Shown: positions 1-64,000 of the stretch, one piece after another
How positions within the stretch are numbered: the stretch's first letter is position 1
Layout of the letters: every line of letters begins with the position of its first letter
Assembly: GCF_002563655.1 (NCBI RefSeq)
Contig: NZ_PDIY01000001.1
Location: forward strand, 2,454,001 to 2,518,000
Direction of reading: 5' to 3'
From: Bacillus sp. es.034
Lineage (GTDB): Bacteria; Bacillota; Bacilli; Bacillales; Bacillaceae_B
Length of the DNA: 64,000 nucleotides
Notes under the pieces: generated by a model
Told to the model about the DNA's origin: nothing
Databases searched by the model: none
What the model saw: the letters and a program-made list of their open reading frames with translations, nothing else
Position numbers and translations under genes: made by a program

Positions 1-1
1 A

Positions 2-634
2 CCAAATGGTGTGGAACTGGAGAAACTGGATCAGTCTTCCCCGTACACCCTTTCCAAACCATCGACGCCGTACTTTTTTTCGATCGGAAGGATGGTTCAT
101 GAGAAAGGGTTTGAGACCATCATCCGTGTTGCTTCACGGTTAAAGAATGAGGGGTATGACATCTCCTTCGTCATAGCAGGGAAGGGTCCGATGCTCGAGC
201 AATATCGAAAGGCTGTGATCGAGGAGGAACTCTCGGATAGCGTATCATTCGTCGGTTACGTATCGGATAGGGAACGGAATGATTATTTGAAAAATTGCCT
301 GGCCGTCATCTTCCCCAGTTTGTACGAACCGTTCGGGATCGTGGCCCTGGAAGCGATGGCCTTCCGAAAAGGCGTGGTTGCTTCCAATACCGGCGGGCTT
401 AAGTCCATTGTGAAACATGAACAAACCGGATTATTATTTGAGCCCAACCAGGAACATAGTCTCTATACTCAATTGATTTCATTAATTGAAAATCCGGGGA
501 AATCCGAACAACTGGGTGAACTGGGCTTTAAAATGGCTCAGTCCATGTTCAGCTGGGACCGGATCGCAGACCAGACCATTCATGTATATGATGATGTGCT
601 CCTTCAATCAAAAGTGGAGGGTATAAAAAGATGA
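2..634 (+). CDS. GT4-family glycosyltransferase, C-terminal part (cut by window edge)
   Basis: Transfers a sugar from a nucleotide donor to an acceptor that cannot be named from sequence. The reading frame is open to the left edge (Pro-Asn-Gly-Val precedes the first GTG at 11), so this is the C-terminal Rossmann domain of a GT-B enzyme and the true start lies outside. Visible donor-binding features are GRMVHEKGF, FVIAGKGP and the family EX7E motif in LYEPFGIVALEAMA. Its stop overlaps the next gene's ATG (ATGA), so it is translationally coupled to a nucleotide-sugar pyrophosphorylase and probably works in the same polysaccharide or glycoconjugate pathway. Family assignment is firm; pathway is inference. 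Confidence 0.88.
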   Translation, partial: PNGVELEKLDQSSPYTLSKPSTPYFFSIGRMVHEKGFETIIRVASRLKNEGYDISFVIAGKGPMLEQYRKAVIEEELSDSVSFVGYVSDRERNDYLKNCLAVIFPSLYEPFGIVALEAMAFRKGVVASNTGGLKSIVKHEQTGLLFEPNQEHSLYTQLISLIENPGKSEQLGELGFKMAQSMFSWDRIADQTIHVYDDVLLQSKVEGIKR

Positions 635-1638
635 AGGCGGTTATATTGGCAGGTGGAGAAGGCAGGCGATTAAGGCCATATACAATGTCCATTGCGAAGC
701 CCATGGTCCCGATTCTGAATAAGCCAATACTTGAATATAGCATTAACCTCCTGAGTTCTTATGGAGTAAAAGATATATTGATTACGACTTGTTATAAAAG
801 TGAGACCATTAAAGATTACTTTGGAAACGGGAAACGGTTCAATGTGAATATCACGTATCTTGAAGAAAGATCCCCACTCGGGACAGCGGGCGGCATATTC
901 CTCGCACGACACAGGCTGCGAGAACCGTTCCTTGTTCTTAGCGGGGATGCGTTTACCAATATTCCCATCGACAAGGTCATTGAATTCCACTATGAGAAAA
1001 GAGCGGTCATGACCGTCGTCTCAAAGGAAGTGGAGAATCCAAAGGAATACGGAATTTGTCATACGGACGAAACCCGCAAATTAGTCGATTTTATCGAAAA
1101 GCCCGAAGAGTGGGTAGGAAATGAAGTCAACACAGGTGTTTATATGCTTGATCCACGGCTTTTGGACCGGTATGCACACGTTGGGGTTAAAGATTTCGGG
1201 CAGGATTTCATTCCCCGTCTCCTTTTGAATAATGAAGAAGTATATGTGTTTAAGACGAGTGCTTATTGGAGAGATATCGGTAACCCGGAAGAATATAAGT
1301 GTGCAAGGGACGATCTTATGAGGGGGCATTTCTCTCCTCCCTCTTTTAAGAAAGGCTTCCATCATTCAAAGGGCTTAGTGGAGCCTTTCATCACCCGACT
1401 GCAGGTGGCCTGTCCAAATGGCAAGAAACCGATGGTGCTTGCAAAACTGCTCGAGACGGTTCCATCTTCCTCCAATCAGAAAGAGATTGTATTCGACCAC
1501 AGGGATGGGGGCCGGACGAAAATCATCAGTGATCCAAAGAGAGGGTTCATCATTTATTCCAATGCGGACAGAAGAAATCTGGCAAGGGAGTTTGCTAGAT
1601 ATTACGGAAAAAAAATAAAAATCTGGCAAAAGGTGTAG
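631..1638 (+). CDS. NDP-sugar pyrophosphorylase (mannose-1-phosphate guanylyltransferase-like) with extra C-terminal domain
   Basis: Makes a nucleotide-activated sugar from NTP and sugar-1-phosphate. The N-terminal signature GGEGRRLRPYT followed by KPMVPILNKP is the nucleotidyltransferase fold signature, and VLSGDAF near residue 106 holds the metal-binding Asp. About 230 residues make up the transferase domain. The remaining ~100 residues (FDHRDGGRTKIISDP, then FIIYSNADRRNLAREFA) look to me like the last domain of a phosphomannomutase, as in the longer fused enzymes, but without the rest of the mutase. The ATG overlaps the upstream glycosyltransferase stop. The specific sugar cannot be told; UDP-glucose, GDP-mannose and dTDP-glucose enzymes share this signature. 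Confidence 0.85.
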   Translation: MKAVILAGGEGRRLRPYTMSIAKPMVPILNKPILEYSINLLSSYGVKDILITTCYKSETIKDYFGNGKRFNVNITYLEERSPLGTAGGIFLARHRLREPFLVLSGDAFTNIPIDKVIEFHYEKRAVMTVVSKEVENPKEYGICHTDETRKLVDFIEKPEEWVGNEVNTGVYMLDPRLLDRYAHVGVKDFGQDFIPRLLLNNEEVYVFKTSAYWRDIGNPEEYKCARDDLMRGHFSPPSFKKGFHHSKGLVEPFITRLQVACPNGKKPMVLAKLLETVPSSSNQKEIVFDHRDGGRTKIISDPKRGFIIYSNADRRNLAREFARYYGKKIKIWQKV

Positions 1639-1644
1639 AGGCTA

Positions 1645-2226
1645 ATGAAGGAGAATCAGAATCGAACGTTTCATATCCAAGGAATAGCCTGGAACAAGAA
1701 AAATGAGTATACGCCCATCCACTCTGACAAATGTTCCTCCCTTACAGATATTAACGTAAGGGTGAAAGAAGAGGCTGAGGGGTGGGGGGACTCCTATGTA
1801 TTCGAAATGGAGAATATGTCGAAAGAAACCCGTCGTCTGAAAGTATTCTTCCTCATCGAGTGGCTCGCCTGCAAAGAAGATGGAGTGGGGGTGCTGTCCC
1901 TGTCGAAAGATACATTCTGGAATTACAGCGGAAGGCGGGTTGCCATCACCAATATTGTCTCCTGTGCAGAATCTGTGAAGAAAACCATCTATCCTCTTAA
2001 TCTGAAGGGGCTTAAACTTTGGAAGAAATCCTTAAGCAAAGGGGGCTTACACTACTATCCCATCACAAATGGCCTCAATATGATGGTGTATATGCTGGAT
2101 TTCTCTTTCAAGCCCTTCGAAGTGAAACAGGGGAAAGTATATGCCATTGAAGGTGAGATGGAAGATGAGGTTGCAATTTTAAGTGATAGAATAAAAAACG
2201 GACTAGCATTTCCCGGTGAAAAGTGA
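1645..2226 (+). CDS. Hypothetical protein, 193 aa, last gene of sugar operon
   Basis: I do not recognise this protein. It has no signal peptide or membrane segment. Composition and alternation (for example SYVFEMENMSKETRRLKVFF, VYMLDFSFKPFEVKQGKVY) suggest a beta-rich soluble domain. It starts six bases after the nucleotidyltransferase stop and is clearly in the same operon as the glycosyltransferase and pyrophosphorylase, so a role in the same sugar pathway is plausible but unproven. No catalytic motif is evident. Confidence 0.75.
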   Translation: MKENQNRTFHIQGIAWNKKNEYTPIHSDKCSSLTDINVRVKEEAEGWGDSYVFEMENMSKETRRLKVFFLIEWLACKEDGVGVLSLSKDTFWNYSGRRVAITNIVSCAESVKKTIYPLNLKGLKLWKKSLSKGGLHYYPITNGLNMMVYMLDFSFKPFEVKQGKVYAIEGEMEDEVAILSDRIKNGLAFPGEK

Positions 2227-2283
2227 TATTATATAAAAGTCGTATGAATAGTAGAAGATGTATATGTTTGGAGGGAAATTATA

Positions 2284-2433
2284 ATGCGTGTAAACATTAC
2301 TTTGGCTTGCACAGAAACTGGTGAGCGTAACTATATTACTACTAAGAACAAGCGTAACAACCCAGACCGTTTAGAGCTAAAAAAATATTGCCCGAAATTA
2401 AAGCGTGTGACTCTTCACCGCGAAACGAAATAA
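2284..2433 (+). CDS. rpmG: 50S ribosomal protein L33 (zinc-independent type)
   Basis: A 49-residue protein beginning MRVNITLAC and ending RVTLHRETK, the classical bacterial L33 length and ends. ATG 2284 is preceded by a good Shine-Dalgarno (GGAGGG at about 2271). Only two cysteines remain (C9, C36) in place of the paired CxxC motifs, so this is the Zn-free paralogue, equivalent to RpmGA at the same locus in B. subtilis. It has its own upstream gap and a terminator directly after the stop, so it is a single-gene transcript. Confidence 0.96.
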
Positions 2434-2464
2434 GCAGCCGGATTTTATCCGCTGCTTTTTTTTA
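2433..2464 (+). terminator. Rho-independent terminator of rpmG
   Basis: A GCAGC-CGGAT stem pairs with ATCCG-CTGC around a short T loop and is followed by a long T run. Confidence 0.85.
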
Positions 2465-2577
2465 TGCTTTATTTGGTTCCAGAGTAATGCCTTTTCTGAA
2501 AAGTGGTGGACTGGCTGTCGCATTTCGACTGGAAATCCATTAAAATAATTTCATGATAGTAAGCATGGAGGGATCAT

Positions 2578-3144
2578 ATGTCTAAAAAGGAAAAGCGGAA
2601 ATCTCAGCTGCAAGTATTAAAATCCATTGGTCATATTGCATTTCAACAAAAATGTTTCGAAATAGAACAACGTCTTTTTGGGTCTCCCGAGTGGAAGCAA
2701 AGCAGTACGGTCTCGATCACCATTTCAAAGCCTCCGGAACTCGATACATGGAATATCATTAAGAGGGGCTGGGAAGAAGGGAAGACAATGGTCGTGCCAA
2801 AGTGCCTCCCGGAGGACCGCCGGTTAATTTTTTATAAACTGAATGATTTTCATCAGTTGGAACAATCATATTTCAATTTATTTGAACCGGACCCCGCAAA
2901 TTCCGTCGCTGTACATAATGAATCGATTGAATTGATGATCGTCCCGGGTTTATCTTATACAACCGGGGGTTATCGTCTTGGATTTGGTGGGGGATATTAT
3001 GACCGACTGCTTTCATCCTTTTCAGGAACTACAATGTCCCTTGCCTTCGAAGAGCAAATGGTCGAATCATTGCCGATCGAATCCTTCGATATGCAGGTGT
3101 CAACCATACTGACGGATTTGAGACGGATCGATTGTGAAGATTGA
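2578..3144 (+). CDS. yqgN: 5-formyltetrahydrofolate cyclo-ligase
   Basis: Converts 5-formyl-THF to 5,10-methenyl-THF using ATP, recycling an inhibitory folate. The C-terminal signature GYRLGFGGGYYDRLL and the preceding LMIVPGLSY are diagnostic of the family, and the basic N-terminus (MSKKEKRKSQL) is typical. Length 188 aa is normal. ATG 2578 follows GGAGGG. The last bases overlap the GTG of the downstream DUF92 gene, so the two are co-translated. The position after rpmG matches B. subtilis yqgN. Confidence 0.95.
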   Translation: MSKKEKRKSQLQVLKSIGHIAFQQKCFEIEQRLFGSPEWKQSSTVSITISKPPELDTWNIIKRGWEEGKTMVVPKCLPEDRRLIFYKLNDFHQLEQSYFNLFEPDPANSVAVHNESIELMIVPGLSYTTGGYRLGFGGGYYDRLLSSFSGTTMSLAFEEQMVESLPIESFDMQVSTILTDLRRIDCED

Positions 3145-3916
3145 GTTATTCCTGCTCCTTCTCTTTATCCTTGCCATCGCGATTGGTGGATGGAGAACAA
3201 GGAATTTAAGTATATCTGGGGCTTGGATGGCTGTGGTGGTCGGGCTTGTCATTGGGTTTGCCTATGGTTTCCGGGGCTTGTTTGTATTGGGGGCATTCTT
3301 CCTTTCTTCAAGTATATGGTCTCATCTATTTAAGAAGGACAAGATCGGCATCGAGGACCGGCTTGCTAAGACCTCCACACGGGATTGGCAGCAAGTATTG
3401 GCAAACGGCGGTCCTGCTGCACTTTTTGCCCTGTTGTTCAGCTTGACTGGGGAAAGCGTATGGACATTTGCTTTTGTTGCTTCGATTGCAGGGGCGAATT
3501 CGGATACATGGGCATCTGAAATCGGTCCCCTGAGTCGAAAACATCCTTTTTCCATAAGGTCTTTCGAGAGAGTTCCAAAAGGCACATCGGGAGCGGTATC
3601 CCCCATCGGTACAATAGCGGCGGTCATGGGTGCAGCCTTTATCGCACTGACAGCCCTGTTCATGCCCGGTAGTATGGATGCCACGCTCTTTATATTGATC
3701 ACACTTTCCGGGTTTCTTGGAAATCTCCTGGATACATGCTTGGGGGCATATGTACAATTGGATTACAGGTGCCGGGTGTGCGGGATACAGACGGAATCGA
3801 CTGTCCACTGCGGACAGCCTACCGAAAGAACGAAGGGCTACTGGATGAACAATGAATTGGTCAATGCCTTTTCAAGCATAATGTCCGGAGTGATCCTGCT
3901 TCTCCTTTATTGGTAG
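3134..3916 (+). CDS. DUF92 / TMEM19-family membrane protein
   Basis: A polytopic membrane protein of 260 aa with about six hydrophobic segments. It carries the family hallmarks GANSDTWASEIG and PKGTSGAVSPIGT and a short cysteine-containing segment (CRVCGIQTESTVHCG). Members include plant phytyl-phosphate kinase VTE6; the function in Bacillaceae is not established, and a CTP-dependent polyprenol or phytol kinase role is only a possibility. The GTG start lies inside yqgN, an 11-base overlap indicating coupling. In B. subtilis yqgO follows yqgN directly, so this gene is extra here. Confidence 0.85.
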   Translation: MKIELFLLLLFILAIAIGGWRTRNLSISGAWMAVVVGLVIGFAYGFRGLFVLGAFFLSSSIWSHLFKKDKIGIEDRLAKTSTRDWQQVLANGGPAALFALLFSLTGESVWTFAFVASIAGANSDTWASEIGPLSRKHPFSIRSFERVPKGTSGAVSPIGTIAAVMGAAFIALTALFMPGSMDATLFILITLSGFLGNLLDTCLGAYVQLDYRCRVCGIQTESTVHCGQPTERTKGYWMNNELVNAFSSIMSGVILLLLYW

Positions 3917-3996
3917 CGGGCAAAAAAATCCCAGGTTTAGAAAAATTTATGGGATAAGCTAATCTGTTATGATCCAAACTATAAACAGGAGGGATC

Positions 3997-4179
3997 ATGA
4001 TGAACGGATGGACAAAATGGTTAGTGCTCGGAGGTTTGGTTCTTTTTCTGGTTCCGAATCGATATCGTTTGTTAAACCTGTTATTAGGCAATTTTCTACT
4101 ACGCAAATTTGCCGTAAGAGCGGCCATGGGAATACCCGGTATACGCTCGAAATTCATTCAGGGCGCATTCCGCTCTTGA
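3997..4179 (+). CDS. yqgO: Small membrane protein, YqgO-like
   Basis: Sixty residues with one hydrophobic segment (WLVLGGLVLFLVP) followed by a basic NRYRLLNLLLGN region and a second amphipathic stretch. GGAGGG lies eight bases before the ATG. Length, position between yqgN and yqgP, and the NRYRLLN pattern fit YqgO of B. subtilis, a protein of unknown function. A terminator follows immediately. Confidence 0.75.
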   Translation: MMNGWTKWLVLGGLVLFLVPNRYRLLNLLLGNFLLRKFAVRAAMGIPGIRSKFIQGAFRS

Positions 4180-4185
4180 CCAAAC

Positions 4186-4231
4186 AAAAAGGACTGCAGG
4201 AGGGTCATACCCCATTCCTGCAGCCTTTTTT
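4186..4231 (+). terminator. Terminator after yqgO
   Basis: AAAAAGG-CTGCAGG pairs with CCTGCAG-CCTTTTTT; the loop holds a small secondary GGGT/ACCC hairpin. Confidence 0.85.
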
Positions 4232-4312
4232 GTTTACACATCAAAAACAGGTTAGGTATAGTAGGGAGAGGCACGTTGGAATTCAGGTAGGTTAAAAGAG
4301 TAAAAGAAAGTA

Positions 4313-5845
4313 GTGGATGTTGTGGATTTACGATATCATTATTTATTTTGGGAAATTGCCCACTATTTAGTGGAATATAAACAGTATCGGATCCTGAATC
4401 TTTCCCCCGACCAGGATGAAATTTGGTTGGAGAATTCAGGCATGAAAGAAGGAAACATCGTCCGGATCGTTCGAAAGGACCTGGATTGGGGTAACTGGGT
4501 CAAGAGGGATTTGGAATTGACCTCCATGAATGGAGAAAAGATCAGGAAAACCCTGAGGAAAAGGCAGCTTCACATAAAGAATCTCTACATATCCACTTAT
4601 CCACCCGTCGATGGGGATCCAAGTCTGTTCCTGGACCCGCTGAACCGTCATAAAACAACCATACAGCCTATTCTCCTTGATGGTGATGAAAGTGTGGAAA
4701 AGCTTAAAAGCCACCCACTCTTCCATGATGGAGATTGGGAGCTTCCCCCTGAAGTGTTGGAGGCAAATGTAGAGTGGATCAAAAATATGACCATGACGTC
4801 TTCCTCCAAACAAATTCAGCAAGAGAGACAGCTATTTGAGAGAGGGAAACCTTTTTTTACTTATCTCTTTATCGCCGTTCAAGTGATCATGTTCCTCATT
4901 CTTGAAATGAATGGAGGGAGTAAAGACCCGGAGACGCTCATTCAATTCGGTGCAAAATATAATCCTCTTATGATTGAAGGGGAATGGTGGCGCCTCGTCA
5001 CACCGATCTTCCTGCATATAGGATTACTGCATCTCTTGATGAACACACTGGCCCTTTATTATCTCGGAATGGCAGTGGAGAAAATGTTCGGCCGGATCCG
5101 GTTCGTTCTCATTTATATGCTGTCAGGAATCGCAGGTACGCTGGCAAGCTTCCTGTTTACATCCAATCTTTCAGCAGGGGCGAGTGGGGCGATCTTTGGC
5201 TGTTTCGGTGCTCTACTGTACTTTGGGGTATTACATCCAAATGTTTTCTTCCGCACCATGGGAACTAATATCATTGCGGTCATCTTATTGAATCTGGTCC
5301 TGGGATTCAGCCTTCCAGGCATTGACAACGCGGGCCATATCGGGGGTCTTATCGGAGGATTCCTTGCGGCAGGGATCGTCAGTCTGCCAAATGCCAACCG
5401 GCCGGTGCGGCAGCTCCTGTTTCTTCTTGGAAGCATTCTGTTAACAGGTATATTGGTATGGAATGGCATCGGAGACGATTCAAGTTCCTGGGACGTCGAT
5501 ACGGCGAATGGGGTCGCCCAGGAAAAGATATCGAATCAGGAGTGGGCAGAAGCAGAGGACCTTCTAACCCCTGTAGTGGAAGAAGGGGCTCCGAATGCAC
5601 AAACCTATTTCTATCTTTCATATGCTGAAATTAAGCAGAATAAATTAGAACCGGCAAAGAAGCATTTGAAAGCTGCACTAAAAGAAGACGATCGCTTTCA
5701 TGAAGCCCACTACAATCTTGCGTTGATATTGATCGATACCGGGGAAAGTGAAGAAGCTCTCCACCACGCAAAAAAAGCCTATGAATTAAATAGGCAGGAT
5801 AAGAATTATGAAAAACTTTATAAAGAGTTGCAAGGGAGCGATTAA
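4313..5845 (+). CDS. yqgP: Rhomboid intramembrane serine protease with TPR domain
   Basis: Membrane protease of the GlpG/YqgP family (also called GluP). The order is a soluble N-terminal domain (about 1-180), rhomboid helices (about 185-400), then TPR repeats to the C-terminus (NAQTYFYLSYAEIKQNK, HEAHYNLALILIDTGESEEA). The catalytic dyad is visible: Ser291 in GASGAIFG and His342 in NAGHIGG, three residues offset from the B. subtilis pair as I remember it. YqgP is implicated in processing the Mg transporter MgtE and in glucose export. GTG 4313 is a weakly supported start; another GTG nine bases on is possible. Its stop overlaps the stop of the convergent next gene by four bases. Confidence 0.95.
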   Translation: MDVVDLRYHYLFWEIAHYLVEYKQYRILNLSPDQDEIWLENSGMKEGNIVRIVRKDLDWGNWVKRDLELTSMNGEKIRKTLRKRQLHIKNLYISTYPPVDGDPSLFLDPLNRHKTTIQPILLDGDESVEKLKSHPLFHDGDWELPPEVLEANVEWIKNMTMTSSSKQIQQERQLFERGKPFFTYLFIAVQVIMFLILEMNGGSKDPETLIQFGAKYNPLMIEGEWWRLVTPIFLHIGLLHLLMNTLALYYLGMAVEKMFGRIRFVLIYMLSGIAGTLASFLFTSNLSAGASGAIFGCFGALLYFGVLHPNVFFRTMGTNIIAVILLNLVLGFSLPGIDNAGHIGGLIGGFLAAGIVSLPNANRPVRQLLFLLGSILLTGILVWNGIGDDSSSWDVDTANGVAQEKISNQEWAEAEDLLTPVVEEGAPNAQTYFYLSYAEIKQNKLEPAKKHLKAALKEDDRFHEAHYNLALILIDTGESEEALHHAKKAYELNRQDKNYEKLYKELQGSD

Positions 5846-6726
5846 GATATCAGCTGTCTGAGTAAGGACGCGTCCCCGTTTTGATCAACGAGGAGCACAA
5901 GCACTTCCTTTTTATCTTTTTTTACTAATAGGAGAGGAATGGCACTGTCGATGGATTCCACGATAGAGCCGTCCTCTTTTTTAATTCCTAAATAATAGTT
6001 TTTATAGAGTCCTTCCCAAAGGTTACCGATCAGGCGATCCCATTCCTGTCTGGTATAGCCTTCCAAGGGACGGCCGTCATACATCGGGAGACTGGTCAGG
6101 GGGATGGGGGTGTATTCTTCGCCAGGGATACCCAATGAGGTGATCGCCTTTTCCCATAAATATTCGAGTTGTTGGGAGGTCACCTTGTCCAGGATATTCT
6201 TCCACTCTTTTTCTACGCCATTCCCCGGTTGCCTGAAAGCATTCAAAGGGCTGAAATTGGAATCAATCACGTACAGGGTATCTTCGGACATTTTCTGGGC
6301 ACTGGTGAACTCTGTGTCCGATTCGTGTATTTCTGAATAGTGAAAAGATACAGCCTGAAGAATGCTGCTATCTTTCCCCTTTATGATCGATTCCTCTACA
6401 ATCTGATCGGTATCTTGTTCCCATTCATTCATCAGACCCTTCAATCTCCCGTTCATATATATAAAACCGACATCCTGACGTAAATAAGCGGGAGTATCAA
6501 GCTTTGAAGATACCTTCCAATTCACTTCATAATGATCATTTTTCTTTTCCGGTTGGAGCATGAGAATCGTTGTGGCCGATTCATACGATACGTTCTCATT
6601 GATGGGAAAAAAAATGATGCTCTCCCTGGTTTGCGGCTTGTAAATAAATTGAATGCCCAGGGCCACTATACATATGATCACCAGAAATGGCATTGCTTCT
6701 TTCAGCCTATCCTTCATTTTGTTCAC
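5842..6726 (-). CDS. Hypothetical membrane-anchored protein, probably sporulation-expressed
   Basis: I do not recognise a family. The 294-aa protein has a basic N-terminus, one membrane segment (AMPFLVIICIVALGIQFIY, residues 11-29) and a large hydrophilic domain presumably outside the membrane. Sequence is rich in Trp, Glu and Lys with no catalytic motif I can name. It runs against its neighbours and is not at this position in B. subtilis. The upstream sequence fits a sigma-E promoter well (see 6751-6779), suggesting mother-cell expression. Its stop codon overlaps that of yqgP, leaving no room for a separate terminator between the convergent genes. Confidence 0.75.
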   Translation of the reverse strand: MNKMKDRLKEAMPFLVIICIVALGIQFIYKPQTRESIIFFPINENVSYESATTILMLQPEKKNDHYEVNWKVSSKLDTPAYLRQDVGFIYMNGRLKGLMNEWEQDTDQIVEESIIKGKDSSILQAVSFHYSEIHESDTEFTSAQKMSEDTLYVIDSNFSPLNAFRQPGNGVEKEWKNILDKVTSQQLEYLWEKAITSLGIPGEEYTPIPLTSLPMYDGRPLEGYTRQEWDRLIGNLWEGLYKNYYLGIKKEDGSIVESIDSAIPLLLVKKDKKEVLVLLVDQNGDASLLRQLIS

Positions 6727-6750
6727 TCCAGTGGTTTGTCCATTTTCTAC

Positions 6751-6779
6751 ATAGTATGAATCGATGGAATTGAATATGA
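6751..6779 (-). promoter_or_regulatory. Sigma-E-type promoter for the 294-aa gene
   Basis: Reading the minus strand, TCATATT (-35) is followed after 14 bases by CATACTAT (-10). This matches the sigma-E consensus KMATATT-N14-CATACANT at 7/7 and 6/7 fixed positions with the usual spacing. The ATG lies about 25 bases downstream. Confidence 0.65.
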
Positions 6780-6858
6780 TAGGATGTATGATTTCAGGCT
6801 TCTTTGTCTAGGATGGTAGGGATGGAAAATCATGTAAAGGTATTGGGAGTGAAGGCTA

Positions 6859-8319
6859 ATGTCGAATGAAAAGAAAAAGCCTGTCTCTACTCAGATTGAA
6901 GAAAACACCAATTATTTAAGGGACACCTTAGCAGTGGACAAGAGCTTTGATGTCATTCAATTGGATCTGGAGTATGCAGAAAGAAAAATGGCCATGTTTT
7001 TAGTGGATGGCTTCGTTAAAGATGATATCATGCATTATCTGATGAAGCTCTTATCTGGACTCAGTCCTGAACAATTGGAAGAGGACACTCTGGAAAAGCT
7101 TTTGAAGACGTATATTCCTTATATTGAGATTGAACAAGTAGATGACTTGAATCAGGTGATCGATTTAGTATTGGCAGGTCCGACAGCTCTTGTCGTGGAC
7201 GGTATTGACAAGGTAATTATGATTGATGCAAGGACATACCCTGTCAGAGGGCCTCAGGAACCTGACTTAGAACGGGTCGTACGGGGTTCGAGGGACGGAT
7301 ATGTCGAGACGATTGTATTTAATACAGCATTGACAAGACGGAGGGTGCGCGATCCCTCTCTTCGGATGGAATACATGCAAATAGGCAGAAGATCCAAAAC
7401 GGATATCGTGGTCAGTTATATAGAAGACATAGCCGACCCTAATTTAGTGCATAAAATCAAGGATTCTCTCTCGAAGATCGATACAGACGGTCTTCCCATG
7501 GGGGAGAAAACGTTAGAGGAGTATATTGCGGGACGGCACTGGAATCCCTATCCGCTGGTCCGGTACACGGAAAGGCCTGACACTGCGGCATCCCACCTAT
7601 ATGAGGGACATGTCCTCATCATGGTGGATGGTTCCCCGAGTGTCCTCATCACACCGACCACGTTTTGGCATCATCTCCAGCATGCGGAGGAATACAGGAA
7701 TAAACCTTCTGTAGGGGCTTATCTGCGTTTTGTAAGGTTTATTGCGGTGTGGACATCGATCTTTTTACTGCCACTTTATTATTTATTTGCGATTCACCCG
7801 GAGCTGCTGCCGGAATCGTTGGCTTATATTGGTCCGAACGATGTTGGGGAAGTCCCGTTATTCCTTCAATTTTTAATCATTGAACTGGGGATCGATATTT
7901 TGAGGATGGCAGCCATCCACACCCCGTCTTCCCTTGCTACCGCCCTAGGGCTCGTTGCAGCTTTGATGATTGGGCAGGTTGCCGTTGAAGTCGGGCTGTT
8001 CATTAATGAAGTCATTCTTTACCTGGCCATCGCTGCAATCGGAACGTTCTCTACCCCGAGTTATGAGATGAGTCTGGCTAATCGACTGGTGCGGATATTC
8101 CTATTGATTTGCACGGCCTTATTTGGTGTTTATGGATTTGTAGTGGGTGTATTCTTATGGATCATCATGCTTTCAAGAATGAGTTCGTTTGGCATTCCAT
8201 ATATGTGGCCATTTATACCATTTAATCTTAGGGCATTCAGGGATGTATTCCTTCGTTCCCCGATCCCCCTAAAAAACAGGCGGCCGCGATTTTTGCATCC
8301 GAAAGATCCGGATCGTTAG
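6859..8319 (+). CDS. GerA-family spore germination protein, SpoVAF-like
   Basis: A 486-aa inner spore membrane protein with an N-terminal soluble domain (about 1-290; includes PTALVVDGIDKVIMIDAR and YPVRGPQEPD-LERVVRG) and membrane helices from about residue 293 on. This is the layout of GerAA and SpoVAF. The C-terminal phrases AAIGTFSTPSYEMSLANR and AIHTPSSLATALGLV look closer to SpoVAF than to a receptor A subunit, and no B or C subunit genes are adjacent. SpoVAF is an accessory germination ion channel that acts with YqhR, whose gene is also in this window. Start ATG follows GGGAGTGAAGG. The SpoVAF identity is my judgement from pattern, not an alignment. Confidence 0.82.
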   Translation: MSNEKKKPVSTQIEENTNYLRDTLAVDKSFDVIQLDLEYAERKMAMFLVDGFVKDDIMHYLMKLLSGLSPEQLEEDTLEKLLKTYIPYIEIEQVDDLNQVIDLVLAGPTALVVDGIDKVIMIDARTYPVRGPQEPDLERVVRGSRDGYVETIVFNTALTRRRVRDPSLRMEYMQIGRRSKTDIVVSYIEDIADPNLVHKIKDSLSKIDTDGLPMGEKTLEEYIAGRHWNPYPLVRYTERPDTAASHLYEGHVLIMVDGSPSVLITPTTFWHHLQHAEEYRNKPSVGAYLRFVRFIAVWTSIFLLPLYYLFAIHPELLPESLAYIGPNDVGEVPLFLQFLIIELGIDILRMAAIHTPSSLATALGLVAALMIGQVAVEVGLFINEVILYLAIAAIGTFSTPSYEMSLANRLVRIFLLICTALFGVYGFVVGVFLWIIMLSRMSSFGIPYMWPFIPFNLRAFRDVFLRSPIPLKNRRPRFLHPKDPDR

Positions 8320-8329
8320 AAATGATAGA

Positions 8330-8375
8330 GAAGAGATTTTCTTACTGGATATTCCTTTAAGGAAATCTCTTTTTA
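8330..8375 (+). terminator. Terminator after the SpoVAF-like gene
   Basis: AGAGATTTTCTTA pairs imperfectly with TAAGGAAATCTCT and is followed by TTTTATTTT. Confidence 0.7.
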
Positions 8376-8466
8376 TTTTGTGTTCTCTGTACTGGTTTGT
8401 TTAGGATTGAGAAGAAACCAGTTTTCACTTATACTTTATAAGGAAGAAGAGAAAGCAGGTGTATGC

Positions 8467-8673
8467 ATGAAAACGATTTATGATATCCAACAGCTCCTCA
8501 AAAGTTATGGAACGATCATATATGTTGGGCATCGTCTTTCCGACCTGCAACTAATGGAAGGCGAATTAAAGGAACTCTATCAATCCCAACTGATTGATAC
8601 CCGGGATTTTCAGACCGCTTTATTTTTGTTGCGTCATGAAATAGAAATGGAAAAAGAAAAACAGGACAGGTGA
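8467..8673 (+). CDS. yqgQ: YqgQ family protein
   Basis: Small helical protein of 68 aa, beginning [15 protein letters not shown], with the YqgQ pattern ([22 protein letters not shown]). A longer frame opens at 8380, but ATG 8467 with AGCAGGTG before it matches B. subtilis YqgQ in length and start. Function is unknown; the protein family has a small three-helix fold. It is immediately followed by glcK with overlapping translation signals, as in B. subtilis. Confidence 0.9.
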
Positions 8674-8675
8674 TA

Positions 8676-9647
8676 ATGATGACAGAAAAATGGTTAGTTG
8701 GAGTTGACTTAGGGGGAACGACGACGAAGATCGCGTTTTTAAGTAAATACGGAGAGCTACTACATAAATGGGAAATCCCCACTGATAAATCGGAAAACGG
8801 GAAAAATATCATTGTGAATATTGCAAAAGCGATCGATCAAAAGCTCGAGGAATTGGATCAAAGCAGAGATAAATTGGTTGGCATCGGAATGGGGGCACCT
8901 GGACCTGTCGATACGGCAAAAGGAATCATTTATGAAGCGGTCAATTTAGGATGGGAGAATAATACGCCATTAAAAGATCTGCTTGAAGTCGAAACAGGGT
9001 TGCACGCAGTCATTGACAACGATGCAAACTGTGCAGCACTCGGTGAAATGTGGAAGGGTGCTGGAGACGGGGCGAAGGACATTGTCTGTGTGACATTGGG
9101 GACGGGTGTCGGAGGCGGTGTGATTACAAATGGCGATATCGTCCACGGTGTAAAAGGAGCAGGTGGTGAAATCGGCCATATCACCGTCGTACCGGAAGGC
9201 GGATATCAATGTAATTGCGGGAAGACAGGATGTCTTGAAACCGTTGCTTCAGCGACCGGTGTCGTCCGACTCGCAAATGAAAAATTGGATGCCACTGAGC
9301 AAGAATCAACGCTTCGTGCACTAAGGGATTCTCACGGATCAATCAGCGCCAAGGATATCTTCGATGCGGCAAGGGACCAAGATGGACTAGCCCTGGCAGT
9401 CATTGATCAATTAGCTTTCTATCTCGGTTTATCCCTTGCAAATCTCGGGAATGGCCTGAACCCTGAAAAAATCGTGATCGGTGGGGGAGTCTCTAAAGCA
9501 GGGGACATCTTATTACAGCAGGTCGTTAAATTCTTTAAACAGTTTTCATTCCCGACTGTCCGTACCTCTACACACTTAAGTATTGCCACGCTTGGAAATG
9601 ATGCCGGTGTTATCGGGGCAGCCTGGCTGGTCAAGAACAAGATCTGA
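8676..9647 (+). CDS. glcK: Glucokinase (ROK family)
   Basis: Phosphorylates glucose at the 6-position with ATP in the cytoplasm. Visible: N-terminal phosphate loop [11 protein letters not shown], active-site region [13 protein letters not shown], and the ROK zinc motif [10 protein letters not shown]. It is about 323 aa, as in B. subtilis GlcK, and similar along its whole length. ATG 8676 and ATG 8679 are both possible starts, with AGGACAGG upstream; the GTG at 8670 overlaps the yqgQ stop and is less likely. Confidence 0.96.
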
Positions 9648-9668
9648 TTTGACCACAAAGTGAAATTG

Positions 9669-9706
9669 AAAGAGAGCTTTCCTTTATGGAGGGTTCTCTT
9701 TTTGTA
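9669..9706 (+). terminator. Terminator after glcK
   Basis: AAAGAGAGCTTTCC pairs with GGAGGGTTCTCTTT (with G-T pairs) and is followed by a T run. Confidence 0.75.
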
Positions 9707-9975
9707 TTTAGAATAGTAGTCTAAAACACCTAATGACAAATGGACTGTTTTTAATTAATGCTGTTTTATTGAAACTATTCATGGTTTCATCCGTCTAATA
9801 GTATGGGTAGGAGAATAAGGCATCAACCATTATACACCCCCATTATGTATCCACGTTTGACGTTATGTAAATAAATAATGAAGATGAGTCAAGATTTCGT
9901 TCGGAATGTTATCCCTATTAAAATCATGAAAGTGTTACATACGATAGAACCGTTTGTAGCAAGGAGGTTGAATAA
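9707..9975. other. Intergenic region upstream of the LTA synthase-like gene
   Basis: About 270 bases, A/T-rich, with no credible gene. A TTGACG at 9857 could be a -35 element, but no good -10 follows at standard spacing. A strong AAGGAGG lies just before the ATG at 9976. No repeat or structured RNA is evident. Confidence 0.5.
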
Positions 9976-11853
9976 ATGAATATAAAGAAAATACCAAAGG
10001 TACCACTTATCATACTCGCTGCATTGTTCCTTTGGATCAAAACGTATATTGTCTATAAAACGAGTTTTGACATAAAGATCGAAAATGCACTACAGGAACT
10101 GATTCTATTCATTAACCCGCTAAGTTTTTTACTTTTCATCTTCGGAGTGGGGTTACTTCTTAAAAAGGATAAGTCACGCACCCGGTACATCATCACTGCA
10201 AGCTTCGTCCTTTCATTTATCCTATACGGAAACGTAGTATTTTATCGATTCTTTGATGACTTTTTGACACTGCCCGTCCTTTTCCAAACGAGTAATTTCT
10301 CTGATTTGGGATCTAGTGCCAGTGCAATCATGAGCTGGAAGGACCTTTTCTATTTCACCGATGTGATCGCATTAATTCTCATCATAAAGTTGAAACCAAC
10401 CTGGTTTTCTTTACAGAACTACTCGAAAGCCAATCGCCGTGCTTATTTCCTCGTTGCAACAGCACTGGTTTTCTTTAACCTGGGATTGGCAGAATCGGAA
10501 AGGCCGCAGCTTCTGACCAGGACATTTGACCGTGAAATGCTGGTCAAGAATATCGGAACGTATAATTATCATGTATACGATCTTTTTCTGCAATCCAAGT
10601 CTTCCGCCCAGAGAGCCCTTGCGGATGGAAGTGAACTCGCAGATATCGACAACTACGTCAGAGCGGGTTACAGCGAACCTGATAAGGAAATGTTCGGGGT
10701 AGCGAAAGACAAGAACTTAATCATTGTCTCCCTTGAATCACTGCAGAATTTTGTCATCAACAGTGAAGTGAATGGCCAGGAGATCACGCCTTTCCTTAAT
10801 GATTTCATAGGGGAAAGCTACTACTTTGATCAATTCTACCATCAAACTCAGCAAGGAAAGACGTCTGATTCCGAGTTCATCATGGACAACTCCCTTTATC
10901 CGTTGAACCGTGGAGCGGTTTTCTTCACCCATTCCGGGAATGAGTTTGATTCCATGACGGAAAAACTTGGGGAGAACGGATATTATACATCGGCCATGCA
11001 CGCAAACAATAAAAGCTTCTGGAATCGTGACATCATGTATGATTCCCTGGGATATGACCGGTATTATTCGTTACCGGATTATGATGTGACAGAAGACAAC
11101 TCCGTGAACTGGGGGATGAAGGATATCCCGTTCTTCGAGCAGTCCGTGGAGCATATGAAACAAATGCCTCAACCGTTCAGTACGAAGATGATTACATTAA
11201 CGAACCATTACCCTTTCACGCTTGATGAAGAAGATAAGTTAATTGATCCTTACTCTTCCCATGACGGTACGGTGAATCGTTATTTCCAGACCGTACGTTA
11301 CATGGATGAAGCGGTGAAGAACTTCATTGCGGACTTAAAGGAGTCCGGTTTGTATGACAATTCCGTCATCGTGATGTATGGGGACCATTATGGGATTTCA
11401 GAGAATCATAACAAAGCGATGAGTCAATATCTTGGTAAAGACATCACACCATTTGTAAGCACTCAGCTTCAACAGGTGCCGCTGATCATCCATGTTCCCG
11501 GTGAGGAAGGAAAGACCATTTCCAAGGTGTCCGGACAAATCGACTTAAAGCCGACCATCATGCATCTTCTCGGGATCGAGACTAAAAAGGACATTCAATT
11601 TGGTTCGGATCTCTTCTCAGATGACCATGAAGACCTGGCCATACTCCGTGACGGCCGGTTCATCACGAAAGACTATGTGTATGCAGGCGAAAAATGCTGG
11701 AATAAGGAAACAGAAGAAAAAACCGATATGAAGTTCTGTGAACCATTTAAAGAGCGTGTCAATAATGAGCTGGGATACTCCGATAAGATCATTTATGGAG
11801 ATCTGCTCCGCTTTTATGGGGAAACCGAATATCGTGATGAAGATGAATCATAA
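9976..11853 (+). CDS. yqgS: Lipoteichoic acid synthase family protein (YqgS-like)
   Basis: Polymerises glycerol-phosphate from phosphatidylglycerol on the outer membrane face. The 625-aa protein has about five N-terminal membrane helices (to about residue 160) and an extracellular sulfatase-fold domain (about 245-560). The nucleophile is probably Thr296 in [10 protein letters not shown]; metal-site segments [12 protein letters not shown] and LTNHYPFT are visible. Position between glcK and yqgT matches YqgS, one of the minor LTA synthase paralogues of B. subtilis. It is a single-gene unit with its own terminator. Confidence 0.93.
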
Positions 11854-11858
11854 AGTAC

Positions 11859-11890
11859 AAGCCTGCGAAAGGTTTCGCAGGCTTTTTTTT
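11859..11890 (+). terminator. Terminator after yqgS
   Basis: AGCCTGCGAAA pairs with TTTCGCAGGCT, followed by eight or more T. Confidence 0.95.
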
Positions 11891-11952
11891 GTCATGAATC
11901 GATGAACCATTCATACATGTAAGTAAGGACATATGAATGGGGAGGTTCCATC

Positions 11953-13149
11953 ATGAAAGTGAAAGTGCGCAGTGGCGATACCCTCTGGTACTACAGCCAG
12001 CTGTTTTATATCCCGGTCCAGTTAATCATCGATTCAAATCCTTCCGTTGATCCGAATAGATTGAAAATCGGTACAGAGATACAACTTCCAGGATTCAGGA
12101 AAGAAAGTCATTCTATTAATCAGGGTGACTCTCTCTGGTCCCTGGCTCAAAACCGTAACATCGATGTCGACGCGTTACTTCTATTGAACGAAGGTATCAA
12201 TCCAAATGGATTACAAATAGGGTCGGATATCTGGATTCCATCAAGGGTGGTTTCACCCATCGTCAAAGGTAAACAGGCTTACGACTCACAACGATTTGAA
12301 GGAGATGTACAACGATTAAAAGATATCTATCCCTTTATAAAGTTAAGATCTGCAGGTGAAAGCGTGGGTGGAAGGGATCTCATCGAAATAAGGATAGGAA
12401 CCGGAAAGAAGAAAGTTCAAATGAATGCTTCCTTCCATGCGAATGAGTGGATCACCACATCTGTCCTTATGACGTTTATCAATGATTATTTACTTTCCTT
12501 AACCAACAGTCAGCTTATGAGGGGGGTACAAACCCTGCCCATATATGGAGATGTGACGTTGTCACTCGTTCCCATGGTGAATCCGGATGGAGTGGACCTT
12601 GTTCTGAACGGTCCCCCTGGCGATAAAAGAAATGAAATGATCGCTCTTAATCGGGGGAGTACCGACTTTACAGGCTGGAAAGCCAATATTAGAGGAGTGG
12701 ACCTGAACAATCAGTTTCCTGCCAAATGGGAAGTCGAGCAGGAAAGGAAAGAGGAGAAAGAACCGGCTCCAAGAGATTTCCCAGGATATAAGCCCCTCTC
12801 AGAGCCTGAAGCCATCGCAATGGCTAAGCTTGCCCGGCAAGGAAAGTTCGATCGACTTCTTGCCCTGCACACCCAGGGAAAAGAGTTTTACTGGGGGTAT
12901 GAAGGACTTGAGCCTCCAGAAGCTGCCAAACTTGCAAAGGATTTCACCAGAGTAAGCGGATATAAATCGGTCCGTTACATTGATAGTTATGCAGGATACA
13001 AGGATTGGTTTGTGAAAGAATTTCAGAAATCAGGATTCACCCTTGAATTAGGAAAAGGGATTAATCCCTTGCCCCTGTCACAATTCGATGAAATCTACCA
13101 GGACGTATCCGGTATTTTACTGGTTTCTATCTATCGGTGGTATGAGTGA
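11953..13149 (+). CDS. yqgT: Gamma-D-glutamyl-(L)-meso-diaminopimelate peptidase I, LysM + M14
   Basis: Cuts the gamma-D-Glu-diamino acid bond of peptidoglycan stems. Two LysM domains (about 2-48 and 53-98, each with SGDTLW/QGDSLW) anchor it to the wall. An M14 carboxypeptidase domain follows (about 115-395), with zinc ligands His162 and Glu165 in HANEW, His in LHTQGKE and the catalytic Glu365 in TLELGKG. There is no cleavable signal peptide, as in the homologous endopeptidase I of sporulating bacilli. Length 398 aa. Start ATG is supported by GGGGAGG. A role during sporulation is inferred from the family. Confidence 0.94.
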   Translation: MKVKVRSGDTLWYYSQLFYIPVQLIIDSNPSVDPNRLKIGTEIQLPGFRKESHSINQGDSLWSLAQNRNIDVDALLLLNEGINPNGLQIGSDIWIPSRVVSPIVKGKQAYDSQRFEGDVQRLKDIYPFIKLRSAGESVGGRDLIEIRIGTGKKKVQMNASFHANEWITTSVLMTFINDYLLSLTNSQLMRGVQTLPIYGDVTLSLVPMVNPDGVDLVLNGPPGDKRNEMIALNRGSTDFTGWKANIRGVDLNNQFPAKWEVEQERKEEKEPAPRDFPGYKPLSEPEAIAMAKLARQGKFDRLLALHTQGKEFYWGYEGLEPPEAAKLAKDFTRVSGYKSVRYIDSYAGYKDWFVKEFQKSGFTLELGKGINPLPLSQFDEIYQDVSGILLVSIYRWYE

Positions 13150-13253
13150 AGAAAATACTCGAAAAATCTTTATATTAGTTCCATAAATATCTATTGTGGA
13201 AAATGAAAATCAGGAGTAAAATTAATCATCATCCAAATGAATAGTAACCTCTC

Positions 13254-13303
13254 GTGGTGACCCTAAAGATGTATGTATGAACATCTGGTCATCACTTTTT
13301 TTG
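13254..13303 (+). terminator. Terminator after yqgT
   Basis: GTGGTGACC with AGATGT pairs to ACATCT with GGTCATCAC, followed by TTTTTTT. Confidence 0.85.
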
Positions 13304-13393
13304 AATTTTTGTAATGTTTTTTTAATCTTATTGAAACATTTTTGCGTCTGAAACGTACTAATTAATATGGAATACTGGAGAAGGGGGAAGAGG

Positions 13394-14500
13394 ATGAAAA
13401 AGAAAAAAGGTAACGTGTTGATATGTTTCATAATGTGCATTCTGTGGTTAACGGCATGTCAGCCGGAAGAAACACAATCTTCCCCTTCAGAGAAAGAAAA
13501 GGCTCAAAAGAAAGAGTTGATGGTGAATATCCTTCCTGCAGAGGGATTTATAGAAAATGTCGGCTGGATGTCCCGTTCAGAAATCCTTTCTGTACGGGAA
13601 GAGGATGGTATGACGTCTTTCTATATCTACAATGTGTACGACGGAAGCAATCAAAAGATTTATGATGTACAACCCTCCTATGTGAGCGCAAGTATCTCAC
13701 CGGATAAGAAAAAAATACTCATTCATTCCTCTCCGGCATCCTATACAGCCCAGCTGACGATCATCAATAGATCAGGAGAAGTACAATTTCAAAATGACGT
13801 TCCTTCCTACGACTTGACTCATTCCTGGAATCCATTCAATGATGATACTCTGTTAGTGACCACTTTTAATGAAGATTGGAGCTTTCGGGTCTTTGAAGTA
13901 AATATCGGGGACGGGGCCATGGACCCCATTGATGTAGAGCAGCCGTTTGTTCAGTGGCAATCAGCATCCTCCGTCCTTTATCAGGATTGGAGTAAGGATG
14001 AAGTGAGCGTATCAGCTCCCCTGGTAGCTCAAAATATTCTCGATGGTCAAAAGGAAATGATCGTGGAGGATAGTGTCCACTTCAATCAATTCAACGATTC
14101 TCTGTTATCTGTCTTTTCACGGGAAGAAAAAGGACCGTTTACGTATCAGTTCATTCATTCTAACGGAGAGGTTCAATCGGAATTTACAGTAGACCTCTTA
14201 AGCCGTTACTCTGATTGGTTGATCCCTTATTATGATATGATAGTAGAGACGGGGCGAATGATTACGTTCGTTGCCAATGAACCAGGTTCCTTTGATACCT
14301 ACTCGGGGACGTTTTCTTTAAAAGGATGGGACACGAATTCCGGTGAGGAAAAGGTTCTGTTTGATGATCTTCCTTTAGAACCCATAAAGTGTTCTCCTGA
14401 TGGAGAGGCGTGTTTATATGGTAATCAACTTGAAAAAGTAATCAATTTGAAGAACTCAAGTATCGTTGAACTATTAAAAGAAGAAGGAGCAGATATATAA
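13394..14500 (+). CDS. yqgU: Lipoprotein, YqgU-like
   Basis: A 368-aa lipoprotein. The lipobox LTAC follows a short basic-hydrophobic signal (MKKKKGN then ILWLTAC), so Cys is the lipidated residue and the mature protein sits outside the membrane. The body has repeating beta-propeller-like segments (VGWMSRSEILSVREEDG, YVSASISPDKKKILIHSS). ATG 13394 is chosen over the upstream ATG 13367 because GGGGGAAGAGG lies before it and it gives a proper signal peptide. Function is unknown. Its TAA overlaps the ATG of yqgV. Confidence 0.85.
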   Translation: MKKKKGNVLICFIMCILWLTACQPEETQSSPSEKEKAQKKELMVNILPAEGFIENVGWMSRSEILSVREEDGMTSFYIYNVYDGSNQKIYDVQPSYVSASISPDKKKILIHSSPASYTAQLTIINRSGEVQFQNDVPSYDLTHSWNPFNDDTLLVTTFNEDWSFRVFEVNIGDGAMDPIDVEQPFVQWQSASSVLYQDWSKDEVSVSAPLVAQNILDGQKEMIVEDSVHFNQFNDSLLSVFSREEKGPFTYQFIHSNGEVQSEFTVDLLSRYSDWLIPYYDMIVETGRMITFVANEPGSFDTYSGTFSLKGWDTNSGEEKVLFDDLPLEPIKCSPDGEACLYGNQLEKVINLKNSSIVELLKEEGADI

Positions 14501-14814
14501 TGGCGATAGTCGATGTAACAGTTATTCCAATCGGAACGGAATCACCCAGCGTGAGTTCGTATGTTGCGGATCTGCATAGGATCCTTAAGGGGTATGAAGA
14601 GGAAGGGAAGATCCGTTTTCAACTTACTCCCATGAATACGATTATAGAAGGGGAACTTCCCGTTCTGTTCCAAGTGATTCAAGACATTCATGAATCCCCA
14701 TTCCAACAAGGGATCCAGCGTGTGGCAACCAATATCAGAATTGATGACCGCAGGGATAAGCAAACAACCATGGAAGGAAAGCTTACTTCCGTCCAGCGTA
14801 AATTGGACAATTAA
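14500..14814 (+). CDS. yqgV: MTH1187-family thiamine-binding protein
   Basis: 104-aa member of the YkoF/MTH1187 (former DUF77) family. Visible features are the N-terminal VDVTVIPIGTESPSVSSYV strand and the later LTPMNTIIEGE and DIHESPF segments that line the ligand pocket. Related proteins bind thiamine or its hydroxymethylpyrimidine moiety; ligand binding here is by family only. The start overlaps the yqgU stop, so the two are coupled, as in B. subtilis. Confidence 0.92.
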   Translation: MAIVDVTVIPIGTESPSVSSYVADLHRILKGYEEEGKIRFQLTPMNTIIEGELPVLFQVIQDIHESPFQQGIQRVATNIRIDDRRDKQTTMEGKLTSVQRKLDN

Positions 14815-14818
14815 CGAA

Positions 14819-14856
14819 TACAAAAAGAGTGGGCGTCTATGCCCACTCTTTTTATA
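14819..14856. terminator. Bidirectional terminator between yqgV and the HxlR gene
   Basis: AAAAAGAGTGGGC pairs with GCCCACTCTTTTT around ATAGACG/CGTCTAT; A and T tracts flank both sides, so it can serve both convergent genes. Confidence 0.9.
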
Positions 14857-14864
14857 GGTACCGA

Positions 14865-15218
14865 TCAAACTTCTTCACTTTCCAAAAGGACTTCACTTTT
14901 ATCGGGATAGGTTTTTTCGATATGCTGTTCACCCCACGCACATAACATATCCAGAGGCTCCTTTAACGACCATCCGTATTCTGTCAGTTCGTATTCCACC
15001 TTTGGAGGGACCTGATTATAAATGATCCGGTTAATGACTCCATCTGCTTCAAGTTCCCTCAATTGCTGGGTCAACATTTTCTGTGTTATTCCAGGCATCA
15101 AACGTTTTAGTTCACTGGTTCTCCGCTTGCTTTTAATCAAATGACAGAGGATGACGACCTTCCACTTGCCACCAATCACTTCCAAGGAAGCTTCAACGGG
15201 TATGTTGTATTTTTTCAT
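14865..15218 (-). CDS. HxlR-family winged-helix transcriptional regulator
   Basis: 117-aa DNA-binding protein with the family pattern: VIGGKWKVVILCHL, then SELKRLMPGITQKMLTQQLRELEADG (recognition helix) and YELTEYGWSL. Members usually respond to redox or toxic aldehydes or quinones; there is no conserved N-terminal sensor Cys, although Cys residues occur at two internal sites. No divergent partner gene is evident. The start ATG has GGAGGT upstream on the minus strand. Confidence 0.93.
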   Translation of the reverse strand: MKKYNIPVEASLEVIGGKWKVVILCHLIKSKRRTSELKRLMPGITQKMLTQQLRELEADGVINRIIYNQVPPKVEYELTEYGWSLKEPLDMLCAWGEQHIEKTYPDKSEVLLESEEV

Positions 15219-15373
15219 ATCTTGACCTCCCCATCTATGGTTGAATACTATATAGAATCAGCTTTAAGGCTAGGGAATATCCCATTTCCTTGTAGTTCCA
15301 TTTTTACTATCATTATAACGTACATACCTAAAAGGTCCATAGGGTACTTTTGGGTGCCTATAGTGGAAGTCGG

Positions 15374-15416
15374 GACATTAAAAAGCCTTCCATAATGAAG
15401 TGGAAGGCTTTTTAAT
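15374..15416 (-). terminator. Terminator after yqgW
   Basis: AAAAAGCCTTCCA pairs with TGGAAGGCTTTTT. It lies downstream of the minus-strand yqgW and is symmetric enough to act both ways. Confidence 0.85.
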
Positions 15417-15431
15417 GTGAAACATTTTTAA

Positions 15432-15605
15432 TTAATGGCCACCTGGATATCCAGAGTGAAGGACAGTCATAATTGTAAACCATCCAAAGACACCTAATGT
15501 TGCCAGTGAGAAAAGGATTCCCATTGCATTCTTGTTTTTGAATGTGCTTACTACTGCGAATAAAGCTAATAATGTAACCAGTGAAGTGATAATTACAAGA
15601 CCCAT
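15432..15605 (-). CDS. yqgW: DUF2759 small membrane protein (YqgW)
   Basis: 57 residues, MGLVIITSLVTLLALFAVV at the start, with two hydrophobic segments and a His/Gly-containing tail (LHSGYPGGH). AAAGGGGTC lies upstream of the ATG on the minus strand. Position, size and tail match YqgW of B. subtilis; function is unknown. Confidence 0.85.
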   Translation of the reverse strand: MGLVIITSLVTLLALFAVVSTFKNKNAMGILFSLATLGVFGWFTIMTVLHSGYPGGH

Positions 15606-15800
15606 TTATATGACCCCTTTCATTAAAATGCGTTTTTCTGACTCTATTGTAACATTATGTACATAAATGCACCCATTAACATTTTATAGGTTTTTCCCCT
15701 GTTTGTCGAGGTCAAAAAGTTTGACACTTCTATGTCGACCCAATTTTATGATAATGGAAGTTCTGATACAATAATAGTATCACAAATGGAGGTGGAAACC

Positions 15801-16436
15801 TTGCAATGGAAACAAATGCCCTTAGGCCCTTTGCAAACCAACTGTTACATCCTATGGAACACTAACAATGATTGTCTGGTCATCGACCCTGGTGGAGAAG
15901 GGGAGGAACTGATTCAATGGCTGGAAAATAAATCATTGTCCCCTTTAGCCATCCTTCTCACTCATGCTCATTTTGATCATATCGGAGCAGTCGATCAATT
16001 GAGGGACCACTTCAGCATCCCTGTATATGTACATGAGAAAGAGGCTCAGTGGTTATTGGATCCTTCATTGAATGGATCACAGCTATTCATGATGGGAGAA
16101 CTCATCAGACTGAAGCCAGCAGATTACATACTGACAAATGAAAAGAACTTGAAAATTGGTGATTTTCAACTGCAATTATTCGAAACACCTGGTCATTCAC
16201 CCGGTAGTATTTCTTATTATGTACAAGAATGTGGAATCGTATTAGCAGGAGATACTTTATTCATGGGCAGTATCGGAAGACCTGATTTGCCGGGCGGTAA
16301 TCAGAAAGAACTATTAGCAAGTATTCACGACAAGCTATTGACCCTGCCTGAGGATACCACGGTGTTGCCGGGTCACGGTCCTGAAACGTCGATTGAAGCG
16401 GAAATGGATTCAAATCCCTTTTTAAACGGTTTCTAA
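15801..16436 (+). CDS. yqgX: MBL-fold hydrolase (glyoxalase II-like)
   Basis: Metallo-beta-lactamase fold protein of 211 aa with the zinc motif THAHFDHIGA, plus HSPGSISYY, AGDTLF and PGHGPETS later in the chain. B. subtilis YqgX is a probable hydroxyacylglutathione/bacillithiol-thioester hydrolase. TTG 15801 is chosen because GGAGGTGG lies just upstream and MQWKQMPLGPLQTNCY aligns with the family start; a longer frame to 15732 is not supported. A terminator follows directly. Confidence 0.92.
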   Translation: MQWKQMPLGPLQTNCYILWNTNNDCLVIDPGGEGEELIQWLENKSLSPLAILLTHAHFDHIGAVDQLRDHFSIPVYVHEKEAQWLLDPSLNGSQLFMMGELIRLKPADYILTNEKNLKIGDFQLQLFETPGHSPGSISYYVQECGIVLAGDTLFMGSIGRPDLPGGNQKELLASIHDKLLTLPEDTTVLPGHGPETSIEAEMDSNPFLNGF

Positions 16437-16438
16437 AC

Positions 16439-16478
16439 AAAAAAATCCCTTCAGCTTAAAGCTGAAGGGATTTTTTTT
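16439..16478. terminator. Bidirectional terminator between yqgX and yqgY
   Basis: AAAAAATCCCTTCAGCTT pairs with AAGCTGAAGGGATTTTTT; it serves both convergent genes. Confidence 0.93.
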
Positions 16479-16722
16479 AGTGTCCTCCTGCACCAGGAGT
16501 CATCATAAAGGTCGTCCAATAAGTAAAACCTGCAAAGAACACTGTTAAGTAGGCACCGAAAACATAAATATACATGCGTTCGGACAGTTTTAAATAGCTA
16601 AGCATAATGAAGAATCCGGTTTGGCCTAAAAAGATTAATGATGTCGTGGTCATATCACCAAGATAGAACATAACGGCAAAAATACCAGTCCAAAACCCAA
16701 GAACTCTAAACATACGATCCAT
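16477..16722 (-). CDS. yqgY: DUF2626 membrane protein (YqgY)
   Basis: 81-aa protein with three hydrophobic segments, starting MDRMFRVLGFWTG and ending MMTPGAGGH. The start at 16722 is chosen because AAAGGAGGG precedes it; a longer frame from 16755 would bury that site. Located next to yqgX and mgsR as in B. subtilis. Function unknown. Confidence 0.88.
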   Translation of the reverse strand: MDRMFRVLGFWTGIFAVMFYLGDMTTTSLIFLGQTGFFIMLSYLKLSERMYIYVFGAYLTVFFAGFTYWTTFMMTPGAGGH

Positions 16723-16999
16723 ATGTAACCCTCCTTTGCACCCTAAGTCCATCACTCAATATTATAAATGAATACTACCATAAAAGTAAATATGTGTTTG
16801 AAGTTAGTTTGTGACGAATGCTTGTTAACTAAACATGAAACTTTCATAAACCCTATTCTTTTCTTCGTATTGTATCCTGAACCATTTTATGTAAAAAAAT
16901 AATCACAAATCCCCAAGTGATATTACTGTACATAAGTTATACAAGTAATATACAATATGTTTAACTAATAAGAAGTTCAATTTGAAGGAGGTCAATAAA

Positions 17000-17380
17000 G
17001 TGAACAAGCTGACATTTTTTACTTATCCAAGCTGTACCTCTTGCCGCAAAGCCAAAAAGTGGTTAACCGCACATTCCGTCGATTTTGATGAGAGACACCT
17101 ATTCAGAGAGACTCCTACACATAAAGAGCTAATGGATTTATTATCCTTAACGACAGATGGTCTTGATGAGATACTTGCCACGAGAAGCCAAACGTTCAAA
17201 GACTTGGGAAAAGACGTGAACGATCTTCCATTATCGGAAGTGATCAAACTAATCATCGATGAACCGAAACTTCTTCGCAGGCCCCTTTTGACAGACGGAA
17301 AAAAGCTGGTCGTCGGCTACAATCCAGAAGGACTCCAGAGTTTGGCGAACAAAAACAGATCATTGAAGAAAAGCAGCTAG
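17000..17380 (+). CDS. mgsR: Spx/MgsR-family transcriptional regulator
   Basis: ArsC-like fold regulator (126 aa) that binds RNA polymerase alpha subunit; MgsR controls part of the general stress response in B. subtilis. The redox switch is the N-terminal CTSC in FTYPSCTSCRKA; LLRRPLL and VGYNPEG are the usual C-terminal landmarks. GTG 17000 is the start, with GAAGGAGGTC upstream; the TTG at 16982 lies within the ribosome-binding site. Position after yqgY matches yqgZ/mgsR. Confidence 0.92.
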   Translation: MNKLTFFTYPSCTSCRKAKKWLTAHSVDFDERHLFRETPTHKELMDLLSLTTDGLDEILATRSQTFKDLGKDVNDLPLSEVIKLIIDEPKLLRRPLLTDGKKLVVGYNPEGLQSLANKNRSLKKSS

Positions 17381-17395
17381 ATGGTTGAATTGAGA

Positions 17396-17434
17396 AAGGC
17401 AGGCACTTGAAATTCAAGTGCCTGCCTTTTTCAA
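17396..17434 (+). terminator. Terminator after mgsR
   Basis: AGGCAGGCACTTGA pairs with TCAAGTGCCTGCCT, followed by TTTTT. Confidence 0.93.
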
Positions 17435-17458
17435 TGGTTTATTAAGTTGTTGGAGACT

Positions 17459-17858
17459 GAACGAGCCGCCTCCGCTTTTCGAGATGTCCAGCTCCAGGGG
17501 CTTGGGGCTCGAGGTCATAAGCCAAGTCACCCAAAAAGGCAAAGAACGCCTTTTCGGGTGACTCGTCTTATGCTTGTCGCCCCAGTGCGAGCCCCTTCCG
17601 CTTTTCGTATGTCCAGCTCCGCCGGGTAGTCCCTCGAGGTCATAAGCTAAATCGACCAAAAAGGCAAAGAGCGCCTTTCCAGTCGATTCATCTTATGCTT
17701 GTCGGGCCTGACCAACCCGGCTCCGCTTTTCTGCCATGTCCAGCTCCGCCGGGTAGTCCCTCGAGGTCATAAGCTAAATCGACCAAAAAGGCAAAGAGCG
17801 CCTTTCCGGTCGATTCATCTTATGCTTGTCGGGCCTGACCAACCCGGCTCCGCTTTTC
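17459..17858. repeat. Three tandem ~126-nt hairpin-forming repeat units
   Basis: The ten-base boundary TCCGCTTTTC occurs at 17471, 17597, 17722 and 17849, giving three units of 126, 125 and 127 nt. Units 2 and 3 are nearly identical; unit 1 is more diverged. Each folds into one long stem: CATAAG/CTTATG, an inner arm, then AAAGGC/GCCTTT at the tip. The inner arm is AGTCACCC/GGGTGACT in unit 1 and AATCGAC/GTCGATT in units 2-3, and outer arms differ similarly (GGGGCT/AGCCCC versus GCCGGGT/ACCCGGC), so pairing is kept while sequence changes. Short open frames across this region are by-products. I recall similar GC-rich intergenic repeats in other Bacillaceae. The last unit ends three bases before tRNA-Gln. 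Confidence 0.88.
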
Positions 17859-17861
17859 TTA

Positions 17862-17933
17862 CTGGGCTAGCTGGATTCGAACCAACGCATGTCGCAGTCA
17901 AAGTGCGATGCCTTACCGCTTGGCTATAGCCCA
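17862..17933 (-). tRNA. trnQ: tRNA-Gln (UUG)
   Basis: A 72-nt cloverleaf on the minus strand. The acceptor stem is TGGGCTA/TAGCCCA with discriminator G, the anticodon arm TCGCA-CTTTGAC-TGCGA gives anticodon TTG, and the T arm contains GGTTCGAATCC. The 3' CCA is not encoded. Very similar to B. subtilis tRNA-Gln. Confidence 0.96.
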
Positions 17934-18002
17934 TTGAATCGTCTTTACAAAATATAGTATGGATGTATTTTGACGATCTATTCATGTATGGTTGAAAAGT
18001 TT

Positions 18003-18641
18003 TTAAAATGTTTTCGGAATGCATTGTCTGTTGTAATAAGGGTTTGGGTGATATTGATAATAGTAGGGAGGACAACTGAAATGTGTTTGTCGTACTGGTG
18101 AATGCCTCTCTCGTTCTAAGCAACTCGGGCCGATATACGTGCCTGGCTTCACTTTCTCTGTCGTATTGATCCATGCGTTTTCATTCATGCAATAATTTTT
18201 GGCCATGACGCTTGAAGGAGTGAGTTTTAAAATATCGGAGCCAAGGACAACTTCAGGAACGGGAGAGTTAAATATAGCCAGTAGGTGGGTATTGTCCTTC
18301 CTGGCTTCTTCATAATGCCACCACCCTTGAGGTACATTCGCCACTTGTCCCGGCGAAATCCGATAATTTAGTATTTCTTTCGTAAATGGATTAAGTATGG
18401 AGACGATGGCTGCACCGGAAATACAATACACCAGTTCCGCAGCATTTTGGTGGTAGTGAGGTTCTACAAAGTTATGTTTACTTAAATAAATATCAAGGAG
18501 AGAAGTATTATCCAACGTATTTAGCTGATTTACTCCTAAAATATTGATCATGTTTTGATTATCTTTTTTGAATAAGGGACTTTCATTCACATCATAAGAG
18601 AATTGAGCTTCAGGAGAAGAATAATCCATATATTTCGTCAT
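18003..18641 (-). CDS. Cupin-domain protein, probable spore coat protein
   Basis: 212-aa protein with a single cupin barrel; the metal motif is EPHYHQNAAELVYCISG (two His, one Glu), with the second motif around VPQGWWHYEEA. Oxalate decarboxylase-type coat proteins share this fold. The C-terminal ~25 residues are rich in Tyr, Pro, His and Cys (CPPYYYQYHPNPYYNRQC), typical of cross-linked coat proteins. A strong sigma-K-like promoter lies upstream (18679-18705), supporting late mother-cell expression. The enzymatic activity, if any, cannot be told. GGTGACCCCCC precedes the ATG, a poor Shine-Dalgarno. Confidence 0.82.
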   Translation of the reverse strand: MTKYMDYSSPEAQFSYDVNESPLFKKDNQNMINILGVNQLNTLDNTSLLDIYLSKHNFVEPHYHQNAAELVYCISGAAIVSILNPFTKEILNYRISPGQVANVPQGWWHYEEARKDNTHLLAIFNSPVPEVVLGSDILKLTPSSVMAKNYCMNENAWINTTEKVKPGTYIGPSCLERERHSPVRQTHFSCPPYYYQYHPNPYYNRQCIPKTF

Positions 18642-18678
18642 GGGGGGTCACCACTTTCCGATGGCTGAATTTCTTATT

Positions 18679-18705
18679 TAATATATGGGTGGGCGGTGGA
18701 AGTGT
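18679..18705 (-). promoter_or_regulatory. Sigma-K-type promoter for the cupin gene
   Basis: On the minus strand, CACA is followed after 16 bases (measured from AC) by CATATATTA. This fits mACm-N16-CATANNNTA exactly and lies about 40-60 bases before the ATG. Confidence 0.65.
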
Positions 18706-18765
18706 GAATCGGAAGAGAGGCTTATAGTAAAAAAACTTTCAAAAAAAGAAGGATTTTGCCAATTA

Positions 18766-19884
18766 ATGTCGTATATATACTTTAAGAAAACTGAAAGGTG
18801 GTGCCAATCCATATTTCACTCAGTCGAATCATTATCGGAAGTGATGATCGGAGAAGCGTACAGCAATGATGCAACAGATGTACATTTGATTCCCAGAACG
18901 AAAGATTACTTGATTCAATTCAGAAAGCTCGGGGTCCTGGTTCCATTCCAGACCATAGACCCGGATCAGGCAGACCGCTTGATTGCTCATCTGAAGTTCA
19001 TGGCCTCCATGGATATCGGAGAAAAGCGTAAGCCCCAAAGCGGCTCCTTCAGCCTTACCGTAAGAAACACACCCCTATCTCTCAGAATTTCCACCCTGCC
19101 AACCACCCACTTGAAAGAAAGTCTCGTCATTCGGATACTTCCACAAAAATACCAGATTCCCATCGAAAAAATGTCACTATACCCGTCTTCAGCTAAAAAA
19201 CTTCTTGCACTTCTAATGCATTCTCATGGACTCATCCTGTTTACAGGACCGACCGGAAGTGGTAAAACGACGACTTTATATTCCCTCGTGCACCATTGTT
19301 CCGTCGCCCTGAACCGGAATGTGATCACCCTTGAGGATCCCGTGGAGAAGCAGCATGATGAAATGGTGCAGATCCAGGTGAATGAAAAAGCAGGGATTAC
19401 GTACTCCACGGGATTAAAAGCCATTTTGCGGCATGATCCAGACATCATCATGGTGGGGGAAATCCGGGACCGGGAGACGGCGGAGATTGCGATACGGGCA
19501 TCCCTTACAGGTCATTTGGTGATTTCCACCTTGCATACAAGGGATGCAAAAGGCGCGATATATCGCTTGATGGAACTGGGGATCGATTGGCATGATATCG
19601 AACAGACGCTGCTCGCAGTATCTGCTCAGAGGTTGCTGAAGCTTCTCTGTCCAATCTGCAAAGCAGAATGTGGCGGTCAATGCCTTAGAGGGAAAAACCG
19701 TAACAGGGCATCTGTCTATGAAATCATTACGGGAAGCTCTTTGAAGGAAGTATTGAAGGAGGCCAGGGGTGAGAGGGCGGAACATCAGTATCGCACATTG
19801 CAGGCTTTAATTTGTAAGGGGGTGGCACTCGGATTTGTTTCAGAACATGAATATAGGAAATGGGTTCATGAAGAAAAGCGATGA
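18766..19884 (+). CDS. comGA: Competence traffic ATPase ComGA
   Basis: Cytoplasmic PilB-type ATPase that powers the competence pseudopilus for DNA uptake. Walker A is GPTGSGKTT, Walker B region LRHDPDIIMVGEIRD, and a Cys cluster LCPICKAECGGQC sits near the C-terminus. The start is uncertain. ATG 18766 gives a 19-residue extension over B. subtilis ComGA. Family alignment instead puts the start near 18811, where AAAGGTGGTG stands at the right distance but the in-frame codon is ATA. It heads the seven-gene comG operon. Confidence 0.9.
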   Translation: MSYIYFKKTERWCQSIFHSVESLSEVMIGEAYSNDATDVHLIPRTKDYLIQFRKLGVLVPFQTIDPDQADRLIAHLKFMASMDIGEKRKPQSGSFSLTVRNTPLSLRISTLPTTHLKESLVIRILPQKYQIPIEKMSLYPSSAKKLLALLMHSHGLILFTGPTGSGKTTTLYSLVHHCSVALNRNVITLEDPVEKQHDEMVQIQVNEKAGITYSTGLKAILRHDPDIIMVGEIRDRETAEIAIRASLTGHLVISTLHTRDAKGAIYRLMELGIDWHDIEQTLLAVSAQRLLKLLCPICKAECGGQCLRGKNRNRASVYEIITGSSLKEVLKEARGERAEHQYRTLQALICKGVALGFVSEHEYRKWVHEEKR

Positions 19885-20890
19885 TCAAGGTAAATTTCTG
19901 AAAAGGCTTGGAGACCTCCTTCAAAAAGGCTATTCCTTTACAGAAGCCATCGACTTTCTCCTGCTTCCCAAAGAGAAGAAAACCATCAAATTAAAAAAGA
20001 GATTGATCGGCTCCCTCCAAAAAGGAGAGCCCATTTCCTCCGTGATGAATAAACAACTCAACATCCCCGCTCATGTCAGCGCACAGATTTTTTTCGCCGA
20101 ACATCATGGCCAAATGGGACATACCCTGTCTGAGGCAGGAAGCTATCTCATTAAAAGAAGAAAAAATCAGGAGCAATTGCAAAAAGTCTTTCAATACCCG
20201 CTCATGTTAATTTTTTTATCCATCATTATGATGGTCTTACTTCGAAAGGTATTATTTCCAAGATTTCAGTCCCTTTATTCCTCGATGGGCTATGAACCTT
20301 CCGCCAAGCTTACGTATCTTTTACACTTCATTGAGAACTTCCCCATGATTTTCTGTGCGGGGTTACTGTTTCTCCTGCTTCTTACAATCGTCTTTTTCCT
20401 TTTTAAAAAGAGAATTTCCCCTGTGAAGCTCTCAGTTGTCTTGTGTAGAATACCTTTGATCTCCACTTACATGAAGCTCGGTCATTCCCACTTTTTTTCA
20501 AGGGAATTAAGCTTCCTGCTCTCAAGCGGTGTCTCCATAACGGAATCACTCCTCATCATCGAAAGACAATCATTCCGTCCGACCTTACAATACATTTCCA
20601 GCCGCTGCATCAAACAGCTCAAAGCCGGGAGTCCGTTTCATGAGTGTTTTTCCACTATGCCTTTTTTCCAAGAGGAGCTGTCATTCGTTGTTCAGCATGG
20701 GCAGACGAACGGGCGATTATCAGAGGAACTTCGTATTTACAGTGATATCTGCTTTCAGGAATTAGAAGAGAAAACACATACCTGGCTCAAGTATATCCAG
20801 CCTGCAATCTTTACTTTTGTCGGTCTATTCATCATGGCGATCTATTTCTCCATCATGATGCCACTCTTTCAGATGATGCAGGGAATCTAA
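19868..20890 (+). CDS. comGB: Competence membrane platform protein ComGB
   Basis: PilC/GspF-type polytopic membrane protein (340 aa) that forms the base of the pseudopilus. Two repeats each with GE/GxxM motifs (KGEPISSVMN, AGSPFHECFSTM) and three membrane segments (LMLIFLSIIMMVLL, FCAGLLFLLLLTIVFFL, FTFVGLFIMAIYFSIMM) are visible. ATG 19868 lies inside the end of comGA, with AGGAA upstream, so translation is coupled. Confidence 0.92.
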   Translation: MKKSDDQGKFLKRLGDLLQKGYSFTEAIDFLLLPKEKKTIKLKKRLIGSLQKGEPISSVMNKQLNIPAHVSAQIFFAEHHGQMGHTLSEAGSYLIKRRKNQEQLQKVFQYPLMLIFLSIIMMVLLRKVLFPRFQSLYSSMGYEPSAKLTYLLHFIENFPMIFCAGLLFLLLLTIVFFLFKKRISPVKLSVVLCRIPLISTYMKLGHSHFFSRELSFLLSSGVSITESLLIIERQSFRPTLQYISSRCIKQLKAGSPFHECFSTMPFFQEELSFVVQHGQTNGRLSEELRIYSDICFQELEEKTHTWLKYIQPAIFTFVGLFIMAIYFSIMMPLFQMMQGI

Positions 20891-20917
20891 AAAGAAATCC
20901 ATACCGAGGAGGAAACT

Positions 20918-21229
20918 ATGCTCAAAAATGAAAAAGGATTCACATTAATCGAAATGATGATCGTTTTGCTGGTCATTTCCGTTTTACTTTTTGTTACGAT
21001 CCCGAATGTCACCAATCAGAGTAACTCCATCAATTCCAAGGGCTGTGAAGCGTTCGTTCATATGGTGGAAGGGCAGATTGAAGCGTATAAAATGGATGGG
21101 AATACAGATCCAGTGACCATTGCTACCCTGGTTGCCGATGGTTATCTGAACGATGACTATAAAGCCTGTCCCGACGGAAGGGCCATCTCCATCGATGCTG
21201 AGGGAAAGGTGGTGACAGCTGCTGATTGA
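20918..21229 (+). CDS. comGC: Major competence pseudopilin ComGC
   Basis: 103-aa prepilin. The ComC cleavage and methylation site is KGFTLIEM near the N-terminus, followed by a single hydrophobic helix. Two Cys (in SKGCEAF and YKACPDG) correspond to the ComGC intramolecular disulfide. GAGGAGG lies before the ATG. Confidence 0.95.
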   Translation: MLKNEKGFTLIEMMIVLLVISVLLFVTIPNVTNQSNSINSKGCEAFVHMVEGQIEAYKMDGNTDPVTIATLVADGYLNDDYKACPDGRAISIDAEGKVVTAAD

Positions 21230-21671
21230 TGAAGGGATAAAAGCTGAAGCGGGTTATACCCTCGTTGAAATGCTCGTCGTCTTATTGATCTTTACCATTT
21301 TATTATCATGGGTTGGTTTCTCCATCGTTCCATTGAAAGACCATACTGAAAAGGAACTGTTCATTTCTCAGCTCGAATCAGACCTCTACCAGATCCAGAG
21401 TTACAGTATCAATCATCAAACACCTCTCTTCCTCACTTTTTATCCATTTACAAATAAATATGTTGCTAAAACGGACGCAAGAAAGACGATTGTTTCGAGA
21501 GAACTACCTGCTGGCATAGTGATTAATTCGACAAACAGCCTGGAAGAAATCACTTTTTATCCTGATGGGAATACAAACCGATTTGGCAGGGTGAATTTTA
21601 AAATGGGAGATGTCACCATGTTTCTGATGTTCCAAATTGGCCAAGGGAGATTTTATGTACAGGAATACTAA
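21225..21671 (+). CDS. comGD: Minor competence pseudopilin ComGD (non-standard start)
   Basis: Prepilin of about 148 aa with cleavage motif AGYTLVEM followed by a hydrophobic helix. The first ATG in frame (21270) falls inside that motif and would destroy it. The frame closes at a TGA at 21213, and no ATG, GTG or TTG lies between. The best candidates are ATT 21225, or CTG 21222, which stand nine and six bases after AGGTGGTGA. The start overlaps the comGC stop. Identity is supported by motif, size and gene order; the exact start is inference. Confidence 0.85.
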   Translation: MDEGIKAEAGYTLVEMLVVLLIFTILLSWVGFSIVPLKDHTEKELFISQLESDLYQIQSYSINHQTPLFLTFYPFTNKYVAKTDARKTIVSRELPAGIVINSTNSLEEITFYPDGNTNRFGRVNFKMGDVTMFLMFQIGQGRFYVQEY

Positions 21672-21978
21672 AGGTTTCTCATTACCGGAAACACTCGTAG
21701 CGTTTACTTGTATCCTCATGATTTGCGGCTTGTTCATCCCCTTCCTCATTCATTATGCAGCCGGCCTTCAAAAGCTCCAACGTGAAGTGGAAGCATTGAA
21801 ATTCCTTCGGGAAGGGGTGGAGGAGGCAATCGTTACACATGAGTTTGTCAACCATTCAAGAACCTATAAGGGGGTCAGGTATGAGCTGGTTTGGGCAAGC
21901 GGAGGGAGTGGTGAAGCATGTGTGCGCTATGATGAAGAGTCAGGGGCCTTTCATGAAGTGTGTATCGGGGCGGGATGA
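21655..21978 (+). CDS. comGE: Minor competence pseudopilin ComGE
   Basis: 107-aa prepilin-like protein with motif TKGFSLPETLVAF followed by a hydrophobic segment. ATG 21655 is chosen (AAGGGAGA precedes it) and overlaps the end of comGD by 17 bases. Gene order identifies it, since ComGE sequences are poorly conserved. Confidence 0.87.
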   Translation: MYRNTKGFSLPETLVAFTCILMICGLFIPFLIHYAAGLQKLQREVEALKFLREGVEEAIVTHEFVNHSRTYKGVRYELVWASGGSGEACVRYDEESGAFHEVCIGAG

Positions 21979-22408
21979 AAAGGGGTTCACATTGATTGAG
22001 GCTCTCTTAAGCTTTAGTTTGTTTTGTATGATTTCCCTCAGTATGCCCCTGATGATGAAAGGTTTTTCAATGATCAAGCAAGATTTGGTCCCGCCCCGTT
22101 ATTATGAATGGAATTTATTTCATGAGAGTGTAAGAAATGAATTAAAGAATGCAAAGGATATAAAAGTAATGACCAATCAAATCTCTTTCATCATTGATGG
22201 GGAAACGATACTGTATGAAAAATATAATCAATCCATTAGAAGGAGGGTGAATAATAGGGGTCATGAAATCGTCCTTCAGACAGTGGATCAGGTTGCATTT
22301 GATGTCATCAATCAGGGGGTGCACGTGGATTTGGAATTTGAAGGAGGGGAGAAGGTGGAAGGGAACTTCTTCTCCTTTTCAGCAACTGATGAGGCATCCT
22401 CTCCTTAA
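21953..22408 (+). CDS. comGF: Minor competence pseudopilin ComGF
   Basis: 151-aa prepilin-like protein with EKGFTLIEALLSFSLF at residues 9 onward, then a C-terminal beta-rich domain. ATG 21953 with CAGGGG upstream is the best start and overlaps comGE by 26 bases. Longer frames from 21839 lie within comGE and are not supported. Confidence 0.88.
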   Translation: MKCVSGRDEKGFTLIEALLSFSLFCMISLSMPLMMKGFSMIKQDLVPPRYYEWNLFHESVRNELKNAKDIKVMTNQISFIIDGETILYEKYNQSIRRRVNNRGHEIVLQTVDQVAFDVINQGVHVDLEFEGGEKVEGNFFSFSATDEASSP

Positions 22409-22757
22409 CGATAACGGGTTCATTCTCCCGTATACGCTGCTTCTTTTGATGATTGTCCTGGTTTTAGCACTTGCATCAAAAGATTTGTTTATCAGTAAGT
22501 ATCAGTATCTCTCTAATATGAAGAGTATTCAGGAAAGAAATGTAAGTGTCTCCCGCGCGATCTTATTGGAAATCGAGAATGGTCCCCATCCTTCGGGGAA
22601 TATAAGTACAGAGTATGGTGAGGTCATGACCACCAGTGAGGTGCTAAACTCCCAAGAAGTTCAATTGGAAGTAACATTCTCACGTGATAATAAGGTTTTT
22701 CTTCCTGTGACGGTTGTGTATAATAGGGAAACAAAACAAATCATACGTTGGGAGTAG
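22389..22757 (+). CDS. comGG: Minor competence pseudopilin ComGG
   Basis: 122-aa protein with short N-terminus and a hydrophobic helix (LPYTLLLLMIVLVLAL) but no strict prepilin motif, as in B. subtilis ComGG. The C-terminal RETKQIIRWE matches the family ending. ATG 22389 lies inside comGF with no clear Shine-Dalgarno, so it depends on coupling. Last gene of the operon; aroK starts three bases after. Confidence 0.88.
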   Translation: MRHPLLNDNGFILPYTLLLLMIVLVLALASKDLFISKYQYLSNMKSIQERNVSVSRAILLEIENGPHPSGNISTEYGEVMTTSEVLNSQEVQLEVTFSRDNKVFLPVTVVYNRETKQIIRWE

Positions 22758-22760
22758 AAT

Positions 22761-23261
22761 ATGAAACCTATTTTCTTTATTGGCTTTATGGGGGTAGGAA
22801 AGACGACAATCGGAAAACGTCTTGGGGACGTATTGAATCTTCCGGTCATCGATATGGATCAATACATTGAAAGGATAGAAAATAATGCAATCAAAGATCT
22901 CTTTCTTCAGCATGGTGAATCGTATTTCAGGGACCTGGAAACGAAAGTGCTCTTTGAATTACAAAGTGAAGAAGCCATTATCACTACTGGTGGGGGAGTG
23001 GTGGAAAGAAAGGCGAATCGGGATTTTCTAAAGCAAAATGATTCTGTGTTCCATTTAACATGCACTTTTGATGCACTATGGAAAAGGCTTGAAGGGGATG
23101 AGAATCGTCCTCTGGTCCAAAATAATTCAAAGGACAAACTATTGGGGCTTTTCGAGCGTCGTTTTCCCTTATATGAAGATGGGAGCTCTGTAACCATTCA
23201 TACAGATGATCAATCAGTCGAGGAAGTGGTTCAATCGATATTGCCCTACATCGAAAGGTAG
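22761..23261 (+). CDS. aroK: Shikimate kinase
   Basis: Phosphorylates shikimate in aromatic amino acid synthesis. Walker A is GFMGVGKTT, the shikimate site includes DMDQYIE and ESYFRDLE, and TTGGGVV is the typical loop; the lid region is ENRPLV. 166 aa is normal. It directly follows comGG and may be read from the comG transcript as well as its own promoter. Confidence 0.95.
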   Translation: MKPIFFIGFMGVGKTTIGKRLGDVLNLPVIDMDQYIERIENNAIKDLFLQHGESYFRDLETKVLFELQSEEAIITTGGGVVERKANRDFLKQNDSVFHLTCTFDALWKRLEGDENRPLVQNNSKDKLLGLFERRFPLYEDGSSVTIHTDDQSVEEVVQSILPYIER

Positions 23262-23318
23262 GCTGTATAACTTCCGTTCAGAATGGGAATACTGATAAAA
23301 GCGGAAGGTGGTGCTTTT

Positions 23319-23498
23319 ATGTCAGTGAATGATTATGTTAAGTTCATAACACAAACATTTGTCCAGCATTATGAAAAATCACCCCATGAACGTAAGACAT
23401 TAAAAAAGCAGAGGAAGAATGAGCGGGAACCATTCCTCTTCAGGTGGTTCGGCATCATTCCATATGCTTTCATGATCATGTTCAAGAAAAATAAATAG
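23319..23498 (+). CDS. yqzE: YqzE family protein
   Basis: 59-aa basic protein, MSVNDYVKFITQTFVQHYE at the start and RWFGIIPYAFMIMFKK at the end. AAGGTGGTG precedes ATG 23319; the frame from 23283 is an upstream extension. Adjacent to the comG operon and aroK as in B. subtilis. Function unknown. Confidence 0.9.
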   Translation: MSVNDYVKFITQTFVQHYEKSPHERKTLKKQRKNEREPFLFRWFGIIPYAFMIMFKKNK

Positions 23499-23499
23499 T

Positions 23500-23537
23500 A
23501 GATAAGGATTACCTTTATGGTAGTCCTTTTTTTAATA
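23500..23537. terminator. Terminator between yqzE and yqhG
   Basis: AAGGATTACC pairs with GGTAGTCCTT (one G-T pair) and is followed by TTTTTTT on the plus strand. Confidence 0.75.
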
Positions 23538-23577
23538 GTAGAAGGAGGAGGAACAAAGCTTGCCTCCCCCTGAATCC

Positions 23578-24369
23578 TCACTTTGACTGCTGCAGATAAA
23601 AAATCCCGCCATTTATGACTTCGATGGTGATTTTCGGTTCATACTGCTCCTTTAACGCCTGCTGTTCAAGAAAATAAGATTCAGGCTTTTCTTCCTGATC
23701 TCCATAGAAATGATTCAGAAGTTGAAGGTCCTCCTCCCAGGTTTTTCTTGCTTGTTCCGCCCATTCGACGGGCTCCCTTTTGATACCTTCATAAAGATAC
23801 GCCTGAATCCGGTTCACTCCGCTTTTCGGTTTGATGATCGGTGTTAAAGTGAATGAGAAGTCAGGAATCTTCGGCGTCAGATTTTTGGATAATAATGACG
23901 AATGAAAGTCCTCTTCTATGACACCATTGATCAGGTTTAATCCGATACTCTTAATGCTGTCTTTCTTTCGATTGGATTGATAGGATATCTTAATATTCAG
24001 CCCCAGCCAAGGATGGAGCGGGGTCTGCTGTCCACTTGGTGTGTAGCGGTTTTCATACAGTCTGATATCCCCTGCTAAATTCCGAGTCGAATGAAAGATC
24101 TGATGCAGCCGCGGTGAACCAAAGTGAATCGGTTCTCCTTTCATATCTTCCGGGGCCTGATCGGGATTCGTGACGAGAGATAATGTCATTGGGTTTGGTG
24201 TGCCCCCTGTCTTTTCGAGATAATGCCAGTAGAAAGGACGGTTCATCAGCTCTTTATCCAGGTCGATGGTCAGCTGTACCGTCATATAACCATTGCCGTT
24301 CGCAACCATATCACAGCCGTTTGCGACGAAGTACCTCTCAAGAAATCGATGAATTTCGTGCTGCTGCAT
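23578..24369 (-). CDS. yqhG: YqhG family protein
   Basis: 263-aa cytoplasmic protein with the YqhG pattern MNRPFYWHYLEKTGG and IHFGSPRLHQIF. Function unknown. It overlaps the end of yqhH by 32 bases on the same strand, so the pair is an operon with coupled translation, as in B. subtilis. Confidence 0.92.
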   Translation of the reverse strand: MQQHEIHRFLERYFVANGCDMVANGNGYMTVQLTIDLDKELMNRPFYWHYLEKTGGTPNPMTLSLVTNPDQAPEDMKGEPIHFGSPRLHQIFHSTRNLAGDIRLYENRYTPSGQQTPLHPWLGLNIKISYQSNRKKDSIKSIGLNLINGVIEEDFHSSLLSKNLTPKIPDFSFTLTPIIKPKSGVNRIQAYLYEGIKREPVEWAEQARKTWEEDLQLLNHFYGDQEEKPESYFLEQQALKEQYEPKITIEVINGGIFYLQQSK

Positions 24370-26038
24370 TTGATTTCTCCTCCTTTAATTGTTCAGCGAA
24401 TTGAATCATACTCGTCAAATTTTCCATTTTGATCTTCATTTCGCCTTCTGTACGGGAGGAGGAGAGGATGTCTGTCACATGCTCTTCAAAATCCCTGAAA
24501 TCAAGGCGCGTCAGGATTTCGTCCAATTGACCGATCACCCGCTCAAAAAGATTGATCTTTTCATACAGAAGCTTCAGGATATGTTCTTCAACGGTATTCT
24601 TTGTTGCAAAGTTATAGATATGAACATCTTCTGTCTGCCCAAGGCGGTGCACACGGCCTATTCGTTGCTCAAGCCTCATGGGATTCCAGGGAAGGTCGAA
24701 ATTGATCACGTGATGGCAGAATTGAAGGTTGATTCCTTCCCCGCCGGCTTCGGTGGCGATCAGCACCTGGGCATGCTTCTGGAATAATTCACGCATCCAG
24801 TCTTTTTTACCACGTTTGAATCCACCCCTGAATGGGACTGAGCTGATTCCATGCTGTTTCAGAAACCATTGAAGATAGAGCTGAGTCGCCCGGTACTCGG
24901 TGAAAATGATCACTTTATCATTGATGGACTGTACGATTTCCAACGCTTTCTGAGCCTTGGAGTTCATCGTGACATTTTCTACTTTTTTCATCAGTGTCCC
25001 AATCATCTGTTCAAAGGCTGGTGTAGGTGATTCCTTCTTTTCAAGCATATTCTTCAGGGTGTAAAAAACTGCTTCACGTGAGCTGCATGCTTCCCTTTGT
25101 AAAGTCAAAAGGGAGAAGGAACTTGAATTGGCCCAGTCATCATATCTCCCCCTGAGCAGATCGATACTGTTATACAGATCCCTTTCGGCTTCATTGAAAT
25201 CGATCAACACCGTCTTCACATGGCGTTTTGTCCATTCGATCCCTGTATCACCACGTCTGTTACGGATCATTACTTTGTTAATGAGGCTCTTTAAATGTTC
25301 ATCCTCCTGAAGCGAACGATCTCCTTTTTTATATCTGTCTGTAAATCCTGATTCATTTCCAAGGTGCCCCGGCTTTAAAAGGGAAACGAGATGAAAGATT
25401 TCCTCTACACGATTTTGGATGGGCGTGGCAGTCAAAAGCAGGCAGAATTTCTTCTTTAGATTCTGCACAAATTCATAGTTTTTTGTTTTATGATTTTTCA
25501 GTTTGTGAGCTTCGTCAATGATCACCAAGTCATAATCCTGGTCATACACCTTTTCACGGTGAGGACTTCTTTTTGCGGTATCCATGGAAGAAACCACGAT
25601 GTCACATTGATCCCACACATAGCTCTTTCGCTGGGGCACGGCGGGAATGAAGAACTTGCTGTTCAATTCATACGCCCACTGGGAAACAAGGGAAGCGGGA
25701 ACAAGTATCAAGACTTTTTTTACTAATCCCCTAATCATGTACTCTTTTAATATCAAGCCTGCCTCGATCGTCTTCCCCAGTCCGACTTCATCTGCAAGGA
25801 TGGCTTTTCCATTCATCGTTTCCACAACCTGTTTCGCTGCTTCCAGCTGATGAGGGAGAGGAGTCACGTTTGCCAAATGTTTTGGAGCCTGCAGGCCTTC
25901 AAAGTTCGGAATTGCAAGATGGTGCTCGAATTCGATGGCGAGCTTATAAAGTTCCCAGTTACCCCAGGGCCCATCGTTTTCGATTAAATTCTCGAGACCT
26001 TCTCCCCACTCTTCATCAAATATAACTTCAACATTCAT
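24338..26038 (-). CDS. yqhH: SNF2-family ATP-dependent helicase
   Basis: 566-aa RapA/SNF2-type DNA translocase. Motif I is DEVGLGKTIEAG, motif II DEAHKLKN, motif III LLLTATPIQN, and the C-terminal lobe has ATEAGGEGINLQ and QRIGRVHRLGQ. Family members remodel protein-DNA complexes; the cellular role of YqhH is unknown. The start ATG has AAGGAGAT upstream. The gene is divergent from the glycine cleavage operon. Confidence 0.95.
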   Translation of the reverse strand: MNVEVIFDEEWGEGLENLIENDGPWGNWELYKLAIEFEHHLAIPNFEGLQAPKHLANVTPLPHQLEAAKQVVETMNGKAILADEVGLGKTIEAGLILKEYMIRGLVKKVLILVPASLVSQWAYELNSKFFIPAVPQRKSYVWDQCDIVVSSMDTAKRSPHREKVYDQDYDLVIIDEAHKLKNHKTKNYEFVQNLKKKFCLLLTATPIQNRVEEIFHLVSLLKPGHLGNESGFTDRYKKGDRSLQEDEHLKSLINKVMIRNRRGDTGIEWTKRHVKTVLIDFNEAERDLYNSIDLLRGRYDDWANSSSFSLLTLQREACSSREAVFYTLKNMLEKKESPTPAFEQMIGTLMKKVENVTMNSKAQKALEIVQSINDKVIIFTEYRATQLYLQWFLKQHGISSVPFRGGFKRGKKDWMRELFQKHAQVLIATEAGGEGINLQFCHHVINFDLPWNPMRLEQRIGRVHRLGQTEDVHIYNFATKNTVEEHILKLLYEKINLFERVIGQLDEILTRLDFRDFEEHVTDILSSSRTEGEMKIKMENLTSMIQFAEQLKEEKSNAAARNSSIS

Positions 26039-26214
26039 CTGAAAAACATCTCCTTAATTCTTATAAAAATGATTGCTCAAAACTCGTATTTAATGGTAGG
26101 ATGAAAATAGATTTTCAATTGTTAGAAAAACTCGAAAATCCGAACATTCACATTTACAACATTTCTTCTGTATATTTCTAGTATGACCAATTGTTTCAAG
26201 GAATATTGGCGAAT

Positions 26215-26428
26215 GATGACAAGGGGAGAGACTGTGCGTACAGCGCCGAAGGAGCAAGCACTATAAGTGTGAATCTCTCAGGCAAAAAGACTCTTGTTGG
26301 ACGCAACTCTGGAGAGTGTTTCCGACACAGGAAACCACCAAAGGGGAAAGCCGTTCTTCGGTAAACTTTCAGGTGCAAGGACAGAGAAAACTTCTTTATG
26401 AAAAGGGGTTTTTCTGTCCTTTTTTCAT
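26215..26428 (+). ncRNA. Tandem glycine riboswitch with terminator platform
   Basis: Leader of the gcvT operon. The first aptamer (about 26223-26318) contains GCGCCGAAGGAGCAAG, ATCTCTCAGGCAAAAAGA and the closing GGAGAG. The second (about 26319-26390) contains ACCACCAAAGGGGAAAGC and CTTTCAGGTGCAAGGACAGAG. A hairpin AGGACAGAGAAAA / TTTTTCTGTCCT followed by T6 (about 26380-26427) is the terminator. Glycine binding would favour read-through and switch on glycine cleavage, as established for this class. Confidence 0.95.
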
Positions 26429-26483
26429 GGGATAAAACGTGGTTAAGGATTATGCATGTAAGGAAGATAAAGGGGGAAAAGTC

Positions 26484-27590
26484 ATGTCAGAGTTAAAACA
26501 AACACCTTTATACGAAGTGTACAAAGAGTATGGAGGAAAGACCATCGACTTCGGTGGCTGGGCTTTACCAGTGCAATTCTCAAGTATTAAGGAAGAACAT
26601 GAAGCGGTACGATCCCGGGCAGGACTATTCGACGTTTCTCATATGGGAGAAATTGAAGTGAAGGGTGAAGGGGCTCTTGACTACTTGCAAAAAATGATGA
26701 CAAATGATGTCTCCAAGGTGAAAGACGGAGGAGCTCAGTATACGGCTATGTGCTACGAAAACGGTGGGACGGTCGATGATTTACTTGTTTATAAGATAAA
26801 AGACAATGATTATTTGCTTGTTGTCAATGCAGCAAATATAGATAAAGATTTCAAATGGCTGAAAGAACATCAGACAGAAGATGTTGAGTTGAACAATATC
26901 TCTGAACATATGGCTCAATTGGCACTTCAAGGTCCGATTGCCGAAGAAGTTTTACAAACAATCACAAATGAACATGCATTGAGTGACATCGGATTTTTTA
27001 AATTTCAGACCGAAGTGAATATTGATGGAAAGCACGCACTCGTTTCCCGCACAGGTTACACAGGGGAAGACGGTTTCGAGATTTACTGTGATGCAGGTGA
27101 TGCGGCTGCGATCTGGAAGGCGATCCTGTCTGCCGGCAAGGAGAGGGGCGTCCTTCCATGCGGGCTTGGTGCGCGTGATACATTGCGTTTTGAAGCGAAT
27201 CTTGCCCTTTACGGACAGGAACTATCCCAATCGATCACACCGATCGAGGCGGGAATCGGCTTCGCTGTCAAAGTGAATAAAGAGATTCCATTCATTGGTC
27301 AGGAAGTACTGAAACGACAAAAAGAAGAAGGTGCCCCTCGAAAAATCGTGGGTATCGAAATGATCGACCGCGGTATTCCCCGTCATGGCTACAAAGTATT
27401 TTCAGGTGAAGAAGAAATAGGGGAAGTCACAACAGGTACGCAATCACCTACATTAAAGAAAAATATAGGATTGGCATTGCTTAATAAAGAATTCACTCCA
27501 CTGGATACAGAAGTACTGGTTGAAATCCGAGGGAAAAAGCTTAAAGCGAAAGTGGCATCAACACCTTTTTATAAAAGACCAAAGAAATAG
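26484..27590 (+). CDS. gcvT: Glycine cleavage system T protein (aminomethyltransferase)
   Basis: Releases ammonia from aminomethyl-lipoyl GcvH and passes the C1 unit to tetrahydrofolate. Family landmarks: [38 protein letters not shown] and [15 protein letters not shown] 26484 is preceded by AAAGGGGG; the GTG at 26439 would lie in the leader. 368 aa is normal. First gene of gcvT-gcvPA-gcvPB, controlled by the glycine riboswitch. Confidence 0.97.
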
Positions 27591-27606
27591 GGGAGGAATG
27601 ACGGTC

Positions 27607-28953
27607 ATGAAGCATCGTTATTTACCGATGACAGAGCAGGATCAAAGGGAAATGTTAGAACAAATAGGAGTAGACAGCGTTAATGATCTATTTGAAGATA
27701 TTCCTGAACAGGTTCGTTTCAAAGGGGATTACAAGATCAAAGAAGCGAAGTCGGAAACGGAATTGGTTAAGGAACTGACTAAAATGGCAGCGAAGAATGC
27801 TGACCTGAAAAGTCATACATCGTTTCTCGGGGCAGGGGTCTATGATCATTACATGCCGATCATCGTCGATCACGTTTTATCGCGATCAGAGTTTTATACA
27901 GCGTATACGCCGTACCAGCCTGAAATCTCCCAGGGGGAGCTTCAAGCCATTTTTGAATTCCAGACGATGATTTGTGAGCTGACAGGTATGGATGTAGCCA
28001 ACTCCTCTATGTATGATGGGGGAACGGCTCTTGCTGAAGCCGCAATGCTGAGTGCTGGCCAGACCCGCCGGAAGAAGGTCCTTGTATCAAGCACAGTCCA
28101 TCCCGAATCACGTGATGTTTTGCGCTCATATGCAAAAGGTCAGTATATCGAAGTGGTGGAAATTCCCCATACGGATGGTGTAACCGATGTAGAAGAACTT
28201 AAGAAATTAATGAGTGATGAGATTGCAGCGGTCATCGTTCAGTATCCTAACTTCTTCGGGCGAGTGGAAGAGCTGAAAGCGATCGAAGAAGTGGCACATG
28301 GGGAAAAAGCGATGTTCGTCGTATCCTCAAATCCCCTTGCACTCGGGGCACTTACACCTCCGGGGAAATTAGGGGCGGACATTGTCATTGGGGATGCACA
28401 GCCATTCGGTATCCCGAGCGCCTTCGGTGGACCTCACTGCGGATACTTCGCCGTGAATAAGAAGCTTATGAGGAAGGTACCTGGACGCCTGGTCGGTCAA
28501 ACCGTCGATGAAGACGGCATCCGCGGTTTCGTTTTGACTCTCCAGGCCCGTGAACAACATATCCGTCGCGACAAAGCGACATCGAATATCTGTTCCAATC
28601 AGGCATTGAATGCACTCGCTGCATCCGTCGCGATGACGGCACTCGGAAAACAGGGCGTCAAAGAAATGGCCATTCAAAATATCCAAAAAGCTCATTACGC
28701 CAAGGAAGCCTTGAAAGCGAAAGGATTCTCCATCGCATTTGAAGGACCATCATTCAATGAATTTGTCATAAAGGTAAATAGACCGGTCAAAGAAATCAAT
28801 CAAAAGCTACTCGAAAAAGACATGATTGGTGGATATGACCTTGGGCTTATAGATGACAGCTTGACACAGCATATGCTTGTTGCTGTCACAGAACTTCGCA
28901 GCAAAGACGAAATCGACGCATTCGCAGCAGAATTGGGGGATTGTCATGAATAA
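27607..28953 (+). CDS. gcvPA: Glycine dehydrogenase (decarboxylating) subunit 1
   Basis: N-terminal half of the split P protein, which decarboxylates glycine with PLP. 448 aa, nearly collinear with B. subtilis Gcv[29 protein letters not shown] and [11 protein letters not shown] are characteristic. ATG 27607 follows GGGGAGG; the frame from 27520 overlaps gcvT and is rejected. Its stop overlaps the gcvPB start. Confidence 0.97.
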
Positions 28954-30409
28954 GCAAGATCAACCTCTTATTTTTGAACTATCAAAAGAAGGCCGAATTG
29001 GTTACAGCTTACCTGAAATGGATGTACCTCAGGTGGATTTATCCGACCTCATTCCATCAGATTACATCCGCGCAGAAGCACCGGAACTCCCGGAGGTCTC
29101 GGAACTTGATATCATGCGCCATTATACGGCCTTATCCAAACGTAATCACGGGGTGGACTCCGGTTTCTATCCACTTGGGTCCTGTACGATGAAATACAAT
29201 CCGAAAGTGAACGAAAACGTTGCACGTTTGAACGGATTCGCCCATATCAACCCGCTGCAGGAATCAGAAAGTGTTCAAGGTGCACTTGAACTGATGTATG
29301 ACCTGCAGGAGCATTTGAAAGAAATCACCGGTATGGATGAAGTCACCCTTCAACCTGCTGCAGGGGCCCATGGCGAATGGACCGGGCTTATGATGATCCG
29401 TGCTTATCATGAAGCAAATGGTGATACACACCGTACGAAGGTCATCGTACCCGATTCCGCTCATGGAACAAACCCAGCCAGTGCAACGGTTGCCGGCTTT
29501 GAAACGGTAACAGTGAAGTCGAACGATAATGGGCTCGTCGATTTAGACGATCTTAAGCGCGTAGTCGGGGATGACACGGCTGCCCTGATGTTGACAAACC
29601 CTAACACCCTTGGATTATTCGAAGAGAACATCATGGAAATGGCTTCCATCATTCATGAAGCTGGTGGAAAACTGTATTATGATGGTGCCAATCTAAATGC
29701 CGTACTTTCAAAAGCGAGACCGGGGGATATGGGATTTGACGTTGTCCATTTAAATCTCCATAAGACATTCACTGGTCCTCACGGAGGCGGCGGTCCGGGA
29801 AGCGGTCCTGTCGGTGTGAAGGAAGACTTGATTAAATACCTTCCTAAGCCGGTACTTGTGAAAAATGGCGATACATTCGAATTCGATTACAACAGACCTG
29901 AATCCATCGGACGGGTAAAACCTTACTACGGAAACTTTGGAATCAATGTCCGTGCCTATACGTATATCAGGACGATGGGGCCGGACGGACTGAGAGCCGT
30001 CACGGAAAACGCGGTCCTGAATGCCAATTACATGATGCGTCGACTGGCACCTCACTTTGATCTGCCTTACGACCGTCATTGTAAGCATGAGTTTGTCATC
30101 AGTGGGAAACGTCAGAAGAAACTCGGCGTCCGTACATTGGATATTGCGAAGCGACTACTGGACTTCGGATATCATCCACCGACCATCTACTTCCCATTAA
30201 ACGTGGAAGAGTGCATGATGATCGAACCGACGGAAACGGAATCAAAAGAAACCCTTGATTCCTTCATTGATGCCATGATCCAAATTGCCAAAGAAGCAGA
30301 AGAAACACCGGAAATCGTCCAGGAAGCCCCTCACACAACCATCGTGAAGCGCATGGATGAAACACTCGCAGCAAGAAAACCGGTCCTTCGTTATACAAAA
30401 GAGAGCTAA
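28946..30409 (+). CDS. gcvPB: Glycine dehydrogenase (decarboxylating) subunit 2
   Basis: C-terminal half of the split P protein, carrying PLP on the Lys in [29 protein letters not shown] and [11 protein letters not shown] are other P-protein landmarks. ATG 28946 overlaps the end of gcvPA with GGGGGA upstream. 487 aa. The operon ends at the following terminator; GcvH and the lipoamide dehydrogenase are encoded elsewhere. Confidence 0.97.
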
Positions 30410-30426
30410 ACATTACCATCTACATC

Positions 30427-30461
30427 GAAAGCCCTGCAGGTAAATCTCTGCAGGGCTTTTA
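30427..30461 (+). terminator. Terminator of the gcv operon
   Basis: AAAGCCCTGCAG pairs with CTGCAGGGCTTTT around GTAAATCT. Confidence 0.9.
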
Positions 30462-30501
30462 TGTGAGGGACGGACCTTCGATATATAGTGTTTGTAATGG
30501 A

Positions 30502-30632
30502 TAATCCGGCCGATTTGAGTGGAAATCCAGCCGGAATGAACAGGAAACCAGCCGTTTTGGTCAATAATGCTGCCGGTTAATCTGAAAATCCAGCCCTTTT
30601 CAGGAGAAAACCAGCCTGATACCATTTAATTC
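30502..30632. repeat. Six degenerate repeats in exact 21-nt phase
   Basis: The core CCAGCC (or CCGGCC, GCTGCC) starts at 30506, 30527, 30548, 30569, 30590 and 30611, every interval exactly 21 bases, preceded by A-rich AAWCC or AAACC. Between cores the sequence is diverged. On the minus strand this reads as a seven-residue periodicity (GWFSPEK, GWIFRLT, GWFPVHS, GWISTQI) within an open frame of 70 codons that has no clear ribosome-binding site. Not a CRISPR: there are no conserved repeats separated by unique spacers. Confidence 0.8.
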
Positions 30633-30699
30633 CATCATCAGCACTAGAACAGTATCACCTATGAAATGGTTCATGCACGAACAACCCATCCCACTCAAT

Positions 30700-30731
30700 C
30701 AAAAAAGATCGCCCCTGGGCGATCTCTTTCC
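30700..30731 (-). terminator. Terminator after yqhL
   Basis: On the minus strand AGATCGCCC pairs with GGGCGATCT and is followed by TTTTTT. Confidence 0.88.
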
Positions 30732-30732
30732 A

Positions 30733-31119
30733 TTACTTTTTATGTTTCACTTTCCCTGTCCACTTTTTGAATCCACCCTGTAACTGGTGAAGATTGCGGT
30801 ATCCTTTTTTGTGCAGCATTTGAGCTGCTCTTCCGCTGCGGAGTCCGCTTTGGCAATAAAGGTATACAGGTTGATCTGAGCGGATTTCCTTTTGTCTCAT
30901 TTTGATCTGTGACAAAGGAATATTCCGTGCACCGAGGACGTGACCGTTTTCAAATTCATTCGCTTCACGAACATCTATCAATTGAGCTTTGCGATATCCT
31001 GCTCGAAATTCTTCCTCATTCAGTGTATTCACGATTCTCTTTTGATAGAAGAACGTAAAGAGTGAATAGATGATGATTCCACCAAGTACGACTAAAAGAA
31101 TATATAATCCTTCCATCAT
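30733..31119 (-). CDS. yqhL: Rhodanese-like membrane-anchored sulfurtransferase
   Basis: 128 aa with an N-terminal membrane helix (GLYILLVVLGGIIIYSLF) and one rhodanese domain. The active loop is CQSGLRSGRA; DVREANEFENGHVLGARN is the other conserved block. Substrate unknown. AAAGGAG precedes the start. In B. subtilis yqhL lies between gcvPB and lipM in the same orientation. Confidence 0.93.
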   Translation of the reverse strand: MMEGLYILLVVLGGIIIYSLFTFFYQKRIVNTLNEEEFRAGYRKAQLIDVREANEFENGHVLGARNIPLSQIKMRQKEIRSDQPVYLYCQSGLRSGRAAQMLHKKGYRNLHQLQGGFKKWTGKVKHKK

Positions 31120-31325
31120 TCATGCTCCTTTCTACAATTGCGCTACCTTCTATTATATTCATGAAGTGCGTAAGAATCAAAACAAATTTATTATTTTAAA
31201 GCAAAGACTTTCCAATCTGTTTTTCTTTGTTTTTTCGATTGGATTTGATAGACTAGTAACGGACTTGAATGAAGATGAATTTTACATAACACCATTAAAT
31301 AGAAGACATAAATGAGGTATGCTGC

Positions 31326-32162
31326 ATGAAAAAGGAAACGTGGAGATTCATTGACTCCGGGAATTGTTCTCCCTCTTATAATATGGCTCTTGATGAGGCA
31401 TTGCTTGATTGGCACAGTGAGGGGAAGATCCCTCCTACGATCCGGTTTTACGGATGGGATCCAGCGACGCTTTCCATCGGTTATTTTCAAAAAGTGGAAA
31501 AGGAAATCAATCTTGACGCCGTCAAAGGACATGGACTTGGTTTTGTGAGACGGCCGACGGGAGGCAGGGGGGTTCTTCATGAACATGAATTGACGTACAG
31601 CGTCATCGTGTCAGAAGAACATCCGGAAATGCCGAGGACCGTCACAGAAGCGTACCGTGTCATTTCGGAAGGGATCCTGAAGGGATTTCAAGGTCTTGGC
31701 CTTGAAGCCTACTTTGCTGTACCAAGAACGGCGGAAGAGCGGGAAGGATTAAAAAACCCGCGTTCAGCTGTTTGCTTTGATGCTCCGAGCTGGTATGAAC
31801 TTGTCGTTGAAGGACGAAAAGTGGCAGGAAGTGCACAGACCAGGCAAAAAGGTGTCATCCTTCAGCACGGCTCGATTCTATTGGATCTTGACGAGGATAA
31901 ACTGTTCAGCCTGTTTAACTACCCATCCGACAGGGTAAAAGAGCGTATGCAGCGGGCCTTTAAAAGCAAGGCGGTTGCGATGAATGAAATCAGTTCCGTA
32001 ATGGTCACCATGGAGATGGCGAAGGAAGCATTCAAAAAAGGTTTTGAGGAAGGATTGAACATCAACCTCGAGCCCTATGAGCTTTCTGAAGAGGAAACAC
32101 AATATGTTGTGGATCTTGCCGAGTCCCGATACGAATCTGATGAGTGGAATTATAAACGTTAA
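31326..32162 (+). CDS. lipM: Octanoyl-[ACP]:protein N-octanoyltransferase
   Basis: Transfers octanoate from ACP to GcvH, the first step of lipoate assembly. Active Cys150 in [12 protein letters not shown] sits at the same number as in B. subtilis Lip[19 protein letters not shown] and KVAGSAQTR are the other motifs of the LipB/LplA fold. 278 aa. The neighbouring gcv operon needs its product because GcvH must be lipoylated. Confidence 0.96.
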
Positions 32163-32178
32163 AAAAATTTTTTGTAGA

Positions 32179-32207
32179 AAAAAAGCGATGCTTGTCGCTT
32201 TTTTCCT
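32179..32207 (+). terminator. Terminator after lipM
   Basis: AAAAAGCGA pairs with TCGCTTTTTT around TGCTTG. Confidence 0.85.
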
Positions 32208-32359
32208 ATTTTACCAACCATAACGGTGCTTTATGTTATATCAAGTTCTAAATTAATAGAAATGGACGGAGTATTATATGATTTCCTATTCTTTTCTCCC
32301 GTTTCCTATTTTTATTGGCATATTAACCGTTTGACAAACAAATGACCTATTGACCTGAA

Positions 32360-32375
32360 ACACAATATATGGTGT
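32360..32375 (+). promoter_or_regulatory. NrdR box 1
   Basis: ACACAATATATGGTGT matches the 16-bp NrdR operator consensus (acaCwAtATaTwGtgt) with near-perfect dyad symmetry. It lies 138 bases before nrdJ. Confidence 0.85.
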
Positions 32376-32392
32376 GTCGAATAATTTTTCGT

Positions 32393-32408
32393 ACACAATA
32401 TGTTGTGT
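32393..32408 (+). promoter_or_regulatory. NrdR box 2
   Basis: ACACAATATGTTGTGT is a second near-perfect NrdR box. Its start is 33 bases from that of box 1, close to three helical turns, the usual paired arrangement. Confidence 0.87.
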
Positions 32409-32513
32409 TTATTTATTGCTTTTCCAGAATGGCTATGATATCTTAATACTTGAAATAAAACACCAGCGAAGAAAACAGAAAATGAAACATTTGAGATAGA
32501 AGGAGTTGTCTTT

Positions 32514-35084
32514 ATGACTGTTGCGTCGAAAAATACGATGAAATTAAACACCGAGAGATTAAATAAGGATATTGGATTGTTTCCTCAAGTACATCCCATC
32601 ACACCGGACATGAAAACTACACATAAAGGTGTATCCCGTCTTGTCATGATCGATCGTTATTCGTTCAAGGATACCGAGAAGATCACTCTTTCCGAAGGAG
32701 ACTTCGTGGTCCTGACCATCAAGGAAGATCCTAAGTTTCCTGCAAGGGGATTGGGCTACATTTCAAGCATTGATTGGGAAACGAAAAAAGCATCTGTGTG
32801 GATCGAAGAAGAGTACAGAAGTGCCATCGATAAACCGGAGGAGATGGAGACGGGGATTGTCTCGAGGACACTCGATGTCATTGAGAAACCACTTGAAGTC
32901 TACTATGAACAAATTGCGAAGCGTAACGCAACAGGCTTGGCAGAGGTGGAAGAAACTGCTGAAAAGAGGCAGCTATGGTTTGAAAAATTCTATCATGAAC
33001 TAGTGAACCTGCATTTTGTTCCTGCGGGACGGGTCCTATACGGTGCGGGTGCAGGCACGGATGTAACATACTTTAACTGTTACGTGATGCCATTCGTGCA
33101 GGATTCCCGCGAAGGCATTTCAGAACACCGCAAGCAGGTGATGGAGATCATGAGCCGCGGCGGCGGAGTCGGAACAAACGGTTCGACCCTTCGTCCACGT
33201 AATACTCTGGCGAAAGGCGTCAATGGGAAATCATCAGGTTCCGTTTCCTGGTTGGATGACATCGCGAAACTGACTCACTTGGTTGAGCAGGGCGGATCAA
33301 GACGTGGGGCACAAATGATCATGCTTTCAGATTGGCATCCCGATATTATTGAATTCATTATTTCTAAAATGCAAAACCCGCGTATCTTGCGTTATCTTCT
33401 TGAAAACACAGAAGATGAAACCATTAAAAAGGCTGCCCAGGAAAAGCTGAAATTCACCCCTCTTACAGAGCAAGAGGAAGCGATGTATCAAGGGATCCTG
33501 AACTACAGACAGATCCCCGGCTATGGTGGATTCGATGCGAAGATCCTTAAGAATGCAGAAGAAAAACTGCGCACAGGGGGCACATACAGCGTCCATAATT
33601 CAGAATTCCTGACAGGGGCGAACATCTCCGTCTGCCTGACAAGCGACTTCATGGAAGCCGTGGAGAACGATCGTGAATATGAACTGCGCTTCCCTGACGT
33701 GGAAAGCTACAACGAAGAGCAAATGAAGTACTATAATGAAGAGTGGCACAATGTAGGCGATGTGCGTGAGTGGGAAAAGCTTGGATACAAAGTTCGCACA
33801 TACCGCAAGATCAAGGCGAAAGAACTATGGAACCTGATCAATGTGTGTGCAACCTACTCAGCTGAACCGGGAATCTTCTTTATCGATAACGCGAATGATA
33901 TGACGAATGCGAAAGCATATGGGCAGAAGGTAGTCGCTACGAACCCTTGTGGAGAGCAGCCCCTTGCACCGTATTCAGTATGTAACCTGGCAGCTGTCAA
34001 CCTAGCACAATTCGCCGATAAAGAAACGAAAACCGTTGATTTTGAAAAATTGAAGAGGACGGTGGAAGTGGGCGTCCGTATGCAGGACAATGTCATCGAC
34101 GCGACTCCATACTTCCTTGATGAAAATAAAAAGCAGGCACTTGGTGAGCGACGCGTAGGCCTTGGCGTAATGGGTCTTGCAGACTTATTGATCTACTGTG
34201 AAAAAGAATACGGTTCAGAAGAAGGTAACAGGCTTGTGGATGAAGTCTTTGAAGTCATCGCCACAACCGCTTATCGTGCTTCTGTAGAATTATCGAAGGA
34301 AAAAGGAAGCTTTCCATTCCTGACAGGAAGCACCGATGAAGAAACGAAGGCCCTGCGAAAGGCATTCGTGGAAACAGGCTTTATGAAGAAAATGCCTGAA
34401 GACGTACGTCATGACATTGAAGAGTACGGGATCAGGAATTCCCATCTGCTGACGGTGGCCCCAACAGGTTCAACAGGTACGATGGTGGGGGTATCGACGG
34501 GTCTTGAGCCGTACTTCTCCTTCACTTATTACAGAAGTGGACGTCTCGGTAAATTCATTGAAGTAAAGGCGGATATTGTAGAGGATTACTTGAAGAGAAA
34601 TCCCGATGCGGATGCAGACAATCTTCCGGAATGGTTCGTTTCTTCCATGAGCCTTGCTCCACAAGCACATGCCGACGTTCAATGTGTTATCCAGAATTGG
34701 ATCGACAGCTCTATTTCGAAAACCGTGAATGCCCCTCGTGGTTATACGGTGGATCAAGTAGAAAAAGTATATGAGCGACTGTATAAAGGTGGAGCAAAGG
34801 GCGGTACCGTTTATGTGGACGGTAGCCGTGATTCTCAGGTGCTTACCCTTAAAGCGGAAGAAAACAGCTTTGATGATGAGAATGAACAGGAACAACATGA
34901 GATTCCGACCGCTAAAAAGCCGATCGTTTTACTGGATACGATCCAGGACGTGCGTTCTACGGACGTGACCATCGGTTCTGAGGTGGGGAATACGTGCCCG
35001 GTCTGCCGTAAAGGTACGGTAAAAGATATGGGTGGCTGCAATACTTGTACAAACTGCGGCGCTCAGCTGAAGTGTGGACTATAA
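32514..35084 (+). CDS. nrdJ: Adenosylcobalamin-dependent (class II) ribonucleotide reductase
   Basis: Reduces ribonucleotides to deoxyribonucleotides using B12, independent of oxygen. 856 aa. The active-site segment NPCGEQPLAPYSVCNLAA (about residue 477) carries the family Cys. RGGGVGTNGSTLRP and ATGSTGTM-like loops match NrdJ. The C-terminal Cys-rich tail (CPVCRKGT, CNTCTNCGAQLKCG) supplies the reducing thiols or a zinc site. AAGGAG precedes the ATG. Two NrdR boxes upstream indicate dATP-sensing repression. In B. subtilis mntR, not nrdJ, lies between lipM and yqhO. Confidence 0.95.
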   Translation: MTVASKNTMKLNTERLNKDIGLFPQVHPITPDMKTTHKGVSRLVMIDRYSFKDTEKITLSEGDFVVLTIKEDPKFPARGLGYISSIDWETKKASVWIEEEYRSAIDKPEEMETGIVSRTLDVIEKPLEVYYEQIAKRNATGLAEVEETAEKRQLWFEKFYHELVNLHFVPAGRVLYGAGAGTDVTYFNCYVMPFVQDSREGISEHRKQVMEIMSRGGGVGTNGSTLRPRNTLAKGVNGKSSGSVSWLDDIAKLTHLVEQGGSRRGAQMIMLSDWHPDIIEFIISKMQNPRILRYLLENTEDETIKKAAQEKLKFTPLTEQEEAMYQGILNYRQIPGYGGFDAKILKNAEEKLRTGGTYSVHNSEFLTGANISVCLTSDFMEAVENDREYELRFPDVESYNEEQMKYYNEEWHNVGDVREWEKLGYKVRTYRKIKAKELWNLINVCATYSAEPGIFFIDNANDMTNAKAYGQKVVATNPCGEQPLAPYSVCNLAAVNLAQFADKETKTVDFEKLKRTVEVGVRMQDNVIDATPYFLDENKKQALGERRVGLGVMGLADLLIYCEKEYGSEEGNRLVDEVFEVIATTAYRASVELSKEKGSFPFLTGSTDEETKALRKAFVETGFMKKMPEDVRHDIEEYGIRNSHLLTVAPTGSTGTMVGVSTGLEPYFSFTYYRSGRLGKFIEVKADIVEDYLKRNPDADADNLPEWFVSSMSLAPQAHADVQCVIQNWIDSSISKTVNAPRGYTVDQVEKVYERLYKGGAKGGTVYVDGSRDSQVLTLKAEENSFDDENEQEQHEIPTAKKPIVLLDTIQDVRSTDVTIGSEVGNTCPVCRKGTVKDMGGCNTCTNCGAQLKCGL

Positions 35085-35096
35085 TCAATAAAAAGC

Positions 35097-35131
35097 GCAG
35101 GAGGGGACTGGTTCCCCTCCTGTTTTTTTTA
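35097..35131 (+). terminator. Terminator after nrdJ
   Basis: CAGGAGGGGA pairs with TCCCCTCCTG around CTGGT, followed by eight T. Confidence 0.93.
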
Positions 35132-35192
35132 GTCTAAAATCCTTTGTGGTGAATTAAAGATGTAGTAATACACTATAAAAGGAGTGGAGCCT

Positions 35193-36074
35193 TTGGACAT
35201 CGATGGCGTATTTTCCGGTGGAGGCATAAAGGGGCTCGCCATGATAGGAGCATACCAGGCGATTGAAGAGAAAGGATACACATTCAAGAGACTGGCAGGA
35301 ACCAGTGCAGGGGCAGTGATTGCTGCGTTTATTGCTGCAGGATACTCAAGCCGTGAATTACTCAAGATCATGGGCGATCTTGAGTTGAAAGATCTGTTGG
35401 ATTCAAACGCGATCATTTCCCTGCCGCTCCTTAAGTGGTTTCGGGTTTATTATCGTCTGGGATTATATAAAGGAATGGCACTTGAAAGCTGGGTGGAAGA
35501 AAAGCTGAAAGCGAGGGGGATTTATACGTTCGCGGATCTGCCCCCGCGATCCCTCCGTGTCATTGCATCAGATTTATCAAACGGTAGACTGCTTGTCCTT
35601 CCCGATGACCTTGAGAAGTACGGCATACCGAAGGAAACCTTTCCCGTTGCCCGGGCGATACGGATGAGCGCGAGCCTTCCTTATTTCTTTGAACCCGTGA
35701 AACTGCGTTCACTGGAAGGGACCAGTTTTATGGTGGACGGGGGGGTGCTCAGTAATTTCCCCATGTGGCTCTTTGACAGGGAAAATGTGAAGAAGGTCAG
35801 GCCGGTACTCGGAGTGAAGCTTAGTCACGACTTGATAAGTAAGCCGAAAAAACCGATCAAAAATGCGATTGATTTATATGGAGCCCTCTTTACGACCATG
35901 AAAGACGCACATGATTCAAGATATATCTCCAGAAAACTTGAAAAAAACATCATCTTTATACCGACTGAAGGGGTACTCACCACCGAATTCGAACTTACTC
36001 CCGAACGGAAGATTGAACTCGTTCAATACGGGAAAACGAAGGCCGCAGCCTTTTTGCAAACATGGCCCCATTAA
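35193..36074 (+). CDS. yqhO: Patatin-like phospholipase
   Basis: Lipid acyl hydrolase with the patatin dyad: nucleophile Ser in GTSAG (LAGTSAGAVIAAF), Asp in DGGVLSNFP, and oxyanion loop GGGIKG. 293 aa from TTG 35193, which lies eight or nine bases after AAAAGGAG; GTG 35184 would overlap the ribosome-binding site. MDIDGVFSGGG matches the family start. Substrate unknown. Confidence 0.92.
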   Translation: MDIDGVFSGGGIKGLAMIGAYQAIEEKGYTFKRLAGTSAGAVIAAFIAAGYSSRELLKIMGDLELKDLLDSNAIISLPLLKWFRVYYRLGLYKGMALESWVEEKLKARGIYTFADLPPRSLRVIASDLSNGRLLVLPDDLEKYGIPKETFPVARAIRMSASLPYFFEPVKLRSLEGTSFMVDGGVLSNFPMWLFDRENVKKVRPVLGVKLSHDLISKPKKPIKNAIDLYGALFTTMKDAHDSRYISRKLEKNIIFIPTEGVLTTEFELTPERKIELVQYGKTKAAAFLQTWPH

Positions 36075-36118
36075 AAAAACAATCGAGCTCCTAAAACGAA
36101 GCTCGATTGTTTTTTTTA
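36075..36118. terminator. Bidirectional terminator between yqhO and yqhP
   Basis: AAACAATCGAGCT pairs with AGCTCGATTGTTT, with A and T tracts at both ends. It runs into the 3' end of yqhP. Confidence 0.88.
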
Positions 36119-36453
36119 TTCTTTTTTCCTTCAATTACGGTTAGTTTGGCATTGGATTTTTTCCGTATCGAACGTTTTTTTGAAACATTGGATACTTGAG
36201 GTTTACTTGTAGACTTCTTCTTATGCCGCTTCTTCGATTGCTTGGCTGCTTTAACAAACGCTCTCTGTTCATTGCTATTACCAGTCCGTCTTCCACTGAA
36301 CCATCTTTTGTAAATGAAATAGATGATCCCGATGACGGCTGCTGTAATCAGCAATTGCCTTGCAAGACCTAGAGGATTTCCGAACAGGGAAGTTCCAAGC
36401 CCGATCATAGCCAACAAAATGAGTGTGAAAACAAAGATATTACGAGCGTTCAA
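36091..36453 (-). CDS. yqhP: YqhP-like membrane protein with basic tail
   Basis: About 120 aa with two membrane segments (NIFVFTLILLAMIGLG, QLLITAAVIGIIYFIY) and a long Lys/Arg-rich C-terminal tail. The start is probably TTG 36453 or TTG 36456, since AAGGAGGTGG stands just upstream; the GTG at 36462 is part of that site. Position after yqhO matches YqhP; function unknown. Confidence 0.8.
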   Translation of the reverse strand: MNARNIFVFTLILLAMIGLGTSLFGNPLGLARQLLITAAVIGIIYFIYKRWFSGRRTGNSNEQRAFVKAAKQSKKRHKKKSTSKPQVSNVSKKRSIRKKSNAKLTVIEGKKNKKNNRASF

Positions 36454-36736
36454 CAAAGCCACCTCCTTACATCACTATCCATCTTAGATATTATCTATAC
36501 TATTATTCTAGACCATTTCGGTCTTCTTTAACCGTATAAATTGATTTTTTATCAGGGTATGAATGGGACAAACCCACTCCTTTTTTCTGAAACTTTAAAT
36601 GATATTATCTATTTTACTAAATATTGAAGAAAAGCACTAGAGTAAGCGTTTCCTGAATGTTATTTATCTACGATCCCTGTTCAGATTGAATAGGATAAAA
36701 ATAAACAATTCCATGCAAATGTTTCATTCTATGGGA

Positions 36737-36743
36737 CATACTA
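36737..36743 (+). promoter_or_regulatory. Possible forespore (sigma-G) -10 element of yqhR
   Basis: CATACTA is an exact sigma-G -10 match. GCAAA 16 bases upstream is a four-of-five match to GHATR, but one or two bases too close. Weak support by sequence; expected from the biology of yqhR. Confidence 0.35.
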
Positions 36744-36761
36744 CGAATGGAGGTGTTACAG

Positions 36762-37331
36762 ATGGCAGAACAGAAAGGGCAACATGAGAAGGTCCAGAAC
36801 GGGACGGAAGAGAGTAAAGAAAATCCACGGTTGGAGCAGAATCAAAGTGAAAAACCGCTTTCCTTCACGGCAATGGTAGTCGTGACAGGCTTTACTGCCG
36901 GGATGTTGTGGAGCGGGATAGCATACATTTGCTACTTCTTTTCCTTTACGAAAATCGAACCCAATATCATATTCGAACCTTGGGCGGTGGGGAACTGGGT
37001 GGACAAATGGATCGGTATCGTCCTATCCATCGTGGCTTATGGTGTCATATCGATCGGTGTGGCCCTCATTTATTATGGCCTGTTACGAAAATTCAAGTCC
37101 ATGTGGGTTGGTGCAGCGTATGGAATCCTTCTGTACCTGGCATTTTTTCTGGTGCTGAATCCACTTTTCCCAAGCATCAAATCCTTTACAGCCATTGATT
37201 ATCACACGTTGATCACGACGTTCTGTTTGTATATTCTATACGGTGTATTTATAGGTTTCTCGATTTCATATGAAGAAAATGAATTAAGGCATCAGGAAGA
37301 AAAGGAAAAATCAGGGGAAGTTTCTCATTAA
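36762..37331 (+). CDS. yqhR: YqhR membrane protein (SpoVAF partner)
   Basis: 189-aa protein with a hydrophilic N-terminus and four membrane helices (FTAMVVVTGFTAGMLWSG, VLSIVAYGVISIGVALIYYG, AAYGILLYLAFFLVL, LYILYGVFIGFSI). ATG 36762 follows GGAGGTG; the ATG at 36747 lies inside that site. As I recall recent work, YqhR (FigP) forms a germination ion channel with SpoVAF; a SpoVAF-like gene lies at 6859. In B. subtilis yqhQ separates yqhP and yqhR; it is missing here. Confidence 0.87.
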   Translation: MAEQKGQHEKVQNGTEESKENPRLEQNQSEKPLSFTAMVVVTGFTAGMLWSGIAYICYFFSFTKIEPNIIFEPWAVGNWVDKWIGIVLSIVAYGVISIGVALIYYGLLRKFKSMWVGAAYGILLYLAFFLVLNPLFPSIKSFTAIDYHTLITTFCLYILYGVFIGFSISYEENELRHQEEKEKSGEVSH

Positions 37332-37373
37332 TTTATCAGACAATTAAGTAGGTATAGGTAAAAGGTTTATGTT

Positions 37374-37404
37374 AGAATGTTCATGATGAACATTCTATTT
37401 TTTT
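37374..37404 (+). terminator. Terminator after yqhR
   Basis: AGAATGTTCAT is followed by its perfect complement ATGAACATTCT and a T run, immediately before the aroQ ribosome-binding site. Confidence 0.8.
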
Positions 37405-37416
37405 AGGAGTTTACAT

Positions 37417-37875
37417 ATGGTGAAAATCTTACTGTTAAATGGCCCCAATTTGAACCGATTAGGGAAACGGGAGCCTGCTATTTACGGTCATGTCACACTG
37501 GCTCAATTGGAAGCAACCTTGAAAAGCAAGGTAGAAGACGAGGGTTTTGAATTGCTTGCTGCTCAATCGAATCATGAAGGGGAATTGATTGACATCATCC
37601 ACAAGTGTGAGGATGAAGGATATGGGGGGATCATATTGAACCCTGGTGCGTTCACGCATTACAGCTATGCGTTAAGAGATGCAGTGGCGTCTGTATCCGT
37701 GCCGGTTGTGGAAGTGCATATATCAAATATTCATGCACGGGAAAAGTTCAGGCATCAGTCTGTCGTGGCAGCTGAGACGGTCGGTCAGATCGTTGGATTC
37801 GGACTGTTTGGGTACGAGTTGGCCCTGAAAGCCATTATAAAGAACATTAAGGGAGTGGAACACGATGAAAATTAA
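37417..37875 (+). CDS. aroQ: 3-dehydroquinate dehydratase, type II
   Basis: Shikimate pathway step three. The type II signature LLLNGPNLNRLGKREP, GIILNPGAFTHYS and VEVHISNIHAREKFR (catalytic His, substrate-binding Asn) are all present. 152 aa. It overlaps the start of the downstream peptidase gene (ATG at 37865 inside its end), so the pair is coupled, as yqhS-yqhT in B. subtilis. Confidence 0.96.
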   Translation: MVKILLLNGPNLNRLGKREPAIYGHVTLAQLEATLKSKVEDEGFELLAAQSNHEGELIDIIHKCEDEGYGGIILNPGAFTHYSYALRDAVASVSVPVVEVHISNIHAREKFRHQSVVAAETVGQIVGFGLFGYELALKAIIKNIKGVEHDEN

Positions 37876-38929
37876 ACGATTACGTGAAACCTTTTCAGAG
37901 AATGAAATGGACGGTATTTTATTGACGAGTACGTATAACCGCCGCTATATGACGAACTTTACGGGTTCTTCGGGAGTGGTATTGATTTCAAAGGAGAAGG
38001 CCTTATTCATCACCGATTTCAGATACATAGAACAAGCAACGGAACAGGCTGCTGATTACGAAATCGTTCAGCATACAGGTCCTATTCATGAAGAAGTGGC
38101 GAAACAAGTGAAGAACCTTGGGATCACGAAGCTTGGTTTCGAAAAGAACGACATAACGTACAGTGCATTCGAAAGCTACCGGGATAGAGTGGAAGCGGAA
38201 ATGGTGCCGGTGTCCGGTTTAGTGGAAAAGTTACGCTTGATTAAGACACCTGAAGAGCTTAATATAATTAAGGATGCGGCGGATATTGCCGATGCAGCAT
38301 TTAAGCATATATTAGATTTCATCAAACCGGGTGTGACAGAGCTGGAGGTTTCAAATGAATTAGAATTCTTCATGAGAAAAGCAGGAGCCACTTCATCCTC
38401 TTTTGATACCATCGTTGCCTCAGGTTATCGTTCTGCACTGCCTCACGGGGTGGCCAGTGATAAAGTCATTGAAAAAGGTGATTTTGTAACCTTGGATTAT
38501 GGTGCATACTATAAAGGATACTGCTCCGATATGACACGTACTTTATCGGTAGGAGAACCAAGCGGAAAATTGAAAGAGATCTATGATGTGGTCCTTCAAT
38601 CACAGCTTCTTGCCATGGACCAAATCAAGCCGGGCATGACTGGAAAAGAAGCGGATGCAATCGCTCGTGATTACATAACAGAAAAAGGTTATGGTGAGTA
38701 TTTCGGACATTCGCTGGGGCACGGGATCGGTCTTGAAGTACATGAAGGACCAGGATTGTCCTCACGTTCCGACGTGGTGCTTGAGCCCGGGATGATCGTA
38801 ACGGTTGAACCAGGTGTCTATGTACCGGGAGTCGGCGGCGTACGTATCGAAGATGATACACTCATTACGGAAGATTCCAATGAAACACTGACACACTCAA
38901 CAAAAGATCTAATCATTCTACCATTTTAG
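37865..38929 (+). CDS. yqhT: Xaa-Pro dipeptidase, M24 family
   Basis: Creatinase-fold metallopeptidase of 354 aa cutting X-Pro bonds. Metal ligands: Asp in [17 protein letters not shown], His in [16 protein letters not shown], Glu in [11 protein letters not shown] and RIEDD. Such a peptidase next to efp is standard in Firmicutes; a link to Pro-rich protein turnover is possible. AAGGGAGTGG precedes the ATG. Confidence 0.94.
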
Positions 38930-38967
38930 TCCTCAATAAGGGCTACTAGACTATAGGAGGAATAAAC

Positions 38968-39525
38968 ATGATTTCAGTAAATGATTTTCGCACTGGTTTA
39001 ACCGTTGAAGTCGATAACGGAATTTGGCGGGTAATCGATTTCCAACACGTTAAACCGGGTAAGGGAGCCGCGTTCGTGCGCTCTAAACTTCGTAACCTTC
39101 GCACAGGTGCCATTCAGGAAAAAACGTTCCGTGCCGGTGAAAAAGTAGGAAAAGCACAGATAGACAACCGGAAAATGCAGTACCTGTATGCCAATGGTGA
39201 CATGCATGTATTCATGGATAACGAAAGCTACGATCAAATCGAGCTTCCTGCTTCTTCCATTGAATATGAATTGAAATATTTAAAAGAAAACATGGAAGTA
39301 TCCATCATGATGTACGGAGCCGAAACGCTTGGAGTCGAGCTTCCAAACTCTGTTGAATTAAAAGTGACGGAAACAGAACCGGGAATCAAAGGTGACACGG
39401 CTTCCGGTGGATCCAAGCCTGCTACTGTTGAAACAGGTTTAGTGGTGAACGTTCCATTCTTCGTGAACGAAGGGGACACACTGATCATTAACACAACGGA
39501 CGGATCTTACGTATCACGTGGATAA
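38968..39525 (+). CDS. efp: Elongation factor P
   Basis: Relieves ribosome stalling at polyproline stretches. 185 aa with three OB-like domains; the conserved tip loop is in [18 protein letters not shown], where Lys32 region would carry 5-aminopentanol modification in Bacillus. AGGAGG precedes the ATG. Confidence 0.97.
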
Positions 39526-39537
39526 AGAATAAATATG

Positions 39538-39577
39538 AAAAGCCTGAACGGGATGAATCCCGTTCAGGTTTTTTTTG
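39538..39577 (+). terminator. Terminator after efp
   Basis: AAGCCTGAACGGGAT pairs with ATCCCGTTCAGG(TT), followed by a T run. Confidence 0.93.
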
Positions 39578-39621
39578 TCTTTCCCCTCCCTATCACCACC
39601 CCGAAACCTCCAACTCTATTG

Positions 39622-39649
39622 TCATAATCTCCATTCGCTAGAATACATT
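39622..39649 (+). promoter_or_regulatory. Candidate sigma-E promoter of the spoIIIA operon
   Basis: TCATAAT (6 of 7 to KMATATT) and AATACATT (6 of 7 fixed positions to CATACANT) with a spacer of 13, one short of usual. The B. subtilis spoIIIA operon is sigma-E-dependent, which supports the reading. Confidence 0.45.
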
Positions 39650-39722
39650 GTATTATCGGGAAGCATGTACGAAGGGTCAATATCCTTCAACCCGAAGTGG
39701 AACAAGATTAGGAGGTCTCCAT

Positions 39723-40646
39723 ATGCAAGAAGTTCTAGCCTTTCTACCCAGCACTATATCTGACAAAGTCCTGTCCCTTCCACAAGATCTGATTGACCGG
39801 ATAGAAGAAATCAGGGTTCGTACCAGCCGTGTATTAGAGGTAACGGCACGGGGGAAGCCATACTTTCTTCCCTATACGGTGACAGAAGAAGATAGTGAAC
39901 AGCTCATTAACAAACTATCCCGCCATTCATTTTATACATTGGAAGAAGAGTTGAAGCGTGGCTATATCACGATTGAAGGCGGGCATCGGGTAGGGCTTGC
40001 CGGGAAGGTGGTACTAGAAGGCGGAGTTGTGAAGGGGATTCGGAATCTCTCTTCTTTTAATATCCGAATTGCCAGGGAAAAGCTCGACATAGCTCAGTCC
40101 ATCCTTCCATATGTGTACAATGACGGCTGGAAACATACGATGCTCATTGGTTCCCCTCAAACCGGTAAAACGACCCTGTTACGGGATCTGGCCAGGATGA
40201 TTTCGACGGGGGTCCCTGAAAGAAACATCCCCCCATTCAAAGTGGGGATCGTCGATGAACGATCAGAGATTGCCGGCTGCGTGAACGGCATCCCTCAGCT
40301 GATGTTCGGTCCGAGGGTGGACGTGCTGGATGCCTGTCCAAAGGCTGAAGGCATGATGATGCTGATTCGTTCCATGAGTCCGGATGTCCTGGTCGTGGAT
40401 GAAATCGGACGGGTGGAAGACGGTCAGGCGATTCAGGAAGCCGTGAATGCCGGTATTACTCTTGTCATGACGACGCATGGGTCTTCTTTAAGCGAAGTAA
40501 GGAAGAGGCCTGTGATCAAGGATATTGTAAATCTGCAGACGATTGAACGATTCGTGGAACTGAGGAGGGGGGATGAACCGGGTAAGGTCCATGAGGTGTG
40601 GGACGAACACGGACAATCTCTTCTGAAAAAAGTGAGTGTGACGTAA
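39723..40646 (+). CDS. spoIIIAA: Stage III sporulation protein AA (ATPase)
   Basis: Cytosolic secretion-type ATPase on the mother-cell side of the SpoIIIA-SpoIIQ channel. 307 aa, the same as B. subtilis. P-loop GSPQTGKTTLLRD and Walker B VLVVDEIGR are visible. ATG 39723 follows AGGAGGTC; the frame from 39648 is an upstream extension. First of eight genes. Confidence 0.97.
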   Translation: MQEVLAFLPSTISDKVLSLPQDLIDRIEEIRVRTSRVLEVTARGKPYFLPYTVTEEDSEQLINKLSRHSFYTLEEELKRGYITIEGGHRVGLAGKVVLEGGVVKGIRNLSSFNIRIAREKLDIAQSILPYVYNDGWKHTMLIGSPQTGKTTLLRDLARMISTGVPERNIPPFKVGIVDERSEIAGCVNGIPQLMFGPRVDVLDACPKAEGMMMLIRSMSPDVLVVDEIGRVEDGQAIQEAVNAGITLVMTTHGSSLSEVRKRPVIKDIVNLQTIERFVELRRGDEPGKVHEVWDEHGQSLLKKVSVT

Positions 40647-41162
40647 ATGATAAAACTAGTTGGCGCTGTATTTATTCTCCTTTCCACTTCCTGGGCGGGG
40701 TTCGAAGCTTCAAAATATTTGACGGAAAGACCAAGGCAGCTTCGGCTATTGAAGCTGGCCCTTCAATCATTGGAAGCTGAAATCACCTATAGTCATACCC
40801 CTTTGCATGAAGCGACCAGAAAGATTTCCAAACAACTGCAAAAGCCTGTTTCCTGGTTTTTTGAAACGTTCTCGAAGAAATTGACAGAGCAGGAGATCTC
40901 AGTGAAGAAAGCGTGGGAAGAAAGCCTGAATGATGTATGGAAATTAACGGCTTTTAAAGCGGGTGAGTATGAAATCCTGAAGCAATTCGGAGAAAACCTT
41001 GGCAGACATGACATGATGACGCAGCAAAAACATATCCAGCTTGCTCTCAAGCATCTGGATAGGGAAGAAACGGAAGCCGTTGAAAAGCAGAAGAAATATG
41101 AAAAGATGACGAAAAGTTTAGGATTTCTATCAGGACTTTTGTTGATCATCCTACTACTCTGA
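40647..41162 (+). CDS. spoIIIAB: Stage III sporulation protein AB
   Basis: 171 aa with an N-terminal helix (VGAVFILLSTSWAGF) and a C-terminal one (LGFLSGLLLIILLL), and a cytoplasmic helical domain resembling GspF-type proteins. It starts directly after the spoIIIAA stop. The pattern LTEQEISVKKAWEESL is family-typical. Confidence 0.95.
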   Translation: MIKLVGAVFILLSTSWAGFEASKYLTERPRQLRLLKLALQSLEAEITYSHTPLHEATRKISKQLQKPVSWFFETFSKKLTEQEISVKKAWEESLNDVWKLTAFKAGEYEILKQFGENLGRHDMMTQQKHIQLALKHLDREETEAVEKQKKYEKMTKSLGFLSGLLLIILLL

Positions 41163-41212
41163 CTTGCGGCCCGCATTAGGGATGAGGCTTAGAAACCAGG
41201 AGGGAAACAAAT

Positions 41213-41419
41213 ATGGGAATTGACGTGGATATCATTTTCAAGATTGCCGGAGTAGGGATCGTCGTCGCCTTTTTGCATACGATTTTAGATCAGGTAGGGA
41301 AGAAAGAATATGCCCAGTGGGTGACATTATTCGGGTTCATCTATATCTTGTTCATGGTGGCTTCGATTGTCGATGATTTGTTCCAGAAGATAAAATCAGT
41401 CTTCTTATATCAAGGATAA
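41213..41419 (+). CDS. spoIIIAC: Stage III sporulation protein AC
   Basis: 68-aa two-helix membrane protein (IIFKIAGVGIVVAFLHTIL, WVTLFGFIYILFMVASI) similar to B. subtilis SpoIIIAC. CAGGAGGG precedes the ATG. Confidence 0.94.
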   Translation: MGIDVDIIFKIAGVGIVVAFLHTILDQVGKKEYAQWVTLFGFIYILFMVASIVDDLFQKIKSVFLYQG

Positions 41420-41432
41420 GGGGGCGTCCGCG

Positions 41433-41825
41433 ATTGAAATCATCCAGATTGTAGGTATTGCACTCGTTGCTACTTTTCTTGCTTTGATTGTAAAAGAACA
41501 AAAACCGAATTTTGCTTTCCTGCTCATTGTATTTACAGGTTGTACGATTTTTTTATTTCTGATTGATCAAATTTATTCCATCATTCATATGATTGAGAAA
41601 TTGGCTGCAAACGCAAACGTGAACATGGTGTATGTGGAAACCATCCTAAAAATCATCGGCATCGCTTACATAGCGGAATTCGCTTCACACATTACGAAAG
41701 ATGCCGGTCAGGGGGCGCTGGCAGCAAAAGTGGAGCTTGCCGGAAAGATATTAATATTGGCAATGGCTGTTCCCATTCTGACAGTCATCATTGAAACAAT
41801 CATCAATATGATCCCGACTGGATAA
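41433..41825 (+). CDS. spoIIIAD: Stage III sporulation protein AD (apparent ATT start)
   Basis: 130-aa membrane protein strongly like B. subtilis SpoIIIAD (EIIQIVGIALVATFL at the start, MVYVETILKIIGIAYIAEF later). In frame, no ATG, GTG or TTG occurs between the upstream stop at 41391 and TTG 41484, which would remove the first membrane helix. ATT 41433 stands eight bases after AAGGGGG and gives the family-length protein. The TTG visible at 41434 is out of frame. The start call is inference; the gene is certain. Confidence 0.92.
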   Translation: MEIIQIVGIALVATFLALIVKEQKPNFAFLLIVFTGCTIFLFLIDQIYSIIHMIEKLAANANVNMVYVETILKIIGIAYIAEFASHITKDAGQGALAAKVELAGKILILAMAVPILTVIIETIINMIPTG

Positions 41826-41849
41826 GCGAAATATTAAGAGGTGGATTGA

Positions 41850-43049
41850 ATGTTGCAATTATATCGGATACTCGTCACAGCACTCGTTATCTTTTTCATC
41901 ACAGCCTCAAGTGGACAAGCAGAAGAAGGGGATGAACAGACTCCTCCCGATACAAACATCCAGCAGGAATTGATCGATGCACAGCTGGACCGGTTAGGGG
42001 TTGAAGAATTGACAGGATACTGGAATAGTATCGTGGATCAATACGGCGGCTATCTTCCCGAAAGTCAAAAAGGCAGTTTGATTGATTTCATGAAAGGCGA
42101 GAAAGAGTTCTCCTTCAAGGCATGGTTCAGCGGAATTTTCAAATTTGCCTTTCAGGAGCTTGTGATGAATGGAAAGTTATTGGGGACCCTGATTATGCTC
42201 ACGATCTTCAGCATGTTTCTCCAGTCCCTGCAGAATGCTTTCGAAGGGGGAAGCGTCAGCAAGGTGGCATACAGCATCATTTTCATGGTGTTGATCATTA
42301 TCGCTCTGAATAGTTTTCATGTCGCCATCGATTACACCCGGGATGCGATCTCCACCATGGTCCATTTCATCATCGCCCTCATCCCCCTGCTCCTTGCCCT
42401 GATTGCCGCGTCAGGAGGCGTGGTTTCGGCAGCTTTTTTTCACCCCGTCATCATCTTCCTGATGAATACAAGCGGCTTACTCATTCAGAATGTCGTACTG
42501 CCACTCCTGTTCCTATCCGCCCTTCTGAGCATTGTGAGCACCCTTTCCAGTCATTATAAAGTGACTCAGCTGGCTCAATTATTGAGAACTTGGAGCATCG
42601 GACTGTTAGGGGCGTTCATGACGGTCTTTCTCGGGGTGATATCCGTACAGGGTGCCACCGCAGCCGTGACGGACGGCATAACGATCCGTACAGCGAAATT
42701 TGTGACAGGCAACTTTGTCCCGGTCATCGGCAGGATGTTCACGGACGCAACGGATACCGTGATCAGCGCATCGGTCCTACTTAAAAATACGGTGGGGATA
42801 GCGGGTGTCGCTATCGTTTTGATCATTGCAGCTTTTCCCGCCATCAAGATCTTGATGATTGCCTTCATATACAAACTGGCGGCCGCTCTCCTTCAACCTC
42901 TCGGGGGAGGGCCGGTGATTGAATGCCTGGATACGATCGCAAAGAGTGTGATTTATGTCTTTGCGGCCCTGGCGATCGTGTCCTTTATGTTTTTCTTAAG
43001 TCTTACCGTCATCATTGCAGCGGGAAATATTACGATGATGATGCGATAA
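41850..43049 (+). CDS. spoIIIAE: Stage III sporulation protein AE
   Basis: 399-aa polytopic membrane protein with an N-terminal signal sequence (ILVTALVIFFITASSGQA) and about seven further helices. Conserved phrases GVISVQGATAAVTDGITIRTAKF and LLQPLGGGPVIECLD are typical. It is thought to form the channel permease core with AC and AD. AAGAGGTGG precedes the ATG. Confidence 0.96.
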   Translation: MLQLYRILVTALVIFFITASSGQAEEGDEQTPPDTNIQQELIDAQLDRLGVEELTGYWNSIVDQYGGYLPESQKGSLIDFMKGEKEFSFKAWFSGIFKFAFQELVMNGKLLGTLIMLTIFSMFLQSLQNAFEGGSVSKVAYSIIFMVLIIIALNSFHVAIDYTRDAISTMVHFIIALIPLLLALIAASGGVVSAAFFHPVIIFLMNTSGLLIQNVVLPLLFLSALLSIVSTLSSHYKVTQLAQLLRTWSIGLLGAFMTVFLGVISVQGATAAVTDGITIRTAKFVTGNFVPVIGRMFTDATDTVISASVLLKNTVGIAGVAIVLIIAAFPAIKILMIAFIYKLAAALLQPLGGGPVIECLDTIAKSVIYVFAALAIVSFMFFLSLTVIIAAGNITMMMR

Positions 43050-43061
43050 GGGGGTCCCGTC

Positions 43062-43691
43062 ATGTCATTTCTAACCGATTGGATTACAAATATCATCATC
43101 TTTGTTCTCTTAGCCACCGTCATCGACATGCTGCTACCAAGCTCCAACATGCAGAAATATGCCAAAATCGTGACGGGCTTATTATTGATCACCATCATTC
43201 TTACACCGCTCTTTAAATTGATGTCCACGGATTTTGATGAAGTGATGAATTCAATTGAATTAAATGGTCCTTCCCAGAATAAATCGATGGAAAATGAAAT
43301 AGAAATGAAGAAAAAAGAAATACAAGCCTCACAACGTGCATATATTTTAGAACAGATGGCTGTCCAAATGAAACATGAAGCAGAAAAGGAGATGATGGAT
43401 GAGCACGGTAAAGTCATTGAGAAGGTGACCATACAAGCAGATGACGTAGAAAATCTTCCCGACAGTATTACAGGAGTGACAGTGATTGTGAAAGAAAAGG
43501 AAAGTGAAAAAGACAGCACCATTGAAACAGTCCAAAACGTGGAGATCGATACGGGATCTGAAACGAGTAAGAAAACATCCGACGAAGATACGTCCCAACT
43601 GGCCACCTTACTAGCCGAACAATGGAATCTAACACCAGACAAAATAATCATTACAGTTGAAGGGGGGACTGGGGAAGCGAATGAACTTTAA
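43062..43691 (+). CDS. spoIIIAF: Stage III sporulation protein AF
   Basis: 209 aa: two N-terminal helices (NIIIFVLLATVIDMLLPSS, IVTGLLLITIILTPLF) then a hydrophilic alpha/beta domain related to ring-building motifs (LPDSITGVTVIVKEKE). The C-terminus overlaps the spoIIIAG start by 11 bases. Confidence 0.94.
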   Translation: MSFLTDWITNIIIFVLLATVIDMLLPSSNMQKYAKIVTGLLLITIILTPLFKLMSTDFDEVMNSIELNGPSQNKSMENEIEMKKKEIQASQRAYILEQMAVQMKHEAEKEMMDEHGKVIEKVTIQADDVENLPDSITGVTVIVKEKESEKDSTIETVQNVEIDTGSETSKKTSDEDTSQLATLLAEQWNLTPDKIIITVEGGTGEANEL

Positions 43692-44334
43692 TAAAGGTCC
43701 GCTGAATATGCTGAAGGAATGGTTGTCAAAAGAAGACGCGAACTCTCCACCCAGGGGAAAAAAAGGTAAAAGGCTGCATTACTTTCTCGTTGTGCTTCTC
43801 ATAGGAGTGGCATTCATGCTGATCAGCGACCTGTGGAGCGGTGATCAAGGGGTTGAAGTTGCGAAGCAGGTGGATGGAGGCACCCCTGAAGAAGTGGCGG
43901 CATTCGGGTCCGGTCAAAAGGAGTCGGATGGGTCCATGAGGGATTACGAGGATCGATACGAAAATCAGTTGAAAGAAGCCCTTGATCAAATTGTCGGGGT
44001 CAGCGATGTATATGTCGTCGTCAATGTGGAGGCAACAGAATCAAAAGTGTATGAGAAAAATGAGTCGACAAAAACACAATCCACCGATGAAGAAGATAAA
44101 GAAGGTGGAAAGAGGTCGATAGAGGATAAATCCCGGGAAGAAGAAATCGTCATTGTAAACAATGGTGATAAAGAAGTTCCCATTGTGAAAGAAACAAAAA
44201 AACCTAAAGTCACCGGTGTCCTTGTAGTAGCAAAGGGAGCCGATAACATACAAATCAAAAAATGGATTATAGAGGCCGTCACCCGCGCCCTTGATGTTCC
44301 AAGTCACCGGGTATCGGTCCTGCCCAAACAATAA
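43681..44334 (+). CDS. spoIIIAG: Stage III sporulation protein AG
   Basis: Ring-forming channel component, 217 aa, with one membrane helix (YFLVVLLIGVAFMLIS) and a ring-building domain (YENQLKEALDQIVGVSDVYV ... VTGVLVVAKGADN). ATG 43681 is chosen as AGGGGGGA precedes it. Confidence 0.95.
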   Translation: MNFNKGPLNMLKEWLSKEDANSPPRGKKGKRLHYFLVVLLIGVAFMLISDLWSGDQGVEVAKQVDGGTPEEVAAFGSGQKESDGSMRDYEDRYENQLKEALDQIVGVSDVYVVVNVEATESKVYEKNESTKTQSTDEEDKEGGKRSIEDKSREEEIVIVNNGDKEVPIVKETKKPKVTGVLVVAKGADNIQIKKWIIEAVTRALDVPSHRVSVLPKQ

Positions 44335-44348
44335 GGGGGAAATGATAG

Positions 44349-44903
44349 ATGTTACTTAAAAAACAAACGGTTTGGCTATTAACGATGTTGAGTCTTGTGA
44401 TTGTGCTTTCGGTTTACTACATTACGTCACCAACACAACAAGCGACAGATATGGCTTATCAGGAAAAGGATGCGAAAGAGCAGGCTAAAGGTGGAGATAA
44501 AGAGACAATGTCAGGCAATGGTATGGAAGTCGTCACGGATGCCGCTGGAAATGAAATGTTCGAAGCATTGCGACTTGAAGTAACAGACCAACGTGATCAG
44601 CTACGTGAAGAGCTGGAGGCGAAGGTAGCAAACGCCGATGTGTCAGCAGAAGAAAAGAGTGCAGCCTATGAGCAGATGGAAAACCTTCGTGAGCTGGCCA
44701 TGACGGAATCGGTTCTTGAAACGATGATTAAAACAATGGGTTACGATGATGCCCTTGTCAGAGCAAACGGAGAAAACATCCGGATCACGGTAAAGTCAGA
44801 CAAAGAGCACACTAAAGCCGATGCCAATGAAATCATCCGCCTCGTCATGAGTGAAGTGGGACAAATGAAGCCGGTCGCTGTGGAATTCCAGCCGGCCAAC
44901 TAA
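44349..44903 (+). CDS. spoIIIAH: Stage III sporulation protein AH
   Basis: 184-aa single-pass protein (helix TVWLLTMLSLVIVLSVYYI) whose extracellular YscJ/FliF-like domain binds forespore SpoIIQ. The ring-building motif lies in the C-terminal half (VLETMIKTMGYDDALVRANG). Last gene of the operon. Confidence 0.95.
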   Translation: MLLKKQTVWLLTMLSLVIVLSVYYITSPTQQATDMAYQEKDAKEQAKGGDKETMSGNGMEVVTDAAGNEMFEALRLEVTDQRDQLREELEAKVANADVSAEEKSAAYEQMENLRELAMTESVLETMIKTMGYDDALVRANGENIRITVKSDKEHTKADANEIIRLVMSEVGQMKPVAVEFQPAN

Positions 44904-44916
44904 ACGGATCCAACGT

Positions 44917-44958
44917 GCCGCCTAAAGTGTCTGCTTTAGGCGGCTTATTTATGTCTTT
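44917..44958 (+). terminator. Terminator of the spoIIIA operon
   Basis: GCCGCCTAAAG pairs with CTTTAGGCGGC around TGTCTG. The T tract is interrupted (TTATTTATG), then TTTTTTTT. Confidence 0.8.
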
Positions 44959-45066
44959 TTTTTATAGAAATGAAAAATCCTTTTCTATTATTTTATTTTT
45001 TTTCGAAAAAGGTCTAGAATAGAGGTAGGGTTGTATGCGCTTTTAAAGGATGGTAGGAATCGCATA

Positions 45067-45096
45067 TTGAATTTATACGAGGTATTATCGTATGAT
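45067..45096 (+). promoter_or_regulatory. Sigma-A promoter of accBC
   Basis: TTGAAT and TATGAT separated by 18 bases; predicted start about 45103, about 40 bases before accB. Confidence 0.65.
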
Positions 45097-45097
45097 G

Positions 45098-45114
45098 TTA
45101 GTAGCTAGTCATAA
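45098..45114 (+). promoter_or_regulatory. FapR-like operator overlapping the accBC start point
   Basis: TTAGTAGCTAGTCATAA agrees with the FapR consensus as I remember it (TTAGTACCTRGTMTTAA) at 15 of 17 positions. It directly follows the -10 element, where FapR normally blocks transcription until malonyl-CoA binds it. Confidence 0.55.
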
Positions 45115-45143
45115 TTTTTTAAACTATAAGAGGGGTGTCAACA

Positions 45144-45644
45144 GTGTTGAAAATTCAAGAAATTCGCGAAATAATCAAACTCGTAGATCAATCAAGTGTT
45201 GAAGAGTTTACATACGAGCATGATGGTTCTAAGATCAATCTAAAGAAAAATAATGGAGTCACCGTATCGGCCCAGCCGGTGGTACAAGCAGTCGAAGAAG
45301 TAAAAACTGCTGCACAAGCCGTTCAACAAGCACCTGTACAGGAAGCTGCTGCTCCTGCACAGCCGGAAAAAGAAGCTCCACAAGCTGGCGCTGAGGATGC
45401 AAACTTACATAAAATCACGTCTCCGATGGTCGGGACGTTCTACCAATCCTCTTCACCTGAATCAGGCCCATATGTAAAAGTCGGGGATAAAGTTGATGAA
45501 AGCTCAGTGGTATGCATCGTGGAAGCGATGAAACTATTTAATGAAATCGAAGCCGAAGCAAAGGGCGAAATCGTAGAAATTTTAGTAAAAGACGGTCAAT
45601 TAGTGGAATATGGTCAGCCGTTATTCTTGGTTAAACCTGAATAA
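45144..45644 (+). CDS. accB: Biotin carboxyl carrier protein of acetyl-CoA carboxylase
   Basis: 166-aa carrier; biotin attaches to Lys130 in [11 protein letters not shown]. An Ala/Gln/Pro-rich linker (about 40-80) precedes the biotinyl domain. GTG 45144 aligns with the B. subtilis start ([12 protein letters not shown]) and has GAGGGG at good distance; the GTG at 45135 would sit on it. Operon accB-accC-yqhY. Confidence 0.96.
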
Positions 45645-45659
45645 GGAGCGAATATAGAT

Positions 45660-47012
45660 ATGATAAAAAAAGTACTAATCGCCAATCGAGGAGAAATTGC
45701 CGTACGTATCATTCGTGCATGCCGAGATCTAGGCATTGAAAGTGTAGCCGTTTATTCTGAAGCAGATAAAGAGGCACTCCATGTTCAATTAGCGGATGAA
45801 GCTTATTGCATCGGACCTACTGCATCGAAGGACAGCTACCTGAATTTCACAAACATCATCAGCGTGGCAAAACTGACAGATTGTGATGCCATCCACCCGG
45901 GTTACGGATTTCTGGCGGAAAACTCTGACTTTGCAGAGTTGTGCCGTGATTGCAACATCATCTTCATCGGCCCTTCACCTGAAGCCATCTCCAAGATGGG
46001 GACGAAAGACGTGGCCCGTGAAACGATGAGGGAAGCAGGCGTTCCGATTGTCCCTGGTTCAAAAGGCATTGTGAAAGATGCAGAGGATGCAGTTCAGCTT
46101 GCAGAATCCATGGGTTATCCCGTCATCATCAAAGCAACTGCCGGTGGTGGAGGTAAAGGGATACGTGTCGCGAAAAGTCGGGAAGAGCTTATCAAAGGGG
46201 TGACGATCACCCAGCAGGAAGCCATGACTGCATTCGGAAACCCGGGTGTATATATCGAGAAGTTCATCGAGGACTTCAGGCACGTGGAAATTCAGGTGCT
46301 CGCTGATAACTTCGGAAACGTGATCCATCTTGGTGAGCGGGACTGTACGATTCAGCGCCGCCTTCAAAAACTGATTGAAGAAACACCGTCACCTGCTTTG
46401 ACAGAAGAGAATCGCGTTAAAATGGGGGAAGCGGCAGTAAAAGCAGCCAAAGCGGTTGATTATACAGGTGCCGGCACGGTAGAATTTATATATGACTACG
46501 TCAATCAATCATTCTACTTTATGGAAATGAACACGCGTATCCAGGTGGAACATCCTGTAACCGAACAAGTAACAGGTGTCGATTTGATTAAGGAACAGAT
46601 TCTCGTGGCATCAGGACAAAAGCTTTCCCTGACACAGGAAGAAGTGACGTTTACTGGCTGGGCCATCGAATGTCGTATCAATGCTGAGAATCCAGAGAAG
46701 AATTTCATGCCTTCAGCTGGCCGGATCGAAATGTATCTTCCACCGGGCGGCATTGGCGTAAGAGTCGACTCAGCCGCATATCCTGGTTATATGATCCCTC
46801 CATATTACGATAGCATGATTGCCAAAGTGATTACCTATGGAGCGACACGTGAAGAAGCCATTTCCAGGATGAAACGGGCTCTAAGTGAATTTGTGGTTGA
46901 AGGTATACACACAACCATCCCGTTCCATCTCAGACTATTAGATCATGAAACCTTTGTAGGTGGGGAATTCAATACGAAATTCTTAGAAAAATATGAAGTA
47001 ATGAAATCCTAG
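45660..47012 (+). CDS. accC: Biotin carboxylase
   Basis: Carboxylates the biotin on AccB with ATP and bicarbonate. ATP-grasp enzyme of 450 aa: [18 protein letters not shown] at the start, glycine loop [12 protein letters not shown], and [13 protein letters not shown] at the active site. AAGGAGCG precedes the ATG. Confidence 0.97.
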
Positions 47013-47035
47013 TGTGAATTCAGGAGGTGCCATAC

Positions 47036-47446
47036 ATGGCGGAAAATCAAAACCTTTTACAAATGTCTCACGGTAAAGACGGTCTTGGGAAAATTGAAAT
47101 CGCACCTGAAGTGATTGAAGTGATTGCAGGAATCGCCGCGTCAGAAGTCGAAGGCGTATCCCAAATGCGCGGAAACTTCGCAACAGGTGTCGTCGAGCGT
47201 CTTGGAAAGAAAAACCACGGTAAGGGTGTCAAAGTGGAGTTGGCCGAAGAAGGAATCATCGTGGATGTATACTGCATCATGAAATTCGGTGTAGCGATCC
47301 CGACGGTTGCTCAAAAAATCCAGGATAACATCCGTCAAGCCTTACTTAACATGACTGCGCTCGAAGCAGACGAAGTGAATGTTCATATTGTGGGCGTTCA
47401 ATTTGAAAACCAAAAGTTTGAAGCGGAAATTGAAGACGAAATGTAA
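47036..47446 (+). CDS. yqhY: Asp23/Gls24-family protein
   Basis: 136 aa with the Asp23 pattern (VIEVIAGIAASEVEGV, GVKVELAEEGIIVDVYCIMKFG). The family's role is not settled; YqhY co-occurs with accBC and in B. subtilis influences acetyl-CoA carboxylase activity. ATG 47036 follows AGGAGGTG; GTG 47027 is within that region. Confidence 0.94.
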   Translation: MAENQNLLQMSHGKDGLGKIEIAPEVIEVIAGIAASEVEGVSQMRGNFATGVVERLGKKNHGKGVKVELAEEGIIVDVYCIMKFGVAIPTVAQKIQDNIRQALLNMTALEADEVNVHIVGVQFENQKFEAEIEDEM

Positions 47447-47450
47447 TGGA

Positions 47451-47486
47451 GAAGAACGGTCCTTTTAGGGGGGCCGTTCTTTTTTG
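47451..47486 (+). terminator. Terminator after yqhY
   Basis: AGAACGGTCC pairs with GG-CCGTTCT across a T/G loop, followed by TTTTTT. Confidence 0.88.
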
Positions 47487-47602
47487 TGTCCTCCGTTTTC
47501 TTTTCTGAATATTGATTTTTTTAGATACGCGTGCGTAATGCCCTTGGTTTGTGCTATTATCAAAGGTATGAAAATTGATGGAGTTAAAGGAGTAAATAGA
47601 AG

Positions 47603-47989
47603 ATGAAGAGAAGAGTTGCCCGTGAAAAGGCTTTACAGGCGTTATTTCAAATAGATATGAGTGGGATTGAGCCGGAGGTTGCGTTAAGGAACGTGCTGGA
47701 GGAAGAGGAGAAGATGGATGCCTATCTTGAGCAGATCGTTCTCGGCTTCATCGAGAATCAGGAACAGATTGACGGACATATCCGTGAAAATCTGGAGAAA
47801 TGGTCGTTTGACCGTCTGGCGAAAGTCGATCGTAATATTCTGCGTCTAGGCGTCTACGAGCTTCTGTTTGTAGAAGATGTTCCGAATAATGTAGTCATTA
47901 ATGAAGCGGTTGAAATAGCAAAGATCTTTGGTGATGATCAATCCAGTAAATTTATCAATGGTGTCCTTTCAAAGGTAAGTCAATCTTAA
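47603..47989 (+). CDS. nusB: Transcription antitermination factor NusB
   Basis: Binds BoxA RNA with S10 in rRNA antitermination. 128-aa helical protein; RRVAREKALQALFQIDM and LRLGVYELLFVEDVPNNVVINEAVEIAK are diagnostic. TTAAAGGAG precedes the ATG. Confidence 0.96.
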   Translation: MKRRVAREKALQALFQIDMSGIEPEVALRNVLEEEEKMDAYLEQIVLGFIENQEQIDGHIRENLEKWSFDRLAKVDRNILRLGVYELLFVEDVPNNVVINEAVEIAKIFGDDQSSKFINGVLSKVSQS

Positions 47990-48009
47990 CAATGTAAGGG
48001 GGCGAGTGA

Positions 48010-48876
48010 ATGTCAGCTTCTATAATTGATGGCAAGCACATTGCAGATCACTATCGGCAGCAATTAAAGAGTCAGATTGAAAAGCTGAGGGAGCAGGAAG
48101 TCGTACCTGGCCTGGCGGTCATCCTGGTAGGTGATAACCAAGCCTCTCATTCTTATGTGAAAATGAAGAGGAAGGCATGTAGTAATCTTGGGATCCATTC
48201 AGAGCTTTATGTATATGAATCCACTCTGACACAAGAAGAGCTGCTTGGGAAAATCAGAGAATTGAATGAACAGGATCACATCCATGGAATTCTCGTTCAA
48301 CTTCCACTGCCGGAACATATCAACCCGATTACCGTGATTGAGACGATTTCTCCATCGAAGGATGTGGACGGCTTTCATCCGGTTTCCATCGGGAAAATGG
48401 TGACGAATCAAGATACTTTCTATTCCTGCACGCCGCTTGGGATCATGAAAATGCTTGAATATGAAAACATCTCGGTGGAAGGTAAACACGTCGTCATATT
48501 AGGACGGAGTAACATTGTCGGAAAGCCGGCAGGTCACTTATTCCTGAATCGGAATGCCACCGTGACGTTCTGTCATTCCAAAACGGACAATATGTCTTCC
48601 TTCACACAGCAGGCGGATATTATCGTTTCCGCCGTAGGGAAAGCGAATCTGATCGGGGCGGAAGACATCAAACCCGGGGCTGTCGTCATCGATGTAGGCA
48701 TGAACCGCAACGAAGATGGCAAGTTGTGCGGAGACGTGAACTTTGCCGAAGTAAAGGAAAAAGCAGGGAAAATCACCCCTGTTCCCGGTGGAGTCGGCCC
48801 TATGACGATCACCATGCTGCTTTATAACACCGTGAAATCTGCAGAATGGGCTCACAGGAATCGCCAAAACGGTTAA
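48010..48876 (+). CDS. folD: Methylene-THF dehydrogenase / methenyl-THF cyclohydrolase
   Basis: Bifunctional C1 enzyme, 288 aa. Conserved YVKMKRKAC (catalytic Lys in this segment), HGILVQLPLPEHI, DVDGFHP, and the NADP-binding GRSNIVGKPAGHLFL are present. GGGGGCGAG precedes the ATG. Works with the folate steps supplied by yqgN and gcvT products. Confidence 0.97.
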   Translation: MSASIIDGKHIADHYRQQLKSQIEKLREQEVVPGLAVILVGDNQASHSYVKMKRKACSNLGIHSELYVYESTLTQEELLGKIRELNEQDHIHGILVQLPLPEHINPITVIETISPSKDVDGFHPVSIGKMVTNQDTFYSCTPLGIMKMLEYENISVEGKHVVILGRSNIVGKPAGHLFLNRNATVTFCHSKTDNMSSFTQQADIIVSAVGKANLIGAEDIKPGAVVIDVGMNRNEDGKLCGDVNFAEVKEKAGKITPVPGGVGPMTITMLLYNTVKSAEWAHRNRQNG

Positions 48877-48902
48877 AAAATAGTACAATATACGTAACAT
48901 AA

Positions 48903-48936
48903 AAGGAAAGGGACGGCTAAACGCTGGTCCCTTTCC
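48903..48936 (+). other. Strong hairpin between folD and xseA
   Basis: GGAAAGGGAC pairs with GTCCCTTTCC around a 12-base loop, without a T run. It could be an mRNA processing or stability element. A second short palindrome (GCATgtaattcgATGC) overlaps it downstream. Confidence 0.6.
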
Positions 48937-48983
48937 GTATTCCTGCATGTAATTCGATGCAAGGAACAAAGGAGTCAGTGAGC

Positions 48984-50336
48984 ATGGAACTTGAACAATC
49001 ACGTTATTTAACGGTACAAGCTCTGACAAAATACATAAAACGTAAATTCGACAGGGACCCACATCTGTCCAACCTGTTTGTACGTGGCGAAATTTCCAAC
49101 TTCAAAAGGCACTCAAGCGGACATATGTACTTTACCCTGAAAGATGAAAAGGCCAGGATATTGTCTGTGATGTTTTCAAGTCACAATCAGTCAATGAAAT
49201 TCAGGCCAGAAAATGGGATGAATGTATTGATCCGCGGAGATATATCCGTGTATGAGTCAGGCGGGCAATATCAGATCTATGTGAAAGAAATGCAGCCCGA
49301 TGGAATCGGCGAGCTTTATTTAGCGTATGAACAGCTGAAGGAGAAGCTCGAGAAAGCTGGATTCTTTGAGCCTAAGCGCAAACGGATGATCCCTAAGTTT
49401 CCGAAGCGGATTGCCGTTGTCACCTCCCCGACGGGTGCTGCGATCCGTGATATCATCACGACGATCAAGCGGAGGTATCCGATCGGGGAGATACTCGTCT
49501 ATCCTGCTCTGGTCCAGGGCGATCAAGCGCCAGGCTCGGTTGCCGGCGCCATGAAGAAGGTGAATGAGCACGGTGATATCGACGTGATGATCATAGGCCG
49601 GGGTGGCGGTTCGATTGAAGAGTTGTGGGCTTTCAACGAGGAAGTAGTGGCCAAAGCGATTGTCGAGTCGAAGGTTCCCGTCATTTCTGCCGTGGGGCAT
49701 GAGACGGATTTTACCATCGCCGATTTTGTGGCTGATCTCAGGGCACCTACGCCGACGGCTGCCGGGGAATTAGCTGTTCCTCATATTGATGATCTAATGG
49801 AAAGGATCATGAACCGGAAATTAAGGCTGATTAAATCGTTTAAAACAAAGCTGCAAAGCGAAAGAAACCGATTAAATGGATTAACCAAATCGTATGCTCT
49901 GAGAAATCCCAGAAATCTTTATCAGCAGAAGATCGAGGCCGTCGACCGGCTGACAGACCAGCTGCAAAGAAATATAAGTATGCATGTGAAACAAGACCGG
50001 GAGCGATTATCCGTGCTTCATTCGAGGCTCGGGCGTGTTCATCCATCCCAGATCATCAAGGTGCAGCGTGAACGGGTATTATCTATGCATTCGATGCTTG
50101 AGAAGCAATTTAAACAAGTGTTGAAAGAAAAGAATCATCGTTTCACTTCAGCACTGTCCACCTTACATGCCCTCAGTCCATTGAAGATCATGGACAGGGG
50201 ATATAGCCTCGTTTACCGTGATGAAGGAGAATTGATCAAATCATCTCGACAGGTAAAGGAAGGCGACCGCATCGAGATTAATGTCAAAGATGGAAAAATA
50301 CATTGTGAAGTTGAATCCGTTGAGGAGCGTGAGTAA
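48984..50336 (+). CDS. xseA: Exodeoxyribonuclease VII large subunit
   Basis: 450 aa. N-terminal OB-fold (YLTVQALTKYIKRKF, VRGEISNFKRHSSGH) and catalytic domain with VVTSPTGAAIRDI, GRGGGSIEELWAFNEE and SAVGHETDFTIADF. A coiled coil occupies the C-terminal third. ATG 48984 follows AAAGGAGTC. Forms a complex with XseB. Confidence 0.96.
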   Translation: MELEQSRYLTVQALTKYIKRKFDRDPHLSNLFVRGEISNFKRHSSGHMYFTLKDEKARILSVMFSSHNQSMKFRPENGMNVLIRGDISVYESGGQYQIYVKEMQPDGIGELYLAYEQLKEKLEKAGFFEPKRKRMIPKFPKRIAVVTSPTGAAIRDIITTIKRRYPIGEILVYPALVQGDQAPGSVAGAMKKVNEHGDIDVMIIGRGGGSIEELWAFNEEVVAKAIVESKVPVISAVGHETDFTIADFVADLRAPTPTAAGELAVPHIDDLMERIMNRKLRLIKSFKTKLQSERNRLNGLTKSYALRNPRNLYQQKIEAVDRLTDQLQRNISMHVKQDRERLSVLHSRLGRVHPSQIIKVQRERVLSMHSMLEKQFKQVLKEKNHRFTSALSTLHALSPLKIMDRGYSLVYRDEGELIKSSRQVKEGDRIEINVKDGKIHCEVESVEERE

Positions 50337-50337
50337 A

Positions 50338-50571
50338 ATGGCAAAATCTAAAGAAGAATTATCTTTTGAAACAGCGATGGATCAGTTGGAAGAAATCGTG
50401 GAGAAATTAGAAGAAGGGGAAGTTCCCCTCGAGAAGGCGTTGGAATTCTATCAAAAAGGGATGGACCTTTCAAAATATTGTCATGATACGCTGAAAAAAG
50501 CAGAAGACCAATTAACGAAAATGATGACGGATGAAGGGGAAAAATCCTTTGATCTCGATGAGGAGGAATAA
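50338..50571 (+). CDS. xseB: Exodeoxyribonuclease VII small subunit
   Basis: 77-aa helical protein; SFETAMDQLEEIVEKLEEG and LEKALEFYQKGMDL define XseB. ATG 50338 is one base after the xseA stop, with GAGGAG upstream; the longer frame from 50281 lies inside xseA. Confidence 0.96.
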   Translation: MAKSKEELSFETAMDQLEEIVEKLEEGEVPLEKALEFYQKGMDLSKYCHDTLKKAEDQLTKMMTDEGEKSFDLDEEE

Positions 50572-50574
50572 TAC

Positions 50575-51465
50575 ATGTATCCTCCCATTACATTGAAAGA
50601 GTTTCAACAGGAGCATGGGGAACTGATCACCAAACATATGGTTGAGACCGTAGATGGCCTAAAGATCCCCCTTGTATTAAAGGAGGCCATGATTTATTCC
50701 CTGCAGGCAGGTGGGAAAAGGATACGTCCCATCCTCCTGCTCTCAGTGATCAGGGCTTTCAATCAAGACACGGGGCTCGGACTTAATACTGCGTCCGCCC
50801 TTGAAATGATTCATACATATTCTTTGATCCACGATGACCTTCCTTCCATGGATGATGACGATTTAAGGCGAGGCAAGCCGACCAATCATAAGATGTTCGG
50901 GGAGGCAGCGGCGATTCTTGCAGGCGATGGTCTGCTGACATACAGCTTTCAGCTCATTGCAGAAGATACAGCCTTAACCAATGACCAAAAGGTGAAGCTC
51001 ATCTCCCTTCTCGCAAGGTGTGCCGGTCCAGAAGGAATGGTCGGCGGACAGGTTGCCGATATCGAAGGGGAGAATAAGCTGTTAACCGTACAGGAGCTTG
51101 AAAACATTCACGTTCATAAGACAGGAAAGTTACTCATATTCAGCGCATTGGCGGGCGGGATCATTTCAGGGGTGTCAGAGAGTGAACTTGAGCAGCTTGA
51201 ACGGTTTTCATACCACATCGGTCTCGCGTTCCAAATTCAGGATGATATCCTCGATATTGAAGGATCTGAAGAAATGATTGGTAAACCGGTGGGAAGCGAC
51301 GAGTCGAAACATAAGAGTACGTATCCGAGCCTTTTGACGATGAAAGGTGCGAAGGAGAAGCTTCAATTTCATCTGGACGAGGCATTGACGGCACTTACTG
51401 CCATGCCGGTGGACTCAAGTCTGCTGGCAGAAATTGCCCGATTGATTGTTTCACGGAATCATTAA
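50575..51465 (+). CDS. ispA: Farnesyl diphosphate synthase (geranyltranstransferase)
   Basis: Condenses IPP with DMAPP and GPP. First Asp-rich motif LIHDDLPSMDDDDLRRG, second FQIQDDILD, plus AGGKRIRP for substrate phosphate binding. 296 aa. Starts three bases after xseB; GAGGAGG precedes it. OLE RNA and oapA separate it from dxs, which it directly precedes with little else in B. subtilis. Confidence 0.96.
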   Translation: MYPPITLKEFQQEHGELITKHMVETVDGLKIPLVLKEAMIYSLQAGGKRIRPILLLSVIRAFNQDTGLGLNTASALEMIHTYSLIHDDLPSMDDDDLRRGKPTNHKMFGEAAAILAGDGLLTYSFQLIAEDTALTNDQKVKLISLLARCAGPEGMVGGQVADIEGENKLLTVQELENIHVHKTGKLLIFSALAGGIISGVSESELEQLERFSYHIGLAFQIQDDILDIEGSEEMIGKPVGSDESKHKSTYPSLLTMKGAKEKLQFHLDEALTALTAMPVDSSLLAEIARLIVSRNH

Positions 51466-51477
51466 AACATTCTATAT

Positions 51478-51507
51478 TTGAGCTAGTGTTTTAACATATG
51501 TTATAAT
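51478..51507 (+). promoter_or_regulatory. Strong sigma-A promoter of OLE RNA
   Basis: TTGAGC, 18-base spacer, TATAAT, with an extended -10 TG (ATGTTATAAT). Predicted start about 51514, right at the OLE boundary. Confidence 0.75.
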
Positions 51508-51513
51508 GTGATT

Positions 51514-52098
51514 AGAATAAATTTTGGGGTGGTGCAGTATTCTAGTCAGTCCACCAATCCTGAAGGTGGGCCTAAAAATCCACTAAAGGGCACATCGATG
51601 AAGTTCCTGGAATTGGCTTGAGGCGCCCAGCTTTGGGTCATATCTGGGAGTAAGGCTTGAGGGCGATCCACAATGGCATGTGGGCGTTGACCCGCGAGCC
51701 GCGGAGGCTTTGTTTCTTATGCTGGCATTAAGCATATGCAATAAGAACAAAGTATGAACCTGCGATGTGATGATTCACTAGCAGCGTAGCCTGCCTTGAG
51801 TGAAGAGAGAGGGGATTATGGTTACAGGGTACACATCAGTTGGCCATTGATATGTGCTTTTTCGCCCATATGAAATCCTCTTTGCAAAAGAGGCTAAGGA
51901 TTGCGTTAAGGACTGTTGAGGAAAACTCCTAGACTGTTCATATTCGGACATATATAGAGGATTATAGTGCGGACTAAGTGGTAATCCAGTCTAGCTTGTG
52001 GTGACGCGGCTAAGTCGGGTTTAATGGGAAACCGCCGGTATGGCAACATCCGGTACCTGATTGGGAAAACCTACTGGACCTAAGCTGCAATTTTTACT
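51514..52098 (+). ncRNA. ole: OLE RNA (ornate, large, extremophilic)
   Basis: A 585-base region without a credible frame, between ispA and an OapA gene, exactly the known OLE context. Predicted pairing is extensive. Ends pair (GTGCAG near 51531 with CTGCA near 52086). Internal stems include CTTTGTT-CTTAT / ATAAG-AACAAAG (51709-51754) and CACATCA / TGATATGTG (51830-51858). The 3' third with AAGTCGGGTTTAATGGGAAA and GGTATGGCAACATCCGG resembles conserved OLE sequence as I remember it. OLE forms a membrane RNP with OapA and contributes to cold, ethanol and Mg tolerance in Halalkalibacterium halodurans. Confidence 0.92.
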
Positions 52099-52167
52099 CT
52101 TTATATGACCCCCCAATTACATATAACCAAACTATTTACACAGTAGAAACGGTGTGTTTAAACGATA

Positions 52168-52800
52168 ATGAATGAAACAATGAAAAACTCAATAAAATGG
52201 AGTGTCAGCATTGCCGTTATCACATTTGTGTTAGCGGCTATTTTTTCAGTTACGTCCAATATGGTTCTCAATGGAGTCGCTTGGTATACAGGGCTCGTCG
52301 TCGTGTTGATCATCGTCTTCATCGGGATCTTTTTTGATATGCTGGGGATCGCTGCAACGGCGGCCGATGAAACCCCTTTTCATGCCATGGCGGCCAAAAA
52401 GGTGTACGGAGCGAAATATTCTATCAAAATTGTGCGGAATGCAGATCGATTCGCGAGCTTCTGTAACGATGTGATCGGTGACATTTCAGGGATCATAAGC
52501 GGAGCCGCAGCAGCCATTGTACTGGTCCAATTGGCGGTTTCCTTTCACCTTCAGGGAGGGTCCTTGAAGGAGTATATCGTTAGCGTAACCCTGACAAGTA
52601 TCATCGCTTCATTGACAGTCGGAGGCAAAGCGCTTGGAAAAACGTTTGCTATCACCTATTCTAAGGATATAATATTTAGAGTTGGTAAAGTTCTACAATT
52701 CCTTGAAGATCGATTTCATATCATCCTGATCAAAGATAAAAAAGACAAAAAAGATAAAAACAAGAAAAAAGGTTTTAAGCGTGAGAAACAAAATATTTAG
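52168..52800 (+). CDS. oapA: OLE-associated protein A
   Basis: 210-aa membrane protein with about four helices: two N-terminal (SVSIAVITFVLAAIFSV, LVVVLIIVFIGIFFDMLGI), then AAAAIVLVQLAV and ILTSIIAS-like segments. An Asp in GIFFDMLG, a DUF21-like AADETPFHAMAAKKVYGAK segment and a very Lys-rich C-terminal tail (KDKKDKKDKNKKK) fit an RNA-binding membrane protein. No clear Shine-Dalgarno precedes ATG 52168, and a stop codon lies two codons upstream, so no earlier in-frame start exists. It sits 70 bases after OLE RNA. Confidence 0.92.
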   Translation: MNETMKNSIKWSVSIAVITFVLAAIFSVTSNMVLNGVAWYTGLVVVLIIVFIGIFFDMLGIAATAADETPFHAMAAKKVYGAKYSIKIVRNADRFASFCNDVIGDISGIISGAAAAIVLVQLAVSFHLQGGSLKEYIVSVTLTSIIASLTVGGKALGKTFAITYSKDIIFRVGKVLQFLEDRFHIILIKDKKDKKDKNKKKGFKREKQNI

Positions 52801-52821
52801 TGATGAAAGTGAGTGGACCCC

Positions 52822-54714
52822 ATGGATCTATTATCAATAAAGGAGCCTTCTTTTCTAAAGAGCATGTCGAATGAACAATTAGAAGAGCTCAGCCAAGAGA
52901 TTCGCCAATTCCTGATCAAGAATCTTTCCAAAACAGGCGGTCATATTGGTCCAAACTTAGGGGTGGTCGAGTTAACCGTTGCCCTTCATAAGCATTTCTC
53001 AAGTCCAAAAGATAAAATCCTTTGGGATGTTGGTCACCAATCCTATGTCCATAAGATATTGACCGGCAGGGCCTGTCAGTTTGATACCCTCCGTCAGTAT
53101 AAGGGGTTATGCGGTTTTCCGAAACGAAATGAAAGTGAGCATGATGTATGGGAAACCGGTCATAGTTCCACTTCATTATCGGCAGCCATGGGTATGGCAA
53201 TCGCGAGGGACGTCAAGAAAGAAGATTCATATATTATCCCGGTGATCGGTGATGGTGCCTTGACTGGTGGAATGGCACTTGAAGCACTTAATCACATCGG
53301 TCATGAAAAGAAAGACATGATCGTTGTCCTGAATGACAATGAAATGTCCATCGCTCCAAATGTAGGGGCCCTTCACAATGTACTTGGCCGTTTGCGTACA
53401 GCCGGAAAATACAATTGGGTGAAGGATGAAATGGAATATATCCTTAAGCGCATCCCCGCTGTCGGCGGCAAATTAGCCAGTACAGCAGAACGGGTCAAGG
53501 ACAGCTTAAAGTATTTATTCGTTTCCGGAATGTTCTTTGAGGAGCTCGGTTTTACATACCTTGGACCGATCGATGGACATGATTATAATGATCTCGCTGA
53601 TAATATTCAATATGCGAAGAAAACCAAAGGCCCCGTCCTATTACACGTGATCACGAAAAAAGGAAAAGGGTTTCATCCTGCAGAGTCGGACAAAGAAGGG
53701 ACCTGGCATGGTACCGGACCTTACAAGATCGATACAGGGGATCTGATCAAGCCTGTGAACGCACCTCCTTCGTGGAGTGGACTCGTCAGTGAGACGGTCC
53801 GGAGGGTGGCCCGTGAGGATGAACGGATCGTGGCCATTACCCCGGCTATGCCGGTGGGCTCCAAACTTCTCGGCTTTGCTGAGGAATTCCCAGATCGGAT
53901 GTTCGACGTGGGGATTGCCGAGCAGCATGCCACCACGGTCGCTGCAGGTCTTGCCACCCAGGATATGAAACCGTTCTTAGCCATATACTCTACCTTCCTG
54001 CAACGGGCGTACGATCAGGTGGTTCACGATATTTGCCGCCAAAACTTGAACGTCTTCATCGGGATCGACCGTGCCGGATTGGTCGGAGCAGACGGGGAAA
54101 CCCATCAAGGGGTTTTCGATATCGCTTTTTTAAGACATTTACCGAATATGGTGATCATGATGCCGAAAGACGAGAATGAGGGACAGCACCTTGTCAATAC
54201 GGCAATTCAATATAATGACGGTCCCATCGCTCTGCGTTACCCACGCGGTAACGGGTATGGAGTACCGATGGACGGGGAACTTTCAACGATCCCGATTGGA
54301 ACGTGGGATATATTGAAACAGGGCACCGATGCAGCGATCCTGACGTTCGGAACGACGATCCCGATGGCCATGGAAGCGGCAGCAGACCTTGAGAAAAAAG
54401 GGCTTTCGGTTCGGGTCGTAAACGCACGTTTCATCAAACCGATGGATGAGATCATGCTGAAAAGGATCCTCGAAGAAGAGATGCCTGTTCTGACGATCGA
54501 AGAAGCCGTTCTTCAAGGTGGTTTTGGAAGCGGTGTCCTTGAATTCGCCCAGGAACAGGGCTTCCATGACGCCGTGATCGACCGCATCGGTATTCCTGAT
54601 TACTTCATCGAGCATGGAAGCGTGAAGGAATTATTGAATGAAATCGGCATGACCAAAGAAAACATAGTGGATCGCATTTTAACGATCACACCAAAAAAAC
54701 AAAAAAGGGCTTAA
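52822..54714 (+). CDS. dxs: 1-deoxy-D-xylulose-5-phosphate synthase
   Basis: First enzyme of the MEP isoprenoid pathway; thiamine diphosphate dependent. 630 aa. [15 protein letters not shown]-like N-terminus, ThDP motif [18 protein letters not shown] ... NDN, and transketolase segment [21 protein letters not shown] 52822 ([11 protein letters not shown]) matches B. subtilis; the GTG at 52813 is nine bases earlier and less likely. Stop overlaps the next gene. Confidence 0.97.
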
Positions 54715-55553
54715 TGATGAAAGCAAAAAAACAACGAGTAGATGTACTTCTGGTAGAACGAGGATTGATTGATACAAGAGAAAAAGCGAAACGGGCTGTC
54801 ATGGCAGGCCTTGTTTATTCCAATGAAATGAGACTGGACAAGCCCGGGGAAAAAGTAAGCGAAGATATCCCCCTTACGATGAAGGGGAAGGTGATTCCTT
54901 ATGTGAGCCGTGGCGGTCTGAAGCTTGAGAAGGCTCTACAGGTCTTCAATGTGGATGTGGACGGTAAAGTGATGATCGATATAGGTGCTTCCACTGGAGG
55001 GTTTACGGATTGTGCCCTCCAGAATGGCGCAAAGATGTCCTATGCCCTCGATGTAGGATACAACCAATTAGCATGGAAGCTTAGACAGGATGAACGGGTC
55101 GTGGTCATGGAACGGACGAACTTCCGATACGTGACCCCGGCAGATCTTCAAGGGGAGATGCCAAGCTTTGCTTCCATCGATGTCTCCTTCATCTCCCTTT
55201 CATTGATATTGCCTGTCCTGAAAACCCTATTGGTTCCTGGAGGGGATTGTGTCGCATTAATCAAGCCGCAATTCGAAGCGGGTAAGGATCAGGTCGGGAA
55301 AAAAGGAATCGTAAGAGATCCTGCCGTACACAAAATGGTCATCGAAAAAATCATGACATTAGCGATTAAAGAAGGCTATCATATAGCAGGTCTCTCTTTT
55401 TCCCCCATTACAGGCGGGGATGGGAATATAGAATTCCTCATTCATCTGAAATGGCCGGGGCAGGAGGGTGAAGGGGAGTCCCTTCTTAACACCACACCGG
55501 ATGACGTGATCGAAGAAGCACACAGTCAATTAAAGGCAAAAACACAGCAGTAA
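54714..55553 (+). CDS. yqxC: TlyA-family rRNA (cytidine-2'-O)-methyltransferase
   Basis: 279 aa with an N-terminal S4 RNA-binding domain (RVDVLLVERGLIDTREKAKRAV) and an FtsJ-type methyltransferase domain (DIGASTGGFTDCALQNGA for SAM; DVSFISLSLILPVL; KPQFEAGKDQVGKKGIVRD). The ATG overlaps the dxs stop; ATG 54717 is also possible. In mycobacteria TlyA methylates 16S and 23S rRNA; substrate here is by family. Confidence 0.94.
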   Translation: MMKAKKQRVDVLLVERGLIDTREKAKRAVMAGLVYSNEMRLDKPGEKVSEDIPLTMKGKVIPYVSRGGLKLEKALQVFNVDVDGKVMIDIGASTGGFTDCALQNGAKMSYALDVGYNQLAWKLRQDERVVVMERTNFRYVTPADLQGEMPSFASIDVSFISLSLILPVLKTLLVPGGDCVALIKPQFEAGKDQVGKKGIVRDPAVHKMVIEKIMTLAIKEGYHIAGLSFSPITGGDGNIEFLIHLKWPGQEGEGESLLNTTPDDVIEEAHSQLKAKTQQ

Positions 55554-55561
55554 AGACATGG

Positions 55562-55591
55562 CCACTCTTCTTAGGAGAGTGGCTTTTTTCA
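55562..55591 (+). terminator. Terminator after yqxC
   Basis: GCCACTCTT pairs with AGAGTGGC around CTTAGG, followed by TTTTTT. Confidence 0.92.
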
Positions 55592-55612
55592 TGGGGATGG
55601 CCTTTCTCCCCA

Positions 55613-55634
55613 GAACGAGCCGCCTCCGCTTTTC
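55613..55634. repeat. Solo 22-base end fragment of the 17.5-kb repeat
   Basis: The 22 bases here are identical to 17459-17480, the left end of the tandem repeat (begins GAACGAGCC, ends TCCGCTTTTC). No hairpin body follows, so it is either a remnant or a minimal form. Confidence 0.75.
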
Positions 55635-55725
55635 TTTTTTATTGTACTTCCCAACGAAATAGGCTAACATAAGCGTAGAGGTATATTTATACAGGCTTTA
55701 ATCAAATGTAAGAGGTGTATGTTCT

Positions 55726-56178
55726 ATGATGAACAAAGGGCAAAGACATATTAAAATCAGGGAAATCATTACGAATAGAGATGTGGAGACGCAGGATGAG
55801 CTGGTGGAAGGCCTGAAGAATGCAGGATTTAATGTGACGCAGGCAACCGTATCCAGGGATATCAAGGAGCTCCATCTAGTGAAGGTTCCGCTGATGGATG
55901 GCAGATACAAATACAGCTTGCCGGCTGATCAACGCTTTAATCCACTTCAGAAATTGAAGCGTACATTGACGGATGCGTTCGTGAAGGTGGATCAGGCAGG
56001 GCATATGCTGGTGATGAAAACGTTACCCGGAAATGCCAATGCCATCGGGGCTTTAATCGATAATCTGGACTGGGAAGAAATTCTCGGAACCATATGCGGG
56101 GATGATACCTGTTTGATCATTTGCCGGACGGAAGAAGAAACGAAAGTCGTTTCAGAACGATTTTTAGATATGCTGTAA
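55726..56178 (+). CDS. argR: Arginine repressor / activator
   Basis: Hexameric arginine-sensing regulator (AhrC in B. subtilis). 150 aa. N-terminal winged helix ([37 protein letters not shown]) and C-terminal arginine-binding oligomerisation domain ([16 protein letters not shown]). ATG 55726 and ATG 55729 are both possible, with AAGAGGTG upstream. Confidence 0.97.
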
Positions 56179-56288
56179 ACGATTAATATAACGGGGCTTA
56201 TGGTCAGCCCTTCATACAAAATCCAATAGGAAGCTTTTCTTTTTCATAATTTTGAGGGGAAAGTTCCTTTTTATTTGAGGTGAATGTT

Positions 56289-57998
56289 TTGCTACAAGAA
56301 CTATCAATCAAAAATTTCGCCATTATCGATTCCCTTTCCCTTTCGTTTGAAGAAGGATTGACTGTATTATCAGGTGAAACGGGTGCGGGTAAATCGATCA
56401 TCATCGATGCCATTCATTTACTGGTTGGCGGCAGAGGCTCCTCTGAGTATGTACGGCATGGGGAGAAGAAGGCTGAAATTGAAGGGTTATTTATTCTTGA
56501 TAATGAAACACATCCCTGCTTTCAGAAAGCGGCAGACTTCGGGATCGAGATCGAGGAAGGAATGATCGTCCTCAGAAGGGATATCTCGAGCACGGGGAAA
56601 AGTGTTTGCAGAATTAATGGGAAGCTGGTGACGATCGCGATCATGAGGGAAGTCGGGGCATCCCTTATTGACATCCACGGGCAGCACGAACATCAGGAAC
56701 TCATGAATGAAAGCCTTCATCTTTCCCTATTGGATCAATTCGGTGGCAAGGATATTGCATCCGGATTATCCAGTTATGGACAAGTATACAAAGAGTATCT
56801 ATCCATCTATAAGCAGCTGAACAGATTGAATGAAAATGAACAGGAGATGGCTCATCGCCTGGATCTGATTCAATTTCAGCTGAAGGAAATCCAAGACGCG
56901 AATCTTCAGCTTAATGAAGATGAAGAGCTGCAGGAAGAGAAGCGGAAACTGATGAACTTTGAAAGGCTATTTGAAGCGCTTCAAACCTCGTATGACAGCA
57001 TACAAGGTGAAAGAAAGGGAATGGACTGGGCAGGACTTGCCATGAGCCATCTTGAAACCGCAGCAGAAGTCGATTCACAGTATGCAAAGACGCTTGAATC
57101 CGTATCGAATGCGTATTATATCCTTGAAGATGCCGCCCATCAAGTCAGGGGAGGCTTGGATATGCTTGAATTCGAGCCGAATCGACTGGACCTTATTGAG
57201 GCGAGATTGAATGAAATCAATGGTCTTAAGAGAAAATATGGATCATCGGTAGAAGAGATTCTTGCCTATAGTTCTAAGATCGAAGAAGAAATTGAAACGA
57301 TCATGAATAAAGATTCCCATGTTGAACAATTACAAAGTAAATTACAGTCACTTGAAAAAGATCTATCCCTCGAGGCGAAAAACCTTTCCGATACAAGAAG
57401 GATCTGGGCGAAGAAATTGACCGCCAGTATCCACGAACAGCTAAAACAGCTGTATATGGATAAAACGAAATTCGAAGTCCGGTTTGTGAAAAGCGGGGAA
57501 AACGAATCCTTTTCGTTTCATGATTTCAAGAAGGATGGCTGGGATACGGTTGAGTTTTATATTTCCACCAATCCTGGAGAGCCGTTGAAGCCGTTATCGA
57601 AGGTGGCTTCAGGTGGGGAACTGTCACGGATCATGCTTGCCCTTAAAACCATTTTTTCAAAGCATCAAGGGATTACATCGATCATTTTTGATGAGGTTGA
57701 TACAGGTGTGAGCGGCAGGGTCGCCCAGGCAATCGCTGAAAAAATCTATCAGGTTGCCGTCCATTCACAAGTGATGTGCATCTCTCACTTGCCTCAGGTG
57801 GCAGCCATGGCCGATTGTCACTTATTCATTTCGAAAAAAATGTCAGGAGGCAGGACGAGCACCATGGTGAAGCGTCTTCAGGAGAAAGATAAGATCAGGG
57901 AAATTTCACGTATGATTTCGGGAGTGGAAATAACCGATCTGACGCTTGAGCATGCAAAGGAATTACTGCAACTGGCCGGTTCCATTAAAGAGACATGA
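56289..57998 (+). CDS. recN: DNA repair protein RecN
   Basis: SMC-like ATPase in double-strand break repair, 569 aa. Walker A GETGAGKSI, signature SGGELSRIMLALK, Walker B IIFDEVDTGVSG, with two long coiled-coil arms between (about 150-500). TTG 56289 gives MLQELSIKNFAIID, matching the family, with GAGGTG eight bases before; GTG 56280 overlaps that site. Confidence 0.95.
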   Translation: MLQELSIKNFAIIDSLSLSFEEGLTVLSGETGAGKSIIIDAIHLLVGGRGSSEYVRHGEKKAEIEGLFILDNETHPCFQKAADFGIEIEEGMIVLRRDISSTGKSVCRINGKLVTIAIMREVGASLIDIHGQHEHQELMNESLHLSLLDQFGGKDIASGLSSYGQVYKEYLSIYKQLNRLNENEQEMAHRLDLIQFQLKEIQDANLQLNEDEELQEEKRKLMNFERLFEALQTSYDSIQGERKGMDWAGLAMSHLETAAEVDSQYAKTLESVSNAYYILEDAAHQVRGGLDMLEFEPNRLDLIEARLNEINGLKRKYGSSVEEILAYSSKIEEEIETIMNKDSHVEQLQSKLQSLEKDLSLEAKNLSDTRRIWAKKLTASIHEQLKQLYMDKTKFEVRFVKSGENESFSFHDFKKDGWDTVEFYISTNPGEPLKPLSKVASGGELSRIMLALKTIFSKHQGITSIIFDEVDTGVSGRVAQAIAEKIYQVAVHSQVMCISHLPQVAAMADCHLFISKKMSGGRTSTMVKRLQEKDKIREISRMISGVEITDLTLEHAKELLQLAGSIKET

Positions 57999-58029
57999 AA
58001 AGCTATCCAATTCGGGTAGCTTTTTTTTC
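57997..58029 (+). terminator. Terminator after recN
   Basis: AAAAGCTA pairs with TAGCTTTT and CC-AATT-GGG inside; followed by T run. It begins within the recN stop codon. Confidence 0.85.
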
Positions 58030-58124
58030 ATGATTACCAGTTATAAATGTGGCTTTTAAAGGCAAAATTAAAACTGTAGCCAATAGTAAGTGTTTGTGGA
58101 TTAGAAGCGAGGAGAGTGAATATA

Positions 58125-59414
58125 TTGAGTTTAGATTGGTTAAGGAAATGTATAGGTGGAATTCTCCTTGTTTCGCTTTGTCTTATTGGTTTTTACAAAC
58201 CGGTTCAACAATTTATCAATACTCCGAACTCTGTAAGAATGATGGAAGGGGATCAAGTTGCTCTCCCTAAGGCTGCATCCGTCACGACCATGGGTTCGTC
58301 GCATAATGAGCATGTTCAATTGGAAGAAGGGAAAGGCCAGCTCTCCATCCAGGGAAGTTCTGTAGGTAAGGACGAAGTGGTCTTCGAGCTTGCCGGCCTG
58401 CCCATCAAAAAGGTCGATGTAGAAGTACTGAAAGATTTCAAAGTGATTCCCGGTGGACAATCCATCGGTGTGAAATTAAATACTGTCGGGGTGTTAGTAG
58501 TTGGGCATCATCTGGTGGAAACCGATGGTGGGAAGATGTCGCCCGGCGAAAAAGCTGGTATTCAGGTAGGGGACATGATTACTGAAATTAATGGAACGAA
58601 GATTGAGGAACTTGCCGATGTAGCTCCTTTTGTACAGAAGGCAGGAGAAGAAGCGAAATCTCTTGACGTCGTGATCAAGCGGGATCAAAAGACCGTGAAG
58701 ACACAACTGCTTCCATTGAAGGAAAAAGGAGACAAAAATTATAAATTAGGCCTGTATATCCGTGATTCGGCGGCGGGGATCGGGACGATGACATTTTATG
58801 ATCCAAAGTCCAAGAAATACGGAGCCCTCGGCCATGTGATCTCAGATATGGATACGAAAAAACCGATTGTCGTTGAAAACGGGGAGATCGTGAATTCTGA
58901 AGTCACTTCGATTCAAAAAGGGACAGATGGAAAGCCAGGAGAGAAACTGGCCCGCTTTTCATCTGACAGGAATGTCATCGGTAATATTAAGCGAAACAGT
59001 CCTTTTGGGATTTTTGGTGAATTGAATCAGTCCATCGAAAACGACTTGATGGATAAGCCGATGCCCATCGCTTTATCTCATCAAGTGAAAGAAGGACCTG
59101 CACAAATATTGACCGTTGTGGATGGGAAGGAAGTTGAAATGTACGATATTGAAATCGTCAGTACCATCCCTCAGAAGTATCCTGCAACAAAAGGGATGGT
59201 CTTGAAAGTGACGGATCCCGAGTTACTCAAGAAAACAGGTGGAATCGTACAGGGGATGAGCGGAAGCCCTATTATTCAAAATGGTAAGGTCATCGGGGCT
59301 GTCACCCATGTGTTCGTCAATGACCCGACAAGTGGATACGGGGTCCACATTGAATGGATGCTGAGTGAAGCAGGCATCGATATTTATAAAAAAGAGCATA
59401 ACCGGGCAAGCTGA
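58125..59414 (+). CDS. spoIVB: SpoIVB signalling serine peptidase
   Basis: Forespore-secreted S55 peptidase that cuts SpoIVFA to trigger pro-sigma-K processing. About 429 aa: N-terminal membrane segment ([15 protein letters not shown]), PDZ domain (about 110-190, [20 protein letters not shown]), then the peptidase with His in [10 protein letters not shown] and Ser in [12 protein letters not shown] 58125 has GAGGAG nine bases upstream; the GTG at 58116 is directly on it and may be used instead. Confidence 0.95.
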
Positions 59415-59419
59415 AAGTG

Positions 59420-59474
59420 GAAAACCCTTACGAAAGTACCGAAATCGGGTACTTATAAGGGTTCTTTTTTTTGC
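59420..59474 (+). terminator. Terminator after spoIVB
   Basis: AACCCTTA pairs with TAAGGGTT, with AAGTACC/GGTACTT-type inner stem, followed by TTTTTTTT. Confidence 0.88.
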
Positions 59475-59650
59475 AGTGCGATTAGGATTCACCTCGGCTT
59501 GCCAAAGAGAGTGGACCCTTGATAAAATAAAGATTATTCGACAAATTGATTCGTGAATATCGAATAGGGTCGAAATATAAAGAAATCGTTAGAAAATCGA
59601 AGAAAATATAATAATTTTCAAGTTTTTTTCAAAAATAAAAGGAATTTAGG
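59475..59650. other. Intergenic region upstream of spo0A
   Basis: Very A/T-rich, with no credible gene. It contains a reverse 0A-box TTCGACA at 59537-59543 and a one-mismatch forward copy GGTCGAA at 59569-59575. A sigma-H promoter, present in B. subtilis, was not found with confidence. Confidence 0.5.
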
Positions 59651-59678
59651 TTGCATTGTCGAAAAAGTAATTTAGAAT
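59651..59678 (+). promoter_or_regulatory. spo0A promoter with 0A-box in the spacer
   Basis: TTGCAT, 16 bases, TAGAAT form a sigma-A-like promoter. The consensus 0A-box TGTCGAA (59657-59663) lies inside the spacer, so Spo0A~P bound here would cover the -35/-10 interval. Confidence 0.6.
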
Positions 59679-59724
59679 AAAATTACAGAGATGAATTAAT
59701 TAGGATTTGAGGAGGAAACCTGTA

Positions 59725-60504
59725 GTGAAATCGATTAAAGTATGTGTTGTGGATGATAACCGTGAGCTGACGTCTTTATTGGAGGACTACATTGCTTCGC
59801 AAAATGATATGGAAGTAGTAGGGATTGCCCATAATGGTCAAGATTGTTTAGATTTATTGGAGGAAGTCGATCCGGATGTCCTGGTCCTGGATATCATCAT
59901 GCCTCACCTGGACGGGCTGGCGGTGCTTGAACGACTTCGTGAAAAGAAGGGAATTCCAAATGTCATCATGCTTACGGCCTTCGGTCAGGAGGACGTGACG
60001 AAGAAAGCTGTCGACCTTGGAGCTTCTTATTTTATTTTAAAGCCATTCGATATGGAAAACCTAGTGAGTCATATCAGACAAGTCAGCGGTAAATCAAACT
60101 CAATCATCAAAAAACCTTCCTCATCCAGAATGAATACAGAACAAAAACCAAGAAACTTAGATGCAAGCATCACAAGCATCATCCACGAAATCGGAGTACC
60201 GGCACATATTAAAGGATACTTGTATTTACGTGAAGCCATTTCCATGGTGTATAACGATATCGAGTTACTCGGCTCCATCACAAAGGTCCTTTACCCGGAT
60301 ATTGCAAAGAAATACAATACAACCGCATCACGTGTGGAACGGGCGATCCGTCACGCCATCGAAGTGGCCTGGAGCAGAGGGAATATTGATTCCATTTCTT
60401 CTTTATTCGGGTACACCGTCAGCATGTCAAAGGCAAAGCCGACCAATTCTGAATTCATTGCCATGGTAGCGGACAAACTGCGCCTGGAGCATATGGCTTC
60501 TTGA
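59725..60504 (+). CDS. spo0A: Sporulation master regulator Spo0A
   Basis: Phosphorelay response regulator, 259 aa. Receiver domain: acidic pocket Asp10-Asp11, phospho-acceptor Asp56 in [11 protein letters not shown], Thr in MLTAFG, Lys in ILKPFDM. A variable linker (about 122-145) leads to the DNA-binding domain ([22 protein letters not shown]), nearly invariant with B. subtilis. GTG 59725 follows GAGGAGG. Autoregulated through 0A-boxes upstream. Confidence 0.98.
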
Positions 60505-60552
60505 AAGAGTAAGGAATAGGCCAAACGCCATTCAAACTGAATATACAATCGA

Positions 60553-60592
60553 TCGACCCTGTGAGCCTCTTGTTCACAGGGTTTTAATTATG
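60553..60592 (+). terminator. Terminator after spo0A
   Basis: ACCCTGTGA pairs with TCACAGGGT around GCCTCTTGT, followed by TTT. Confidence 0.85.
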
Positions 60593-60668
60593 GCAGCGTC
60601 CTCGACTCAGAAGCATCATTCCTCCAGTAACAAACGCCTTTTTTTCAAAAAATTGGTGGTTTGCCCTT

Positions 60669-60695
60669 ACAGCCTGTCCCCTCTGACATAAGATG
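60669..60695 (+). promoter_or_regulatory. Candidate sigma-K promoter of the Cys-rich small gene
   Basis: AC, 16 bases, then CATAAGATG; agrees with AC-N16-CATANNNTA except for the last base. It lies about 40-65 bases before the ATG. Confidence 0.5.
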
Positions 60696-60733
60696 TTGTG
60701 TAGTGCAAAAACAACAAAGGAGGAGGTGATACC

Positions 60734-60949
60734 ATGGGATGTTATCGTAATAACGATAATGTAGGTGGAGCTTCTGACCGTTGCAGAAACAATGATGTAG
60801 CAGGTGCTTCAGACAACAACGACTTCAGAGTACCTGTCAGAGCTTATATCAGAGGAGAAGATTTCTGCAGAGCCGTTCGCCGTTGCAGGGAAAATGATGT
60901 AGCTGGTGAAATGGACAACCGTCGCAGATGCCGCTGCCGCTGGTTCTAA
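60734..60949 (+). CDS. Small Cys/Arg-rich repeat protein, possible spore coat protein
   Basis: 71-aa protein I do not recognise. It is built of a diverged repeat: RNNDNVGGASDRC, RNNDVAGASDNND, RENDVAGEMDNRR. It has six Cys and many Arg, including RRRCRCRW at the end. No signal peptide or membrane segment. An excellent AGGAGGAGGTGAT precedes the ATG and a perfect terminator follows, so it is a real, well-expressed gene. A sigma-K-like promoter upstream suggests a late-sporulation, perhaps cross-linked coat, role; this is inference. Confidence 0.8.
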   Translation: MGCYRNNDNVGGASDRCRNNDVAGASDNNDFRVPVRAYIRGEDFCRAVRRCRENDVAGEMDNRRRCRCRWF

Positions 60950-60967
60950 TCAAATGCCGCCAACGCG

Positions 60968-60996
60968 AAAAACCCTGAGTTCCTCAGGGTTTTTTT
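60968..60996 (+). terminator. Terminator of the Cys-rich small gene
   Basis: AAACCCTGAG pairs with CTCAGGGTTT around TTC, followed by T run. Confidence 0.92.
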
Positions 60997-61116
60997 AATG
61001 ATAGGCGTTAAAAGGTTCATTCATTGAGGCGGAAGCAAATAAGTATATAATGGAGTCAGTCTTTACATTCTATAAGTGAAGGAATATACATATAGAAAAT
61101 CAAAGGAAGTGAGCTC

Positions 61117-61851
61117 ATGACGCTGATTTTTGCTCATCGTGGATCTGCGGGTACCCATCCGGAAAATACTATGGAAGCTTTTTATGAAGCGGAGCGAGTG
61201 AGAGCGGACGGGATCGAATTGGACGTTCAACTGACGAAAGACGGAGAAATGGTCGTCATACATGATGAAACCGTCGACAGGACGACTAATGGAAAAGGGT
61301 TCGTCAAAGATTATACGTTAAAAGACATTCAAAAACTCCAGGCGAATTTCAAATTCAAGAGTAAACTATTCAAGAAAAATCGCGTCCCGTCATTGAGGGA
61401 GGTCTTTAAGTGGTTAAAGGGAAATGACCTTCTTTGTAACATCGAGTTGAAAAACAGTATCATGGATTATCAAGGCCTGGAAGAAAAGGTGATCGGAATG
61501 ATCAGGGAGTTTAGGTTTGAGGACCGTATCATCATCTCTTCTTTTAATCATTATTCGATTGTGGCCTGTTATCGTCTGGAGCCTGCGGTTGAAATCGCAC
61601 CGCTTTACTCATCACGATTATTCATGCCTTGGATCTATGCCCAGTCAATTAGGGCGAAGGGAATACACCCCAATCTGAAAGCGGTCAGGGATGAGATGAT
61701 CATCGAAGCGATGAACAACGGAATTGCCGTCAGACCTTACACCGTGAATAAGGTGGATCAGATGGAGAGGTTACTTAATCTGGGCTGCACTGGATTTGTA
61801 ACGGATTATCCTGAAAAGGCGTGGAATCTGAGGGGAAATAAGAAAGGCTAG
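61117..61851 (+). CDS. yqiK: Glycerophosphodiester phosphodiesterase
   Basis: Hydrolyses glycerophosphodiesters to glycerol-3-phosphate plus alcohol. 244-aa TIM-barrel protein without a signal peptide, so cytoplasmic. Active-site segments: FAHRGSAGTHPENTM, GIELDVQLTKDGEMVVIHDETVDRTTNG, and CNIELKNS. AAAGGAAGTGAG precedes the ATG. Located before yqzF and bkdR as in B. subtilis. Confidence 0.95.
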   Translation: MTLIFAHRGSAGTHPENTMEAFYEAERVRADGIELDVQLTKDGEMVVIHDETVDRTTNGKGFVKDYTLKDIQKLQANFKFKSKLFKKNRVPSLREVFKWLKGNDLLCNIELKNSIMDYQGLEEKVIGMIREFRFEDRIIISSFNHYSIVACYRLEPAVEIAPLYSSRLFMPWIYAQSIRAKGIHPNLKAVRDEMIIEAMNNGIAVRPYTVNKVDQMERLLNLGCTGFVTDYPEKAWNLRGNKKG

Positions 61852-61875
61852 CGCATATATAGCGCTAGCCTTTCT
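61843..61875. terminator. Bidirectional terminator embedded in both stop codons
   Basis: AAGGCTAGCGC-TATATA-GCGCTAGCCTT is a near-perfect palindrome covering the stop of yqiK (61851) and the end of yqzF (61865). Confidence 0.85.
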
Positions 61876-62104
61876 TGTTGAATCGGGACTGAACTTTATT
61901 GCGTTTTCGATCACGATGCAGGACGAAACCTGCAATGAAGCCCAAACCGCAAACAAAAAAGACTAACCCGATTATGAATTGAAGCCAAAGATAAGGGATC
62001 GGGGGCTGCAGGATCCCGAATAACATATCTCTCATCAACTTAATCCCGAGAGCTGCGAATGCTCCGGGGACCAACATGATTATAAGTGCAATAAGACGGA
62101 CCAT
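61865..62104 (-). CDS. yqzF: DUF2627 membrane protein (YqzF)
   Basis: 79 aa with two hydrophobic segments (LIALIIMLVPGAFAALGIK, QFIIGLVFFVCGLGFIAGFVL) and a basic tail (DRKRNKVQSRFNKKG). ATG 62104 gives the normal size; the frame from 62188 is an upstream extension. Position between yqiK and bkdR supports the name. Function unknown. Confidence 0.85.
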   Translation of the reverse strand: MVRLIALIIMLVPGAFAALGIKLMRDMLFGILQPPIPYLWLQFIIGLVFFVCGLGFIAGFVLHRDRKRNKVQSRFNKKG

Positions 62105-62229
62105 GAGATGTATAACTCCTTTTCGTTTCCATACTAAAATTCTAACTCCAAGCAGAGAATTGTCAAGTTTCGAAAAGTAGTGTAACATTATGGGTGTGAA
62201 AAAAATTGCAGGTGTCGGGGTGAAGAAAG

Positions 62230-64000
62230 TTGCAAGAGGTTCTAATTGTCGGTGGTGGTAAGGGTGGAACAGCCATCCTGCAGATCCTCCATGAGGTTTC
62301 CGTCATGAAAGTGATTGCTGTTGTAGATGTAAATGAAAACGCTTCAGGCATTAAGCTCTCAAAGGAACTTGGCATCCCTGTTGGTACAGATTGGCGACCG
62401 TTCCTCAGTGACTCCGTGGACATCGTCATCGAGGTGACGGGTGAACAGGAAGTGTTTGAACAGATCAGGGATCATCGTGGAAAGAACACGGTTTTAATCC
62501 CTGGGAGCGTGGCTTTCCTTATTTCAAAGCTCCTCGAAGAAAAAGAGGATCTTATCCATCAATTGACGAGCGAGTCCTTTAAAAGGGACCTTATCTTTAA
62601 TTCAACTGATGATGGCATGGTCGGAATAGATGATCAAGGCATTGTCATGCTGTTTAATAAAAGTGCAGAGAGAATGATCGGCAAACATCAGGAAGAAGTG
62701 ATCGGCCTTCATATATCTGACGTGATACCGGAGAGCAGGCTGACCAGAACGATCGAAACAAGACGGACAGAAATCAATCAGGAAGTCATCCTTGGGAACG
62801 GATTGAAGATCATCTCCAGCCGGATTCCGATGATCACGGAGCAGGATGAGATCATCGGTGCCTTTTCGGTGTTTAAAGATATCACAGAAGTAGTGAATCT
62901 GGCAGAGGAAATAACCAACCTCAAAGAGATCCAGACGATGCTCGAAGCCATCATCCATTCCAGTGATGATGCGATTTCCGTCGTCGATGAAGAGGGTAAG
63001 GGGATCATGATCAACCCTGCTTACACGAGAATCACGGGACTTTCCCGGGAGGAAGTGATCGGGAAGCCTGCGACGGCGGATATTTCTGAAGGGGAGAGTA
63101 TCCATTTGAAAGTGCTGCAAACACGGAGAGCGATCCGTGGCACGAGGATGCGGGTAGGACCCAACCGTAAAGAAGTCATCGTGAATGTTGCCCCCATCAT
63201 CGTTAACAACAAGCTTAAGGGGAGTGTCGGCGTCATTCATGACATGTCGGAAATACAATCTCTCACCCAGGAATTGGACCGGGCAAGGAGGATCATCCGA
63301 ACCCTTGAAGCGAAGTATATGTTCGAGGATATCATTGGGGACTCAGAGGAAATGATGATCGCCATAGAGCAGGCCAAACTGGGTGCGAAAACTCCTGCTA
63401 CCGTCCTGCTCCGCGGAGAATCAGGGACCGGTAAGGAATTGTTTGCCCACGCCATACATAATGCGAGTGACCGTAAATACAATAAATTCCTCAGGGTCAA
63501 CTGTGCCGCGTTATCAGAAAACCTTTTGGAAAGCGAATTATTCGGGTATGAAGAAGGGGCCTTTTCCGGTGCAAAGCGCGGTGGGAAACGCGGCTTGTTC
63601 GAAGAGGCGAATAATGGAAGTATCTTCCTCGACGAAATAGGGGAATTGAGTGCGAATACACAAGCGAAATTATTGAGGGTCCTGCAGGAAAATGAAATCG
63701 TGAGGGTCGGAGGGACAAAGTCGATCCAAATCAATGTCCGGGTCATTGCCGCGACCAACGTTAACCTTGAAAAGGGAATAGCAGACGGGTCCTTCAGGGA
63801 AGATCTGTATTATCGCCTCAACAGGATGCCGATTCAAATCCCTCCGTTAAGGCAGCGCAAATCCGATATTCCACTCATTACGGAAACCCTTATTACAAAG
63901 ATCAACCAGGATTATGGAAGGAACGTCGAGGGAGTGACCGCTTCGGCCATGGGCAAGCTGATGAATTATCATTGGCCCGGGAATGTAAGGGAGCTTGAAA
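62230..64000 (+). CDS. bkdR: Sigma-54-dependent activator BkdR (cut by window edge)
   Basis: Enhancer-binding activator of the branched-chain keto acid degradation (bkd) operon, about 690 aa in B. subtilis; 590 codons are visible. Order: N-terminal Rossmann-like region ([18 protein letters not shown] ... [11 protein letters not shown], about 1-100), two PAS domains (about 115-225 and 235-345), then the AAA+ domain with Walker A GESGTGKE at 396-403, the sigma-54 contact loop GAFSGA at 443-448 (Ser in place of the usual Thr) and Walker [13 protein letters not shown] 62230 is the best start (GGGGTGAAG upstream). The HTH lies beyond the edge. Confidence 0.93.

Follow-up and report, generated by a model that had tools for sequence, protein, structure and literature searches.

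A sequence-fixed, terminator-like hairpin inside the oapA gene of the OLE RNA locus in Rossellomorea

The window, as we call the whole stretch of 64,000 nucleotides analysed here, carries the genes and signals of an OLE RNA locus on its forward strand, in the order ispA, promoter, OLE, oapA, dxs. A sequence-only reading of the same DNA had placed OLE and oapA between ispA and dxs, and both genes indeed flank the pair. The features are the following.

50575..51465, forward strand: ispA (polyprenyl synthetase), the upstream neighbour
51478..51507, forward strand: OLE promoter of the sigma-A type, TTGAGC-N18-TATAAT with TG before the -10 element (consensus scan, 10/12)
51513..52128, forward strand: OLE RNA in its full-length form (Rfam model and covariation)
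52168..52800, forward strand: oapA, encoding a possibly CNNM-like membrane protein of 210 aa with a Lys-rich tail (Pfam match below the cut-off; alignment)
52213..52238, forward strand: conserved hairpin GCCGTTATCAC-ATTT-GTGTTAGCGGC, at oapA codons 16-24, in the first transmembrane helix
52239..52246, forward strand: terminator-like T-tract TATTTTTT, directly after the hairpin
52813..54714, forward strand: dxs, the downstream neighbour

Judged by its sequence, this is an intact OLE ribonucleoprotein locus. The closest named loci belong to Rossellomorea (for example, R. vietnamensis, with the OapA identity of 96%), and by its named relatives the host is a member of this genus, which we take to be mesophilic. 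All 33 OLE loci of Rossellomorea have the pattern TTTGAG-N17-22-TAYAAT upstream of the RNA.

OLE is among the largest structured bacterial RNAs, and we know of no biochemical role for it. The complete Rfam model RF01071 (positions 1-616) matched positions 51513-52128 of the forward strand with the score of 514.2 bits (cmscan; gathering score 50) and E = 6.5e-148, and the RNA is a typical full-length member of the known class. Hence the covariance-model search upheld the initial assignment to OLE; the expected structured RNA is there, although by the model it is about 616 nt long rather than about 585 bases, as had been estimated. The search of the entire 4.51-Mb genome with the Rfam OLE model yielded one copy, the same model had no match in any of 14 control genomes, and a search of the phage collection gave no OLE either. 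In H. halodurans, according to the available text of PMC9723947, OLE is a very abundant RNA of about 630 nt that has its own promoter and lies inside a large operon.

The consensus secondary structure of OLE is supported by covariation. In a sequence-only alignment of 61 OLE RNAs (33 from Rossellomorea and 28 named ones), 89.5% of cells were paired under the Rfam structure, compared to 40.2-43.5% when the partners were slid, and changes on both sides were observed in 123 of 156 pairs. The following elements of the RNA are considered below.

51525..51532, forward strand: closing helix, 5' strand, pairing with 52109-52116
51547-51552 and 51555-51561, forward strand: 5' strands of P3 and P3.1, respectively, the proposed membrane-spanning stem
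51842..51845, forward strand: GGCC palindrome in the apical loop of P9, which is B3, the dimer contact by kissing loops, in the cryo-EM papers
51897-51903 and 51910-51915, forward strand: 3' strands of P3.1 and P3, respectively, pairing with 51547-51561
52109..52116, forward strand: closing helix, 3' strand, pairing with 51525-51532

The closing helix, which is not a part of the Rfam structure, was paired in 439 of 488 cells, compared to 162-251 of 445-488 cells with the partners slid by 1 or 2 columns; five of its eight pairs have changes on both sides, and in the window itself two of the eight positions are unpaired. A different end-to-end pairing, GTGCAG with CTGCA, had been suggested from the letters; standard pairs make up 259 of its 305 cells (84.9%), but it is not the best one for the ends, since CTGCA belongs to the better supported helix 15, where its partner is the internal UGCGG (99.3% of cells paired). 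Similarly, the long AT-rich stem suggested at 51709-51754 does fold, at -10.4 kcal/mol, but conservation is comparatively low in both of its helices (79.6% and 41.0% paired).

P3 and P3.1, also outside the Rfam structure, were paired in 90.2% of cells, with changes on both sides in 12 of 13 pairs, and reached at least 12 bp in 54 of 61 OLE sequences, compared to 12.5% of shuffles. We do not accept this length as a proof of a membrane-spanning helix: both the length and the pairing are kept, but helix 14 and others are equally constant. The P9 palindrome, described as the kissing contact of the dimer by the cryo-EM study PMC12286853 (in its available part), reads GGCC in 52 of the 61 RNAs and AGCT in four, with gaps in three and no palindrome in two. 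The P6 element of H. halodurans carries CCUCCU, an anti-Shine-Dalgarno mimic at the bS21 site (available text of PMC12054373). CCTCC is absent from P6 of the window and was found in four of the 61 OLE RNAs. As the mutants M1-M3 described in the same text demonstrate that the exact P6 sequence is dispensable for the bS21 binding, we do not count the mimic among the features defining OLE; in agreement with these mutants, the mimicry is not general among OLE RNAs.

The gene following OLE had been proposed to be oapA, and its product does align, at 37-90% identity, with 21 OapA-like proteins whose genes adjoin OLE in other genomes, DxxxD (D101, D105) being invariant in 22 of 22 aligned rows; the alignment excludes L066, L077, L078, L083 and L084, which have stops in the matched stretch. 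The best Pfam match was the CNNM domain (PF01595, E = 1.8e-4), whose 21.7 bits fall short of the cut-off of 28.4, and no match was found among PDB sequences at E up to 10. Thus, OapA shares with the MpfA/CorB family, whose members consist of the CNNM, CBS and CorC domains, a weak similarity to the first of them, and differs from it in having neither CBS nor CorC; an extra helix and DxxxD are also reported for OapA relative to MpfA/CorB (PMC11332333, available text). The search for oapB and oapC found both elsewhere in the genome. OapB matched PDB entry 7k9b ("OLE-associated protein B") with E = 7.5e-32, and its gene adjoins infA; OapC/YbxF is an 82-aa ORF, translated by eye, with Gly15 and E = 1.3e-27 to 3v7e.

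Of 36 congeneric genomes, 33 contain OLE, and exactly these 33 also encode OapA. OapB was observed in 35 of the 36, including the three genomes without OLE, the single miss being in an 84% complete genome, and the L7Ae family in all 36, with two matches in 34 of them. The system has the features of the H. halodurans OLE/OapA ribonucleoprotein: the full-length RNA with its own promoter, oapA directly downstream, the ispA-dxs setting, OapB and OapC in the genome, the P9 palindrome, P3/P3.1, and OapA with DxxxD and a weak similarity to CNNM. It differs from H. halodurans in that P6 has no CCUCCU match and that the genus also carries two to four MpfA-type proteins. Compared with the OLE systems described in the literature that we searched, the terminator-like hairpin inside oapA is an addition.

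This hairpin was not included in the sequence-only reading. It lies 45 nt after the oapA start codon and about 85 nt past the end of the OLE model, and has the consensus GCCGTTATCAC-N4-GTGTTAGCGGC, followed by the T-tract. It folds at -14.1 kcal/mol (z = -4.36), with none of 200 shuffles as stable, and, being directly followed by the T-tract TATTTTTT, has the sequence make-up of an intrinsic terminator. A simple consensus terminator scan did not list it; the stem contains a U-U mismatch.

The hairpin is present in 84 of the 86 OLE-positive loci examined in the order, and in all 46 loci of a set comprising 33 Rossellomorea and 13 named relatives. In 31 further GTDB families, 38 of 40 loci had it with no more than a single change in its 22 positions (oapA of three of the 40, L266, L279 and L294, is 100% identical to that of named loci already counted), and 30 of these 31 families have it, while 120 shuffled loci never had fewer than seven changes. 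In all 84 matched loci, the tail has T at each of its positions 3-7. The motif was found in none of 15 OLE-positive loci from Alicyclobacillus, Thermoactinomyces, Clostridia and MAGs, where at least six of the 22 positions were changed.

There is no second site in the window or in 800 kb of the genome, the only other genomic match to the motif (four changes) being the same site on the opposite strand, and in 36 of 36 congeners the hairpin occurs once per fetched region. With no match in viral_contigs or plasmids in addition to this single occurrence in 800 kb, we rejected the idea that the motif is repeated or mobile. We likewise rejected a pairing between OLE and the arms of the hairpin, the best complement being only 7 and 8 of 11.

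The hairpin is far more conserved than the coding of OapA requires. In a set of 31 oapA genes (30 families plus the window, that is, 31 of 32, L268 without the hairpin being left out; for some ORFs the start codon used lies upstream of the probable one), two genes encoding the same amino acid used the same codon in 96.4% of comparisons for the hairpin codons without the two loop codons, or 87.9% with them, compared to 40.5% in the rest of oapA, and the hairpin codons were at the top of 195 sliding windows. An earlier set of 13 chosen representatives of 46 oapA genes yielded 0.908 and 0.405, respectively. Only six of 1000 synonymous recodings reached the same energy of the hairpin plus T-tract; when the 81-nt stretch was folded as a whole, 285 of the 1000 were equally stable, so that it is only the hairpin-plus-T-tract measure that stands out. 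In three pairs both partners are third codon positions, and these are C-G in 84, T-A in 83 and C-G in 84 of 84 loci; a U-G wobble is common to all 84, and 78 of them retain the U-U mismatch. These pair counts were collected with a pattern and so apply only to the loci matching it (84 of 86). We are nearly certain that the hairpin is under selection as a nucleic acid.

The conservation might be due only to the peptide of the first OapA transmembrane helix, or to chance. The peptide AVITxVLAAxF itself is indeed well conserved in the order; short open frames through the hairpin remain in four OLE-negative genomes (G011-G013 and G078). However, the codon identity of 0.96 against 0.41 contradicts this explanation, as do the retention of the hairpin in OLE-negative gaps with frame-breaking loops and the case of L268, which has a separate terminator and at this place encodes A F I T F I L A A L F with freely changed codons (translated by eye). 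With the hairpin codons ranking first among the windows, the peptide-only or chance explanation is already contradicted, and we give it next to no credence.

The fate of the hairpin could be followed in genomes that have no OLE. In the order sample, OLE was found in 224 of 397 genomes; the ispA-dxs junction was examined in 20 listed genomes of the 173 OLE-negative ones, G011-G013 included. Here, 98-590 bases separate ispA from dxs, at most remnants of oapA are seen, and cmscan found no OLE in these loci. The strict hairpin is nevertheless present in the gap of eight of the 20 genomes and absent from 12; the eight represent six lineages, G011-G013 being one clade. The loop has 5 nt in G072 and 6 nt in G074, breaking the old oapA frame, and in G057 the encoded amino acids are changed; in G072, the hairpin is kept without the T-tract. 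The short frames in G011-G013 and G078 still cross the hairpin, and, going by the sequence, a small peptide may be made there.

G011-G013 are the only congeners (3/36) lacking OLE and oapA, and their genomes are 99-100% complete. In a tree of seven proteins (2509 columns) they form one clade with support 100, nested in OLE-positive species (supports outwards 100, 99, 71 and 90). Their junction keeps the OLE promoter (TTGAGG-N17-TATAAT) and the hairpin, together with a weak C-terminal remnant of oapA (2 of 2000 shuffles as good). An OLE remnant in these scars was considered and rejected, as cmscan reported none at E up to 10. We also rejected the explanation of the N-terminal "oapA fossil" of these congeners as merely decayed coding sequence, because the stretch that is kept is the hairpin, which OLE-negative genomes from other families have as well. 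A second loss was seen in G073, from another family, where the oapA remnant is longer and contains stops (37% over 119 positions, E = 3.6e-12) and the hairpin is absent from the junction.

What is new here is a dual-coded terminator-like hairpin in oapA, fixed in sequence and surviving the loss of the system in several lineages. None of the OLE and terminator literature searched mentioned such a structure, or any terminator, within oapA; the founding papers of 2006 and 2012 or subscription papers may describe one.

We consider the hairpin to be an intragenic intrinsic terminator or attenuator that would cap the OLE transcript and throttle oapA-dxs, and assign to this interpretation of the sequence a probability of about 70%. 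Like known intrinsic terminators and attenuators, it comprises a GC-rich hairpin and a T-tract, placed after a promoter and ahead of a biosynthetic gene (dxs); unlike them, it sits within the coding region of a different gene, and its primary sequence is fixed (30 of the 31 further families). The two OLE-positive loci without the hairpin, L268 and L297, have ordinary terminators (-10.8 and -11.5 kcal/mol) between OLE and oapA. Among 45 loci with the hairpin, only two have a terminator of -9 kcal/mol or better there, and a third (L093) has one of -8.9; this comparison covers the 47 of 50 loci that could be anchored (L259, L260 and L286 were missed), and the threshold of -9 was set after earlier terminator results had been inspected. 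Taken together, the ordinary terminators of L268 and L297 and the T-tract in 84 of 84 loci point to termination as the shared task. Outside the order, only six of the 15 OLE-positive loci without the motif had a terminator near the OLE end that beat 19 of 20 shuffles. Several observations count against a terminator: the consensus scan did not list the hairpin, the T-tract TATTTTTT is interrupted, the fold energy of the 81-nt stretch is matched by many recodings, a plain terminator would not require both arms to be fixed in primary sequence, the motif is absent from the 15 loci outside the order, 12 of the 20 OLE-negative genomes have no strict hairpin, and in G072 it has no T-tract.

If the hairpin acts as a terminator, transcription from the OLE promoter would run through OLE into oapA and meet the hairpin and the T-tract, where most transcripts would end at about 52246, yielding a precursor of about 730 nt to be trimmed to OLE. 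Only a part of the polymerases would then reach oapA and dxs, and abundant OLE RNA and scarce oapA-dxs mRNA could arise from one promoter. A stop inside a translated gene could still act where RNA polymerase outruns the ribosomes, since under such runaway transcription, as described in the available text of PMC13323073, which concerns Rho and not intrinsic stops, the nascent mRNA is exposed. As for the products, published work suggests that the RNA dimer would be anchored by OapA and help to manage stress and Mg2+, and OapA, if CNNM-like, would probably be a membrane protein handling divalent ions.

The position of a stable hairpin about 85 nt past the end of the OLE model could also be explained by processing: the hairpin would be a site for an RNase (for example, RNase III, Y or P) that makes the OLE 3' end, and not a terminator. 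The OLE 3' end is indeed reported to be processed (PMC11332333, in its available part). However, processing needs no T-tract, and yet the T-tract is kept; likewise, the eight of 20 OLE-negative genomes that keep the hairpin have no OLE to process. We thus regard a processing site as quite unlikely.

The second alternative is that the hairpin, as RNA or DNA, is a sequence-specific recognition element for a trans-acting factor, with termination being secondary. Both arms are fixed in sequence and not in pairing alone: the three pairs between third codon positions are invariant in 84 loci, bar one T-G, and other pairs at these positions would preserve the peptide and the stem alike, yet they are absent. 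Such fixation of the primary sequence beyond the need of a terminator suggests a specific reader. The conserved U-G wobble (84/84) and U-U mismatch (78/84), the single copy in the sampled genome, and the retention in six OLE-negative lineages, one of them (G072) without the T-tract, are consistent with a recognition element as well. On the other hand, the T-tract directly follows the stem in 84 of 84 matched OLE-positive loci, and both OLE-positive loci devoid of the hairpin have an ordinary terminator instead. We know of no factor that reads the oapA hairpin, and consider this alternative, in which termination is secondary, rather improbable. Only slightly less doubtful seems a bolder proposition, that the hairpin is an undescribed element read by a specific factor, which would gate transcription from OLE into oapA and dxs, and that it is important enough to persist on its own in several lineages after the loss of OLE and oapA.

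The loss of the OLE system also bears on its relation to MpfA, as an anticorrelation between MpfA and OLE has been published (PMC11332333, available text). If MpfA-type Mg2+ exporters replaced the OLE complex, the family might expand to compensate for the OLE loss. In Rossellomorea, the number of CNNM proteins over the cut-off is seven in each of G011-G013, compared to two (21/33), three (11/33) or four (1/33) in the OLE-positive genomes; one of the three in G033 is split in two pieces. These numbers are in keeping with the published anticorrelation. A FastTree tree was made for 66 proteins, taken from 20 of the 36 genomes; here the seven are spread over several separate clusters, and a tandem pair among them sits in a cluster that holds only the G011-G013 clade. 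However, this is a single loss event in the genus, and Rossellomorea keeps MpfA-type proteins and OLE together. In other mixed genera, the numbers in OLE-negative genomes and their relatives are four vs. four and four (g4), two vs. two (g38), and four vs. 3-8 (g39), and by family, with other genera compared, two vs. two (f41), two vs. 1-3 (f14), four vs. two (f37), and four vs. 0-3 (f35); the counts outside the genus come from 32 chosen genomes, and one of the four in G069 is a 213-aa frame. As there was no rise in the three other mixed genera, we reject the MpfA expansion as a general sequel of the OLE loss, whereas replacement of the OLE complex by such exporters remains a tentative explanation, somewhat less probable than its opposite.

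G011-G013, with their decayed locus and seven MpfA-type proteins, provide a natural loss that can be compared with close OLE-positive relatives with regard to MpfA as a stand-in. The hairpin in oapA, in turn, predicts where OLE transcripts end and how OLE, OapA and Dxs are balanced, perhaps with a specific factor acting at this site. If the hairpin is indeed a gate read by such a factor, the biology of OLE would be tied to the control of isoprenoid synthesis via a shared dual-coded switch.

In the window, the open reading frame at 47027-47446, which we take to encode an Asp23/YqhY-like protein, is presumably flanked by accC and nusB. The yqhY gene is among the high-ranking neighbours of OLE (PMC12265935). 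Of the 36 regions compared among Rossellomorea genomes, 32 have folD next to nusB and xseA; no folD match was observed in regions L113, L114 and L126 (genomes G014, G015 and G027, respectively), and the fourth miss is G010, where the contig is only 4.2 kb long.

Two glycine riboswitch aptamers (cmscan, 68.1 and 43 bits) lie side by side at window positions 26213-26386, which is their usual tandem arrangement.

At locus L265 (genome G205), the reading frame of the oapA gene bearing the conserved terminator-like hairpin stops after 56 codons, and hence there may be a frameshift or an assembly error in this gene. Upstream there is another terminator-like hairpin, the second at this locus.

An OLE match of 399.8 bits was observed in Pusillibacter faecalis (NZ_AP023421.1; positions 4268-4932 of locus L206), on a linear record of 504 kb labelled as a plasmid. 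The same record also carries genes for an OapA-like protein and a TlyA-family protein, as well as dxs, argR and recN; it may be a piece of the chromosome or a secondary chromosome instead of a true plasmid.
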